Source: Flavobacteriia bacterium (GTDB lineage: Bacteria; Bacteroidota; Bacteroidia; Flavobacteriales_D; Crocinitomicaceae). From it: a stretch of DNA of 43,619 nucleotides. Of this stretch, positions 1 to 43,619 are shown piece by piece. The translations under genes were made by a program, and so were the position numbers. The notes beneath the pieces were generated by a model. It made no database searches. It was not told the origin of the DNA and was given only the letters and a program-made list of their open reading frames with translations. The stretch covers positions 1 to 43,619 of the forward strand of contig CANHRS010000016.1 in the NCBI GenBank assembly GCA_947463445.1. Reading direction: 5' to 3'. Within the stretch, counting starts at the first letter, position 1, and the number at the start of each line of letters is the position of its first letter.

Positions 1-93
1 TATTAGACATTAGACACTAGACTTCAGACACTAGAAATTAGATTTTGATTTAAATTAATTGATTCTAATTTTAGTCTAAAGTCTAAAGTCTCA
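1..93. repeat. 7-base-period inverted array (TTAGACT family), gene-less copy
   Basis: Positions 3-42 read as successive 7-base units of the form TTAGACA, TTAGACA, CTAGACT, TCAGACA, CTAGAAA, TTAGA. Positions 73-93 hold three units of the opposite orientation, AGTCTAA, AGTCTAA, AGTCTCA. The AT-rich centre (43-72) is itself bounded by AAATTAGA and TCTAATTT-like sequence, so the whole piece can fold as a long imperfect hairpin. The last unit contains the TGA stop codon (91-93 on the minus strand) of the LuxE-like gene. The array may extend beyond base 1. The same heptamers flank the S23-type gene near 36.6-37.1 kb. Confidence 0.8.
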
Positions 94-1047
94 TTCAATT
101 AATAGATTACAACCACGAATGTCAGAATTATCAAATCTCCCCATGAGTTGAAAAGTTGAACCAAAAGATTTACCTAAATCTTGGGTTGCTATAAACGAAC
201 AAGAATAAAGATTAGCAAGATCGATAACATTTATACCTCCTGTTTTACCTTCAGGCTCCATACTCAATGCATCATTTACATCTCGGATGAGAATTTTCAT
301 CCAAGGTGGGGTAGTGAAAACACCTTCTTTGTCACTATATGCTTGGGATAATAGTTCGCTCATACCGTATTCTGAAGCGATATAATTGACATGTAAACCT
401 TTTTTTAATTCTGCATGAAGTTCTTCTTTGGTTAATTCTTTTCTCCTGCCTTTCATTCCACCTGTTTCGATAATGGTAGCTTGAGAAAGATCTAATTGTT
501 GTTCCGCTAAATCGAGTAGGGCATAACTAACACCAAATACCACTACTTTTTTTCCTAATACAAGTGCACTTTGATACGTTGTTTTAATTTTTTCTAAATC
601 ATTCAGATAAAAACCAGATAACGGATTGTTGGTTAATTTAATTAATGAATTAACCATATATACCAAGCTTGATTCCCCTTGTTCTATATAGTTTGGTAAC
701 AATGCAATAATTATTTGATCTTCTGGGTTTCCAAGTTGATCTCGGTAGGTAGGTTCAAAAGAGTGCTCATACAAGGAAAGTGATTCGATGTAATGGGTAC
801 TTCTATTACCGCCGGTTCCACTACTTTTAAATTTTATTTCTATATTTTTTTGAAAACTTCTAATTTCATGTGTTTTGAAAAAAGAAATTGGTAGAAAAGG
901 GATTTCAGCACATGAAGTAGGATTATGTTTTCCAAGATAATCTACAAATTGTTTATATACAGGATTATTTCGGTATTGAAATTGAAATACTTCAAGTGCA
1001 ATTTCTTCGAAATTAGAATTTGTAACCGAAAAGATCTTATTTTTCAA
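91..1047 (-). CDS. LuxE-like acyl-protein synthetase family protein
   Basis: This 318-residue protein resembles the LuxE/acyl-protein synthetase family, a branch of the adenylate-forming enzymes that activates a carboxylic acid as acyl-AMP. The clearest motif is SSGTGGNRSTHY starting at residue 75, the Ser/Thr/Gly-rich phosphate-binding loop of such enzymes. Further conserved-looking blocks are ETGGMKGRRKEL and SEYGMSELLSQAY, matching the later adenylation-domain motifs. No signal peptide is seen, so it should be cytoplasmic. It is the last gene of a minus-strand operon: its ATG immediately follows the hflX stop codon with no gap. The substrate is unknown; relatives in Bacteroidota are often annotated only as acyl transferase. 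No lux reductase or transferase partner lies nearby, so light production is not implied. Its stop codon lies inside the 7-base repeat array. Confidence 0.75.
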   Translation of the reverse strand: MKNKIFSVTNSNFEEIALEVFQFQYRNNPVYKQFVDYLGKHNPTSCAEIPFLPISFFKTHEIRSFQKNIEIKFKSSGTGGNRSTHYIESLSLYEHSFEPTYRDQLGNPEDQIIIALLPNYIEQGESSLVYMVNSLIKLTNNPLSGFYLNDLEKIKTTYQSALVLGKKVVVFGVSYALLDLAEQQLDLSQATIIETGGMKGRRKELTKEELHAELKKGLHVNYIASEYGMSELLSQAYSDKEGVFTTPPWMKILIRDVNDALSMEPEGKTGGINVIDLANLYSCSFIATQDLGKSFGSTFQLMGRFDNSDIRGCNLLIE

Positions 1048-2247
1048 TTAATATAAAAAATGATGGTAAGGATAACGAATTTTAAATACTTCTTTGACAG
1101 CCTCGTAAACAATCGTTTTAAATTCTTCGATGTTTACTTTATTTTCCGCTGAGATAAACACACAATTTTTATTATTCATTTTAGACATCCAAGTTTTCTT
1201 TAATTCTTCTAAAGAAATATTTTCACGTGTACTTGGACTCAAATCATCTTCATCTTTTTCAACATGCGTAAAAGCATCCATTTTATTGAAAACTACAATT
1301 GTAGGTTTTTCGGAGTTGTCAATTTCAGCCAAAGTTTCATTTACCACGTTGAATTGGTCTTCAAAATTTGGATGTGAAATGTCTAAGACGTGAATTAATA
1401 AATCAGCTTCCCTAACTTCGTCAAGCGTAGATTTAAACGATTCTATCAATTGATGCGGAAGTTTTCGGATAAATCCTACAGTGTCGGTTAATAAAAAAGG
1501 TAAGTTTTCGATTACTACTTTACGGACGGTGGTGTCTAATGTAGCAAACAACTTGTTTTCAGCAAATACATCGGATTTACTGATTAAGTTCATAATCGTG
1601 CTCTTACCAACGTTCGTATAGCCAACTAGTGCTACCCGAACAAGTTGTCCTCGATTCCCTCGTTGAATCGACATTTGTTTGTCAATTTCTTGTAGCTTTT
1701 CTTTCATTAACGAAATGCGCATCTGTATTACCCGTCTATCGCTCTCAATTTGAGATTCTCCAGGACCACGTAAACCAATACCTCCTTTTTGTCTTTCCAG
1801 GTGTGTCCACATACGTGTAAGCCTTGGAAGCATATATTGTAATTGCGCTAATTCTACCTGTGTTTTAGCATGGGAGGTTCTTGCACGACTAGCAAAAATA
1901 TCTAGAATTAATATGTTTCGGTCAAGAATCTTACATTCTAATTCACGTTCAATATTTCGTAATTGGGAAGGCGAAAGTTCATCATCAAAAATGACCATTT
2001 CGATTTTTTCTCGCTGGATGTATTCCTTTATTTCCTCTAATTTACCAGTCCCAACAAATGTTTTAGGGTTTTGCATAGGTAATTTTTGCAAAAAACGTTT
2101 TACGGTAATTGCACCGGCGGTGTGCGCAAGGAATTCAAGTTCATCGAGATATTCATTTGCCGTTTCGTCACTTGTTTTTTGCGTAACTACTCCAACAATG
2201 ACACAAGTTTCTTCAACGTGATCTACAACAACGTGTCCTTCTTCCAT
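1048..2247 (-). CDS. hflX: GTPase HflX
   Basis: HflX is a ribosome-associated GTPase that in other bacteria splits stalled 70S ribosomes, notably after heat or antibiotic stress. The 399-residue protein has the N-terminal HflX domain with FDDELSPSQLRNIE near residue 87, a helical linker with the Gly-rich GGIGLRGPGESQIE block near residue 155, and a G domain with the P-loop GYTNVGKST at 209-217, the DTVGF G3 motif and the NKMD G4 motif. Length is normal for the family. The ATG overlaps the stop codon of the upstream cytochrome gene by one base (TAATG arrangement), so translational coupling is likely. The gene sits in a five-gene operon otherwise made of small envelope proteins and a LuxE-like protein, an unusual setting for hflX. 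Confidence 0.95.
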   Translation of the reverse strand: MEEGHVVVDHVEETCVIVGVVTQKTSDETANEYLDELEFLAHTAGAITVKRFLQKLPMQNPKTFVGTGKLEEIKEYIQREKIEMVIFDDELSPSQLRNIERELECKILDRNILILDIFASRARTSHAKTQVELAQLQYMLPRLTRMWTHLERQKGGIGLRGPGESQIESDRRVIQMRISLMKEKLQEIDKQMSIQRGNRGQLVRVALVGYTNVGKSTIMNLISKSDVFAENKLFATLDTTVRKVVIENLPFLLTDTVGFIRKLPHQLIESFKSTLDEVREADLLIHVLDISHPNFEDQFNVVNETLAEIDNSEKPTIVVFNKMDAFTHVEKDEDDLSPSTRENISLEELKKTWMSKMNNKNCVFISAENKVNIEEFKTIVYEAVKEVFKIRYPYHHFLY

Positions 2248-2585
2248 TAATTTCTTAGGGATTTAACAAAAGTGACTAAAGCGTCTATTTCTGTTTTTGA
2301 TTGTATAATATCTTTAAAAGGCATCATACCTTTTTCATTTCCATTTTTGATGGTCGATGAAACTTGTGCATCAGTCATCCTACTAATTTTTAAGTTAGCA
2401 GCACCTGAAATTCCTTTTGTTCCATCCATACCATGACACGCTTCGCAATGAAGTGTATATAATGCTTTTGCATTTATTTCTTTCGTAGGAGAAGTTTGCT
2501 CGAAATTGCTTTCAGTAGATTTGGAAGTACACGCTGAAAATAACTGCAATAAAACGAACGAAAAAAACACTACTCTTAGAACCAT
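2247..2585 (-). CDS. Lipoprotein c-type cytochrome
   Basis: A 112-residue protein with a short hydrophobic leader ending in the lipobox LFSAC (Cys19), followed by a single class I cytochrome c domain. Haem attachment is shown by CEACHG (Cys47, Cys50, His51), and GMMPF at about residues 86-90 supplies the likely axial methionine. It should be anchored on the periplasmic side of a membrane and carry electrons. The gene overlaps the upstream membrane-protein gene by 10 bases and hflX by the stop/start bases, so the three are translated as a unit. The neighbouring small membrane protein with several histidines is a plausible redox partner, but that pairing is inferred from position only. Confidence 0.85.
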   Translation of the reverse strand: MVLRVVFFSFVLLQLFSACTSKSTESNFEQTSPTKEINAKALYTLHCEACHGMDGTKGISGAANLKISRMTDAQVSSTIKNGNEKGMMPFKDIIQSKTEIDALVTFVKSLRN

Positions 2586-3010
2586 CCTGCGCCTAAATTT
2601 CTAAATGGCCATGGAATTGCTGCTAAAATGATGAGTAAGCCAATTAAATACCATTTACCAATTGTTTGATGTTTGGAATATGGAGCTTCTACTTTCTCTG
2701 CTTTTTTACGTCCAATAGTTACGATTACTAATGCAGCTAACATCATTACAAAATGTTCCATCCCGTAAAATCGCAGCATTGGTTGTTTCATCCATCCTTC
2801 TATAAATTTTACTTTATCACTAGTGAAATATAAAATTAAACCTAATAACAATTGCGTGTGTAACGATATCATCGTGAATAGATTAATCATTTTATCTTTC
2901 TTCACGTAAAGTGAAACACCTTTTTTAGAAAAAGCATTTACAATTGCAACAATTAATAAAATTAAAGCTACCCAACGTAGTCCCGAGTGTGCGTGTTTTA
3001 AAATTTCCAT
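2576..3010 (-). CDS. Small four-helix membrane protein, possible b-type haem protein
   Basis: A 144-residue integral membrane protein with about four hydrophobic segments (roughly residues 10-27, 42-63, 82-99 and 118-134). Histidines fall in or near the membrane segments: His6 and His8 in KHAHSGLRW, His51 in SLHTQLLLG, His86 in GMEHFVMM and His113. This arrangement, repeated in similar Bacteroidota proteins, suggests haem b ligation, but no named family can be fixed from the sequence alone. It lies between a tiny lipoprotein gene and a lipoprotein cytochrome c gene, overlapping the latter by 10 bases. A role passing electrons from the membrane to the cytochrome is a reasonable guess; no quinone site or complex partner is visible. 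Confidence 0.65.
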   Translation of the reverse strand: MEILKHAHSGLRWVALILLIVAIVNAFSKKGVSLYVKKDKMINLFTMISLHTQLLLGLILYFTSDKVKFIEGWMKQPMLRFYGMEHFVMMLAALVIVTIGRKKAEKVEAPYSKHQTIGKWYLIGLLIILAAIPWPFRNLGAGWF

Positions 3011-3012
3011 AG

Positions 3013-3198
3013 TTATTTTTTTAGGGTTTCTAATGCTTCTACATCTTCATCTAATTCTTGCATTTCTTTTTCCAATGCTTTATCTTCTTCGGACATTTCT
3101 ACTTTTTTAGGAGCTGTTTTTTTAGGTTTTGGCGCCTCAGAACAAGCAGTTATTAGAGAAAATAAAAGAACTCCAACAGTATAAACAGTTTTTTTCAT
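3013..3198 (-). CDS. Small charged lipoprotein
   Basis: A 61-residue protein with an N-terminal signal ending in the lipobox LITAC (Cys19). The mature part is short and highly charged: a Pro/Lys-rich stretch followed by a Glu/Asp-rich helix (SEEDKALEKEMQELDEDV) that could form a coiled coil. No enzymatic motif is present. It is the first gene of the minus-strand operon leading to hflX, two bases upstream of the membrane-protein gene, and is transcribed divergently from the superoxide dismutase gene. Function unknown; a small envelope accessory protein is the most that can be said. Confidence 0.7.
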   Translation of the reverse strand: MKKTVYTVGVLLFSLITACSEAPKPKKTAPKKVEMSEEDKALEKEMQELDEDVEALETLKK

Positions 3199-3300
3199 GT
3201 TGTAAATTTTTGTAGGTTAAAATTAACGTTTTTTTATGAACCATGTTAGGCATATTGGAAAAACTATGTAATTTTAACAGCAAATTATAAAACAATTATT

Positions 3301-3900
3301 ATGGCTTTTGAATTACCTAAATTACCTTATGCATACGATGCTTTGGAACCACATATCGATGCAAGAACAATGGAGATACACCATTCAAAACATCACCAAG
3401 CGTATATTACTAACTTAAATGCTGCTATCGCAGGTACAGATTTAGAAGGTAAATCGATTGAAGAAATAATGTTAGTATGCAAAGACAAGCCAGCAGTTAG
3501 AAATAACGGTGGAGGTTTTTGGAATCATAATTTATTTTGGGAAGTAATGGCTCCAAATGCAGGCGGTCTTCCTACTGGTGAATTAGCTTCTGCAATTGAT
3601 ACTGCATTTGGTTCGTTTGAATCATTCAAAGAAGAGTTTGCTAAAGCTGGAGCAACTCGTTTCGGTTCTGGATGGGCTTGGTTGTGCGTAGAAGATGGAA
3701 AATTAGTAGTTTGTTCTACACCAAATCAAGATAATCCGTTGATGGGTGAAGGTTGTACTGGAACACCAATTTTAGCAATGGATGTTTGGGAACATGCTTA
3801 CTATTTAAATTACCAAAATAGAAGACCTGATTATATCAATGCGTTTTTCAATGTAATTAATTGGACTATTGTAGCAGAAAAATTTGCTGCAGCAAAATAA
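3301..3900 (+). CDS. sodA: Superoxide dismutase, Mn-type
   Basis: Converts superoxide to oxygen and hydrogen peroxide. The 199-residue protein has both Fe/Mn-SOD domains. Metal ligands are visible as His27 (MEIHHSKHH), His76 ([10 protein letters not shown]), Asp161 and His165 ([18 protein letters not shown]). Gly in GGGFWNH and Gln143 in PNQDNPL are the pattern of Mn-type rather than Fe-type enzymes, though cambialistic use cannot be excluded. There is no signal peptide, so it acts in the cytoplasm. The gene stands alone, divergent from the hflX operon and convergent with the NifU-like gene, with which it shares a bidirectional hairpin terminator. Confidence 0.95.
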
Positions 3901-3935
3901 TGTAGATCAGATTAGTAGAAATTTATTTTCTATAT

Positions 3936-3973
3936 AACACAAAAGGCTGTCTAATTAGGCAGCCTTTTGTGTT
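3936..3973. terminator. Bidirectional terminator between sodA and the NifU-like gene
   Basis: Arms AACACAAAAGGCTG (3936-3949) and CAGCCTTTTGTGTT (3960-3973) are exact reverse complements, with further partial pairing in the 10-base loop region. A-rich and T-rich flanks make it a terminator in both directions. On the minus strand the hairpin begins inside the TAA stop codon of the NifU-like gene (3972-3974). Confidence 0.9.
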
Positions 3974-4229
3974 ATACTAATTCTAAATCATCCACTGAAA
4001 TAACACCCTTAATTTGTGGTGTTAATTTTAATAACGCCTCTTCTAGTCCTGCTTTTAATGTCATTACACTCATGGAGCAAGAACTACATGCTCCAAGCAG
4101 TTTAACGCGAACAATACCCTCTTCTGTAATGTCAATAAGTTCCATATCACCTCCGTCATCATGTAAAAATGGACGTAATTGATCCATGGAAACCTTTACT
4201 ATATCAATTAGTTCTTCGTGCGTATGCAT
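3972..4229 (-). CDS. NifU C-terminal-domain iron-sulfur scaffold protein
   Basis: An 85-residue protein consisting only of the NifU C-terminal (Nfu) domain. The cluster-binding CxxC is seen in LLGACSSCSMSVMTLKAGLE. Such proteins accept a 4Fe-4S cluster and hand it to target enzymes. The N-terminal motif DQLRPFLHDDGGDMELIDI is typical of the family. It has no A-type or thioredoxin-like extension as in NfuA of other groups. The gene follows mrp with a one-base gap, so the two are probably translated from one message, consistent with both being cluster carriers. The stop codon lies in the terminator hairpin shared with sodA. Confidence 0.9.
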   Translation of the reverse strand: MHTHEELIDIVKVSMDQLRPFLHDDGGDMELIDITEEGIVRVKLLGACSSCSMSVMTLKAGLEEALLKLTPQIKGVISVDDLELV

Positions 4230-4230
4230 T

Positions 4231-5298
4231 TTATTTTTTCTTAAAGGATTCTAACGTAGTTAAAAAAGTGTTTGTCAGTTCGTCAAATGCTTGTGAAGTA
4301 GGTGTGTTTTCTTGAAATACTGCAGGTCTTCCAACATCTCCAGCCTCACGCACAGATTGAACGAGTGGTATATGGCCAAGAAATGGAATGTTCATACCTT
4401 CTGCTAAATTTTTAGCGCCATCTCTTCCAAAAATGTAGTATTTATTTTCTGGTAATTCTGCAGGTGTGAACCAAGCCATATTTTCAATCAAACCAATAAC
4501 AGGAACATTAATGTTTTCTAATTTAAACATATTGACTCCTTTTCTAGCATCCGCTAATGCAATTTCTTGCGGTGTACTTACGATTACTGCTCCATCTAAT
4601 GGAACAGTCTGTACTAGTGATAAGTGAATATCTCCAGTTCCAGGAGGTAAGTCGATCAATAAGAAGTCTAATTCGCCCCAGTGTGCGTCGGTAAATAACT
4701 GTGTCAATGCTTTTGCAGCCATAGGACCTCTCCAAACTACTGCATTATCTTGATCGGTGAAAAAACCAATCGATAAAAGTTTGATACCATGGTTTTCAAC
4801 AGGATTTATTTTACCTTCACCGTCAATATCAATCATGGTTGGACGTTCACCTACAACATCAAACATAGTAGGCATGGAAGGACCATAAATATCCGCATCA
4901 ACAATACCGACTTTATAGCCAGCTTTGGTTAATCCTCCTGCTAAGTTTGCTGTCACCGTAGATTTTCCAACACCACCTTTACCAGAGGCAATAGCGATGA
5001 TATTTTTAACTTCTGGTAATATTTTTCTTCGTGCAGCTATACTCTCAGCAGGAAGTCCTTTTACAATTGTAGTGTATTCAATTTCTTTTCCAAATACATT
5101 TTTTAAATTGTATTCAATGAGTTCTTGTAGTCTTTTTCTAGCGTGTAATGCAGGATTAGAAACAAAGACCTCTAAGTGAATTTTTGAATCACCAATTTCT
5201 ATTTTTTCTACCAAATTTGCAGATACAATGTCTTTTTTTAAGTCAGGTTCAATGACATTCGAAAGAACATTCAGTATTTCTTCTCTTGTTATAGACAT
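4231..5298 (-). CDS. mrp: Mrp/ApbC-type P-loop ATPase, iron-sulfur cluster carrier
   Basis: A 355-residue Mrp/NBP35-family protein that binds ATP and delivers Fe-S clusters to apoproteins. Residues about 1-75 form the MIP18/DUF59 domain, followed by the deviant Walker A SGKGGVGKS (105-113), the VDADIYGPSMP block and LLIDLPPGTGD. The segment that in many Mrp proteins holds a CxxC pair (after the ENM motif) here reads ENMAWFTPAELPENKYYIF (272-290), without cysteines. The gene is co-directional with the downstream Nfu-domain gene (one-base gap), which could supply the missing cysteines. Upstream (5299-5311) only a short gap separates it from a lipoprotein gene, so the three probably share a transcript. 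Confidence 0.93.
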   Translation of the reverse strand: MSITREEILNVLSNVIEPDLKKDIVSANLVEKIEIGDSKIHLEVFVSNPALHARKRLQELIEYNLKNVFGKEIEYTTIVKGLPAESIAARRKILPEVKNIIAIASGKGGVGKSTVTANLAGGLTKAGYKVGIVDADIYGPSMPTMFDVVGERPTMIDIDGEGKINPVENHGIKLLSIGFFTDQDNAVVWRGPMAAKALTQLFTDAHWGELDFLLIDLPPGTGDIHLSLVQTVPLDGAVIVSTPQEIALADARKGVNMFKLENINVPVIGLIENMAWFTPAELPENKYYIFGRDGAKNLAEGMNIPFLGHIPLVQSVREAGDVGRPAVFQENTPTSQAFDELTNTFLTTLESFKKK

Positions 5299-5311
5299 AA
5301 GAAAATTGGAA

Positions 5312-5899
5312 TTAGTTAGTGGATTTAATTTCGTGTATGGAGTTTATGCACTTTTCTTGTAATTCTACAATTTCTTTCGATGACCCACCATCATTTGTTT
5401 CAAAAGTATAAATAACATTATGGATAGTTTTTGTCATAAACAAGTGATACGATTTATGTTCGATACCAACATTCTTTGGGGCATTTTTCTTTCCTTTAAC
5501 ATTTAATCTACGCTCGTATATTAAGGTGGTAGGTGTTTTTTTGATGAATTTCACATTGTAAAACTCTAAACTCTTTAGTTTTTTAACTTCAGCATTTAAA
5601 ATTTCTTTATCTGAACCCCAGTCGTTTATAACTAGCTCAAAATTAGGTCCAACTTGTAAATCCCACAAGAAATCACCTTCTGTATGTGTAACTTCTACTT
5701 TGGTTGAAGCACCGATATTAGAAGTTTCATCTGGTAATAATATACTAGCTGGAATATCGTATGGTTTTAGTGAAAATTTATTAAAATCTAGTAATGCTTC
5801 ATCTACACCTTCACTCTCTTTGTTATCTACCGAATCTGTACACGCTGTAAATGTTAAACAACTGATAGATAAATAATAAATGATATGCTTAATTTTCAT
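5312..5899 (-). CDS. Hypothetical lipoprotein
   Basis: The reading frame is open from 5938, but the Met at 5899 is preferred. It begins the signal sequence MKIKHIIYYLSISCLTFTAC with lipobox FTAC, and a -7 promoter element lies at 5928-5935, inside the longer reading. The resulting 195-residue protein has an acidic N-terminus and a mixed alpha/beta-looking body with motifs such as TEGDFLWDLQVGPNFEL and VIYTFETNDGGSSKEIVELQ. No family is recognised. It lies 13 bases upstream of mrp on the same strand; nothing else in the sequence ties its role to Fe-S assembly. Confidence 0.7.
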   Translation of the reverse strand: MKIKHIIYYLSISCLTFTACTDSVDNKESEGVDEALLDFNKFSLKPYDIPASILLPDETSNIGASTKVEVTHTEGDFLWDLQVGPNFELVINDWGSDKEILNAEVKKLKSLEFYNVKFIKKTPTTLIYERRLNVKGKKNAPKNVGIEHKSYHLFMTKTIHNVIYTFETNDGGSSKEIVELQEKCINSIHEIKSTN

Positions 5900-5927
5900 G
5901 TTACTAATATTTCTAGATTTGACAGAG

Positions 5928-5935
5928 CAAATATA
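5928..5935 (-). promoter_or_regulatory. Bacteroidota -7 promoter element
   Basis: Minus-strand TATATTTG matches the Bacteroidota housekeeping -7 consensus TAnnTTTG, 28 bases upstream of the lipoprotein ATG at 5899. No clear -33 TTTG is visible at the usual distance. Its position argues against translation starting at 5938. Confidence 0.5.
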
Positions 5936-6086
5936 CAATTTATGCGTATAAGAAATACAATTTGGACAACCTATACTTCGTTAAATACGTGTACTGAAAA
6001 GCTAAATATTTATCAGATATTCATTTTTTTTGCTTAAACAATCTTAATTTTACAATTAGAATTACTAATTATAACCTAATCTACAC

Positions 6087-8210
6087 ATGAGAATTTTTTT
6101 GTCTTTGTCTTTGTTTTTACTCGTTTTTAGTTCTTTCGCACAAAAAAAAGAGCTTACATTATCTGAATCAGTATTGCAACAATATAGAGCACTGGGACCG
6201 GATAAAATGCATGGTTTCTCGTGGATTCCAAATACAACGAAATATAGTTTTTTGAAAGATAAATTCACTACGCTTAATATTGTAGCAATAAAAGATACTA
6301 CAGTTTTAAATTCGATTTCAATTGCTGAAATTAATGCAGTGTTGGGTACAGACTTCAAAAATTTCTTCGGATATAGTTGGAAGAGTGAGCAAGAAATACT
6401 TTTACATGCTGGCAGTAAATATTATGCATTTAATTTTGTTACTAAAAAAGGTCAAAAAACCATTGAACTTCCTGAAAATGCTGAAAATATAGATTTCGTT
6501 TCCGGAAATGAGGCTGTTGCATTTACCCAACAAAATAATTTAGTTATTCTAAAAAATAGCGAATTGATTCAAGTTACAGCTAATTCAGATAAAAATATTG
6601 TATCTGGTAAATTTTTTGCGCGTAACGAGTTTGGTATCTCAAAAGGTACATTTTGGTCACCAAACGCTAACCTAATTGCTTTTTATCAGAAAGATGAAAC
6701 AGATGTTCATAATTATCCTTTATTAGATATAGAATCTACACCAGGAGAATTGATTTCCATCAAATATCCGATGGCAGGACAAAAATCGGAAAAACCTAAA
6801 GTTGGAATTTACGATTTAAGAACTAAAAAAACGGTATTTATTTCCCCAAGAGGTAAGTCAGACGATTATTTAACCAATTTAGCATGGACACCGGACGAAA
6901 AGCAGGTAGTTATTGTTGAATTAAATCGAGGTCAAAATCATTTTTGGGTAAATGTCTATGATGCTGTTTCTGGTGAATTCATTCGTTCTCTATTCGATGA
7001 AAAAAACGACAAATGGGTGGAACCAGAAAATCCAGTGTTTTTCCCATCTAAATCTTCCAATAATTTTATATGGATTTCACAAAGAGATGGATTTAATAAT
7101 TTATACTACTACGATTGGAATGGTAAATTAAAACAGCAATTGACGTATAATAAATTTGTTGCAAAAAATATTGTGGGTACAATTAATAAAGAAACAGAAG
7201 TTGTTTTTATGGCTACTGGCGAGAGTCCTTTAGATATGCAATATTTTGCGGTGAATTTGAAAGGAAAACAACGATTAATAACTAAGTCTTCGGGTACGCA
7301 TACCTTACAAATTGGTCTAGATGGGAATTATTTTATGGATGAATATTCTAGTCATTCTGTTCCTTCTAAATCCTTATTGTTAAACGCGAAAGGGGATGTC
7401 GTGAAAGAATTATTGGTTTCGTCGGATAAACTTGCGAATTACAAAATTGGTATAACTGAAATAAGTAGTATAAATGGGGTAGATGGTACAAAGTTGTTTA
7501 CACGTTTAATTAAACCTAGTAATTTTGATCCAACAAAAAAATATCCTGTGATGGTGTATGTGTATGGAGGTCCACATGCACAAATGATTCAAAATGAATG
7601 GTTGGATGGTTCCAACTTATGGATGCATTGGATGGCTGAAAAAGGTTATTTAGTGTTTACCTTAGATAATCGTGGTTCTGGGAATCGTGGTTTTGCTTTT
7701 GAAAGTGGTATTCATCGTCAACTTGGTACTATCGAGATGGAAGATCAGTTACAAGGAGTGAATTATTTGAAATCTTTACCATTTGTGGATTCAACAAGGC
7801 TAGCTGTTCACGGGTGGAGTTTTGGTGGATTTATGACAACCTCCTTAATGTTACGTAAACCAGGAACTTTTAAAGTAGGTGTGGCAGGAGGACCAGTAAC
7901 CGATTGGAAGTTTTATGAAATTATGTATGGCGAAAGATACATGGATCTACCAGAAGAGAATGTAGAAGGTTACAAAAATGCTTGTTTGATGAACTATACT
8001 AAAAATCTTAAAGGAAATTTATTATTGATTCATGGGACTGTCGATGATGTAGTAGTTATGCAACATAATTATTCATTAATTAAGCAGTTTGTAGAAGATG
8101 GTGTACAAATGGACTTTTTCCCTTATCCGATGCATCCACACAATGTAATGGGAAAAGATCGAGTGCATTTGATAGAGAAAATCTTGACCTACATACTCAA
8201 AAACAACTAA
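6087..8210 (+). CDS. S9 family prolyl oligopeptidase, dipeptidyl-peptidase IV type
   Basis: A 707-residue exported serine peptidase. The leader MRIFLSLSLFLLVFSSFAQ is a signal peptide. The DPP-IV N-terminal beta-propeller domain covers roughly residues 40-480, with the family-typical FWSPNANLIAFYQKDE and WVEPENPVFFPS blocks. The C-terminal alpha/beta-hydrolase peptidase domain holds the catalytic triad: Ser578 in HGWSFGGFM, Asp653/654 in HGTVDDVV and His685 in YPMHPHNV. Such enzymes remove Xaa-Pro dipeptides from peptides in the periplasm. Length and domain order are normal. It precedes the 2-oxoacid dehydrogenase gene by 23 bases; peptide breakdown feeding branched-chain amino acid oxidation would fit, but co-transcription is only inferred. 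Confidence 0.92.
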   Translation: MRIFLSLSLFLLVFSSFAQKKELTLSESVLQQYRALGPDKMHGFSWIPNTTKYSFLKDKFTTLNIVAIKDTTVLNSISIAEINAVLGTDFKNFFGYSWKSEQEILLHAGSKYYAFNFVTKKGQKTIELPENAENIDFVSGNEAVAFTQQNNLVILKNSELIQVTANSDKNIVSGKFFARNEFGISKGTFWSPNANLIAFYQKDETDVHNYPLLDIESTPGELISIKYPMAGQKSEKPKVGIYDLRTKKTVFISPRGKSDDYLTNLAWTPDEKQVVIVELNRGQNHFWVNVYDAVSGEFIRSLFDEKNDKWVEPENPVFFPSKSSNNFIWISQRDGFNNLYYYDWNGKLKQQLTYNKFVAKNIVGTINKETEVVFMATGESPLDMQYFAVNLKGKQRLITKSSGTHTLQIGLDGNYFMDEYSSHSVPSKSLLLNAKGDVVKELLVSSDKLANYKIGITEISSINGVDGTKLFTRLIKPSNFDPTKKYPVMVYVYGGPHAQMIQNEWLDGSNLWMHWMAEKGYLVFTLDNRGSGNRGFAFESGIHRQLGTIEMEDQLQGVNYLKSLPFVDSTRLAVHGWSFGGFMTTSLMLRKPGTFKVGVAGGPVTDWKFYEIMYGERYMDLPEENVEGYKNACLMNYTKNLKGNLLLIHGTVDDVVVMQHNYSLIKQFVEDGVQMDFFPYPMHPHNVMGKDRVHLIEKILTYILKNN

Positions 8211-8233
8211 ACCGATTTTAAGGATTCAACGAT

Positions 8234-10285
8234 ATGGAACTTCAAATTTTAGAAAAAGCATTTAAACTGATGTGTACTGCTAAAACTTTAGCAGAAAAAT
8301 ACGAGGAAAATAAAGAGGTTACATCCAAATATGTACATGCTACATCACGCGGACATGAAGCAATTCAATTAGCGGTTGGGTTGCAATTATTGCCACAAGA
8401 TTGGGTTTCACCATATTACCGAGATGATAGTATTTTATTGGGTATTGGCATGACACCTTATGAATTAATGTTGCAAGTTTTTGCTAAAAAGGACGATCCA
8501 TTTTCAGGAGGAAGAACGTATTATTCGCATCCTTCTTTAAAAAGAGATAATATGCCTAAAATTCCCCATCAATCTTCAGCGACTGGTATGCAAGCAATTC
8601 CAACAACAGGAATTTCAATGGGAATACAATACAAAGAAAAACAAGGTTTAGCGGAAGACTTTGGTGGAAAAAATCCAGTGGTTGTATGTTCTTTAGGAGA
8701 TGCTTCCTGTACAGAAGGAGAAGTTGCTGAGGCTTTTCAAATGGCTGCTTTGAAACAATTCCCAATTTTGTATTTAGTGCAAGATAATGGTTGGGATATT
8801 TCAGCGAACGCAAAAGAAACTAGAGCACAAGATATTACTGGTTACGCCAAAGGGTTTCATGGTATTGAAGTTAGAACTATTGATGGTAGTAATTTTGAAG
8901 AATCATATTCTACTATTCGAGAGGTTTTTGAGATTATGCGAAGAGAGCGTAGACCTTTTATTGTGCATGCAAAAGTTCCATTATTAGGTCATCACACTTC
9001 AGGAGTTCGTAAAGAATGGTACAGAGATGATTTGGAGGAAGCGGCTACGCGTGATCCGTATCCAAAATTAAAACATGCTTTTCTACAACATGGAGCGAAT
9101 GAAACTCAAATTTCGACCATTGAACAAGAAGTGAAGCAATATGTAGATGAATCGTATGATAAAGCGTTAAATGCACCAGATCCATTACCCGAATCCATCC
9201 AAGATTTCATTTTTGCCCCAAGTCCAATTACGGAAGAAAAAGGGCAACGTGAACCACAAGGAAAGAAAAAAACGGTAATGGTGGATAGTGCATTGTTTGC
9301 AGTGCGTGAAATCATGACCAAACATCCGGAAGCATTGTTGTATGGACAAGATGTTGGTGGACGTTTAGGAGGTGTTTTTAGAGAAGCAGCAACCTTAGCT
9401 CAAACCTTTGGGGATGACCGCGTTTTTAATACGCCAATCCAAGAAGCATTTATTATTGGTAGCACCGTTGGAATGTCTGCAGTTGGTTTAAAACCAATCG
9501 TAGAAGTACAATTCGCAGATTATATTTGGCCAGGTTTGAATCAGTTATTTACAGAAGTGAGTAGATCTTACTATTTATCCAATGGTAAATGGCCGGTAAG
9601 TTGTATTATACGTGTTCCAATTGGAGCGTATGGTTCTGGAGGACCATACCATTCTTCCAGTGTAGAGTCTATATTGACTAATATACGTGGAATAAAAGTC
9701 GCATATCCATCTACTGGAGCGGATTTAAAAGGTTTGATGAAATCGGCTTTTTATGATCCGAATCCTGTTGTGATTTTAGAACATAAAGGTTTGTATTGGT
9801 CGAAAATTCCTGGTACGGAGGGAGCAATGTCTATTGAACCAGATGATGAATATGTTATTCCTTTTGGAAAGGCTAGAATAGTGAAAGAGGCTAATGAATC
9901 ATTTATTAAATCTGGAGAATCTTGTGCAATCATTACTTATGGAAGAGGAGTTTATTGGTCTTTAGAAGCCGAGAAACAGTTTGAAGGTAAGGTAGAGATT
10001 ATTGATTTACGTACCTTGAATCCAGTTGATTTTGATACAATCAATGAAGTAACTAAGAAACACGGTAAAGTAATTGTGGTTACAGAGGAATCAGTAGAGG
10101 CATCGTTTTCCTTAGGTTTAGCAGGAAGAATACAGCGCGATAATTTCAAGTTTTTAGATGCACCGGTTCAAATTGTAGGTTCAGTAGATACACCAGCGAT
10201 ACCATTAAATTCAACTTTGGAAGCAGCATTATTGACGAATGCAGTGAAAGTAAAAGACTCGATTGAATTTATATTGGGCTATTAA
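8234..10285 (+). CDS. 2-oxoacid dehydrogenase E1, fused alpha and beta subunits
   Basis: A 683-residue fusion of the two E1 subunits of a thiamine-diphosphate-dependent 2-oxoacid dehydrogenase, most like the branched-chain (2-oxoisovalerate) type. The alpha part (about 1-330) has the TPP-binding motif starting GDASCTEGE near residue 156 and ending DNGWDIS near 183, and HHTSGVRKEWYRD. The beta part (about 345-683) has LYGQDVGGRLGGVFREA, NTPIQEAFIIG and VEVQFADYIWPG, then the transketolase C-terminal domain. It decarboxylates 2-oxo acids from Val, Leu and Ile and transfers the acyl group to lipoyl-E2. E2 and E3 are not in the window. Its TAA stop overlaps the stop of the convergent transglycosylase gene. 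Confidence 0.92.
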   Translation: MELQILEKAFKLMCTAKTLAEKYEENKEVTSKYVHATSRGHEAIQLAVGLQLLPQDWVSPYYRDDSILLGIGMTPYELMLQVFAKKDDPFSGGRTYYSHPSLKRDNMPKIPHQSSATGMQAIPTTGISMGIQYKEKQGLAEDFGGKNPVVVCSLGDASCTEGEVAEAFQMAALKQFPILYLVQDNGWDISANAKETRAQDITGYAKGFHGIEVRTIDGSNFEESYSTIREVFEIMRRERRPFIVHAKVPLLGHHTSGVRKEWYRDDLEEAATRDPYPKLKHAFLQHGANETQISTIEQEVKQYVDESYDKALNAPDPLPESIQDFIFAPSPITEEKGQREPQGKKKTVMVDSALFAVREIMTKHPEALLYGQDVGGRLGGVFREAATLAQTFGDDRVFNTPIQEAFIIGSTVGMSAVGLKPIVEVQFADYIWPGLNQLFTEVSRSYYLSNGKWPVSCIIRVPIGAYGSGGPYHSSSVESILTNIRGIKVAYPSTGADLKGLMKSAFYDPNPVVILEHKGLYWSKIPGTEGAMSIEPDDEYVIPFGKARIVKEANESFIKSGESCAIITYGRGVYWSLEAEKQFEGKVEIIDLRTLNPVDFDTINEVTKKHGKVIVVTEESVEASFSLGLAGRIQRDNFKFLDAPVQIVGSVDTPAIPLNSTLEAALLTNAVKVKDSIEFILGY

Positions 10286-11199
10286 TGTGCAGTACTTATT
10301 TCATGTAATAATAACTGTGTTGCTAATGCAACCTGCGTATAATTTTGGGAGGAATTTCCAAAAGAACCAGCAGTGGTTGACCAAATTTGTTTGATGAGTT
10401 CTTGTCCCCCTTGGGAAGGTTGAATTTTATTAATCACTGCACGTACATTGGTTGCTCCAGCATGATAAACATGCATAACCAATAATCTAAACCATAAATC
10501 CGTTTCTTTATAGGCTATGTTATGTGCTTGTAGTATACTTTTCACAGAAGGTATACAAGACCTTGAAATCAATTGCGCTGCTCCATATGCAGAACGTTCA
10601 AAATTTTCTCGCTCGTCCACATAATTCGTTACAGTTAATCCATAATTACGTGCCACACCTGGCATTAATTGGAAGGCGCCATATGCTCCAGAAATAGATT
10701 TTTTTAATTGCGCAGGACTTTCGATGAGTAATATTGCTTGCGCATACCATGGGTCTACACCGAATTGTTGAAATAGCTGTATTCCTTTTGTAATATTGGG
10801 AGAAACTTCTTTTATTTTATAAAAATCATTTTTACCGGTAGTAACATTAATTTTTTCAGCTTCAGCAAGTGCGTGTACTAATTTTAAACTGTCTTTAAAA
10901 AATTCTTTTTGTAATTCTGTTTTTTTCATCCAGTCATGATAACTCACTTTATGTAATACTTTTCGGTTACACGCAACATTTAATAAGCATGAATCAGGTG
11001 AAAGTGTAATGATTTGTTTCCAAAAAATAGTTTGTGGCAATGTATGCCAATTATCTTTGTAAATTATTTTAGGATGTATAATTAGTTGTGGAGGGATAAC
11101 GTTTTTAATTTCAAGAAGTTCATATTCATTTGTTTGAATAGTTTTTTGTCCAAAACTTAGAAATGTAATGAAGCATGAAAAATATAGTAGAATTCTCAC
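10282..11199 (-). CDS. Lytic transglycosylase (SLT domain), exported
   Basis: A 305-residue protein with an N-terminal signal peptide (MRILLYFSCFITFLSFGQ). The C-terminal half carries the lytic transglycosylase fold: catalytic Glu160 in AILLIES, GAYGAFQLMP at 171-180, and the following NYGLTV and YGAAQLI helices. It should cleave peptidoglycan glycan strands with 1,6-anhydro product formation in the periplasm. The N-terminal third (about 20-140) matches no domain I recognise. The gene is convergent with the E1 gene; the two stop codons share the tetranucleotide TTAA, so no room exists for a terminator between them. It is divergent from yidD over a 75-base gap. Confidence 0.88.
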   Translation of the reverse strand: MRILLYFSCFITFLSFGQKTIQTNEYELLEIKNVIPPQLIIHPKIIYKDNWHTLPQTIFWKQIITLSPDSCLLNVACNRKVLHKVSYHDWMKKTELQKEFFKDSLKLVHALAEAEKINVTTGKNDFYKIKEVSPNITKGIQLFQQFGVDPWYAQAILLIESPAQLKKSISGAYGAFQLMPGVARNYGLTVTNYVDERENFERSAYGAAQLISRSCIPSVKSILQAHNIAYKETDLWFRLLVMHVYHAGATNVRAVINKIQPSQGGQELIKQIWSTTAGSFGNSSQNYTQVALATQLLLHEISTAH

Positions 11200-11274
11200 T
11201 TTTTTCTTGTAAAGTTACGACATCGAAAGATATTAGAAAAATATGTGTAGATTAGAATTATAAAAAATAATAAT

Positions 11275-11514
11275 GTGCGTAAAATTTTAGTTTTTTTATC
11301 CTACCCTTTTTTGGGTTTAATTTTGATATATCAATATGTAATTAGTCCTATTTTTCCTCCTTCTTGTAGGTTTCATCCAACGTGTTCTGGTTATTTCAAA
11401 CAAGCATTATTGACGTGGGGAGTTTTTAAAGGAACCTATTTAGGTATAAAAAGAATTGGACGTTGTCATCCATGGGGTGGGAGCGGTCATGATCCTGTAC
11501 CACCTAGAAATTAA
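11275..11514 (+). CDS. yidD: Membrane protein insertion efficiency factor YidD
   Basis: A 79-residue YidD protein (DUF37), which helps YidC insert proteins into the inner membrane. The diagnostic pattern is present: a hydrophobic N-terminus, [20 protein letters not shown], then [16 protein letters not shown] and GGSGHDPVP. The three conserved cysteines are visible. The only sensible start in this frame is GTG at 11275 (V-R-K-I-L); an ATG two bases earlier is out of frame, and the preceding in-frame stop is at 11248. The stop codon is directly followed by the reverse-strand stop of the glycosylphosphotransferase gene, leaving no gap. Confidence 0.92.
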
Positions 11515-12909
11515 TTATTTTCCTTTTGCCTTTAGAATAGTGATGACCGTGTAAAACATGATTTTAAAGTCTAGTGAAAGGGATCTATTTTTAAGATAAA
11601 GTAAATCATATTTCATTCTGCGTATCATTTCATTCACATTTTCCGCATAACCAAATTTGACTTGCCCCCAAGATGTAATTCCAGGTCTTACAGAAGTTAA
11701 TTGCAAATAATGAGGTTCTTTTTTACTGATTTGATCAATGTAAAATTGTCGTTCTGGTCTAGGGCCAACCAATGACATATCTCCTTTTAATACATTTACA
11801 AATTGCGGGAATTCATCTATCCTGGTTTTTCGCAAAAATCTCCCTATGGGTGTTATACGAGAGTCATTTGTGCTAGATAATTGTGGCCCGTTCTGTTCTG
11901 CATTTACGAACATCGTTCGGAATTTTATAATTTGAAAAGGGGTACCATTTTTACCCACGCGTTCTTGTAAAAAGAAAATTGGACCTTTCGAATTTTGTTT
12001 AATCAGTATTGCTATTAATATATATAATGGAAGGAGTAATAATATGGATATTAGTGAAATACTAATATCAAGTAAGCGTTTAATACTTTTTTGCCATGGA
12101 GGCATTTCATCGGATGGTATCTCTAATAATAAGGCACCAAATAGATTATTTAATTTTAAAGAACCTGAAAGAAAATCATACATATCTGGAATTATTTTGA
12201 TTTTAATTCCTTTTCCTTGGATGGACGCAATAAGTTTACTTAAAATCTCATGCTCATTACTTTCGATAGCAATGATAACATCTTCAATAACATTTTTGTC
12301 TAATATTAGAGGTAAATTATCTAGATTACCTAAACAATGTAGTTTATTATCTAAACGTGTATCTGTTTCTTTAATTCGAATATAGCCTATGAATTTTGCC
12401 CCAATGCTGTTTTCTAATTGTTCTAATTCATTGAAAATTTGTAATGCTTTCTCGTTCCCCCCAATTAAAATTGTTTTAAATCCGTCTTGACGTTCTTGGA
12501 TTTTTTTTACTTGACGAGAAACAAATAAAAATCTAGGAATAAGTGTGCTTCCAAAATGAATTAAAAATAATGCAAGTAAAGATTTGTAATAGGATTGATG
12601 ACTTGGTAATATATCATCAAGTAATAATAGAAAAAATAAAGATAATACTCCTATCGTTGTTCCAAAAATAGTGAGTTGAATAATTTGTATGCGATATAAT
12701 CGTTTTACTTGACTATAAGTACCTTGCAGTGCGTATAGTAATAACCAAAAAAGAGGAATACATATAATACCAAGATAGAATTGTTTGTCTTTTATAAAAG
12801 TGCTAAATTCTATATGTGTTTTCCTAAAATAAAAAAATATAACCCATGCTATTACCGCGGTTAAATAGTCTATTGCTATTAGGTTATATGATTTTTTGTG
12901 TATATGCAT
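11515..12909 (-). CDS. Polyprenyl-phosphate glycosyl-1-phosphate transferase (WcaJ/PssY type)
   Basis: Starts a surface glycan by moving a sugar-1-phosphate from a nucleotide sugar to undecaprenyl phosphate. The N-terminal half has about four membrane segments (residues 10-120), then a CoA-binding-like domain with ILIGGNEKALQIF. A final membrane segment near 285 leads to the bacterial sugar-transferase catalytic domain with FFLQERVGKNGTPFQIIKFRTM, RKTRIDEFPQFVNVLKGDMS and LVGPRPER, all key motifs intact. I chose the ATG at 12909 (464 residues), one base after the upstream stop, rather than the open frame from 12939, which overlaps the lipoprotein gene by 29 bases. It ends a three-gene operon with a lipoprotein and a Gfo/Idh-like protein. 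The sugar is not predictable. Confidence 0.9.
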   Translation of the reverse strand: MHIHKKSYNLIAIDYLTAVIAWVIFFYFRKTHIEFSTFIKDKQFYLGIICIPLFWLLLYALQGTYSQVKRLYRIQIIQLTIFGTTIGVLSLFFLLLLDDILPSHQSYYKSLLALFLIHFGSTLIPRFLFVSRQVKKIQERQDGFKTILIGGNEKALQIFNELEQLENSIGAKFIGYIRIKETDTRLDNKLHCLGNLDNLPLILDKNVIEDVIIAIESNEHEILSKLIASIQGKGIKIKIIPDMYDFLSGSLKLNNLFGALLLEIPSDEMPPWQKSIKRLLDISISLISILLLLPLYILIAILIKQNSKGPIFFLQERVGKNGTPFQIIKFRTMFVNAEQNGPQLSSTNDSRITPIGRFLRKTRIDEFPQFVNVLKGDMSLVGPRPERQFYIDQISKKEPHYLQLTSVRPGITSWGQVKFGYAENVNEMIRRMKYDLLYLKNRSLSLDFKIMFYTVITILKAKGK

Positions 12910-12910
12910 A

Positions 12911-13771
12911 TTAGAAATATACAAGTTTAATATTGTCAATATAAATATCCGAATAATCTTTTCCAGGATCTAATTCTGCCCTTAAAAATTGTTCGAAAAG
13001 AGTGTAATTCGTTGAAAAGGATAGTATTTCTTTTAATTCAATATAAATTTTCTTCCATCTTTTTTCTGAATCTTTTTGTGCATTCAACTGAATATTGGGA
13101 TTAGCTTTGAAGGAAAGGTTTCCATAGGAGTTTACTCCGGTTAACACATTATTGGTATTCATATAATCAATTTCTAAATACACTTCACTTCCATATTGCG
13201 GTAAACTCATTTTAGTGGTTGTCCCCATCCAAATAGAATCTTTTTTTGTCAAATGTATCCATCCATATCGTTGTCCATATTTTACTATTGCTGGGTCAGA
13301 TGCGGTAGTTAGAATAGGAGGGTAGTTTGGAGCAGTTTCTAATTTTATTCCAGCATCTTCAAAATTTTCAATCCAAAATTTTGTATTAGCATAATATTTA
13401 GTTGTTGGCTTAATGTGAATAGTTTCATTTTTAATGAGGGTACTTGTAATAGTATATGGCTCCAAGAATGGATAAGTTTTTTTTGTAGAAGAAATACCAT
13501 TGTTTCGAATAGCGGGATAAACAATTATTTTTTTTTCTCCATTTGTTAAAACGGGAAGTTTTATTGGTAATTCAAAGTAACCAACAACCTTATCATCAAT
13601 TAATACGTATGCATCGGTAATATTATGCGATAATATACCTTCTGGATTTGTTGGATTTGCTTGTAATGTCCAATTGTCAATATAAACCCAAGAAGCTTCA
13701 GTGTTGTTTTTAACACATGAATTTGTAAACAAAAAGAGTATAATTGAGATAAATAGTAATTGTAGCTTCAT
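12911..13771 (-). CDS. Hypothetical lipoprotein of the glycan operon
   Basis: A 286-residue protein if read from the Met at 13771; the two-codon-longer start at 13777 is also possible. The leader MKLQLLFISIILFLFTNSC ends in a lipobox-like NSC. The body looks all-beta: a first part with VYIDNWTLQANP and TNGEKKIIVYPAIRNNG, and a second part ending YSDIYIDNIKLVYF, which resembles a C-terminal jelly-roll or carbohydrate-binding-like strand pattern. No named family is recognised. It lies between a Gfo/Idh-like gene and the glycosylphosphotransferase (TAA, one base, ATG), which suggests a role in surface glycan assembly or attachment; that is inference from position. Confidence 0.7.
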   Translation of the reverse strand: MKLQLLFISIILFLFTNSCVKNNTEASWVYIDNWTLQANPTNPEGILSHNITDAYVLIDDKVVGYFELPIKLPVLTNGEKKIIVYPAIRNNGISSTKKTYPFLEPYTITSTLIKNETIHIKPTTKYYANTKFWIENFEDAGIKLETAPNYPPILTTASDPAIVKYGQRYGWIHLTKKDSIWMGTTTKMSLPQYGSEVYLEIDYMNTNNVLTGVNSYGNLSFKANPNIQLNAQKDSEKRWKKIYIELKEILSFSTNYTLFEQFLRAELDPGKDYSDIYIDNIKLVYF

Positions 13772-13810
13772 TACCAATATAAACGTAAGAAAAATAAAAT
13801 TATTGTCTAA

Positions 13811-14695
13811 CTAATGTACAAGTTTAGCAATTATTTCTTTAGTAATATAAATAGCTTGTAATCCGTCTTCTATAGATACAGCAGGTAATGTGTTTTTAGT
13901 GATTGATTCGTAAAAATTATTTAATTGTGCTTGAAAAATTTCTTCTTGTTTTTTTTGTGCGCTAAGTTGCTCAAATTTTAAAGTTTCCTGTTCTTCTTCG
14001 TTACATAAATGAATTTTATTTTCGTTAAAATCGAGGCAAGTCAACGATTTGTTTTTAAATAATTTTAGCGTATGTCTTGGTTCATCATACATGGATGAAA
14101 TTAGAAGCGTAGTAACACAGCCATTATCAAATTCCAATCGTGCGTCTACAGTTTCTATCTCAAAACCGTCTTCAGGAATTAAGAAGGAATAAGACTTTCT
14201 CACTTTGGCTTTTATAAGTGAAATTATATTCTCTATTTCATAAAATAGGATTTCCTGTAATGTAGCATTCGTATGATCTTCATCAATAAATGTTCGTTGA
14301 AGATTTATTAAGTTTGGCACTATGAAATTATTTGAAATACTTTGTGTTATTTTTTCAAATCGTAATGGTGAATTCAATTGAATAATGGATTCTGCTTCTG
14401 TTGATAAATGGAAAAGAGTATTTACTTGTGCAATATCTAAGGAAAGTAAGTTATTGATAAATATTGGCTTTCCTTTTTTTACGGCATAACAAGCATCGTC
14501 AAAATAAATCAAAATAGAAGTGAAGTAAATGCAATCTGAGTTGTCAATTACTTCCTTACTTGAAGATTTAATTTCTTTTATATCTAACTTGGGATAATTT
14601 AAGTCGTAAATATAATCGATGTTAAAAAGAGGTTTTAATTTACGTAATTGGTAAACTTCCTCTTGCTGGTATCCGATAACTCCTAGTTGCAACAT
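13811..14695 (-). CDS. Gfo/Idh/MocA-like protein, degenerate nucleotide-binding motif
   Basis: The 294-residue protein has the overall layout of Gfo/Idh/MocA oxidoreductases: an N-terminal Rossmann-like half beginning LQLGVIGY, a central strand-rich half, and the characteristic C-terminal helix SIEDGLQAIYITKEIIAKL. Two hallmarks are missing. The GxGxxG loop reads GVIGYQQEEVYQL, and the usual EKP motif after the alanine/lysine helix reads KKGKPIFINNLLS. It may bind NAD weakly, use another ligand, or be non-enzymatic. It is the first gene of the operon with a lipoprotein and a sugar-phosphate transferase, where a normal family member would make a nucleotide-sugar derivative. Confidence 0.65.
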   Translation of the reverse strand: MLQLGVIGYQQEEVYQLRKLKPLFNIDYIYDLNYPKLDIKEIKSSSKEVIDNSDCIYFTSILIYFDDACYAVKKGKPIFINNLLSLDIAQVNTLFHLSTEAESIIQLNSPLRFEKITQSISNNFIVPNLINLQRTFIDEDHTNATLQEILFYEIENIISLIKAKVRKSYSFLIPEDGFEIETVDARLEFDNGCVTTLLISSMYDEPRHTLKLFKNKSLTCLDFNENKIHLCNEEEQETLKFEQLSAQKKQEEIFQAQLNNFYESITKNTLPAVSIEDGLQAIYITKEIIAKLVH

Positions 14696-14703
14696 AATTA
14701 GTG

Positions 14704-14711
14704 CAAATTTA
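14704..14711 (-). promoter_or_regulatory. Bacteroidota -7 promoter element, glycan operon
   Basis: Minus-strand TAAATTTG fits TAnnTTTG and lies 8 bases upstream of the ATG at 14695. This leaves a very short or absent leader, so it may instead be chance in AT-rich DNA. The same octamer occurs before the DUF4290 and paaA genes. Confidence 0.4.
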
Positions 14712-14790
14712 GGGGGTATTTAAGCAGATTTTAACTATATCGAAGGTAGTTTTTAACACCTAATTACTCATTACCTAATTTGGTAACATA

Positions 14791-14814
14791 AAAAAAGCCT
14801 CCGAAGAGGCTTTT
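14791..14814. terminator. Terminator after dnaJ
   Basis: AAAAGCCTC (14793-14801) and GAGGCTTTT (14806-14814) are exact reverse complements around a CGAA tetraloop. On the minus strand it follows the dnaJ stop codon (14819-14821) by four bases and ends in a run of six T. It could also work in the plus direction. Confidence 0.9.
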
Positions 14815-14818
14815 ATAT

Positions 14819-15940
14819 TTATTGAAACATGTCTTTTACTTTTTGAAAGAATCCTTTTTCAGAACCATCTAACTTTGGTTGGAAATTTTCACTTTTTTGA
14901 AGTTTTTCAAGTAATTCTCTTTCTTCTTTACTCACTTTTGTAGGTGTCCAAATATTGATATGAACAAACAAATCACCAGTTCCATATCCTTGAAGTTGCG
15001 GTAAACCTTTTCCTTTTAAACGCAACATTTTACCACTTTGCGTACCCGGTTCCACTTTAATTTTCACTTTCCCAGATATAGTTGGTATTTCGATACTTTC
15101 TCCTAAAACTGCATCTGCAAAGTTTATATATGCATCATAATGAATGTTATCCCCTTCACGGCGAAGTGTGTCGTGTGGTATCTCTTCAATAACCACAATT
15201 AAATCTCCGGGTATACCATTAAAAGGACCTGCGTTTCCTTTTCCAGTTACGCTTAATTGCATTCCTTCTTCAACTCCTGCTGGGATATCTATTTCAATAA
15301 CTTCTTCTTGACGTTTTAAACCATTTGCGTCCGCGTCAGCAGGTTTGTAATCAATCATTTTACCAGCGCCTTGACACGTAGGGCACGTAGTTTGTGTTTG
15401 CATGTTGCCCAAAAATGTTTGAGCCATACGTGTAACACGACCTTGACCATTACAGGTAGTACAAGTTTTGGAAGTTACTCCTTCTGCGTTAACTAATTTG
15501 TTAACTTTTATTTTCTTCTTAACACCTTCAGCAATTTCTTCCAGTGTCAATTTCATTTTTACGCGAAGATTACTCCCTTTGATAGTTCTTTGTCCACCGC
15601 TTCTGCCACGTCCACCGCCGAAACCTCCTCCAAAGCCCCCGCCGAAAACATCGCCAAATTGACTGAATATATCATCCATATTCATTCCGCCTCCGCCGAA
15701 ACCACCTCCTCCGTTCATTCCTGCGTGTCCAAATTGATCGTATCGTGCTTTTTTATTTGCGTCACTCAATACCTCATATGCCTCCGCAGCTTCTTTGAAT
15801 TTTTCTTCCGCTTTGGCATCATCTGGATTTTTATCTGGATGATATTGTAACGCTAACTTACGATAAGCCTTTTTTATTTCTGCTTCGGAAGCACTTTTAC
15901 TGATGCCTAATACTTCGTAGTAATCTCTTTTTTGACTCAT
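14819..15940 (-). CDS. dnaJ: Chaperone DnaJ (Hsp40) with reduced zinc centre
   Basis: Co-chaperone that delivers unfolded protein to DnaK and stimulates its ATPase. The 373-residue protein has a J domain with the HPD motif (34-36), a Gly/Phe-rich linker (about 76-118), a zinc region and two C-terminal substrate domains. Only two CxxCxGxG motifs are present, CTTCNGQG (Cys160, Cys163) and CPTCQGAG (Cys186, Cys189), instead of four. The positions of motifs 1 and 4 read VNAEGVTSK and [10 protein letters not shown], so one of the two zinc sites is absent. This looks like a lineage trait, as flanking sequence is intact. It follows grpE by 7 bases in the usual order and ends at a strong terminator. 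Confidence 0.95.
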
Positions 15941-15947
15941 AATTATC

Positions 15948-16520
15948 TTATTGACCTACAACTACTTTTGCGTAACGTATAACTTTGTCATGGATATAAT
16001 ATCCTTTTTCTACATCGTCTACAATCTTTCCTTTTAAATCTTCAGATGGAGCTGGAATATTTGCTATCGCCTCGTGTAATTCACTATCGAAAACTTCCCC
16101 TTTAGAAACCATTGGCTTTAAACCTTTAGTTTCTAATGTACTTTTAAGTTTATTGTAAATTAGTTGAAACCCTTCCTTTAATGAGGTAGTATCTTCTACA
16201 GTTTCGTTATTAGTAATTGCTCGTTCGAAATCATCTAAAACAGCCACTAAATCTTTAATTACACCCGAACTTGCAGTAGAAATTAATTCTAGTTTTTCCT
16301 TATTCGTACGTTTTCTGTAATTATCAAATTCTGAATATAAACGTAGAAATTTATCATTTAATTCAGCATATTTTTCTTCAGGAGTAGGCTCAACAATTGT
16401 TTCTTCTGCTGGAGTTTCTTCAGCAACTGTTTCGTTTACTTGTTCTTCTGTTGCTGTATCTTGCGTATCAGAAGTAGTTTCGTTTTTTACTTCTTCGTTA
16501 AATTCTTTTTCTTCAGACAT
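15948..16520 (-). CDS. grpE: Nucleotide exchange factor GrpE
   Basis: Releases ADP from DnaK so that the chaperone cycle can continue. The 190-residue protein has a long Glu/Thr-rich, probably disordered N-terminus (about 1-45), a coiled-coil helix ([27 protein letters not shown]) and the C-terminal beta-wing ending [26 protein letters not shown]. Length is normal. It is directly upstream of dnaJ on the minus strand. The gap before it (16521-16745) is filled mostly by the 8-base repeat array; I see no clear CIRCE element or other heat-shock operator in it. Confidence 0.95.
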
Positions 16521-16571
16521 AGTATTTTGTTTTGTGATTTATGTATAACAAAGAGTTTGCCATTCGATTTT

Positions 16572-16745
16572 AATTGTCAAAATGTCATAGTTTAATGGCT
16601 TAATGTATCAATTATTCATTGTACCAATTAAACAATATGTCAATTTAACAATGAATTTTTAAAAATGAGTGTAATAAATATTCATATACTCATTCTTACA
16701 TGAAACAATTTACACATTGTTACATTAAATTCATTTGCACATTAA
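16572..16745. repeat. 8-base-period inverted array between murA and grpE
   Basis: From 16572 the sequence reads as ten consecutive octamers, among them AATTGTCA, AAATGTCA, TAGTTTAA, TGGCTTAA, TGTATCAA, TGTACCAA, TTAAACAA, TATGTCAA and TTTAACAA, most ending in CAA or TAA. The centre forms a hairpin (AATGAGTGTA at 16664-16673 with TATACTCATT at 16685-16694). From about 16704 to 16745 octamers of the opposite sense follow (ACACATTG, TTACATTA, TGCACATT). On the minus strand the array begins at the base after the murA stop codon and ends about 50 bases before grpE. Confidence 0.7.
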
Positions 16746-18053
16746 TTATCCGATACGTCTAATATCCGCACCTAAATTGCGTAAACGTAAGTCGATATCT
16801 TGGTATCCGCGATCAATTTGCTCAATGTTTTCAATGATACTTTTTCCTTTCGCAGATAAAGCAGCAATTAACAAGGATACACCCGCACGAATATCTGGGG
16901 AAGACATCGTTATTCCTTTTAGTGTGTGTTGATTATTTAAACCAATAACAGTTGCTCTATGTGGGTCACAAAGAATAATTTGCGCTCCCATATCTATTAA
17001 TTTATCGACAAAAAACAAGCGAGATTCAAACATTTTTTGGTGAATCAAAACACTTCCTTTAGCTTGTGTTGCTACAACTAATACTATGGAAAGTAAATCA
17101 GGTGTAAATCCTGGCCATGGTGCATCTGCTATTGTTAAAATAGAACCATCAATAAATGTATCTATTTCATAATGGTCTTGAGCAGGAATAAATATATCGT
17201 CACCTCGTCTTTCTAAATGAATTCCTAATTTTCTAAAAACATTTGGGATAACACCTAGGTCATCGTAACTTACATCTTTAATCGTAATTTCAGATTTAGT
17301 CATTGCAGCTAGACCAATGAAACTTCCGATTTCAATCATGTCAGGCAAAATGCGGTGAAAACAACCGTTTAACGATGTAACACCATCAATATGTAACATA
17401 TTTGAACCAATACCGGTAATTTTAGCTCCCATATTATTCAACATTTTACATAATTGTTGTAAATATGGTTCGCAAGCGGCATTATAGATAGTTGTTTTCC
17501 CTTCTGCAAGAACCGCAGCCATTAATACATTTGCAGTACCAGTTACAGAAGCTTCGTCCAAATGGATGTATGTTCCAGTTAATTTATCTGCTTCGATTGA
17601 GTAAAAGTGTTCATTTAAATCGTAATTGAATTTCGCGCCTAACATCGTGAATCCTTCGAAGTGTGTGTCCAATCTTCTGCGACCAATTTTATCACCTCCC
17701 GGTTTTGGAATAAATCCTTTTCCGAAACGTGCTAATAGCGGTCCAACAATCATAATCGATCCTCTTAAAGCAGCTGCACGTTTTTTGAAGTCAGCAGTTT
17801 CTAAGAATGGTAAGTCAATCTCTTTTGCTTGAAAAATATATGTTCCCTTTTCTACCTTTTCGATTTTTACTCCCATTACTTGAAGTAAGTCGATTAGTTT
17901 GTTGACATCGATGATATCAGGAATGTTAGATATTGTAACTTTTTCAGGTGTAAGTAAAACTGCACACAAGATTTGTAGTGCTTCGTTTTTTGCTCCTTGT
18001 GGAGTTAATTCACCTTTTAGTTGTTTTCCACCATGAATTTCGAAAGATGCCAT
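16746..18053 (-). CDS. murA: UDP-N-acetylglucosamine 1-carboxyvinyltransferase MurA
   Basis: First committed step of peptidoglycan synthesis: transfers enolpyruvate from PEP to UDP-GlcNAc in the cytoplasm. The 435-residue protein has the EPSP-synthase-like fold with Lys22-Asn23 in the catalytic QGAKNEAL motif, RGSIMIVGPLLARFG, and the C-terminal SSPDIRAGVSLLIAALSAKG. The active-site loop that carries Cys115 in E. coli reads KPGGDKIGRRRLD here, with Asp121 replacing the Cys. That substitution is known to keep activity while blocking covalent fosfomycin attack. The gene follows the DUF4290 gene by three bases. Its stop codon is directly followed by the octamer array. Confidence 0.96.
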   Translation of the reverse strand: MASFEIHGGKQLKGELTPQGAKNEALQILCAVLLTPEKVTISNIPDIIDVNKLIDLLQVMGVKIEKVEKGTYIFQAKEIDLPFLETADFKKRAAALRGSIMIVGPLLARFGKGFIPKPGGDKIGRRRLDTHFEGFTMLGAKFNYDLNEHFYSIEADKLTGTYIHLDEASVTGTANVLMAAVLAEGKTTIYNAACEPYLQQLCKMLNNMGAKITGIGSNMLHIDGVTSLNGCFHRILPDMIEIGSFIGLAAMTKSEITIKDVSYDDLGVIPNVFRKLGIHLERRGDDIFIPAQDHYEIDTFIDGSILTIADAPWPGFTPDLLSIVLVVATQAKGSVLIHQKMFESRLFFVDKLIDMGAQIILCDPHRATVIGLNNQHTLKGITMSSPDIRAGVSLLIAALSAKGKSIIENIEQIDRGYQDIDLRLRNLGADIRRIG

Positions 18054-18056
18054 GAC

Positions 18057-18698
18057 TTAATATTTTTTCTTAAACTTAAATTTATTATTCTGGTTGTTTT
18101 TAGAAGGCATGTTTTGCTTCTTTCTATTTGGTTGAATCCCCATTGTTTTTAATATCTGATTCGTATGCATCAAAATATCTGGGTTTTCTAAGGTTAATCC
18201 ACCGTTTGTTATTTCAGTAAGGTGTTGTGCAATCACATTATTTTCAACAGCATCATTATTGTATGCCAAGTATTGTTTTTTCATGAAGTTAGCCATCGTG
18301 TTTTTTAAATACGTTTTAGCATCTTCATCTGTTTCCTCCATCGTTTTACTTAAGATCTTCTCGGTGTATTTTCCGTAGTGACCAAAACGAATTTTGGAGG
18401 TTGGATATGGAATTTGTTGTGGTTTTTCATACAATATCTCCAAATTAGGTAGTTCATAAGGCGAATCTACATCTAATTGAAATTTAGACATAATAAAAAG
18501 ATGCGTCCACAATTTATGTCTGTAATCATCTACATCGCGTAAATGCGGGTTTAATTGCCCCATAACTTCAATGATTGCTCTTGCTGCGCTGTTGCGTTCT
18601 TCTTTGTTTTCGATTTCCATCGCGTGGGAAATCATGTTTTGTACGTTTCTTCCGTATTCGGGAAGTAACATCTGAGAACGTTGTGTATTATATTCCAT
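18057..18698 (-). CDS. DUF4290 family protein
   Basis: A 213-residue cytoplasmic protein of the DUF4290 family, which is typical of Bacteroidota and commonly found just upstream of murA, as here (three-base gap). Conserved-looking blocks are YNTQRSQMLLPEYGRNVQNMI, the RDVDDYRHKLWTHLFIMS stretch and IRFGHYGKYTE. The N-terminal region is helical; the C-terminus is a basic tail rich in Lys and Asn. No catalytic motif is evident. The steady link with murA suggests a role in cell-envelope growth, which is inference. Confidence 0.85.
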   Translation of the reverse strand: MEYNTQRSQMLLPEYGRNVQNMISHAMEIENKEERNSAARAIIEVMGQLNPHLRDVDDYRHKLWTHLFIMSKFQLDVDSPYELPNLEILYEKPQQIPYPTSKIRFGHYGKYTEKILSKTMEETDEDAKTYLKNTMANFMKKQYLAYNNDAVENNVIAQHLTEITNGGLTLENPDILMHTNQILKTMGIQPNRKKQNMPSKNNQNNKFKFKKKY

Positions 18699-18714
18699 AG
18701 TGCTTATTGTAAGT

Positions 18715-18722
18715 CAAATTTA
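18715..18722 (-). promoter_or_regulatory. Bacteroidota -7 promoter element, DUF4290-murA
   Basis: Minus-strand TAAATTTG matches TAnnTTTG and lies 16 bases before the DUF4290 ATG. No convincing -33 element is visible. It is positioned to drive DUF4290 and murA. Confidence 0.5.
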
Positions 18723-19121
18723 GGAAGAAAGTTTTAGTCTTACGGCTTTATTCTAAAAAGTATATTAACAATTGAGATTTTATTGCTGTAATTTAACATA
18801 AAGTACATTGGAACACTTAGGGCAGATTAAACACAAAGTACACTAAGGCACGAAGTTTTACAAAGATTTTCGCATAGGATAAAGATAACTGTGACAAGTT
18901 TGTCTCTATTATTGAGTACGCAGAGATTTCTGCTTTTAGCAGAAAAAAATGGTTTATTGTTTTTGACATAGTCAAAAATAAATCTCTGCGACTTCGAAAA
19001 TGTTAATGTGTCAAAAATCTCAATTTTTCTCTGCGCTAAAAAAAAGTTGTCTTAATAATACAAAATTGATCAGTCAAAGTTTGAAATGAAGTCATTGAAA
19101 AATAATATTCAAGGAACTTTT
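18723..19121. repeat. Gene-free 0.4 kb region with repeat arms and a branched inverted repeat
   Basis: No coding frame is supported. On the plus strand 18795-18863 holds a run of related short units (CATAAAGTACATTGG, AACACTTAGG, ACACAAAGT, ACACTAAGG, CACGAAGT). Then CGCAGAGATTT (18919-18929) pairs with AAATCTCTGCG (18980-18990). Inside that outer stem lie two further hairpins, TTCTGC/GCAGAA (18928-18944) and TTTTGAC/GTCAAAA (18961-18977), so the piece can fold as a multi-branched structure. A further TCTCTGCG occurs at about 19030-19037. The rest (19060-19121) shows nothing clear. Confidence 0.65.
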
Positions 19122-19622
19122 CTAATTAGAATCTTTTAGAAAATACACGATTGAATTATTCACAAGATGAATAAAAAAGATTGGCCAGAAGTAATTCTTC
19201 TCTTTTTCTGAATAATACATGGTAAGAGAAATTAGAATTATTCCTGTAAAGCTCATTGCAATTTGATAACCTAGTGTATAACTATGAGCGAGACCAAATA
19301 TTATTCCTGTAATAGCACAAAATAAGATTTCCAACTTTTTTGTTGTTTTAAAATAGTTGTATAGCAATGTTGGTAACCATTGGAAAATAGCAGTTTCAAT
19401 CAATGGCACTAGAATCACAAATACAGCAAAGTATAGGTAAATGTTGTTTTGAATTTTTTGGATAATTCCATCTTTAGGATATTCAATTTTTAATCCTATA
19501 ACTTCTAAAAGAATTAAGTTTAAACTAATGGATAAAAATAAAGTATAAAAAGTAAGTGTGAGCAATTGTAACCAATAGTTCTTCGGCGTAATTCGGTCTA
19601 TGAGTTGATCGATTTTATTCAT
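19122..19622 (-). CDS. CPBP-type intramembrane protease-like protein, copy 2
   Basis: A 166-residue membrane protein with about five hydrophobic segments. Three short motifs match the CPBP (CAAX protease/bacteriocin-processing) family: PLIETAIFQWLP in place of the usual EExxxR, FGLAHS (FxxxH) and HLVNN (HxxxN). The first is altered, with only one Glu and no Arg at the usual place, so proteolytic activity is uncertain. The start at 19622 (MNKIDQLIDRITPKNYW) is chosen because the next gene begins with the same sequence; the longer open frame to 19736 runs over that gene's 3' end. It is a tandem duplicate of the gene at 19633-20124, with a 10-base gap. Confidence 0.75.
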   Translation of the reverse strand: MNKIDQLIDRITPKNYWLQLLTLTFYTLFLSISLNLILLEVIGLKIEYPKDGIIQKIQNNIYLYFAVFVILVPLIETAIFQWLPTLLYNYFKTTKKLEILFCAITGIIFGLAHSYTLGYQIAMSFTGIILISLTMYYSEKEKNYFWPIFFIHLVNNSIVYFLKDSN

Positions 19623-19632
19623 ATGAATATTT

Positions 19633-20124
19633 TTAAAAATCCAAAAAAGCAAGGAAGTTATTAATACTATGAATAAAAAAGATTGGCCAAAAGTAATTTT
19701 TCTCTTTTTCACCATAATACATAGTGAAAAGAACAAAGTTTAAGCCGAGAATTATTGCTGCTATTTGATAGCCAAATGAGTAATTGTGAGATAAACCAAA
19801 AATCAATGCAGTAAATAACCAAAATAACACATCGAATTTGCTGCTTTTCTTAAAATAGTTGTAAAATTTATAAGGTAACCATTGAAAAAATGTAGTTTCA
19901 ATTAGAGGTCCAATTATAACAAATACAACAAATTGAATTATCCAATATTTTCTTAGAAAAGTAAATAGTTTTGAGTCAGGTAAATCAAAATTCAAATGTA
20001 AAACACCTGAAATAAACAAATTGAAACAGACTGAAATAACTAATGAATATAATGTGATTGTTAACAATTGCAACCAATAGTTCTTAGGTGTAATTCGGTC
20101 GATGAGTTGATAGATTTTGTTCAT
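19633..20124 (-). CDS. CPBP-type intramembrane protease-like protein, copy 1
   Basis: A 163-residue membrane protein, paralogue of the following gene. It begins MNKIYQLIDRITPKNYWLQL and ends with GEKEKNYFWPIFFIHSINN. Family-type motifs are PLIETTFFQWLP (altered EExxxR), FGLSHN and HSINN. CPBP proteins are membrane metalloproteases or immunity-like proteins. Here the order Glu, FxxxH, HxxxN is kept but the Arg and second Glu of motif 1 are missing in both copies. It follows recG by seven bases on the same strand, so both copies may be read from the recG transcript. Target unknown. Confidence 0.75.
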   Translation of the reverse strand: MNKIYQLIDRITPKNYWLQLLTITLYSLVISVCFNLFISGVLHLNFDLPDSKLFTFLRKYWIIQFVVFVIIGPLIETTFFQWLPYKFYNYFKKSSKFDVLFWLFTALIFGLSHNYSFGYQIAAIILGLNFVLFTMYYGEKEKNYFWPIFFIHSINNFLAFLDF

Positions 20125-20131
20125 ATTTATT

Positions 20132-22228
20132 TTAAGATATCTTACTCCAATTTGGTTTCTCCTTTAAAATCGAAATGATTTTATGACGAATAATTTTATT
20201 CTCGGGTAATTCTAAATTAGGGTCTTTCTGTAAAATTTCGCGTGCTTTTTCGCGTGCAGTAACTACCAAATGATTGTCTTTAACCAAATCTGCAATTTTT
20301 AAATCGAGTATACCGCTTTGTTGTGTCCCCATAATGTCGCCTGGACCACGTAATTCCAAATCGACTTCTGCAATTTCAAAACCATCTTGCGTACGTACCA
20401 TCGTAGCCATACGTTTTTTACTTTCTTTGGAAAGTTTGTCCTTGGTCATCAAGATACAATAGGATTTTTCAGAACCTCGGCCAACACGACCACGCAATTG
20501 ATGTAATTGGGATAAACCAAATCGTTCTGCACTTTCGATGATCATAATGGATGCATTTGGTACATTGACACCTACTTCGATCACGGTAGTCGCGACCATG
20601 ATTTGTGTATGACCTTCAATGAATTGACGCATTTCAAAATCTTTGGCTTCCGGTTTCATTTGGCCATGAACGATACTTACATGGTATTGTGGTCTTGGAA
20701 ATGCACGAGTTACGGATTCGTATCCTTCCATTAAATTATGGTAATCCAAGGATTCTGATTCGTTGATCAAAGGGAAAACAATATACACTTGTCTGCCTTT
20801 CGCGATTTCGTTCCGCATAAATCCAAAAATCCGAGAACGATCCCCTTCAAAACGGTGTTCGGTAGTAATTGGTTTCCTACCAGGCGGTAATTCGTCTATC
20901 ACCGAAACATCCAAATCTCCATAAACCGTCATTGCCAAGGTTCGAGGAATCGGTGTTGCTGTCATCACTAAAATATGTGGAGGCGTTTCACTTTTCCCCC
21001 ATAAACGGGAGCGTTGTGCTACCCCAAAACGATGTTGTTCATCAATAACCACCAATCCAAGTTTGGTGAATTTGACATTATCTTCTAATAAAGCATGTGT
21101 TCCAACCAAGATGTGCGCTTCACCGGTTTCTAATTCTTGATGAATCACTTTACGGGCTGATTTCTTGACTGAACCTGTCAGTTTTTGAACCTTGATAGGT
21201 AGGTTTTTTACTAAGTCAGAAATCGTTTCAAAATGTTGTTGCGCTAAAATTTCAGTTGGCGCCATGATTGCTGCTTGGTAACCATTTCCAACCGCCATGA
21301 GCATACATAATAAAGCGACCAAGGTTTTGCCAGAACCAACATCTCCTTGTAGTAAGCGATTCATGTGGTGACCACTTTTGATATCGTGACGAATTTCACG
21401 AATCACTCTTTTTTGCGCATTTGTTAAAGGAAAGGGGAGGTGATGCTCATAGAAATCCATGAATATACTTCCGACTTCAGCAAAAACATTTCCTTTGTTT
21501 TTTTGTAACGCAATTTGTTTACGGAGTAATAATTCAAGTTGTAAAAAGAATAATTCCTCAAATTTTAGTCTATATTTTGCTGCTTCTGCAAGGTCTAAAT
21601 TTTGTGGATAATGTATTTGTTTGATAGCTGTTTCTCTTGGAAGTAGGTGCAGTTCTTTAATAATTTCAGGAGAAATATTCTCTGGAATGTGATTATTCAG
21701 TTGTATGACCAATGCGCTTGTAAGTTTTTCAATTCCTTTAGAATGTAAACCTTTTGAGGCTAATTTTTCGGTAGAAGAATAGATTGCTTTTAGTCCTTTT
21801 CTTGGGTCTGCTTGTTGGATTGGAATGATTTCTGGATGAGGTATACTATAATTGTTGCCAAATATTTTCGGTTTCCCATACACTTGGTAAACAGCATTTA
21901 GTATAAGTGTTGGTTTTACCCATTTAATACCCTGAAACCATACCAAATCAATAATACCGGTATTGTCCTCAAATTTTACATTCAGACGACGTTGTTTACC
22001 TAGTCCAACTTCTTCGATTCGAATGATTTTTCCAGTTAGTTGAACAAACCCTTCGGATTGAGGTAATTCAGAAACTTTGTTGTAATAGGAGCGATCCACA
22101 TACCGAAAAGGATAGTAATCCAATAAATCGCCAAAAGTTTTGATGTTAATTTCTTTGCGTAGGATTTCTGCACGTTGTGGACCAACACCTTTGAGGAATT
22201 CAATGGGAGTTTGCAGAAATTCAGACAT
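20132..22228 (-). CDS. recG: ATP-dependent DNA helicase RecG
   Basis: Branch-migrating helicase that reverses stalled replication forks and processes Holliday junctions. The 698-residue protein has the N-terminal wedge/OB domain (LTGKIIRIEEVGLGKQRRLNVKFED) and helicase domain 1 with GDVGSGKT (Walker A, about residue 295) and DEQHRFG. It then has MTATPIPRTL, and helicase domain 2 ending in GLSQLHQLRGRVGRG with the C-terminal RecG signature LELRGPGDIMGTQQSG. Length is normal. The start at 22228 (MSEFLQTPIEFLKGVGPQRAE) fits the family. The gap to paaD holds a repeat array that ends about 15 bases before this ATG. Confidence 0.96.
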   Translation of the reverse strand: MSEFLQTPIEFLKGVGPQRAEILRKEINIKTFGDLLDYYPFRYVDRSYYNKVSELPQSEGFVQLTGKIIRIEEVGLGKQRRLNVKFEDNTGIIDLVWFQGIKWVKPTLILNAVYQVYGKPKIFGNNYSIPHPEIIPIQQADPRKGLKAIYSSTEKLASKGLHSKGIEKLTSALVIQLNNHIPENISPEIIKELHLLPRETAIKQIHYPQNLDLAEAAKYRLKFEELFFLQLELLLRKQIALQKNKGNVFAEVGSIFMDFYEHHLPFPLTNAQKRVIREIRHDIKSGHHMNRLLQGDVGSGKTLVALLCMLMAVGNGYQAAIMAPTEILAQQHFETISDLVKNLPIKVQKLTGSVKKSARKVIHQELETGEAHILVGTHALLEDNVKFTKLGLVVIDEQHRFGVAQRSRLWGKSETPPHILVMTATPIPRTLAMTVYGDLDVSVIDELPPGRKPITTEHRFEGDRSRIFGFMRNEIAKGRQVYIVFPLINESESLDYHNLMEGYESVTRAFPRPQYHVSIVHGQMKPEAKDFEMRQFIEGHTQIMVATTVIEVGVNVPNASIMIIESAERFGLSQLHQLRGRVGRGSEKSYCILMTKDKLSKESKKRMATMVRTQDGFEIAEVDLELRGPGDIMGTQQSGILDLKIADLVKDNHLVVTAREKAREILQKDPNLELPENKIIRHKIISILKEKPNWSKIS

Positions 22229-22242
22229 AGTATTTATTTTCT

Positions 22243-22385
22243 TGTTAACACAAAAGACTCAAAGATAATGCACAAAGGGCACAATTTTTCAGATTTGAAT
22301 TTAACTTTATGAGCAAAGCGACTTTATGAACGAAGCAAGTTATTTATTTAAACTTTGTATACTAAGTGACCCTTTTTCTTTGTGT
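22243..22385. repeat. CACAAAG-type inverted array between paaD and recG
   Basis: The ends are TTAACACAAA (22243 onward) and TTTGTGTTAA (ending about 22388), which pair. The left arm continues with GACTCAAAG and GCACAAAGGGCACAA, the right arm with CTTTGTATACTAAGTGACCC. The centre contains a direct repeat, ACTTTATGAGCAAAGC and ACTTTATGAACGAAGC (about 22305-22336). On the minus strand it starts within a few bases of the paaD stop codon and fills most of the gap to recG. Confidence 0.7.
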
Positions 22386-22389
22386 TAAA

Positions 22390-22869
22390 TCACTTCAAGC
22401 ATTTAAAATAATCAAAAGGCTCTAAGCATTCTAAACATTGGTAATGTGCCTTACAAGCAGTACTGCCAAATTGACTAATCATTTTAGTATGACTGCTAGT
22501 ACATTTCGGACAAGGAACAACAGTCGGTTTTGCGAAAAGTACACTTTTATCTACTTCATGTTCTGGTGGTGCAATCCCGTATTCGCGTAATTTATTTCTT
22601 CCATTCTCACTCATCCAGTCCGTAGTCCAAGCTGGTGACAGTGTCATCTCAACTTTTGTATGGATACTAGGAGTAAGTAATTTAAGGATATCGTCCTGAA
22701 TTACATTCATTGCAGGACATCCACTGTAAGTTGGTGTAATTGTAATTACACAATTTCCTTCTAATAAAGTTACATTTCGAACAACACCTAGGTCAACAAT
22801 ACTCAACACAGGAATCTCTGGATCAGAGATTTGTTCTAATTGCTCCCAAATATATTTTTCTGTTACCAT
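22390..22869 (-). CDS. paaD: Phenylacetyl-CoA epoxidase maturation protein PaaD
   Basis: A 159-residue PaaD (also called PaaJ in older naming), needed to mature the phenylacetyl-CoA epoxidase, probably for the diiron or Fe-S centres. The N-terminal MIP18/DUF59 domain shows SDPEIPVLSIVDLGVV (16-31) and TPTYSGCPAMNVI. The C-terminal zinc-ribbon-like part has CPKC (Cys120, Cys123), Cys139, CLEC (Cys145, Cys148) and Cys157. The C-terminal WTTDWMSENGRNKLREYGIAPP block between them is family-typical. The start overlaps the end of paaC by seven bases. It is the last gene of paaABCD. Confidence 0.95.
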   Translation of the reverse strand: MVTEKYIWEQLEQISDPEIPVLSIVDLGVVRNVTLLEGNCVITITPTYSGCPAMNVIQDDILKLLTPSIHTKVEMTLSPAWTTDWMSENGRNKLREYGIAPPEHEVDKSVLFAKPTVVPCPKCTSSHTKMISQFGSTACKAHYQCLECLEPFDYFKCLK

Positions 22870-23621
22870 TCCATATTTGGGTAAGCACGTTGCATATATT
22901 GCATTTCTGATAATAGATACCCAAAATGTTCAGTATGAATTCCTTTTCTGCCTCCAGCATGTTGCCAAGAATTGGAAGGGATAGTCAATGTTGCTTCTGT
23001 TAATACGTGCTCGACATGCGAATTCCAAGTTGCTTTAAAATTAGAATTGTCAACCCCTAAACCTAATTCAATCACGTTTTGATCTACTTCGTCTTGGAAG
23101 AAAAGTTCATCTGTGAATTTCCAAAGTGTATTTACTGCTTCTTGTACACGACGATGTGATTCTTCAGTACCATCTCCTAAGCGGATAACCCATTCAGAGG
23201 AATGTTTTAAATGATATTTGGTTTCTTTTAATGATTTTTCTGCAATCCCAGCCAATCTCTCATCCGAAGAATTACAAAGTGCTTCAAATACCAATTTACG
23301 GTAGACATCAAAAAAGAATTGTCGTACAATCGTGTAGCCAAAATCTACATTTGGTTGTTCTACTAAAAGTAAATTTTCATATTCTTTTTCTAAACGTAAA
23401 AATGCAAGCTGATCTATATTTTTCCCTTGGTTTTCTCTTAAAACTGCAAGTTCATATAGATTGTTTGTTTGACCAATTAAGTCTAATGAGATATTTGTTA
23501 ACGCAATATCTTCTTCTAAAACTGGTCCATGACCACACCATTCTGATAGACGTTGTCCTAAAATTAAACTATCATCGCCTAAACGAACGATATAACTATA
23601 AAATGCTTCTTGAGTTGTCAT
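22863..23621 (-). CDS. paaC: Phenylacetyl-CoA 1,2-epoxidase structural subunit PaaC
   Basis: A 252-residue ferritin-like helical subunit that pairs with PaaA in the epoxidase core without its own diiron site. The start at 23621 gives the family-typical N-terminus MTTQEAFYSYIVRLGDDSLIL. The frame is open up to 23717, but the extra 32 residues overlap paaB and look non-native. Recognisable blocks are GQRLSEWCGHGPVLEEDIALTNI, SLDLIGQTNNLYELA, LKHSSEWVIRLGDGTEESH and GIHTEHFGYLLSEMQ. It lies four bases after the paaB stop and overlaps paaD. Confidence 0.94.
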   Translation of the reverse strand: MTTQEAFYSYIVRLGDDSLILGQRLSEWCGHGPVLEEDIALTNISLDLIGQTNNLYELAVLRENQGKNIDQLAFLRLEKEYENLLLVEQPNVDFGYTIVRQFFFDVYRKLVFEALCNSSDERLAGIAEKSLKETKYHLKHSSEWVIRLGDGTEESHRRVQEAVNTLWKFTDELFFQDEVDQNVIELGLGVDNSNFKATWNSHVEHVLTEATLTIPSNSWQHAGGRKGIHTEHFGYLLSEMQYMQRAYPNMEW

Positions 23622-23625
23622 ATTA

Positions 23626-23913
23626 TTACATGTGAGATATTCCATCAGGAACATTATAAAAAGTTGGATGTCTATAAATTTTACTTTCAGATGGTTCGAA
23701 AAATTCTGCAGATTCATCAGGATCTGATGCGGTAACTAGTTTAGATTCAATTACCCAAATACTAATTCCTTCACTTCTGCGTGTATAAACATCCCGTGCG
23801 TTATCAATTGCCATTTGTGCATCCGCAGCACGAAGACTTCCAACATGTTTGTGACTTAATCCTTGTTTACTTCGAATAAAAATCTCCCAAAGTGGCCATT
23901 CTTTTGAACTCAT
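23626..23913 (-). CDS. paaB: Phenylacetyl-CoA 1,2-epoxidase subunit PaaB
   Basis: A 95-residue PaaB, the small subunit that bridges PaaAC heterodimers in the epoxidase complex. Family motifs are WPLWEIFIRSKQGLSHKHVGS, the SLRAADAQMAIDNARDVYTRR stretch and SIWVIESK. The length is as expected. It sits between paaA (10-base gap) and paaC (4-base gap) in the standard order. Confidence 0.95.
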   Translation of the reverse strand: MSSKEWPLWEIFIRSKQGLSHKHVGSLRAADAQMAIDNARDVYTRRSEGISIWVIESKLVTASDPDESAEFFEPSESKIYRHPTFYNVPDGISHM

Positions 23914-23923
23914 AGTATGTGTA

Positions 23924-24874
23924 TTAATGTGTCAATTCTTTTTTCTTTCTTTTTTCTGCGAATGCATTTGCAGCTTCTCTAACCCAAGCACCATTTTCTT
24001 TTGCATTGCGCCGCGCGTCAATACGTTCTTTGTTACATGGTCCGTTTCCTTGTATAACTTGATTGAACTCTTCCCAATTGATAGTTCCAAAATCATAACT
24101 ACCTCGTGCTTCATTCCATTTCAAATCTTTGTCTGGAATAGTCAGTCCTACCATTTCTGCTTGAGTAACAGTTACATCAATAAATTGTTGGCGAAGTTCA
24201 TCGTTGGAGGAACGTTTGATTTTCCATTTTATGGATTGTGCTGAGTTAGGTGAGTTGTCATCGTTTGGTCCAAACATCATCAACGCAGGCCACCAAAAAC
24301 GATTCAAAGAATCTTGCGCCATTTGTTTTTGCTCGGCTGTTCCGTTTGCTAACAAACTTACAATTTCGAAACCTTGACGTTGGTGAAACGATTCTTCCTT
24401 ACAAACACGAACCATCGCACGTGCATAAGGTCCATAGGAACAACGACATAATGGCACTTGATTCATGATTGCGGCACCATCAACTAACCACCCGATAGTT
24501 CCCATATCTGCCCATGTCAATGTTGGGTAGTTAAAAATAGAGGAATATTTCGCTTTGCCACTATGTAAATCATCGATACTTTTTTCTCTATCTAATCCCA
24601 AAGTTTCCGCTGCAGAATATAGGTATAAACCATGTCCAGCCTCATCTTGTACTTTTGCAAGTAAGACCGCTTTACGTTTTAAACTTGGAGCTCTTGTAAT
24701 CCAATTTCCTTCAGGTAACATTCCTACAATTTCAGAATGTGCATGTTGGGAGATTTGGCGCATCAATGTTTTGCGATATCCCTCAGGCATCCAATCGTTT
24801 GGTTCTATTTTGATATCAGCATCGATTTTTGCTTGAAATTCTCTTTCTAATTCCTCAATATTTTTAGTGCTCAT
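23924..24874 (-). CDS. paaA: Phenylacetyl-CoA 1,2-epoxidase catalytic subunit PaaA
   Basis: The diiron oxygenase subunit that inserts one oxygen atom into the aromatic ring of phenylacetyl-CoA. The 316-residue protein has the expected helical bundle with ligand motifs such as [17 protein letters not shown] (40-59) and DEAGHG (Asp77-Gly82), and later [14 protein letters not shown]. The block [20 protein letters not shown] is characteristic. It is the first gene of paaABCD and is divergent from two reductase genes across a 166-base promoter region. Confidence 0.96.
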
Positions 24875-24891
24875 ATGGAAAGTTTTATAAA

Positions 24892-24899
24892 CAAATTTA
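24892..24899 (-). promoter_or_regulatory. Bacteroidota -7 promoter element, paaABCD
   Basis: Minus-strand TAAATTTG fits TAnnTTTG, 17 bases before the paaA ATG. The divergent spacer 24875-25040 is the obvious place for control of both paa operons, but I could not identify a convincing PaaR/PaaX-type palindrome there. Confidence 0.5.
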
Positions 24900-25014
24900 C
24901 ATAAAATCGAACTAAAATAAAATCTAAATGCTAGAATAAATTAAAATAATCACCATTCCTGTACTTGTGTGCAAAGTGTGGATATTTATTTTAACATTAT
25001 ACTTAACTTTTTAG

Positions 25015-25022
25015 TAATTTTG
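25015..25022 (+). promoter_or_regulatory. Bacteroidota -7 promoter element, paaE operon
   Basis: TAATTTTG matches TAnnTTTG exactly, 18 bases before the ATG of the first paaE gene. No clear -33 element is seen. Together with the element before paaA it frames a divergent promoter region. Confidence 0.5.
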
Positions 25023-25040
25023 GAAACGAAAAAATAGAAT

Positions 25041-26105
25041 ATGAAGCCAAGTTTTCATCCATTAATAATTAAAGACATAATTAAAGAAACAAGTGATGCT
25101 GTATCTGTCTCATTTGAAGTACCAGTAGAACTTAAATCTTCTTTTTCATACAAGTCAGGACAATATTTAACACTCAAAGCTATCATAAATGGTGAGGATG
25201 TTAGACGTTCTTACTCCTTGTGTTCAGCACCCCATGAAGATAGTTGGAAGGTGGCAATTAAAGCAATAGATGCCGGTAAATTTTCCAATTTTGCAAATAA
25301 CGTACTGAAAAAAGGAGATTTGCTAGAGGTGATGAATCCGATGGGTAGTTTTGTTTTACCACAAGAAATTGAAAATAAGAATTTTGTTTTTTTTGCGGTT
25401 GGTAGTGGTGTGACACCTGTTTTATCCATGATTAAATCTGTTCTTGCAGAATCAATAGATGCTACGATTACTTTCTTTTATGGAAATAAAGGGTTTGCTT
25501 CAATTATATTTAGAGAAGAAATTGAAGCATTAAAAAATAAATACATGAATCGTCTTCGTTTGATTCATGTATTATCACGAGAAAGTTTAGGAAATGCGAT
25601 TCAAAAGGGTAGGATAGATGGTCAAAAATGTAACGATCTGATAAATGCTTTTGTTCCGGTAGAAACAATTGATGATGTGTTTATCTGTGGACCAAAAGAG
25701 ATGATATTTGCTGTTAGAGATTCTTTTGTTGCTAAGGGATTAAATGAGAAATCAATTCATTATGAGTTATTTACATCTGGAGATTCTCCTGTTAAACAAG
25801 ATGTTAGCAAACAAGAAGATACTATTAGTTCATTAGTTACTGTGATTGTAGATGGTGATGTCTTGGAGATTCCTTTGAAGTCTAACGATATCAATATCTT
25901 AGATGCTGCATTACAAGCTGGAGCTGACTTGCCATTTGCTTGTAAAGGTGGAGTATGCTGTACTTGTAAGGCAAAAATTGTAGAAGGTACTGCAAAAATG
26001 GATGTGAATTATGCATTAGAAGCGGATGAAGTAGAAGCGGGATATATTCTTACCTGTCAATCACATCCAACATCCGAAAAATTAATTGTTTCATTTGACG
26101 AATAA
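25041..26105 (+). CDS. paaE: Phenylacetyl-CoA epoxidase reductase PaaE, first copy
   Basis: A 354-residue reductase that passes electrons from NAD(P)H through flavin and a 2Fe-2S centre to the PaaABC epoxidase. The N-terminal FAD-binding domain has the RRSYSLCSAP motif near residue 55. The NAD(P)-binding domain has AVGSGVTPVLSMIKS and DVFICGPKEM. The C-terminal plant-type ferredoxin domain has cysteines in CKGGVCCTCKAK plus the final YILTCQ. All cofactor residues are intact. It is divergent from paaA and two bases upstream of a second paralogue. Confidence 0.92.
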   Translation: MKPSFHPLIIKDIIKETSDAVSVSFEVPVELKSSFSYKSGQYLTLKAIINGEDVRRSYSLCSAPHEDSWKVAIKAIDAGKFSNFANNVLKKGDLLEVMNPMGSFVLPQEIENKNFVFFAVGSGVTPVLSMIKSVLAESIDATITFFYGNKGFASIIFREEIEALKNKYMNRLRLIHVLSRESLGNAIQKGRIDGQKCNDLINAFVPVETIDDVFICGPKEMIFAVRDSFVAKGLNEKSIHYELFTSGDSPVKQDVSKQEDTISSLVTVIVDGDVLEIPLKSNDINILDAALQAGADLPFACKGGVCCTCKAKIVEGTAKMDVNYALEADEVEAGYILTCQSHPTSEKLIVSFDE

Positions 26106-26107
26106 AT

Positions 26108-27187
26108 ATGGGGTTTTTAGATAAAATTTTCAAGAAAAAAGAAGACGTAAAATCTCCTAAGGGATTTAATAGTTTACGTGTAAAAGATGTAGTTAAGGTA
26201 ACTGCAGATAGTGTAAAGGTGGTATTTGATATCCCTACGGAATGGAGCAATGAATATGCTTTTATACCAGGGCAGTATGTTACACTTTCTATTGACATCG
26301 ATGGAAAAGAAGAACGTCGTTCCTATTCTATTTGTAGCGGTCCGCAAGAAGCGTTGGCTGTTGCTATAAAAATAGTTCCGAATGGTAAAGTTTCAACATG
26401 GGCTAACCAAAAGCTGAAAGTTGGAGATCTAGTTTTTGTTTCCAAACCAGAGGGTAATTTTAATTGGAATACAAAAGATGCATTTGTTGTTGCTTTTGCT
26501 GCAGGAAGTGGTGTTACGCCAATGCTCTCTATTGCAAAACATTTGGAAAATCACATAGGTGATATGCGCCTCTTTTATGGAAACAAAAGTGAATCATCGA
26601 CTATGTTCCTAAGTGATTTGAATAAATTAAAAAACACAAAAACGCATTTGTTCTTATCACAAGAAATAAAAGAAGGGACGGTAAATAGTCGTTTACATAA
26701 AGATGCAATTAGTGAATTAATTAAATCTGATCTGAATTTGTTGAAGGCAGATGCGTATTTCTTATGTGGACCTGAGGAAATGATTAAAGGTGGATTAGAA
26801 ACTTTGAAATTATTTGGTGTATCTAAAGAAAAAATTCACTACGAATTATTTACTACACCAGTTTTATTGCTTGAAAAAGAAAAAGAAGTGACGGAGGTTT
26901 TTAAAGGAACTAGTCAAGTAACTGTTTTTTTAGATCAAGAAAAAATTGAGTTTACAATGGATGAGAATTCTAATTCTGTTATAGATTCTCTAAACAGAGA
27001 AGGGTATGATCCTCCATATTCATGTCGTGGTGGAGTATGTTCTGCTTGTCAAGCAAAAGTTATTGAAGGAAAAGTAACAATGAAAATGAATTATTCATTA
27101 ACTGAACAAGATCTTGAAAACGGGTATGTTTTGACTTGTCAAGCACAACCTGCTTCTGAAAAAGTTACTATTAGTTATGATGCGTAG
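26108..27187 (+). CDS. PaaE-like reductase, second copy
   Basis: A 359-residue paralogue of the preceding gene with the same three domains: flavin motif RRSYSICSGP, nucleotide motif AAGSGVTPMLSIAKH with YFLCGPEEM, and the ferredoxin domain CRGGVCSACQAK plus YVLTCQ. It has a short extra Lys-rich N-terminus (FLDKIFKKKED). All cofactor residues are kept, so it should be active. The two copies are clearly diverged at the protein level, so the duplication is not recent. It may serve PaaABC alternately with the first copy or reduce a different oxygenase or desaturase. The next gene overlaps it by 11 bases. Confidence 0.9.
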   Translation: MGFLDKIFKKKEDVKSPKGFNSLRVKDVVKVTADSVKVVFDIPTEWSNEYAFIPGQYVTLSIDIDGKEERRSYSICSGPQEALAVAIKIVPNGKVSTWANQKLKVGDLVFVSKPEGNFNWNTKDAFVVAFAAGSGVTPMLSIAKHLENHIGDMRLFYGNKSESSTMFLSDLNKLKNTKTHLFLSQEIKEGTVNSRLHKDAISELIKSDLNLLKADAYFLCGPEEMIKGGLETLKLFGVSKEKIHYELFTTPVLLLEKEKEVTEVFKGTSQVTVFLDQEKIEFTMDENSNSVIDSLNREGYDPPYSCRGGVCSACQAKVIEGKVTMKMNYSLTEQDLENGYVLTCQAQPASEKVTISYDA

Positions 27188-27866
27188 CGCTATTGTAGTT
27201 GGAGCAAGTAAGGGAATCGGTGCAGAACTTGTCACTTTGTTAGCGCAAAATCCATCGATTCAGGTTTTAGCATTGGCGAGAAATATCCAAAGTGAAAATA
27301 AATGGGAAGCACATAAAAATGTGCAAGTACATAATTTTGACTTGCAATCGGAAAATGCAAAAGTAGAATTACAAAACATTCTATCGACTGTTTCTAGTAT
27401 AGATTATGTCATAAATAATGCTGGATATCTAGTCAATAAGCCTTTTTTAGAACTTTCTCAGGAAGAAATTGTAGACAGTTATACAGTGAACGTACTTGGT
27501 GTTATGTCTGCCTTACAAGTAATTATTCCGAAAATGTTGCCAAACGGAGGACATATAGTAAATATAAGTTCGATGGGTGCTTTCCAAGGAACCGTTAAAT
27601 TTGCAGGCTTGTCTACCTACTCGTCCTCGAAAGCTGCATTGACTAATTTGACGGAAATGTTAGCGGAAGAATTTAAAGACACGAAATTGAAATTTAATTG
27701 TTTGTGTTTAGGTGCTGTACAAACAGAAATGTTAGCTAAAGCTTTTCCTGGGTATCTTGCACCAGTAACTGCATCAGAGATGGCGGAATACATTGTTGAT
27801 TTTACGTTAAATCAATCGAAATGGATGAATGGAAAAATCATACCTGTTTCTTTGTCAACTCCTTGA
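27177..27866 (+). CDS. Short-chain dehydrogenase/reductase
   Basis: A 229-residue classical SDR. The NAD(P)-binding motif is VGASKGIG (near residue 8), followed by VINNAGY, the catalytic Ser in NISSMG, and the YSSSK active-site motif. The N-terminal start can be ATG 27177 or the adjacent ATG 27180; both overlap the end of the second paaE-like gene, so translational coupling is likely. The substrate is unknown. Its place after two oxygenase reductases suggests an alcohol or aldehyde step in aromatic or fatty-acid breakdown, an inference from context only. Confidence 0.88.
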   Translation: MMRSAIVVGASKGIGAELVTLLAQNPSIQVLALARNIQSENKWEAHKNVQVHNFDLQSENAKVELQNILSTVSSIDYVINNAGYLVNKPFLELSQEEIVDSYTVNVLGVMSALQVIIPKMLPNGGHIVNISSMGAFQGTVKFAGLSTYSSSKAALTNLTEMLAEEFKDTKLKFNCLCLGAVQTEMLAKAFPGYLAPVTASEMAEYIVDFTLNQSKWMNGKIIPVSLSTP

Positions 27867-27928
27867 TGTTTTTTTAATTGTCTAATATGAAATCTATCAG
27901 ATACATGTTAACTTTCAACAATCTAGAT

Positions 27929-27936
27929 TATCTTTG
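27929..27936 (+). promoter_or_regulatory. Bacteroidota -7 promoter element, lipoprotein-gldFG operon
   Basis: TATCTTTG is an exact TAnnTTTG match, 33 bases before the ATG at 27970. The same octamer occurs before dnaN and before the last gene in the window. Confidence 0.55.
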
Positions 27937-27969
27937 TGTTTAATTTTTGGTCTTTTTTAAGTGTTTAAA

Positions 27970-28503
27970 ATGAAAATAGCTCTCAATTACGTAATTGCTT
28001 TTAGTTTGGTGTTGTTTTTTGCTAGTTGCGCAAAATCCAAACATAAAATAGGAAGTATGTATAAAGGTGGATATATATTTAAAATAAATATGTTTGGACA
28101 TGGATTATGTGCTGCACCGAAAGATTTGAAACCGCAAGAATGGGGGTGTTATGGCACACTTATAAATGGTGCAAATGGCAAAGAAATAGGAACTGGTAAA
28201 CAAAATACGAAGGATATTATTGACGGATGTGTTTCTTATTATCCTATTGCTGCCAGATCATGTGATGATTTAGTAGTTGATTCCTATGATGATTGGTTTC
28301 TTCCATCCCTAGAAGAATTATTATTGATGCATCGCGAATTGTATGCGCAATCGATTGGTGACTTTACGCCTAACGAATATTGGAGTTCTTCGCAAAATTT
28401 TTCTTTAGGTGCTTGGAAAGTAAATTTTGCCACTGGTGAAAAAGGAAATGATTCTAATAAATCCAATAAAGGTCTCAGAGTTAGAGCAATTAGATCATTT
28501 TAG
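27970..28503 (+). CDS. DUF1566-like lipoprotein
   Basis: A 177-residue lipoprotein read from the ATG at 27970 (a GTG at 27961 is in frame but adds only three residues). The leader MKIALNYVIAFSLVLFFASC ends in a lipobox. The mature part resembles the DUF1566/Lcl C-terminal fold: GGYIFKINMFGHGLCAAP, DDWFLPSLEELLLMHRELYA, YWSSSQNFSLGAWKVNFATG and GLRVRAIRSF. Proteins of this type are common in the Bacteroidota envelope, often with unknown ligand. It is three bases upstream of gldF, so it may be made together with the gliding ABC transporter subunits. Confidence 0.82.
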   Translation: MKIALNYVIAFSLVLFFASCAKSKHKIGSMYKGGYIFKINMFGHGLCAAPKDLKPQEWGCYGTLINGANGKEIGTGKQNTKDIIDGCVSYYPIAARSCDDLVVDSYDDWFLPSLEELLLMHRELYAQSIGDFTPNEYWSSSQNFSLGAWKVNFATGEKGNDSNKSNKGLRVRAIRSF

Positions 28504-28506
28504 CAT

Positions 28507-29238
28507 ATGAAAGCACTTTATTTTAAAGAAATTCGTAGTTTCTTGAGTTCGGTAATCGGATACGTATTTATCCTAATTTTTTTGATTACTTCGGGATTAT
28601 TTCATTGGATTATTTCGTATGAAACCAATTTGTTAGAAGGTGCTGAATCAGATTTAATTCCTTTTTTTAATTTATCTCCTACCATATTTCTTATTCTTAT
28701 TCCGGCAATTACGATGCGCTCCATTGCAGAAGAAAGAAAAAATGGTACGATAGAATTACTTTTTACGAGACCAATTTCAGATTTAAATGTATTACTAGCA
28801 AAGTATTTTGCTGGAGTTACGCTTGTCGCAATTGCATTAATTCCAACGGTAGTATTTTATATTTCTATGCATTTTTTAGGAAACCCAATTGGTGTTATCG
28901 ATGATGGTGCAACAATAACTTCCTATTTGGGTTTGTTGTTACTTGGTGCATCTTTTGTAGCGATCGGAATTTTTTCATCCTCATTAACAAGTAGCCAAAT
29001 AGTTGCCTTTATTCTTTCCATGTTTCTATGTTGGGTTTTCTATAATGGATTAACTCTATTGGGGTCGTTTAATTTAATGGGTGATTTTGATTTTGTAATT
29101 AAATATTTTGGTATGAGTTATCATTACGATGCGATACAACGTGGAGTAATTGATTCAAGTGATATTATTTATTTTCTAAGCTTGATCTTTTTGTTTATTG
29201 CAGGTTCATTGACAATTATTAAATCATTAAAAAAATAA
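28507..29238 (+). CDS. gldF: Gliding motility ABC transporter permease GldF
   Basis: A 243-residue ABC-2 type permease with about six membrane segments. The N-terminus (KEIRSFLSSVIGYVFILIF) and the central IAEERKNGTIELLFTRPIS block are typical of GldF. With GldG and the ATPase GldA it forms a transporter required for gliding in Flavobacterium-type bacteria. gldA is not in the window. It lies five bases before gldG and after a lipoprotein gene. Confidence 0.92.
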   Translation: MKALYFKEIRSFLSSVIGYVFILIFLITSGLFHWIISYETNLLEGAESDLIPFFNLSPTIFLILIPAITMRSIAEERKNGTIELLFTRPISDLNVLLAKYFAGVTLVAIALIPTVVFYISMHFLGNPIGVIDDGATITSYLGLLLLGASFVAIGIFSSSLTSSQIVAFILSMFLCWVFYNGLTLLGSFNLMGDFDFVIKYFGMSYHYDAIQRGVIDSSDIIYFLSLIFLFIAGSLTIIKSLKK

Positions 29239-29243
29239 GCGAA

Positions 29244-31034
29244 ATGTCTGAAAAAAAAGCCAAAAGTTTTGTTTATAATTGGACTTTCCTAATAATTATT
29301 GTTGTCGCAATAGTTCTAGTTAATATTATTGCAGGAATTGTATATTTCCGTTATGATGCTACGGAGGATAAAAGATATTCTCTCTCCAATGGTACAATCG
29401 AATACCTATCCAACGAAAAGAATTTCTCCGATCGATTACTACTTAAAATTTACCTAGATGGTAATTTGCCAGCGGAAATTAAACGTTATAAGAATGCAAT
29501 TGAAGATAAATTAAAAGAGTTTAAACAATATGCTGGAAATCGTTTGGAATATGAGTTCATAGATCCAATGGAAGGTACAGAAGAAGATCGACGTGGACTC
29601 TACGAAATTTTATATAATCGAGGAAAAGGTATTATGCCTATGGAATTGATGTATATGAAGGATGGTACAAACAATCAAATGTTACTTTGGCCAGGTGCTG
29701 AAATTGAATATGGTGGAAGTACCGTTAGTCATATGCAGCTTATGCCAGGTACTCCTCAAGGACAATATTATACACTAAATCCGAAACTTGAATCTCAAAT
29801 TCAAAATTCGATTAACAATTTAGAATATATGCTAGTAAGCTCGATTCGTCGCGCTACACAAACAGAAAAACCTCGCTTGGCTTTCTTACAAGGACATGGT
29901 GAATTATCTTACCCTCAGACACAACGAATACGAAATTTAGTTTCACCTTACTACACGGTAGAAGATATTTCGTTAAATGACTCCATAGATGCACTTAAAG
30001 GTGTGGACGGTTTAATAATTGCGCGACCAACACAACCTTTTTCGGAAAAAGATAAATATATTATCGATCAATTTTTAATGAATGGTGGTCGATTAATGTG
30101 TTTTATTGACAAATTGTTTGTACCCGAAGATTCATTAAATAGAAATGGATACACACATACGATGCGACATACTCTAGAATTAGATAGAATGTTGTTTGAT
30201 TATGGGATAAAAATTAATGATAATTTAGTATTTGATAAAGAATGCGCACCCAAGCATATTCCAGCTGCTAAACAACAATTAATTCCGTGGTTTTTTGCAA
30301 TTCGTACTTCATCAACAGCACATCCTATTTCTAGAAATATAGAACCAGTATTGTTAAAATATGCATCTCAAATTCAATTTGTTGGCAATGGAAAATCGGT
30401 TAAGAGTCCAATCTTAACTACTTCATCAAATGCTCTTATGACAGGTTTAGCTCCAATTATCAGTATCGTTATGCATAAAGATGCGTGGAATAACCCACAA
30501 TTTGTTGCTGACCCTACGGATGAGGTAAATAAAATTTGTTTAGGCGGGTTAGTGGAGGGTTATTTTGATTCGCATTTTAAAAACAGAATTATTGGTGCAT
30601 TTGCGAATAATCCAGAATCAGGATTTAAAGAGAAAAGCGCAAAAGAAGGAAAAGTTTTGGTTGTAGCTAATGGACGTTTTATTGAAAATAAATACGATTC
30701 TATGCCAAATAAATCTGGTGGATACTTGTATAAAGCACGTTCTTTTAATGAATTGAAAATGGATGAAACCATGGCTAGTCTTAATATGCAACCTTTAATA
30801 TATGGAAACCAAGAGTTCTTTCAAAATCTAGTTGATTATATGATGGGGGATAATTCCGTTTTAGATTTGAGAAGTAAACAAATTGATATACATGCGATTG
30901 ATAAGGAAAAAGTAAAGTTGGATGCAGGTTATTATAAATTTGTGAATATGTTTCTTCCGAGCTTAATAGTACTAACTTTTGCGACCTTGATTTATTTTGT
31001 CCGCAAACGAAAATATATAAAAAATGAGAAATAA
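29244..31034 (+). CDS. gldG: Gliding motility ABC transporter substrate-binding-like subunit GldG
   Basis: A 596-residue protein with one N-terminal membrane segment (about 13-33) and one near the C-terminus (about 570-588), enclosing a large periplasmic part. Family blocks are DATEDKRYSLSNGT, KPRLAFLQGHGEL, DGLIIARPTQPFSEKDKY, IDQFLMNGGRLMCFID and LANPE-like SGFKEKSAKEGKVLVVANGRF. It works with GldF and GldA. The 3' end overlaps the next gene by 11 bases. Confidence 0.93.
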   Translation: MSEKKAKSFVYNWTFLIIIVVAIVLVNIIAGIVYFRYDATEDKRYSLSNGTIEYLSNEKNFSDRLLLKIYLDGNLPAEIKRYKNAIEDKLKEFKQYAGNRLEYEFIDPMEGTEEDRRGLYEILYNRGKGIMPMELMYMKDGTNNQMLLWPGAEIEYGGSTVSHMQLMPGTPQGQYYTLNPKLESQIQNSINNLEYMLVSSIRRATQTEKPRLAFLQGHGELSYPQTQRIRNLVSPYYTVEDISLNDSIDALKGVDGLIIARPTQPFSEKDKYIIDQFLMNGGRLMCFIDKLFVPEDSLNRNGYTHTMRHTLELDRMLFDYGIKINDNLVFDKECAPKHIPAAKQQLIPWFFAIRTSSTAHPISRNIEPVLLKYASQIQFVGNGKSVKSPILTTSSNALMTGLAPIISIVMHKDAWNNPQFVADPTDEVNKICLGGLVEGYFDSHFKNRIIGAFANNPESGFKEKSAKEGKVLVVANGRFIENKYDSMPNKSGGYLYKARSFNELKMDETMASLNMQPLIYGNQEFFQNLVDYMMGDNSVLDLRSKQIDIHAIDKEKVKLDAGYYKFVNMFLPSLIVLTFATLIYFVRKRKYIKNEK

Positions 31035-32040
31035 AAATATTGGTTTAGTTATTGGTTTAGTAGTTATTGGTATACTCGGTTTTTTTGCAACCAACCTAGT
31101 AAGGAATAGAGGTAAATCAGATACTGAATTATTAGAATTTTCTATAAAAGACACCACATCCATCAATAAAATTAAGATTACGGAACCAAATGGTATGCAA
31201 ATTACGTTGGTTAAAAATGATAACCAGTGGACGGATGAAGAAGGAAATTGTGTTACACAAGAACCTATAGTTATCATGATGGAAACCTTTAAAAATATTC
31301 AGTTTAAAGGATATGTTCCTGAAAAATCAAGACAAAATATTGTCAAATTAATGATGGCATCTCATACCAAGGTTGAAATTTTTCAAAATGGAGAATGGTC
31401 TAAATCATGGTATGTTGGATTTTCTACGCAAGATCATTATGGTACCTACATGTTACTTGAAACACCAGATGAAAAAAGTGACCTTCCTGTTATCATGAAA
31501 GTTAAAGGCTTAGAAGGAATTATCGATCCTCGTTTTTTTGCGGATAAACGTAAATGGAAATGCACAAATATTTTTTCTATTGGTCTAGATGATATTGCTG
31601 AAGTTGCGGTTAAATTTTATGATGTACCTACTAGAAGTTTTTCAGTAGCAAAAAATAAAGCACATTATTTGGTCAAACAAAATGGAAAACGTTTGCAAAC
31701 ACTAGATACTTCTATGGCAATACAATATTTGTCTAATTACAAAAAAGTACATTTTGAATTAGCTAATTTTGAATTGAATAATAAGCAGGTAGATAGTTTA
31801 AAACGTACGAAACCATTTGGCAAAATAAACGTGAAGGAAGTAAACGGGAAAAGTACACAAATAAAGATGTATCGTATGCCTGCATTAGAAAAATCTATGA
31901 ATGATTTCGGGGATTCAGTTTCTTACAATCCAAATAGATTTTGGTGTGAGTTACCTTCCGGAGAGTTAGTTAAATGTCAATATTTTGTTTTCAATCCATT
32001 GATAATGGGTCATATTTATTTTGCTACCAAACCGGAATAG
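31024..32040 (+). CDS. DUF4340-like membrane-anchored protein
   Basis: A 338-residue protein with one N-terminal membrane segment (about 6-26) and a periplasmic beta-rich body. The pattern of a SINKIKITEPNGMQITLVKNDNQW repeat start followed by a strand-rich domain resembles DUF4340 proteins, which accompany GldG-like ABC components in several phyla. It overlaps gldG by 11 bases and precedes dnaN by 46, so it probably acts with the GldFG transporter. The family assignment is moderate; no catalytic residue is apparent. Confidence 0.7.
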   Translation: MRNKNIGLVIGLVVIGILGFFATNLVRNRGKSDTELLEFSIKDTTSINKIKITEPNGMQITLVKNDNQWTDEEGNCVTQEPIVIMMETFKNIQFKGYVPEKSRQNIVKLMMASHTKVEIFQNGEWSKSWYVGFSTQDHYGTYMLLETPDEKSDLPVIMKVKGLEGIIDPRFFADKRKWKCTNIFSIGLDDIAEVAVKFYDVPTRSFSVAKNKAHYLVKQNGKRLQTLDTSMAIQYLSNYKKVHFELANFELNNKQVDSLKRTKPFGKINVKEVNGKSTQIKMYRMPALEKSMNDFGDSVSYNPNRFWCELPSGELVKCQYFVFNPLIMGHIYFATKPE

Positions 32041-32057
32041 GATTAAAAAACTTAATG

Positions 32058-32065
32058 TATCTTTG
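32058..32065 (+). promoter_or_regulatory. Bacteroidota -7 promoter element, dnaN
   Basis: TATCTTTG matches TAnnTTTG exactly and lies 21 bases before the dnaN ATG. It suggests dnaN has its own promoter although it follows the gldFG operon closely. Confidence 0.55.
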
Positions 32066-32086
32066 TTCACATAAAATAATATTACT

Positions 32087-33205
32087 ATGAATTTTGTTGT
32101 ATCGAGTAACGTACTTTTAAAACATTTACAAAGCATCAGTGGTGTATTAACTACCAATAATTCGTTGCCAATTTTAGATAATTTTTTATTCGAAATTCAA
32201 GATAATCAATTAGTGGTTTCTGCTTCCGATGTGGAAACAACCATGAAAACTACCTTGGAAGTACAAGCTACTGATTCTGGTAAAATTTGTATTCCAGCTA
32301 AAATTTTGTTAGATATACTTAAAAATCTTCCAGACCAACCTTGTACCTTTCTAGTGGATAACACCAATTTTGGGATTGAAATATCCTATGACAATGGTAA
32401 ATCTAAAATGGTTGGTTATAATGGAGAAGATTATCCAATATCCCCAATGATGGAGCGTGGAAGCCAAGTGAAATTATCTGCAGAAATTATTTCTAAAGCA
32501 ATAAACAAAACAATTTTTGCGACAGGTAATGATGAACTAAGACCGGTTATGAGTGGTGTGTATTGCCAATTTTCTCCGGCGGAGATTTTATTTGTCGCAA
32601 CGGATGCACATAAATTAGTGAGATATAAACGTACGGATATTGTAACTACTTCAAGTGCAGCTTTTATTTTACCTAAAAAACCCTTAAATCTGTTAAAAGC
32701 AAATGTAGGGAATGAAGGAGAAGTATTAGTAGAATTTAATGATTCAAATGCCGTATTTACTTTTGGAGATATTATTTTAATGTGTCGTTTAGTAGATGGG
32801 AAATACCCAAATTATGAAGCGGTTATTCCGAAAGAAAATCCTAATGTATTAACTGTAGATAGAGCACAATTTTTAAGTTCTATCAAGCGTGTGTCTATTT
32901 TTGCAAACAAATCAACACATCAAATAAAATTACATATCGCAGGTTCGGAATTATCTATCTCTGCAGAAGATTTAGATTTTAACAATGAATCTAAAGAACG
33001 TTTAACTTGTTCTTTTGATGGGGATGATATGGAAATTGGATTTAATGCACGTTTTTTAATGGAAATGCTTTCTAACATGGAGTCAGCTGAAATTAAAATC
33101 CAAATGAGCGTTCCGAGTAGGGCAGGTTTACTTGTTCCTGCAAACAAGGATAATGAAAATGAAGATATACTTATGCTGGTAATGCCGGTAATGTTAAATA
33201 GATAA
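32087..33205 (+). CDS. dnaN: DNA polymerase III beta sliding clamp DnaN
   Basis: Forms the ring that tethers DNA polymerase to the template. The 372-residue protein has the three repeated clamp domains, recognised by the N-terminal MNFVVSSNVLLKHLQSISGVL, the VGYNGEDYPISP block, FVATDAHKLVRYKR and the C-terminal LVMPVMLNR. Length is normal. It follows gldF-gldG, a neighbourhood often seen in Bacteroidota, and ends at a strong terminator. Confidence 0.96.
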   Translation: MNFVVSSNVLLKHLQSISGVLTTNNSLPILDNFLFEIQDNQLVVSASDVETTMKTTLEVQATDSGKICIPAKILLDILKNLPDQPCTFLVDNTNFGIEISYDNGKSKMVGYNGEDYPISPMMERGSQVKLSAEIISKAINKTIFATGNDELRPVMSGVYCQFSPAEILFVATDAHKLVRYKRTDIVTTSSAAFILPKKPLNLLKANVGNEGEVLVEFNDSNAVFTFGDIILMCRLVDGKYPNYEAVIPKENPNVLTVDRAQFLSSIKRVSIFANKSTHQIKLHIAGSELSISAEDLDFNNESKERLTCSFDGDDMEIGFNARFLMEMLSNMESAEIKIQMSVPSRAGLLVPANKDNENEDILMLVMPVMLNR

Positions 33206-33212
33206 TAATTTT

Positions 33213-33235
33213 AGCCATCGAAAGATGGCTTTTTT
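33213..33235 (+). terminator. Rho-independent terminator after dnaN
   Basis: AGCCATC (33213-33219) and GATGGCT (33224-33230) pair around a GAAA tetraloop and are followed by a T run. It lies seven bases after the dnaN stop codon. Confidence 0.9.
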
Positions 33236-33247
33236 AATGATATAAAG

Positions 33248-33736
33248 ATGAATACAATTCACATCACACATACTAGTATTGGTAAAGCGATCGAAATAGT
33301 GGATAATCTAGATGATGATGCATTAGATGCTATTGCGGAAAAATATGCAGAAGAACAACCCGTGTTAATCGGATATGCCTTGTCAGCTGCACAAGAATAT
33401 GAAAATGAACAATTACAAGGATTAGTAATATATTATTTCTGTTTATTATCTGAAGCGTTTGCGCAACAAGGGGTAAAATGTCGTCAAATTGAAGAAGAAG
33501 ATTTAGATGCGTTTGAAGGACCTTTTCACGAAATGTTAGATCAATTCTTCGAAGAAGATGATGAAGCTATTCTAGAAGATTTCTGTGACCAACCAGATTT
33601 AAATCAATTTATTGCTATTGAAATTAGCGAAGAGGATGAAGATGGAACTTCTTTAGATGATGATACTGCAACACAATTATTTATTGTTGCGACAGCATTA
33701 ATTACCTTGTTGTCTAGAGCAATCGTTGCAGAATGA
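33248..33736 (+). CDS. Hypothetical strongly acidic protein
   Basis: A 162-residue cytoplasmic protein of unknown function. About 40 of 162 residues are Asp or Glu and only about five are Lys or Arg, so it is very acidic. Acidic clusters include NLDDDALDAIAEKYAEE, QIEEEDLDAFE, QFFEEDDEAILEDF and ISEEDEDGTSLDDDT. A hydrophobic C-terminal helix (ATQLFIVATALITLLSRAIV) could be buried or membrane-touching. No family is recognised. The stop codon overlaps the start of the thioesterase gene (ATGA), indicating coupling. It starts 12 bases after the dnaN terminator, so expression may depend on read-through or an unseen promoter. Confidence 0.75.
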   Translation: MNTIHITHTSIGKAIEIVDNLDDDALDAIAEKYAEEQPVLIGYALSAAQEYENEQLQGLVIYYFCLLSEAFAQQGVKCRQIEEEDLDAFEGPFHEMLDQFFEEDDEAILEDFCDQPDLNQFIAIEISEEDEDGTSLDDDTATQLFIVATALITLLSRAIVAE

Positions 33737-34140
33737 TTTCGCCAGCGAATATTGTTGCACAGATGTTAGTGTGCGACGATTTTAGCGCTTGGTTAGGAAT
33801 TAAAATTCAAAAGGTAATTCAAGGCGAAGTAGTTGTCAGTCTGGTAGTGAAAGAAATTCATACGAATGGATTTAAAATTGCACACGGAGGCATATGCTAT
33901 TCATTAGCAGATTCATGTCTTGCTTTTGTGGCTAATTCCTATGGTTATAAGGCGGTAAGTGTGGAAACAAGTATATCTCATGTTGCCAAAGTTTACCCAG
34001 GGGATAATTTAATAGCTAGCTCTAAGTTAGTGTACAAAGGAAATTCTTCCGCTGTATTTATCGTTGAAATTATAAATCAAGAAAAAATTCTTGTAGCCCA
34101 TTTTAAAGGAACGGTTAGAATATCCAAAGAATTGTGGTAG
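33733..34140 (+). CDS. PaaI-type hotdog thioesterase
   Basis: A 135-residue hotdog-fold thioesterase of the PaaI family. The signature HTNGFKIAHGGICYSLADS is clear, followed by VSVETSISHVAKVYPGDNL. PaaI hydrolyses aryl- or hydroxyphenylacetyl-CoA dead-end products and so frees trapped CoA. It overlaps the acidic-protein gene by four bases (ATGA). The presence of paaABCDE 7-10 kb away makes a role in phenylacetate catabolism likely, but general acyl-CoA cleaning is equally possible. Confidence 0.88.
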   Translation: MISPANIVAQMLVCDDFSAWLGIKIQKVIQGEVVVSLVVKEIHTNGFKIAHGGICYSLADSCLAFVANSYGYKAVSVETSISHVAKVYPGDNLIASSKLVYKGNSSAVFIVEIINQEKILVAHFKGTVRISKELW

Positions 34141-34230
34141 ACTTTAAATATTATTTCTATATTTAAATATTGTGTTGAACACGTTTTGTAAAATCTGTTT
34201 TAACACTATTAATATTGAAATTGTAGAAAA

Positions 34231-36636
34231 ATGAATAGAAATATTAGAAAAGTTGCCATCCTTGGTTCTGGTGTAATGGGATCACGAATTGCATGTCATT
34301 TTGCAAATATTGGTTGTGAAGTTGTTTTGTTAGATATTCAACCAAAAGAGTTAAATGATAAAGAATTAGCTGTAGGATTGACTTCCGATTCACCGATCTT
34401 TAAAAATAGAATCGTAAACGATGCACTTCAATTTGCTTTAAAAACAAATCCTTCTCCAATTTATTCAAAGCGTTTTATTTCAAGGATAATTACAGGGAAT
34501 TTCACAGACAATATGTCATTGATTTCAGATTGTGATTGGATAATTGAAGTTGTTATTGAACGTTTAGATATTAAAAAACAAATATTTGAACAAGTAGAAA
34601 AATATAGAAAACCGGGAACAATCATTTCTTCCAATACTTCAGGAATTCCTATTCACTTAATGTTGGAAGGTAGAACAGAAGATTTTCAACAACACTTTTG
34701 TGGGACACATTTTTTTAATCCACCTAGGTATTTACAATTACTGGAAATAATTCCAACTGCTCAAACAAAAAGTGAAATCATCGCGTTTTTAATGGATTTT
34801 GGAAGTCGATTCCTTGGTAAAAAGACAGTGTTGTGTAAAGATACTCCTGCATTTATTGCCAATAGAGTCGGAGTTTATTCGATTATGTCATTGTTTCATC
34901 TTGTCGGTGAAATGGATTTAACCGTGGAAGAGGTAGATAAATTGACTGGTCCAGTACTAGGTCGACCTAAATCTGCTACTTTCCGAACATGTGATGTTGT
35001 TGGATTAGATACTTTAGTTCATGTTGCGAATGGTTTGAGAGAAAATTGTTTGCTGGACGAAGAAAATAAAATATTTGAACTGCCTAAATATGTTTCAACA
35101 ATGGTTGAAAATAATTGGTTAGGGGCTAAGTCAAAACAAGGATTCTATAAAAAAGGAACGAATGAAGAAGGTAAAAGCGAAATTTTCACGCTAGACCTAA
35201 ATTCCATGGAATATCGTTCTGCTATAAAAGCTAAATTCAGTGCATTAGAAGCTGTAAAATCCATCGATGATTTACGAAAAAGAACAAAAATTCTATTTGA
35301 ATCAAAAGACAAAGCTGGTGAATTTTACCGAAAATTATTTGGCGGTTTGTTTGCTTATGTTTCTAATCGTATCCCCGAAATTTCCGATCAATTGTATAAA
35401 ATTGACGATGCGTTAAAGGCTGGATTCGGTTGGGAATTAGGTCCTTTTGAAACTTGGGATGCAATTGGTGTAGAAGCAGGTTTGAAATTGATTGAAGATG
35501 CTGGTTGTAAAGTAGCTCCATGGGTAGTAGATTTTGTGAAAACAGGTCAAAAAACATTTTACACCCAATGTGAAGGAAAAAAATATTTTTACAATCAGAT
35601 AGATAAAGAAAATCAAATTATACCTGGCACAGAAGATTTGATCATTCTAGATTCTTTAAGAGATTCACATACGGTATGGAAAAATTCGGATGTCTCAATT
35701 ATAGATATCGGTGAAGGTATCTTAAATGTGGAGTTCCATACAAAAATGAATACGATTGGAGGTGGAGTAGTGCAAGGACTTCATAAGGCAATTGATTTAG
35801 CAGAGAAAGAATACCGTGGTTTGGTTATTTATAATAATGGCCAAAATTTTTCTGCAGGTGCAAATGTCGGAATGATTTTTATGATGGCAATCGAGCAAGA
35901 ATACGATGAGTTAAATTTTGCAATAAAAGCTTTTCAAGATGTGATGATGCGTATACGTTATTGTAATGTTCCTGTGATTGTTGCGCCCCATAATATGGCG
36001 TTAGGCGGAAGTTGTGAAATGTCCATGCATGCAGATAAAGTAGTTGCGCATGCGGAACTATACATGGGGTTAGTAGAATTTGGTGTTGGTTTAATTCCTG
36101 GCGGCGGCGGTACGAAAGAGTTTGCTAAGCGACTTTCCGATGATTTAAAAGATGGTGATATTAAAATCAACAGATTTAGAGATAAATTTCTTACGATTGG
36201 ACAAGCAAAAGTTTCTACATCAGCACATGAAGCTTTTGATCTTGGATATCTACGTGTTGGAATAGATGAAGTGGTTGTTAGTAGAGATCATCAGTTGTTA
36301 CGTGCTAAACATGCGTGTTTAGAATTGGCGGATGCTGGTTATATTGCACCAAAAAGAGCAAAAAATATAACCGTGCTCGGAAAAGAAGCCTTAGGTATTG
36401 TCTATGTTGGAGCGCATTCTATGTTATCTGGAAATTATATGTCTAAACATGATCAAGTGATTTCCGAAAAAATTGGGTATGTATTAGCAGGTGGTGATTT
36501 GTCTGAAAACACATTAGTTTCCGAACAATATGTGTTGGATTTGGAAAGAAAAGCATTTCTCCAACTTTGTATGGAAAAGAAAACATTAGAACGCTTGCAA
36601 AGCATATTGAAACAGGGGAAAATTTTGAGAAATTAG
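34231..36636 (+). CDS. 3-hydroxyacyl-CoA dehydrogenase / enoyl-CoA hydratase fusion (FadN type)
   Basis: An 801-residue bifunctional beta-oxidation enzyme. The dehydrogenase comes first: NAD-binding GSGVMGSRIACHFANIG (11-27), THFFNPPRYLQLLEIIP with the catalytic His, and a second 3HCDH helical domain near 190-440. The hydratase domain follows (about 485-690), with NGQNFSAGANVGM and GLVEFGVGLIPGGGGTKEF holding the conserved Glu. This order is that of FadN of Bacillus, opposite to E. coli FadB and FadJ. It should act with the thiolase at 37074 to degrade fatty acids or the beta-oxidation-like tail of aromatic pathways. The TAG stop codon is part of the first 7-base repeat unit that precedes the S23-type gene. 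Confidence 0.92.
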   Translation: MNRNIRKVAILGSGVMGSRIACHFANIGCEVVLLDIQPKELNDKELAVGLTSDSPIFKNRIVNDALQFALKTNPSPIYSKRFISRIITGNFTDNMSLISDCDWIIEVVIERLDIKKQIFEQVEKYRKPGTIISSNTSGIPIHLMLEGRTEDFQQHFCGTHFFNPPRYLQLLEIIPTAQTKSEIIAFLMDFGSRFLGKKTVLCKDTPAFIANRVGVYSIMSLFHLVGEMDLTVEEVDKLTGPVLGRPKSATFRTCDVVGLDTLVHVANGLRENCLLDEENKIFELPKYVSTMVENNWLGAKSKQGFYKKGTNEEGKSEIFTLDLNSMEYRSAIKAKFSALEAVKSIDDLRKRTKILFESKDKAGEFYRKLFGGLFAYVSNRIPEISDQLYKIDDALKAGFGWELGPFETWDAIGVEAGLKLIEDAGCKVAPWVVDFVKTGQKTFYTQCEGKKYFYNQIDKENQIIPGTEDLIILDSLRDSHTVWKNSDVSIIDIGEGILNVEFHTKMNTIGGGVVQGLHKAIDLAEKEYRGLVIYNNGQNFSAGANVGMIFMMAIEQEYDELNFAIKAFQDVMMRIRYCNVPVIVAPHNMALGGSCEMSMHADKVVAHAELYMGLVEFGVGLIPGGGGTKEFAKRLSDDLKDGDIKINRFRDKFLTIGQAKVSTSAHEAFDLGYLRVGIDEVVVSRDHQLLRAKHACLELADAGYIAPKRAKNITVLGKEALGIVYVGAHSMLSGNYMSKHDQVISEKIGYVLAGGDLSENTLVSEQYVLDLERKAFLQLCMEKKTLERLQSILKQGKILRN

Positions 36637-36650
36637 ACCTAAGACTTGAG
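36633..36650 (+). repeat. Left arm of 7-base array around the S23-type gene
   Basis: TTAGACC and TAAGACT followed by TGAG read as 7-base units of the TTAGACT family. The first contains the stop codon of the preceding gene, and the last runs into the ATG of the S23-type gene. The orientation is opposite to the right arm at 37025-37059. Confidence 0.65.
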
Positions 36651-37001
36651 ATGAAGCATAATTTTAAAGAATTGTTAGTTTGGAAAAAATCGATTGAATT
36701 GGTGAAATCAATTTATCAGATAACCTCAATTTTGCCTTCGGATGAACGATTTGGGTTGATTAGTCAGATGAATAGGTTTAGCGTTTCAGTTCCCTCAAAT
36801 ATAGCTGAGGGATCAGGTAGAACATCAGATAAAGAGTTTCTTCATTTTTTAAACATTGCAATTGCTTCATCCTATGAATTAGAAACGCAATTAATTATTA
36901 CAAATGAGTTGTTTCATGTTGATATTGAATCTGTAGTAAAGCAAATTTCAGAAGTTCAAAAAATGATTTTAGGTCTTAAAAAAAATTTAGAAAATAAATA
37001 A
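36651..37001 (+). CDS. S23/IVP-type four-helix-bundle protein
   Basis: A 116-residue all-helical protein of the family found as 23S rRNA intervening-sequence proteins and related to the Avd accessory protein of diversity-generating retroelements. Characteristic blocks are FKELLVWKKSIELVKSIYQI, MNRFSVSVPSNIAEGSGR and FLHFLNIAIASSYELETQL. The ATG at 36651 is used because it starts the conserved domain (MKHNFKELLVW); the frame is open from 36567, but that extension lies over the end of the beta-oxidation gene. The gene separates the bifunctional enzyme from its partner thiolase and is bounded on both sides by 7-base repeats of opposite orientation, which suggests it arrived as a cassette. No reverse transcriptase, variable region or rRNA lies nearby. 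Confidence 0.88.
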   Translation: MKHNFKELLVWKKSIELVKSIYQITSILPSDERFGLISQMNRFSVSVPSNIAEGSGRTSDKEFLHFLNIAIASSYELETQLIITNELFHVDIESVVKQISEVQKMILGLKKNLENK

Positions 37002-37024
37002 TAATTGTAAAACAAATAGTATTC

Positions 37025-37059
37025 TAGTCTGAAGTCTAATGTCTGAAGTCTATAGTCTT
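37025..37059 (+). repeat. Right arm of 7-base array around the S23-type gene
   Basis: Five consecutive 7-base units: TAGTCTG, AAGTCTA, ATGTCTG, AAGTCTA, TAGTCTT. GTCTGAAGTCTA occurs twice here (37027 and 37041), and its reverse complement occurs at 18-29 in the array at the start of the window. The arm ends 14 bases before the thiolase ATG. Confidence 0.8.
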
Positions 37060-37073
37060 AAAATAATAAAATA

Positions 37074-38252
37074 ATGAGTCAAAACGCATACATAGTAGCA
37101 GGGTATAGAACTGCAATTGGAAAAGCTGGAAAAGGTGGTTTTCGCTTTTCTAGACCGGATGAATTAGGTGCGGAAGTTATTCGTCATTTGATGAGTCAGT
37201 TTCCACAATTAGATCCAGACAGAGTAGATGATGTAATTGTTGGTAATGCAACTCCAGAAGCGGAGCAAGGCTTAAATATGGGTAGAATGATTTCTTTAAT
37301 GGGTTTTGATTCTGTGAAAGTACCAGGTATTACGGTAAATAGATATTGTTCTTCAGGCTTAGAAACAATTGCGATGGCAAGGGCAAAAATCGAAGCAGGA
37401 ATGGCTGACTGTATCATCGCTGGTGGTGCTGAGTCTATGTCGATTATGGCGATGGGTGGCTGGAGAATTGTTCCTGGTTCTAAAGTTGCAAAAGAACATC
37501 CAGAATGGTATTGGGGGATGGGATTAACGGCTGAAGCTGTTGCAAATCAATTTAATATTTCCAGAGAAGCGCAAGATGCGTTTGCTGTTCATTCACACGA
37601 AAAAGCCTTGAAAGCTATTGCGGAAGGAAAGTTTAAAGAAGAAATAGTTCCGATTACTGTGGAACACATTTTTTTGGATAAAAATGAAAAAAGACAAGTG
37701 AAATCGTACGTAGTGGATACTGATGAAGGTCCACGTAAAAGTACGGTGGAAGGTTTAGGTGCATTGAAACCTGTTTTTGCAAATGGAGGCTCTATTACAG
37801 CGGGTAATTCTTCGCAAACTTCCGACGGCGCTGCATTTGTACTTGTAATGTCTGAACGTATGGTGAAAGAATTGAATATTGAACCTATTGCACGTTTAGC
37901 AAGTTATTCGGTTGTTGGTTTAGAACCAAGAATTATGGGAATGGGACCAGTAGGTGCAATTCCAAAAGCAATTGCACAAGCTGGTTTAACCATGAACGAT
38001 ATTAATTTGATTGAATTGAACGAAGCATTTGCCAGCCAATCGTTAGCGGTGATAGATGAATTGAAGTTGAATACAGAAATTGTAAATGTAAATGGAGGTG
38101 CCTTAGCGTTAGGACATCCTCTTGGTTGTTCTGGTGCGAAATTAACAGTTCAAATGCTATCGGAACTAAAAAGAAGAAAACAAAAATATGGGATTGTCAC
38201 CATGTGTGTTGGTACCGGTCAAGGTGCAGCAGGTGTTATTGAGATGTTATAG
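37074..38252 (+). CDS. fadA: Acetyl-CoA C-acyltransferase (thiolase)
   Basis: A 392-residue thiolase that cleaves 3-ketoacyl-CoA with CoA to acetyl-CoA and a shortened acyl-CoA. The nucleophilic Cys is in VNRYCSSGLETIAMA, the His in NGGALALGHPLGCSGAKL, and the second Cys in CVGTGQGAAG. Length and start (SQNAYIVAGYRTAIGKAG) are normal. It partners the bifunctional enzyme at 34231, from which it is separated by the S23-type cassette. A 3-oxoadipyl-CoA thiolase role in phenylacetate breakdown is an alternative that sequence alone does not settle. It ends at a hairpin terminator. Confidence 0.92.
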   Translation: MSQNAYIVAGYRTAIGKAGKGGFRFSRPDELGAEVIRHLMSQFPQLDPDRVDDVIVGNATPEAEQGLNMGRMISLMGFDSVKVPGITVNRYCSSGLETIAMARAKIEAGMADCIIAGGAESMSIMAMGGWRIVPGSKVAKEHPEWYWGMGLTAEAVANQFNISREAQDAFAVHSHEKALKAIAEGKFKEEIVPITVEHIFLDKNEKRQVKSYVVDTDEGPRKSTVEGLGALKPVFANGGSITAGNSSQTSDGAAFVLVMSERMVKELNIEPIARLASYSVVGLEPRIMGMGPVGAIPKAIAQAGLTMNDINLIELNEAFASQSLAVIDELKLNTEIVNVNGGALALGHPLGCSGAKLTVQMLSELKRRKQKYGIVTMCVGTGQGAAGVIEML

Positions 38253-38277
38253 AGATTGTTATAGTTTAGTTTGTTTT

Positions 38278-38306
38278 AAGGTTGTTTGCAAAAGCAACCT
38301 TTTTTA
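38278..38306 (+). terminator. Rho-independent terminator after the thiolase
   Basis: AAGGTTG (38278-38284) pairs with CAACCTT (38295-38301) around a loop that can pair further (TTTGC/GCAAAA region), followed by a T run. It lies 25 bases after the thiolase stop codon. Confidence 0.85.
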
Positions 38307-38387
38307 TTTTAAGTAGATTGGTGCTTGTTAATTTATTTTGTGAATAAATATTAAAAATAAAATAGTGATTTTGTAATCATTTTGATG

Positions 38388-38395
38388 TATTTTTG
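38388..38395 (+). promoter_or_regulatory. Bacteroidota -7 promoter element, T9SS protein gene
   Basis: TATTTTTG matches TAnnTTTG, 27 bases before the ATG at 38423. It overlaps the first codon of the longer possible reading (38393), so supports the shorter start. Confidence 0.5.
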
Positions 38396-38422
38396 TTACT
38401 AATATTAATTAATAATTATTAT

Positions 38423-41209
38423 ATGAAGAGAAAATTACTTTTATCATTTGCAGTCTTTGCTACGGCATTGAGTGTGAATGCGCAAAAAAGAGGGAGCAAC
38501 TATTCTTTGAATGGTGTTAAATCTCCAAAGCATGTTTCTGTTGTTTCTAATTCATTAGAAACAAATAACGTCCTACAAAATGTTGACTTGAATAAAACAT
38601 TGGATTTCAAAAGCACTAAGAAAAGAGGAGTGAAAACTGTGCAAGATACTTCTCGTTTTTTTGTATTCAAAAGATCCTATGCGTCTCCTGGAACAAGTAG
38701 TACTATATTACAACCATATTATTATCCAAATGCAGGTGATGCTACTAAAGATTCAATTGAGTTGACTTCTTGTTTTCAAATAATTCCTAACTTGAATAAA
38801 TCAAAAGTTACGTATAAAGGTGTTACCATGCAATTAGTTTCCTTGAATAAAAAGCAAGGATTTGCTAATGTTGACCTTAAAGTTTATGATGACAAGGGAG
38901 CAACTATCGCTAAAGCTACACAAAAAGTTTTATATAGTGCATCAGCGTATGGTACATATCACTTCATGTTTGATAAACCATTAACTACAGATGCTAATGT
39001 TTTTGTAGCAGTAGAGCCTTCTACAGCGAATGATACTGTAAGAGTACCAACTTCAGGTGCTTACAGAAACTCTGCTATCTCTTGTAATATTTCTGGGAAC
39101 AAACTAACACTAGTATCACCTGCACCAACTACACCTGCTAATATTGGTACGGGATTTTGGACTGGTCAAGAAATCACAGGCACAGGAATTCCTGCTGGAA
39201 CTAAAATAGTTGGTATTACTGCTGCTACTTCTTCAACTCCTCTTACATACACTATTTCTTCTACATTATCTGCACCAGTGACTAACTTAGTTGTTACCGG
39301 AGTTAATAATACATTTGATGTATTGAAAAATCAAGCTGGTTTAATGTATCTTAAATTTCCAGTTGTAGCAGGAACAAAAAATCCTGATTTTACTAAAGCG
39401 CCTGCTGAAGCTCCAGATTTTATCCATTATTTAAATGCAGGTACTACTGCTGCTCCTAATTGGAAAGCCTATGATGCTCACATTACAATGTATCCAATTG
39501 TTGAGTATACCTATGATGTAAATCCTGCAGTTGATAACAAATGTTTAGGTAATAATAAAGTAGTTAATGTTACTTATGCAACTACTGATGCATATTCTTC
39601 TGTTGCAAAAAATCCAGTTTTAAATCAAATGGCTTTTTGGTCAAGTTTATTAGGTTGGAACAAGAAAACAGGATATTATTATTCTCTTGCTTCTGTAAAT
39701 GCTAAAAGTGGAGGTCTTTTCAAAGATACTTTAGATCACTCTAATGCTACTTTTGCATACAAATATACTGCTGCTACGGATGCAAATAATGATACATTAG
39801 TTGTAACTGATTTTATGTTGCCTTATGGTTTAATTAAAGTTGCATCTATGGTGGTTAACCAAAGTACTTTCTTATTAAGTTCAAAATTAACAGAAGTAAC
39901 AACAATAACTCCTGTTGCACCAAAGTGTTATTACGATAAAGCGAATGATGCATTAAGTCTTAAAGGATATGCTCCTTACACAGGTCTTCCTAAAGTTGGT
40001 GATGCTGCAGGTACATTTAAAGTAACGGATGCTAATGGATGTTCTATAGATATTACAACAACTGCTCCTATTGCTGCTGTACCAGCTAAATTTGATTGGA
40101 CTTCTGCTCCAACAGTAGAGAACGCTAAATGTTTTGGTGATAAAGCAAAAGTTACGGTTGCTATTACAAAACCAATTTCTGGTGCATATACTGGATTGAT
40201 ACAAGAATTTGCTACTACAGCTTCTGTTCAAACTAAAAACATCGTAGTTGCTGACCCTAATGGATGTCGTGACACTTTGAAAAATGTTTCAATACCAGCA
40301 GGACCAGCTAAAGTTGTAGCTACTGCAACTGTAACAGGTGCTAAATGTTTTGGTGAAGAAGCTTCAGTTGAAGTGAAAGCTACTGGTGGTACAGGTGTAA
40401 TTACTGGTGTTGGAATTAAAAAATTCTCAGCTACTGCTGCTAGTACTCAAAAAATTGAAGTTTTAGATGCTAACAATTGTGTTGCTACAGTGGATGCTGC
40501 TATCTTAGCTGCTCCAGCTAAAGTTGTAGCTACTGCAACTGTAACAGATGCTAAATGTTTTGGTGAAGAAGCTTCAGTTGAAGTGAAAGCTACTGGTGGT
40601 ACAGGTGTAATTACTGGTGTTGGAATTAAAAAATTCTCAGCTACTGCTGCTAGCACTCAAAAAATTGAAGTTTTAGATGCAAACAAATGTGTTGCTACAG
40701 TGGATGCTGCTATCAAAGCTGCACCAGTGAAACTTGAAGTAACTACTGCTGCTACAACTGCAACTTCTCCTGCTGCTGCTGATGGTCAAGCTACTGCTAC
40801 TCCAACAGGAGGAACAGCTCCTTATACTTATGCTTGGGATAATACAGATAAGTCTACTACAGCTGAAATTAAAGTTGTAAAAGGTACTTATAACGTAGTT
40901 GTTAAAGATGCTAACAATTGTACTGTGAATGGAAGTGTTAAAGTTTCTTCTCTTTCTGTTGAGTCTTTATCAATTTCTGGTTTATCAATCTATCCTAATC
41001 CAGTTGCAAATGAATTAAACGTTAAATTTAACGCTATCTCTGCTGCAACAATTGAATTAGTGAATGTTGCTGGTCAAGTTATTGCTTCTAAAGATGCAAG
41101 TGAATTTGCAAATGTAACTTTTGATACTGCTACATTAAATGCAGGTGTTTATTTCGTAAACATCAAAGTTGCTGAAGGTGTATTCACACAAAAAATCATC
41201 AAAGAATAA
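38423..41209 (+). CDS. T9SS-secreted protein with SprB-like repeats
   Basis: A 928-residue secreted or cell-surface protein. It starts at 38423 with a signal peptide ending ATALSVNAQ. Residues about 30-540 are a strand-rich region without a recognised domain. From about 555 there are SprB-like repeats, each with a conserved AKCFG start and a DxNxC end. Two are almost identical 70-residue units (628-697 and 698-767). A PYTYAWDN-type repeat follows. Residues about 850-928 are a type A T9SS sorting domain (SIYPNPVANELNV to GVFTQKIIKE), so it should cross the outer membrane through the gliding-linked secretion system and may be anchored. An adhesin role is the usual reading. Only the -7 element at 38388 is seen upstream. 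Confidence 0.88.
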   Translation: MKRKLLLSFAVFATALSVNAQKRGSNYSLNGVKSPKHVSVVSNSLETNNVLQNVDLNKTLDFKSTKKRGVKTVQDTSRFFVFKRSYASPGTSSTILQPYYYPNAGDATKDSIELTSCFQIIPNLNKSKVTYKGVTMQLVSLNKKQGFANVDLKVYDDKGATIAKATQKVLYSASAYGTYHFMFDKPLTTDANVFVAVEPSTANDTVRVPTSGAYRNSAISCNISGNKLTLVSPAPTTPANIGTGFWTGQEITGTGIPAGTKIVGITAATSSTPLTYTISSTLSAPVTNLVVTGVNNTFDVLKNQAGLMYLKFPVVAGTKNPDFTKAPAEAPDFIHYLNAGTTAAPNWKAYDAHITMYPIVEYTYDVNPAVDNKCLGNNKVVNVTYATTDAYSSVAKNPVLNQMAFWSSLLGWNKKTGYYYSLASVNAKSGGLFKDTLDHSNATFAYKYTAATDANNDTLVVTDFMLPYGLIKVASMVVNQSTFLLSSKLTEVTTITPVAPKCYYDKANDALSLKGYAPYTGLPKVGDAAGTFKVTDANGCSIDITTTAPIAAVPAKFDWTSAPTVENAKCFGDKAKVTVAITKPISGAYTGLIQEFATTASVQTKNIVVADPNGCRDTLKNVSIPAGPAKVVATATVTGAKCFGEEASVEVKATGGTGVITGVGIKKFSATAASTQKIEVLDANNCVATVDAAILAAPAKVVATATVTDAKCFGEEASVEVKATGGTGVITGVGIKKFSATAASTQKIEVLDANKCVATVDAAIKAAPVKLEVTTAATTATSPAAADGQATATPTGGTAPYTYAWDNTDKSTTAEIKVVKGTYNVVVKDANNCTVNGSVKVSSLSVESLSISGLSIYPNPVANELNVKFNAISAATIELVNVAGQVIASKDASEFANVTFDTATLNAGVYFVNIKVAEGVFTQKIIKE
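40304..40723 (+). repeat. Two nearly identical 210-base tandem repeats in the T9SS protein gene
   Basis: Units 40304-40513 and 40514-40723 are in frame and almost identical in DNA, differing at only a few positions (for example GGT versus GAT, AGT versus AGC, CTAACAATTGT versus CAAACAAATGT). A more diverged unit precedes them. The identity points to recent duplication or gene conversion and a length that can change by slippage or recombination. Confidence 0.95.
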
Positions 41210-41233
41210 TATTCTTTATTTTCAATGAAGGAA

Positions 41234-41257
41234 AGCCGACGAAAGTCGGCTTTTTTT
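41234..41257 (+). terminator. Rho-independent terminator after the first T9SS gene
   Basis: AGCCGAC (41234-41240) and GTCGGCT (41245-41251) pair around GAAA, followed by seven T. It lies 24 bases after the stop codon. Confidence 0.92.
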
Positions 41258-41292
41258 ATTTCCAATAGTTTAAGTTTTCAGGGTATTCTTTT

Positions 41293-41300
41293 TATCTTTG
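41293..41300 (+). promoter_or_regulatory. Bacteroidota -7 promoter element, last gene
   Basis: TATCTTTG matches TAnnTTTG exactly, 29 bases before the TTG start at 41330. Confidence 0.5.
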
Positions 41301-41329
41301 ATAGTTAGAAAAATCTAAAAACTTTTTGT

Positions 41330-43619
41330 TTGATTACTAGATTCTTGTTTATCATTTTTTGTACTGTGTTTATGTCATGCATAAATGCACAGATTTTGTT
41401 TTATGAAAACTTTGAAGGTAGTATTAATAATACAACAAAACTTCCAATAAATTGGCAGGAAAAAGGTAATTCGTTAGATGGGATTTTTTCTGTAGGTGAC
41501 AGTCTACAAGCAAATTATTTATTGAATCAAACTTCCCTTTGGAAAGTACCTAATCATACAAAATTTGTAATGACCAATGATGTAAGATGTAGCTATGAAA
41601 AAGGGATCGGTAATTGTGATAAGTCAAAAGATAGACTTATTCTACCTACCATTAGTACAACAAGTTTTTCAGGCAGTTTAATATTGAGATTTGATGCTTT
41701 TTTTACAGGTAAACTAGGCTCTCAAGCATCTGTAGAAGTAAGTCTTGATGGCGGTATTACGTGGAATAAAGAATTTGATTTATTAGTGAATGAATCTAGA
41801 TGGACTTTAAATTCAGTTAATCTGTCCGAGTATATAGGAGTTTCTAATCTATTAATTTCTTTTTTATATAATGATAATAATTTAGTCAGAGATGGATTAG
41901 CTATTGATAATGTGGAGTTGAAAAAACAAACACCCTGGAAAGATGTGAGTCTTGATTATGTGGATGCAGCAAAGTATTCTATTATTCCTTTATCACAGAC
42001 CGACTCCATACCTTTAAGAATGACATTTCACAATAATGGATCTTTGATTGTTGATTTGGTAGAGTTAAATGTGCAAATAATCGAACAAAATGTAAGTCAA
42101 AAAATTGTTTACGCGAGTTCAAAAGTATATAAGAATTTACCGGTGAATGATACAGTATCTTATTTGTTTGGTAAGTTTTTGCCAACTAAAAAAGATACAA
42201 AATATATTCTAAAACATTGGTTAAAAACAACTAAGGATACTGTAATCGAAAATGATTCTTTGATTATTCCAGTGTATATTGCTCAAGACTGCTACGCAAG
42301 AGACAATGGAGTTGCAACTTCTAGTTTTGATTTAAGTAGTGCTAATACATTGACGATTGGTAATGTATATTCTTTTAAAAATAAAAGTTATATAGATTCA
42401 GTATACTTCGAAACTAATTATGCAACAAATGGAACTACGCTTCAGGCTTTTGTTTTTCCGATTTCAGATGGTAAAGTGTCTTTAATAGAAATAGCAAAAA
42501 GTGAAGTATTCACATTAAATTCTGGTGCAAATTCAAAGTTTTTGAAACTTAAAAGTAATTTTTCAGACAAAATTCTTTTGGATACAGGAAATTATCTAAT
42601 TGCTATTCAAAAAACAAATGGTGGCGGTTCGATGGGAATAAAATTATGTGATAATTATTTTCAAAAAAACACTGTTTTTATGCGTATTGGACAAGTGGCA
42701 TTTCAAACCTTAGATTCCTATTTCTCTGGTGCAAAAAAATCAGTACCTATGATTAGAGCATTTACTTCTCCTTACTGTAAATTGTCAACTAAAATAGATC
42801 AAATAAATACAAAATGTCAGTTTTCAACTGGGGAGTTAAAAGCTACTCCTCTTAATGCAAAATTACCCGTAACATATATATGGAGCACGGGTGCAAAAGA
42901 TTCGGTGATCACAAAATTACCTGTAGGCAAATATGCTATTAGAATTACAGATTATTATAATTGTGTTTTTGATTCTACGAATATTTTATTAAAGCCATTT
43001 TCTAAACCAATTATTGAAATTGATAGTTTAAGTCATCCTTTATGTTACAATGAACCAAGTGGTTATATATCAATAACTACGGATAATATAAATAATATTT
43101 CAAAAGTTAAATGGAATAATAATGCTACGAATCAATTGTATTTAAAAGGCATAAAATCAGGTGTTTATACTATAAAAGTTGTAGATGGTAATAATTGTGA
43201 AGATTCAATTAAGGTAACACTTTCTAATCCAGATTCATTGACTATTGATTATTTAGTGAAAGACGAATCGATTAAATCAAAAGGTATAATTTCTTTACTT
43301 ATTTCCGGTGGTAACGCTCCTTATTCCTATAATTGGGGAGATACTATTTTTGATAAAAATCGAGTAGAATTAAAAGGAGACTCTACTTATTTCGTTGTAG
43401 TAACAGATACAAATGGATGTGAAAAAACGTCAAAAATATATGTTGGAAGCACTGTTGGGATGGAAGAAGCGGATGTAAATACCATAAAACTATATCCTAA
43501 CCCTGTTGCAGATATGTTGTACGTTGAATCGGAAAATATGGATATAAAAGAAATGAAGGTAGTAGATATGTCAGGTAAATTCTGTGTGCAATCTGATTTT
43601 ATACAAAATTTAGAGCACA
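41330..43619 (+). CDS. T9SS-secreted protein with SprB-like repeats, partial (3' end cut)
   Basis: An open frame without stop runs from 41330 to the window end (763 codons). No ATG gives a good leader: the first, at 41372, would truncate the signal, while TTG at 41330 yields a proper signal peptide ending FMSCINAQ, so TTG is the likely start. Residues about 22-190 look like a jelly-roll adhesin domain (ILFYENFEG, VSLDGGITWNKEF, GLAIDNVELK). A middle region with DCYARDNGVATS follows, then SprB-like repeats (TYIWSTGAKDSVITKLPVG, SYNWGDT-like). The type A T9SS sorting domain begins with LYPNPVADMLYV (about 721) and is cut. It is co-directional with the previous T9SS gene but has its own promoter element; the two may be functionally linked surface proteins. 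Confidence 0.85.
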   Translation, partial: MITRFLFIIFCTVFMSCINAQILFYENFEGSINNTTKLPINWQEKGNSLDGIFSVGDSLQANYLLNQTSLWKVPNHTKFVMTNDVRCSYEKGIGNCDKSKDRLILPTISTTSFSGSLILRFDAFFTGKLGSQASVEVSLDGGITWNKEFDLLVNESRWTLNSVNLSEYIGVSNLLISFLYNDNNLVRDGLAIDNVELKKQTPWKDVSLDYVDAAKYSIIPLSQTDSIPLRMTFHNNGSLIVDLVELNVQIIEQNVSQKIVYASSKVYKNLPVNDTVSYLFGKFLPTKKDTKYILKHWLKTTKDTVIENDSLIIPVYIAQDCYARDNGVATSSFDLSSANTLTIGNVYSFKNKSYIDSVYFETNYATNGTTLQAFVFPISDGKVSLIEIAKSEVFTLNSGANSKFLKLKSNFSDKILLDTGNYLIAIQKTNGGGSMGIKLCDNYFQKNTVFMRIGQVAFQTLDSYFSGAKKSVPMIRAFTSPYCKLSTKIDQINTKCQFSTGELKATPLNAKLPVTYIWSTGAKDSVITKLPVGKYAIRITDYYNCVFDSTNILLKPFSKPIIEIDSLSHPLCYNEPSGYISITTDNINNISKVKWNNNATNQLYLKGIKSGVYTIKVVDGNNCEDSIKVTLSNPDSLTIDYLVKDESIKSKGIISLLISGGNAPYSYNWGDTIFDKNRVELKGDSTYFVVVTDTNGCEKTSKIYVGSTVGMEEADVNTIKLYPNPVADMLYVESENMDIKEMKVVDMSGKFCVQSDFIQNLEH

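Follow-up and report, generated by a model that had tools for sequence, protein, structure and literature searches.

The stretch of DNA analysed here (the window, 43,619 nucleotides) carries at about 36626-37060 what is probably a small selfish element of a widespread class, similar in logic to REPIN/RAYT systems and lacking a known transposase. The finding of common arms around S23 genes, together with gene-bearing and gene-less units that appear to have moved, suggests from sequence comparison that these elements are a widespread and poorly recognised form of mobile DNA.

The gene within the element (36651..37001, forward strand) encodes a 116-residue S23, or 23S rRNA-intervening-sequence, protein of the four-helix-bundle family, which matches the profiles PF05635 (115.1 bits, cut-off 33.8) and TIGR02436 (110.3 bits, cut-off 24). 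Its structural relatives are 2GSC and 2RLD, each represented by one entry with five chains. We know of no function for S23/IVP genes, for which structures have been solved. The gene lies between two forward-strand host genes, a FadN-type 3-hydroxyacyl-CoA dehydrogenase / enoyl-CoA hydratase gene upstream (34231..36636) and a thiolase gene downstream (37074..38252). The left arm (36626..36653, forward strand), as read from the sequence, consists of four in-register heptads, TGAGAAA TTAGACC TAAGACT TGAGATG, sharing the core TNAGA followed by C in two of the four; the right arm (37026..37060, reverse strand) consists of five, AGTCTGA AGTCTAA TGTCTGA AGTCTAT AGTCTTA, which are the left unit inverted, and leaves 13 nt to the thiolase ATG (37074). 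The TAG stop codon of the FadN-type gene (36634-36636) is inside the left arm, and the S23 ATG (36651-36653) is within its last heptad. The initial annotation had described the S23 gene, the stop codon and the arms with their opposite orientation just as the sequence and profile matches have them. It gave the left arm as TTAGACC-TAAGACT, units that are present in an arm that is longer, and it placed the insertion exactly at the stop codon, which is the right position except that the arm also overlaps the final sense codons, where changes are synonymous. The first heptad falls among these final codons of the FadN-type gene, and its overlap with sense codons whose amino acids are kept may suggest growth in place.

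In the window alone, the score of the right array was reached in 2 of 2000 dinucleotide shuffles, the match between the left arm and the reverse-complemented right arm in 7 of 2000, and the score of the left array in 144 of 2000, which is weak by itself. Such an array flanks one of the 38 other ORFs of the window (at least 100 aa, six frames, unfiltered for real genes); arrays on both sides, or an arm match at or above the threshold, occur at none of them. The evidence for the arrays rests mainly on comparison across S23 genes rather than on the window alone. The initial annotation had tied its cassette reading to the presence of arms at S23 genes elsewhere, and most of these do have them: 126 of 154 S23 genes have an array of 7- or 8-nt units on one side or both, as against 6 of 154 when shuffled, and 53 of 154 have one in both arms, with equal arm periods in all 53, as against none (154 of 161 genes were usable in this comparison and 142 of 146 for flank pairs, the others being dropped for a short flank or N). 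De-duplication removed identical coding sequences only, and near-identical relatives stay in these counts. A later set of 30 genes was collected around a genome titled Desulfuromonadales (the centre genome alone is so titled) with a profile made from the first set, of which it includes one gene (L272, the same as L083). It has an array on one side or both at 27 versus 2 shuffled, and both arms in 14, with equal periods in 14/14.

The best lag was 7 or 14 in 90 of the 142 flank pairs (23 in shuffles) and 8 or 15 in 41 (19 in shuffles). The left arm matched the reverse-complemented right arm with a score of at least 24 at 88/142 loci, compared with 2/142 shuffled, about 5% of mismatched pairs, 7/88 other ORFs, and 24/142 loci when the arms were compared in the same orientation. 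Chance or base composition as a source of the arrays is rejected on the shuffles, mismatched pairs and other ORFs. The sequence of the array unit varies between S23 loci. The remaining 54 of 142 loci fall below the arm-match threshold, as do 11 of 22 extra Bacteroidota paralogues, and a few S23 loci, such as L155, have arrays in the same orientation; all three observations count against a mobile element. S23/IVP genes are common: of the 296 Bacteroidota genomes sampled, 232 have one at E <= 0.001, and 220 have one above the cut-off.

The unit appears to vary with the protein. Array period changes 17 times on the S23 tree, and 300 shuffles never gave fewer than 23 changes; this comparison is uncorrected for relatedness, and each tree label (7 or 8) is taken from the better lag, which can mislead where arrays are mixed, as at L003. 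Similar arms occur at different sites in 22% of 138 pairs with 55-70% S23 identity and in 6-8% below 55%, likewise uncorrected. Of 11 genomes whose S23 gene has TNAGAC arms, 9 carry at least three further TNAGAC matches, as against 5 of 53 others, overlapping three-unit matches being counted separately. This comparison is also uncorrected for relatedness, S23 genes were partly loaded per genome, and G005 was filed as lacking one after de-duplication. This co-variation and the TNAGAC excess lend indirect support to the earlier proposal that the protein recognises the heptamer, and we infer that S23 recognises the array unit.

Units of the same type are dispersed without the gene. The genome containing the window (G000) has 22 three-unit TNAGAC-type matches, counted as overlapping so that one long array scores repeatedly (for a second unit type, B, 14 of 16 in G003), and no match to the reversed control pattern. 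The control gave 5 matches in G006, 3 in G010 and 1 in G009, and these non-zero values count against a mobile element, as does the link of unit B to S23, which is weaker than that of the TNAGAC unit. Five inverted gene-less pairs were read in this genome in addition to one at the left contig end in the window (1..93, unit NTNAGAC, arms at about 2-44 and about 71-93), and the gene-less hairpins sit between stop and start codons. The initial annotation had proposed looking in relatives for empty sites, and these exist: junctions at which congeners have hairpins are free of arrays in G004 (0 nt), G006 (7 nt) and G009 (5 nt). There are also swapped sites: at a given stop/start junction one congener has unit type A where another has type B, and in two such pairs the flanks are 0.94-0.99 identical.

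The gene-bearing unit itself appears to have moved between congeners. Between G000 and G001 dS is 0.014 for S23, 2.70 for the end of the fadN gene and 1.39 for thiolase, and the dense differences between the two genomes stop at 36615 and restart at 37059, which delimits a putative laterally moved unit at 36616..37058. Inside it the two genomes differ by eight substitutions, located at 36639-36982, and by a single 7-nt indel of the left arm, in which four heptads are counted by eye in G000, five in G001 and eight in G012. S23 is mostly under purifying selection, with dN/dS of 0.12, 0.13 and 0.15 in three of four comparisons; the fourth gave 1.01 from very few changes and counts against a mobile element. 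Inspection of empty and filled junctions by eye showed no target-site duplication such as would be looked for in a MITE or a transposon with terminal inverted repeats. No near-identical S23 copies were found at two sites of one genome (22 genes in six genomes; best of 32 pairs 59.5%), which also counts against a mobile element, as does the failure of profile searches to find a catalytic or mobility domain in S23, where PF05635 is the sole Pfam match. Movement of the unit is known from genome comparison only. With common arms, dispersed gene-less pairs, empty and swapped sites and movement between congeners, the suggestion of a mobile cassette with REPIN/RAYT-like logic is supported.

We propose that such an element would consist of a single S23 gene with an array of the element's own 7-, sometimes 8-nt unit on either side, the two in inverted orientation, and with gene-less inverted pairs of the matching unit as its non-autonomous derivatives. 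The S23 protein, probably a five-part assembly, would recognise the unit as DNA, the same word being present on opposite strands of the two arms, and would bring the two element ends together; an enzyme not encoded by the element would then copy or convert it into a new junction, where the arrays would lengthen or shorten unit by unit. Insertions would survive mainly in operons, between the stop codon of one gene and the start codon of the next, and within 23S rRNA, where they would form the classical intervening sequence (IVS).

The element could instead be an RNA element of the IVS type, in which the two arms form a stem in the operon mRNA, RNase III excises the S23 segment and the S23 protein binds the stem or aids processing. 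S23 genes are known in 23S rRNA IVSs with inverted, RNase III-cut ends, and tandem heptamers precede the S23p ORF in Coxiella, as described in the part of PMC4990558 available to us; an Azospirillum S23 gene lies inside 23S rRNA and is itself flanked by heptad arms, which fits the mobile element as well; and S23 is co-directional with both neighbours at 126 of 142 loci, which suits an RNA or an operon role too. Against this, S23 is antisense to both neighbours at 6 of 142 loci and gene-less pairs persist. Across 30 loci of the S23 family outside the classical rRNA cases, variable unit positions agree no more between arms (0.336) than within one arm (0.384), and the best arm-pairing register is no better than permuted unit order. 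This argues against a selected RNA stem, which we reject on both tests, and the initial suggestion of RNA processing finds no support in the form of selection for a hairpin; the IVS explanation as a whole is unlikely. Somewhat less likely still is that the host keeps these arrays at operon junctions for regulation or spacing, with S23 as the regulator and homologous recombination between species changing orthologous sites. The placement of arrays between stop and start codons fits this explanation, as do the Beggiatoaceae TAACTGA arrays that closely precede start codons, interpreted as translational in the available part of PMC4679880, a G005 recombination breakpoint in or beside the arms, and the similar flanks (0.87-0.93 over 150 nt) of the three carriers of type B at junction L016 (G001, G008 and G010). 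At the same junction, however, G000 and G005 are both of type A with flanks only 0.833 and 0.82 identical, and at L005 the hairpin types of G000 and G010 differ although the flanks are 0.987 and 0.947 identical. The array-free junctions of 0-7 nt in congeners also count against it, as do edges near the array ends and a dS in the flanks that differs about 100-fold from that of S23. Long-tract recombination as the sole cause of the swaps is disfavoured by the sharp edges, the dS contrast and the near-identical flanks of differing hairpin types.

Two further explanations have little to recommend them. That the arrays arose by microsatellite slippage in intergenic DNA, with S23 genes as hitchhikers, would agree with the unit numbers of 4, 5 and 8 among congeners and with an array in a flank of 32 of 134 control ORFs, a share that also counts against a mobile element, but arrays are found on both sides of only 4 of these 134, versus arms of shared period at 53 of 154 S23 genes. 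Arrays are present at GC-rich S23 loci too, and the explanation, already disfavoured by the inverted orientation of arms with a shared unit, is very improbable. Least credible of all, to the point of being negligible, is a relict of a diversity-generating retroelement with S23 as its Avd protein. Homology of Avd and PF05635 has been reported (PMC10053308, in the part available), and S23 gives a weak match to the Avd model; the match of 21.4 bits misses the cut-off of 80, and the neighbours are beta-oxidation genes with no reverse transcriptase, so the candidate was rejected.

Beyond the window, the mobile-element reading may extend, more tentatively, to S23 elements as a transposase-less mobile class across several phyla, in which a five-part S23 assembly would read a 7- or 8-nt word, each lineage having its own; the odds are somewhat against so broad a claim, which would also account for S23-bearing IVSs, the heptamers of cyanobacteria, xanthomonads and Beggiatoaceae, and the Bacteroidota hairpins. 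Bacterial heptameric repeats have been described more than once, with no mechanism given in the available parts of PMC4692102 and PMC4679880, and the link between S23 and heptamers would give each a testable role, the array being the likely target of the protein. The S23-bearing 23S rRNA IVS would then be one of the places where a general element lands, and one 116-residue protein with one 7-nt word would make a simple system for the study of DNA movement.

Several known systems share features with this element. The available part of PMC4692102 describes heptameric repeats in Xanthomonas (GGGANTN) and Nostoc (GGGGAYT), those of Xanthomonas having fixed and variable positions, a mostly intergenic location, and convergent inverted pairs (70 in Xcc, 75 in Xac), with few inverted pairs reported for Nostoc. 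These and the TAACTGA arrays (PMC4679880) have a 7-nt unit in common with the window; the terms 'S23', 'helix bundle' and 'intervening' are absent from the portions available of both texts, although Xanthomonas does encode an S23 protein (XCC0516, structure 2GSC). The S23p ORFs in the 23S rRNA IVSs of Leptospira and Coxiella (PMC4990558, available part) belong to the same protein family and have similarly inverted ends and a length of about 430 bp, the Coxiella heptamers and Azospirillum arms being further likenesses. Unlike the IVSs, the window element is not inside a 23S rRNA gene (there is no Rfam match within the window) and lies between two protein-coding genes, it has dispersed gene-less copies, and arms of its type are arrays of a short degenerate unit with no sign of selected pairing. 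With REPIN/RAYT systems, as described in the part of PMC3116915 available, it shares a gene tied to a short element-specific repeat and dispersed extragenic gene-less inverted doublets of that repeat, which are found in its own genome; it differs in having an S23 protein in place of a tyrosine transposase, and as its arm a tandem array of 7- or 8-nt units in place of one palindromic REP.

The S23 gene of the window (36651-37001, forward strand; 116 residues, PF05635 and TIGR02436), a member of the 23S-rRNA-intervening protein (S23/IVP) family, lies between a FadN-type gene (34231-36636, forward) and a thiolase gene (37074-38252, forward). As the initial annotation proposed, it is enclosed by arrays of opposite sense, the left arm reading TGAGAAA TTAGACC TAAGACT TGAGATG (36626-36653) and the right arm AGTCTGA AGTCTAA TGTCTGA AGTCTAT AGTCTTA (37026-37060); the left arm begins within the fadN-type coding sequence and ends with the S23 start codon. 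Taken on its own, this locus has an unusual right array (2 of 2000 shuffles) and an unusual match of the left arm to the reverse complement of the right (7 of 2000), and a weak left array (144 of 2000). Downstream, a 210-base tandem repeat of two copies with 96% matching (40303-40727) lies within a large ORF (38393-41209) whose product appears by eye to be a secreted, C-terminally sorted protein.

The S23 unit has moved laterally at the fadN-thiolase junction, which we read in ten genomes of the genus. S23-A with TNAGAC arms is present in the window's own genome (G000) and in the congeners G001, G005, G012 and G006, a different gene, S23-B, with AAAGAYN-like arms occupies the site in G008, G010 and G003, and the empty sites envisaged in relatives are found in G004 and G009. 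The flanks of G000 and G001 are 79-85% identical and their S23 genes 98-99%; dense differences stop at 36615 and restart at 37059, with eight substitutions and one 7-nt indel between. For S23 itself dS is 0.014, as against 2.70 at the fadN end and 1.39 for thiolase. The flanks of G000 are nearer to those of G008 and G010 (fadN end 91-95%, thiolase 84-93%; dS 0.31-0.86), and despite these close flanks both carry type B, with S23 dS of 1.2-1.5 against G000. In G005 (L170) the S23-A element is followed directly by an orphan type B right arm, the remnant of a replacement there. The G006 match (L069, 1010-1352), still between arms, has 343 nt for 114 residues and thus seems to be a frameshifted, decaying copy of S23-A.

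Such arms are general in the family. The own genome has four S23 genes, whose units all differ by eye (TNAGACN, TTAGNNA, GTGACGR and the 8-nt AATGTNNN). A first collection of 146 S23 genes supplied 142 usable flank pairs, of which 90 matched themselves best at a lag of 7 or 14 (23 in shuffles) and 41 at a lag of 8 or 15 (19 in shuffles). An arm match of at least 24 was found at 88 of 142 loci; shuffling gave 2 of 142, mismatched pairing about 5%, and other ORFs 7 of 88; when arms were compared in the same orientation the count was 24 of 142. Dropping identical genes and unusable flanks reduced 161 genes to 154, among which 126 had an array in at least one arm (6 shuffled) and 53 in both (0 shuffled), with periods 7/7 in 39, 8/8 in 14 and mixed in none. 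The expectation of 7-base periodicity around S23 genes was borne out as to the frequency of arms (126/154), but the period is 8 at some loci and the unit differs between loci. Arrays are also common away from S23: of 134 control ORFs at S23 loci, 32 showed one in at least one flank and 4 in both flanks, while 6 reached the arm-match threshold.

A later set, scored with identical thresholds, comprised relatives of one genome titled Desulfuromonadales (a title that applies to the centre genome alone) together with a pair of genes from genome G502, of which L083 is shared with the first collection. Thirty of its 33 genes were usable: 27 had an array (2 shuffled), 14 had both arms (0 shuffled), with matching periods in each of the 14, and 19 had an arm match (0 shuffled; 10 of 173 mismatched pairs). 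Of 22 additional Bacteroidota paralogues, 14 had an array, 3 had both arms and 11 an arm match (0, 0 and 1 shuffled). Arm units in 11 cyanobacterial plasmid copies include AGTAGGG, AACAGGG and CAGGTGA; two plasmid loci depart from the pattern, L155, where long AAAAGCT/AAAAGCC arrays flank S23 in the same orientation, and L156, which lacks clear arms. Of 142 S23 genes with both neighbours called, 126 run in the same direction as both and 6 are antisense to both; the median gap is 62 nt on the side of the upstream stop codon and 58 nt on that of the downstream start codon. Three comparisons put the dN/dS of S23 at 0.12, 0.13 and 0.15, and a fourth (L056/L002), with very few changes, at 1.01. Several S23 genes in relatives of genome G503 (L314, L327, L328) lie at what by eye seems a single LPS-heptose gene junction, apparently another site of repeated use, as fadN-thiolase is in Bacteroidota.

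The arrays have a polarity, with G exceeding C in 80% of those 5' of S23 (n=90) and C exceeding G in 84% of those 3' (n=89), and most often 3-4 units on the left and 4-5 on the right. An RNA-processing hairpin, as raised in the initial annotation, would call for selected pairing of the arms. A parsable unit was common to both arms at 41 loci, with variable positions at 30; there, agreement at the variable positions was 0.336 from one arm to the other and 0.384 among units of one arm, and pairing in the best register was no better than with permuted unit order. The arms are therefore one word repeated in opposite orientation, and base-by-base pairing does not, from these sequences, look selected.

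The word is also dispersed, and the comparisons establish a link between gene and arrays. Counting three-unit TNAGAC matches with overlaps, so that one long array scores several times, the five S23-A genomes have 22 (G000), 13, 12, 9 and 18, and the eight other congeners 0-5 (fadN junction read in all but G002, G007 and G011); grouped by eye into separate arrays, S23 arms included, these become about 14, 7, 7, 7 and 8 versus 0-3. The reversed pattern gives 0 in G000 and most congeners, 5 in G006, 3 in G010 and 1 in G009. S23 genes were loaded for 64 genomes; three or more further matches occur in 9 of the 11 whose S23 has TNAGAC arms and in 5 of the 53 without such a gene (Fisher 3e-6, uncorrected for relatedness), one of the five being G005, misfiled through de-duplication. 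The link is weaker for unit B: carriers G003, G008 and G010 have 16 (14 in one array), 3 and 2 matches, but G012 has 4, G001 3, G005 2 and G002 1, and the control 3 in G004 and 1 each in G008 and G009. On a tree of 120 S23 genes the 7/8 period switches 17 times, where 300 shuffles averaged 27 switches and never gave fewer than 23. Arm similarity of at least 24 at different sites is seen in 22% of the 138 pairs whose proteins are 55-70% identical (recurring, non-independent loci), in 8% of the 1916 pairs at 45-55% and in 6% of those at lower identity; protein and unit thus co-vary.

Gene-less inverted pairs were read at six own-genome sites, including window 1-93; at L007 the spacer exceeds 100 nt. 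At L005 the stop-start gap is 0 nt in G004 and 7 nt in G006, and is filled by a type A (TNAGAC) hairpin in G000, G008 and G001, type B (AAAGAYN-like) in G010, G005 and G009, B-like hairpins in G003 and G002, and other sequence in G012 (49 nt), G007 and G011 (17 nt). At L016 the gap is 5 nt in G009, with type A in G000 and G005, type B in G010, G001 and G008, a B-like hairpin with repeated right arms in G002, a third type in G004, other sequence in G012, G011 and G007, and no match in G006 or G003. At L005, where G000 has type A and G010 type B, their flanks (150 nt each side) are 0.987 and 0.947 identical. At L016 the values are 0.94 and 0.953 for G000 (A) against G001 (B), but only 0.833 and 0.82 for G000 and G005, which share type A; the three B carriers there have similar flanks (0.87-0.93). 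Because near-identical flanks carry different hairpins and diverged flanks the same one, hairpin type is exchanged at least partly independently of its flanks.

We suggest that the S23 protein would read the unit. Since the same word stands on opposite strands of the two arms, DNA would be the simpler target. A title cited in PMC3936711 describes 2GSC as an assembly of five four-helix bundles, and 2GSC and 2RLD have five chains each. Profile searches of the window proteins recognised no nuclease or polymerase in the element, so some other enzyme would have to move it. At the cyanobacterial plasmid loci L155, L160 and L163 an S23 gene lies inside a CRISPR-Cas operon, between cas6 and cas4 in two genera and, in one further genus, between cas10/cmr2 and cmr3. 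Earlier reports of S23 genes at cas loci (PMC3936711; a figure legend of PMC10910872) may, given the plasmid operons, reflect insertion rather than a Cas function.

Among the open-literature matches listed, with few subscription papers covered, no paper ties S23 genes to heptamer arrays except a Coxiella report (PMC4990558); PMC10053308 reports the relation of S23 to Avd. A tblastn S23 match on an Azospirillum plasmid sits within a 23S rRNA gene (RF02541, 2540.5 bits), with a left arm of AGGACGG ATGACAG AGGACGG AGGACAG and inverted equivalents on the right. The Coxiella 23S rRNA intervening sequence, according to that report, has tandem GACAGAT heptamers 5' of the S23p ORF, varying in number by strain. 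With heptad arms in Azospirillum rRNA and heptamers in Coxiella, the S23-bearing intervening sequence appears to be the same element in one of its placements.
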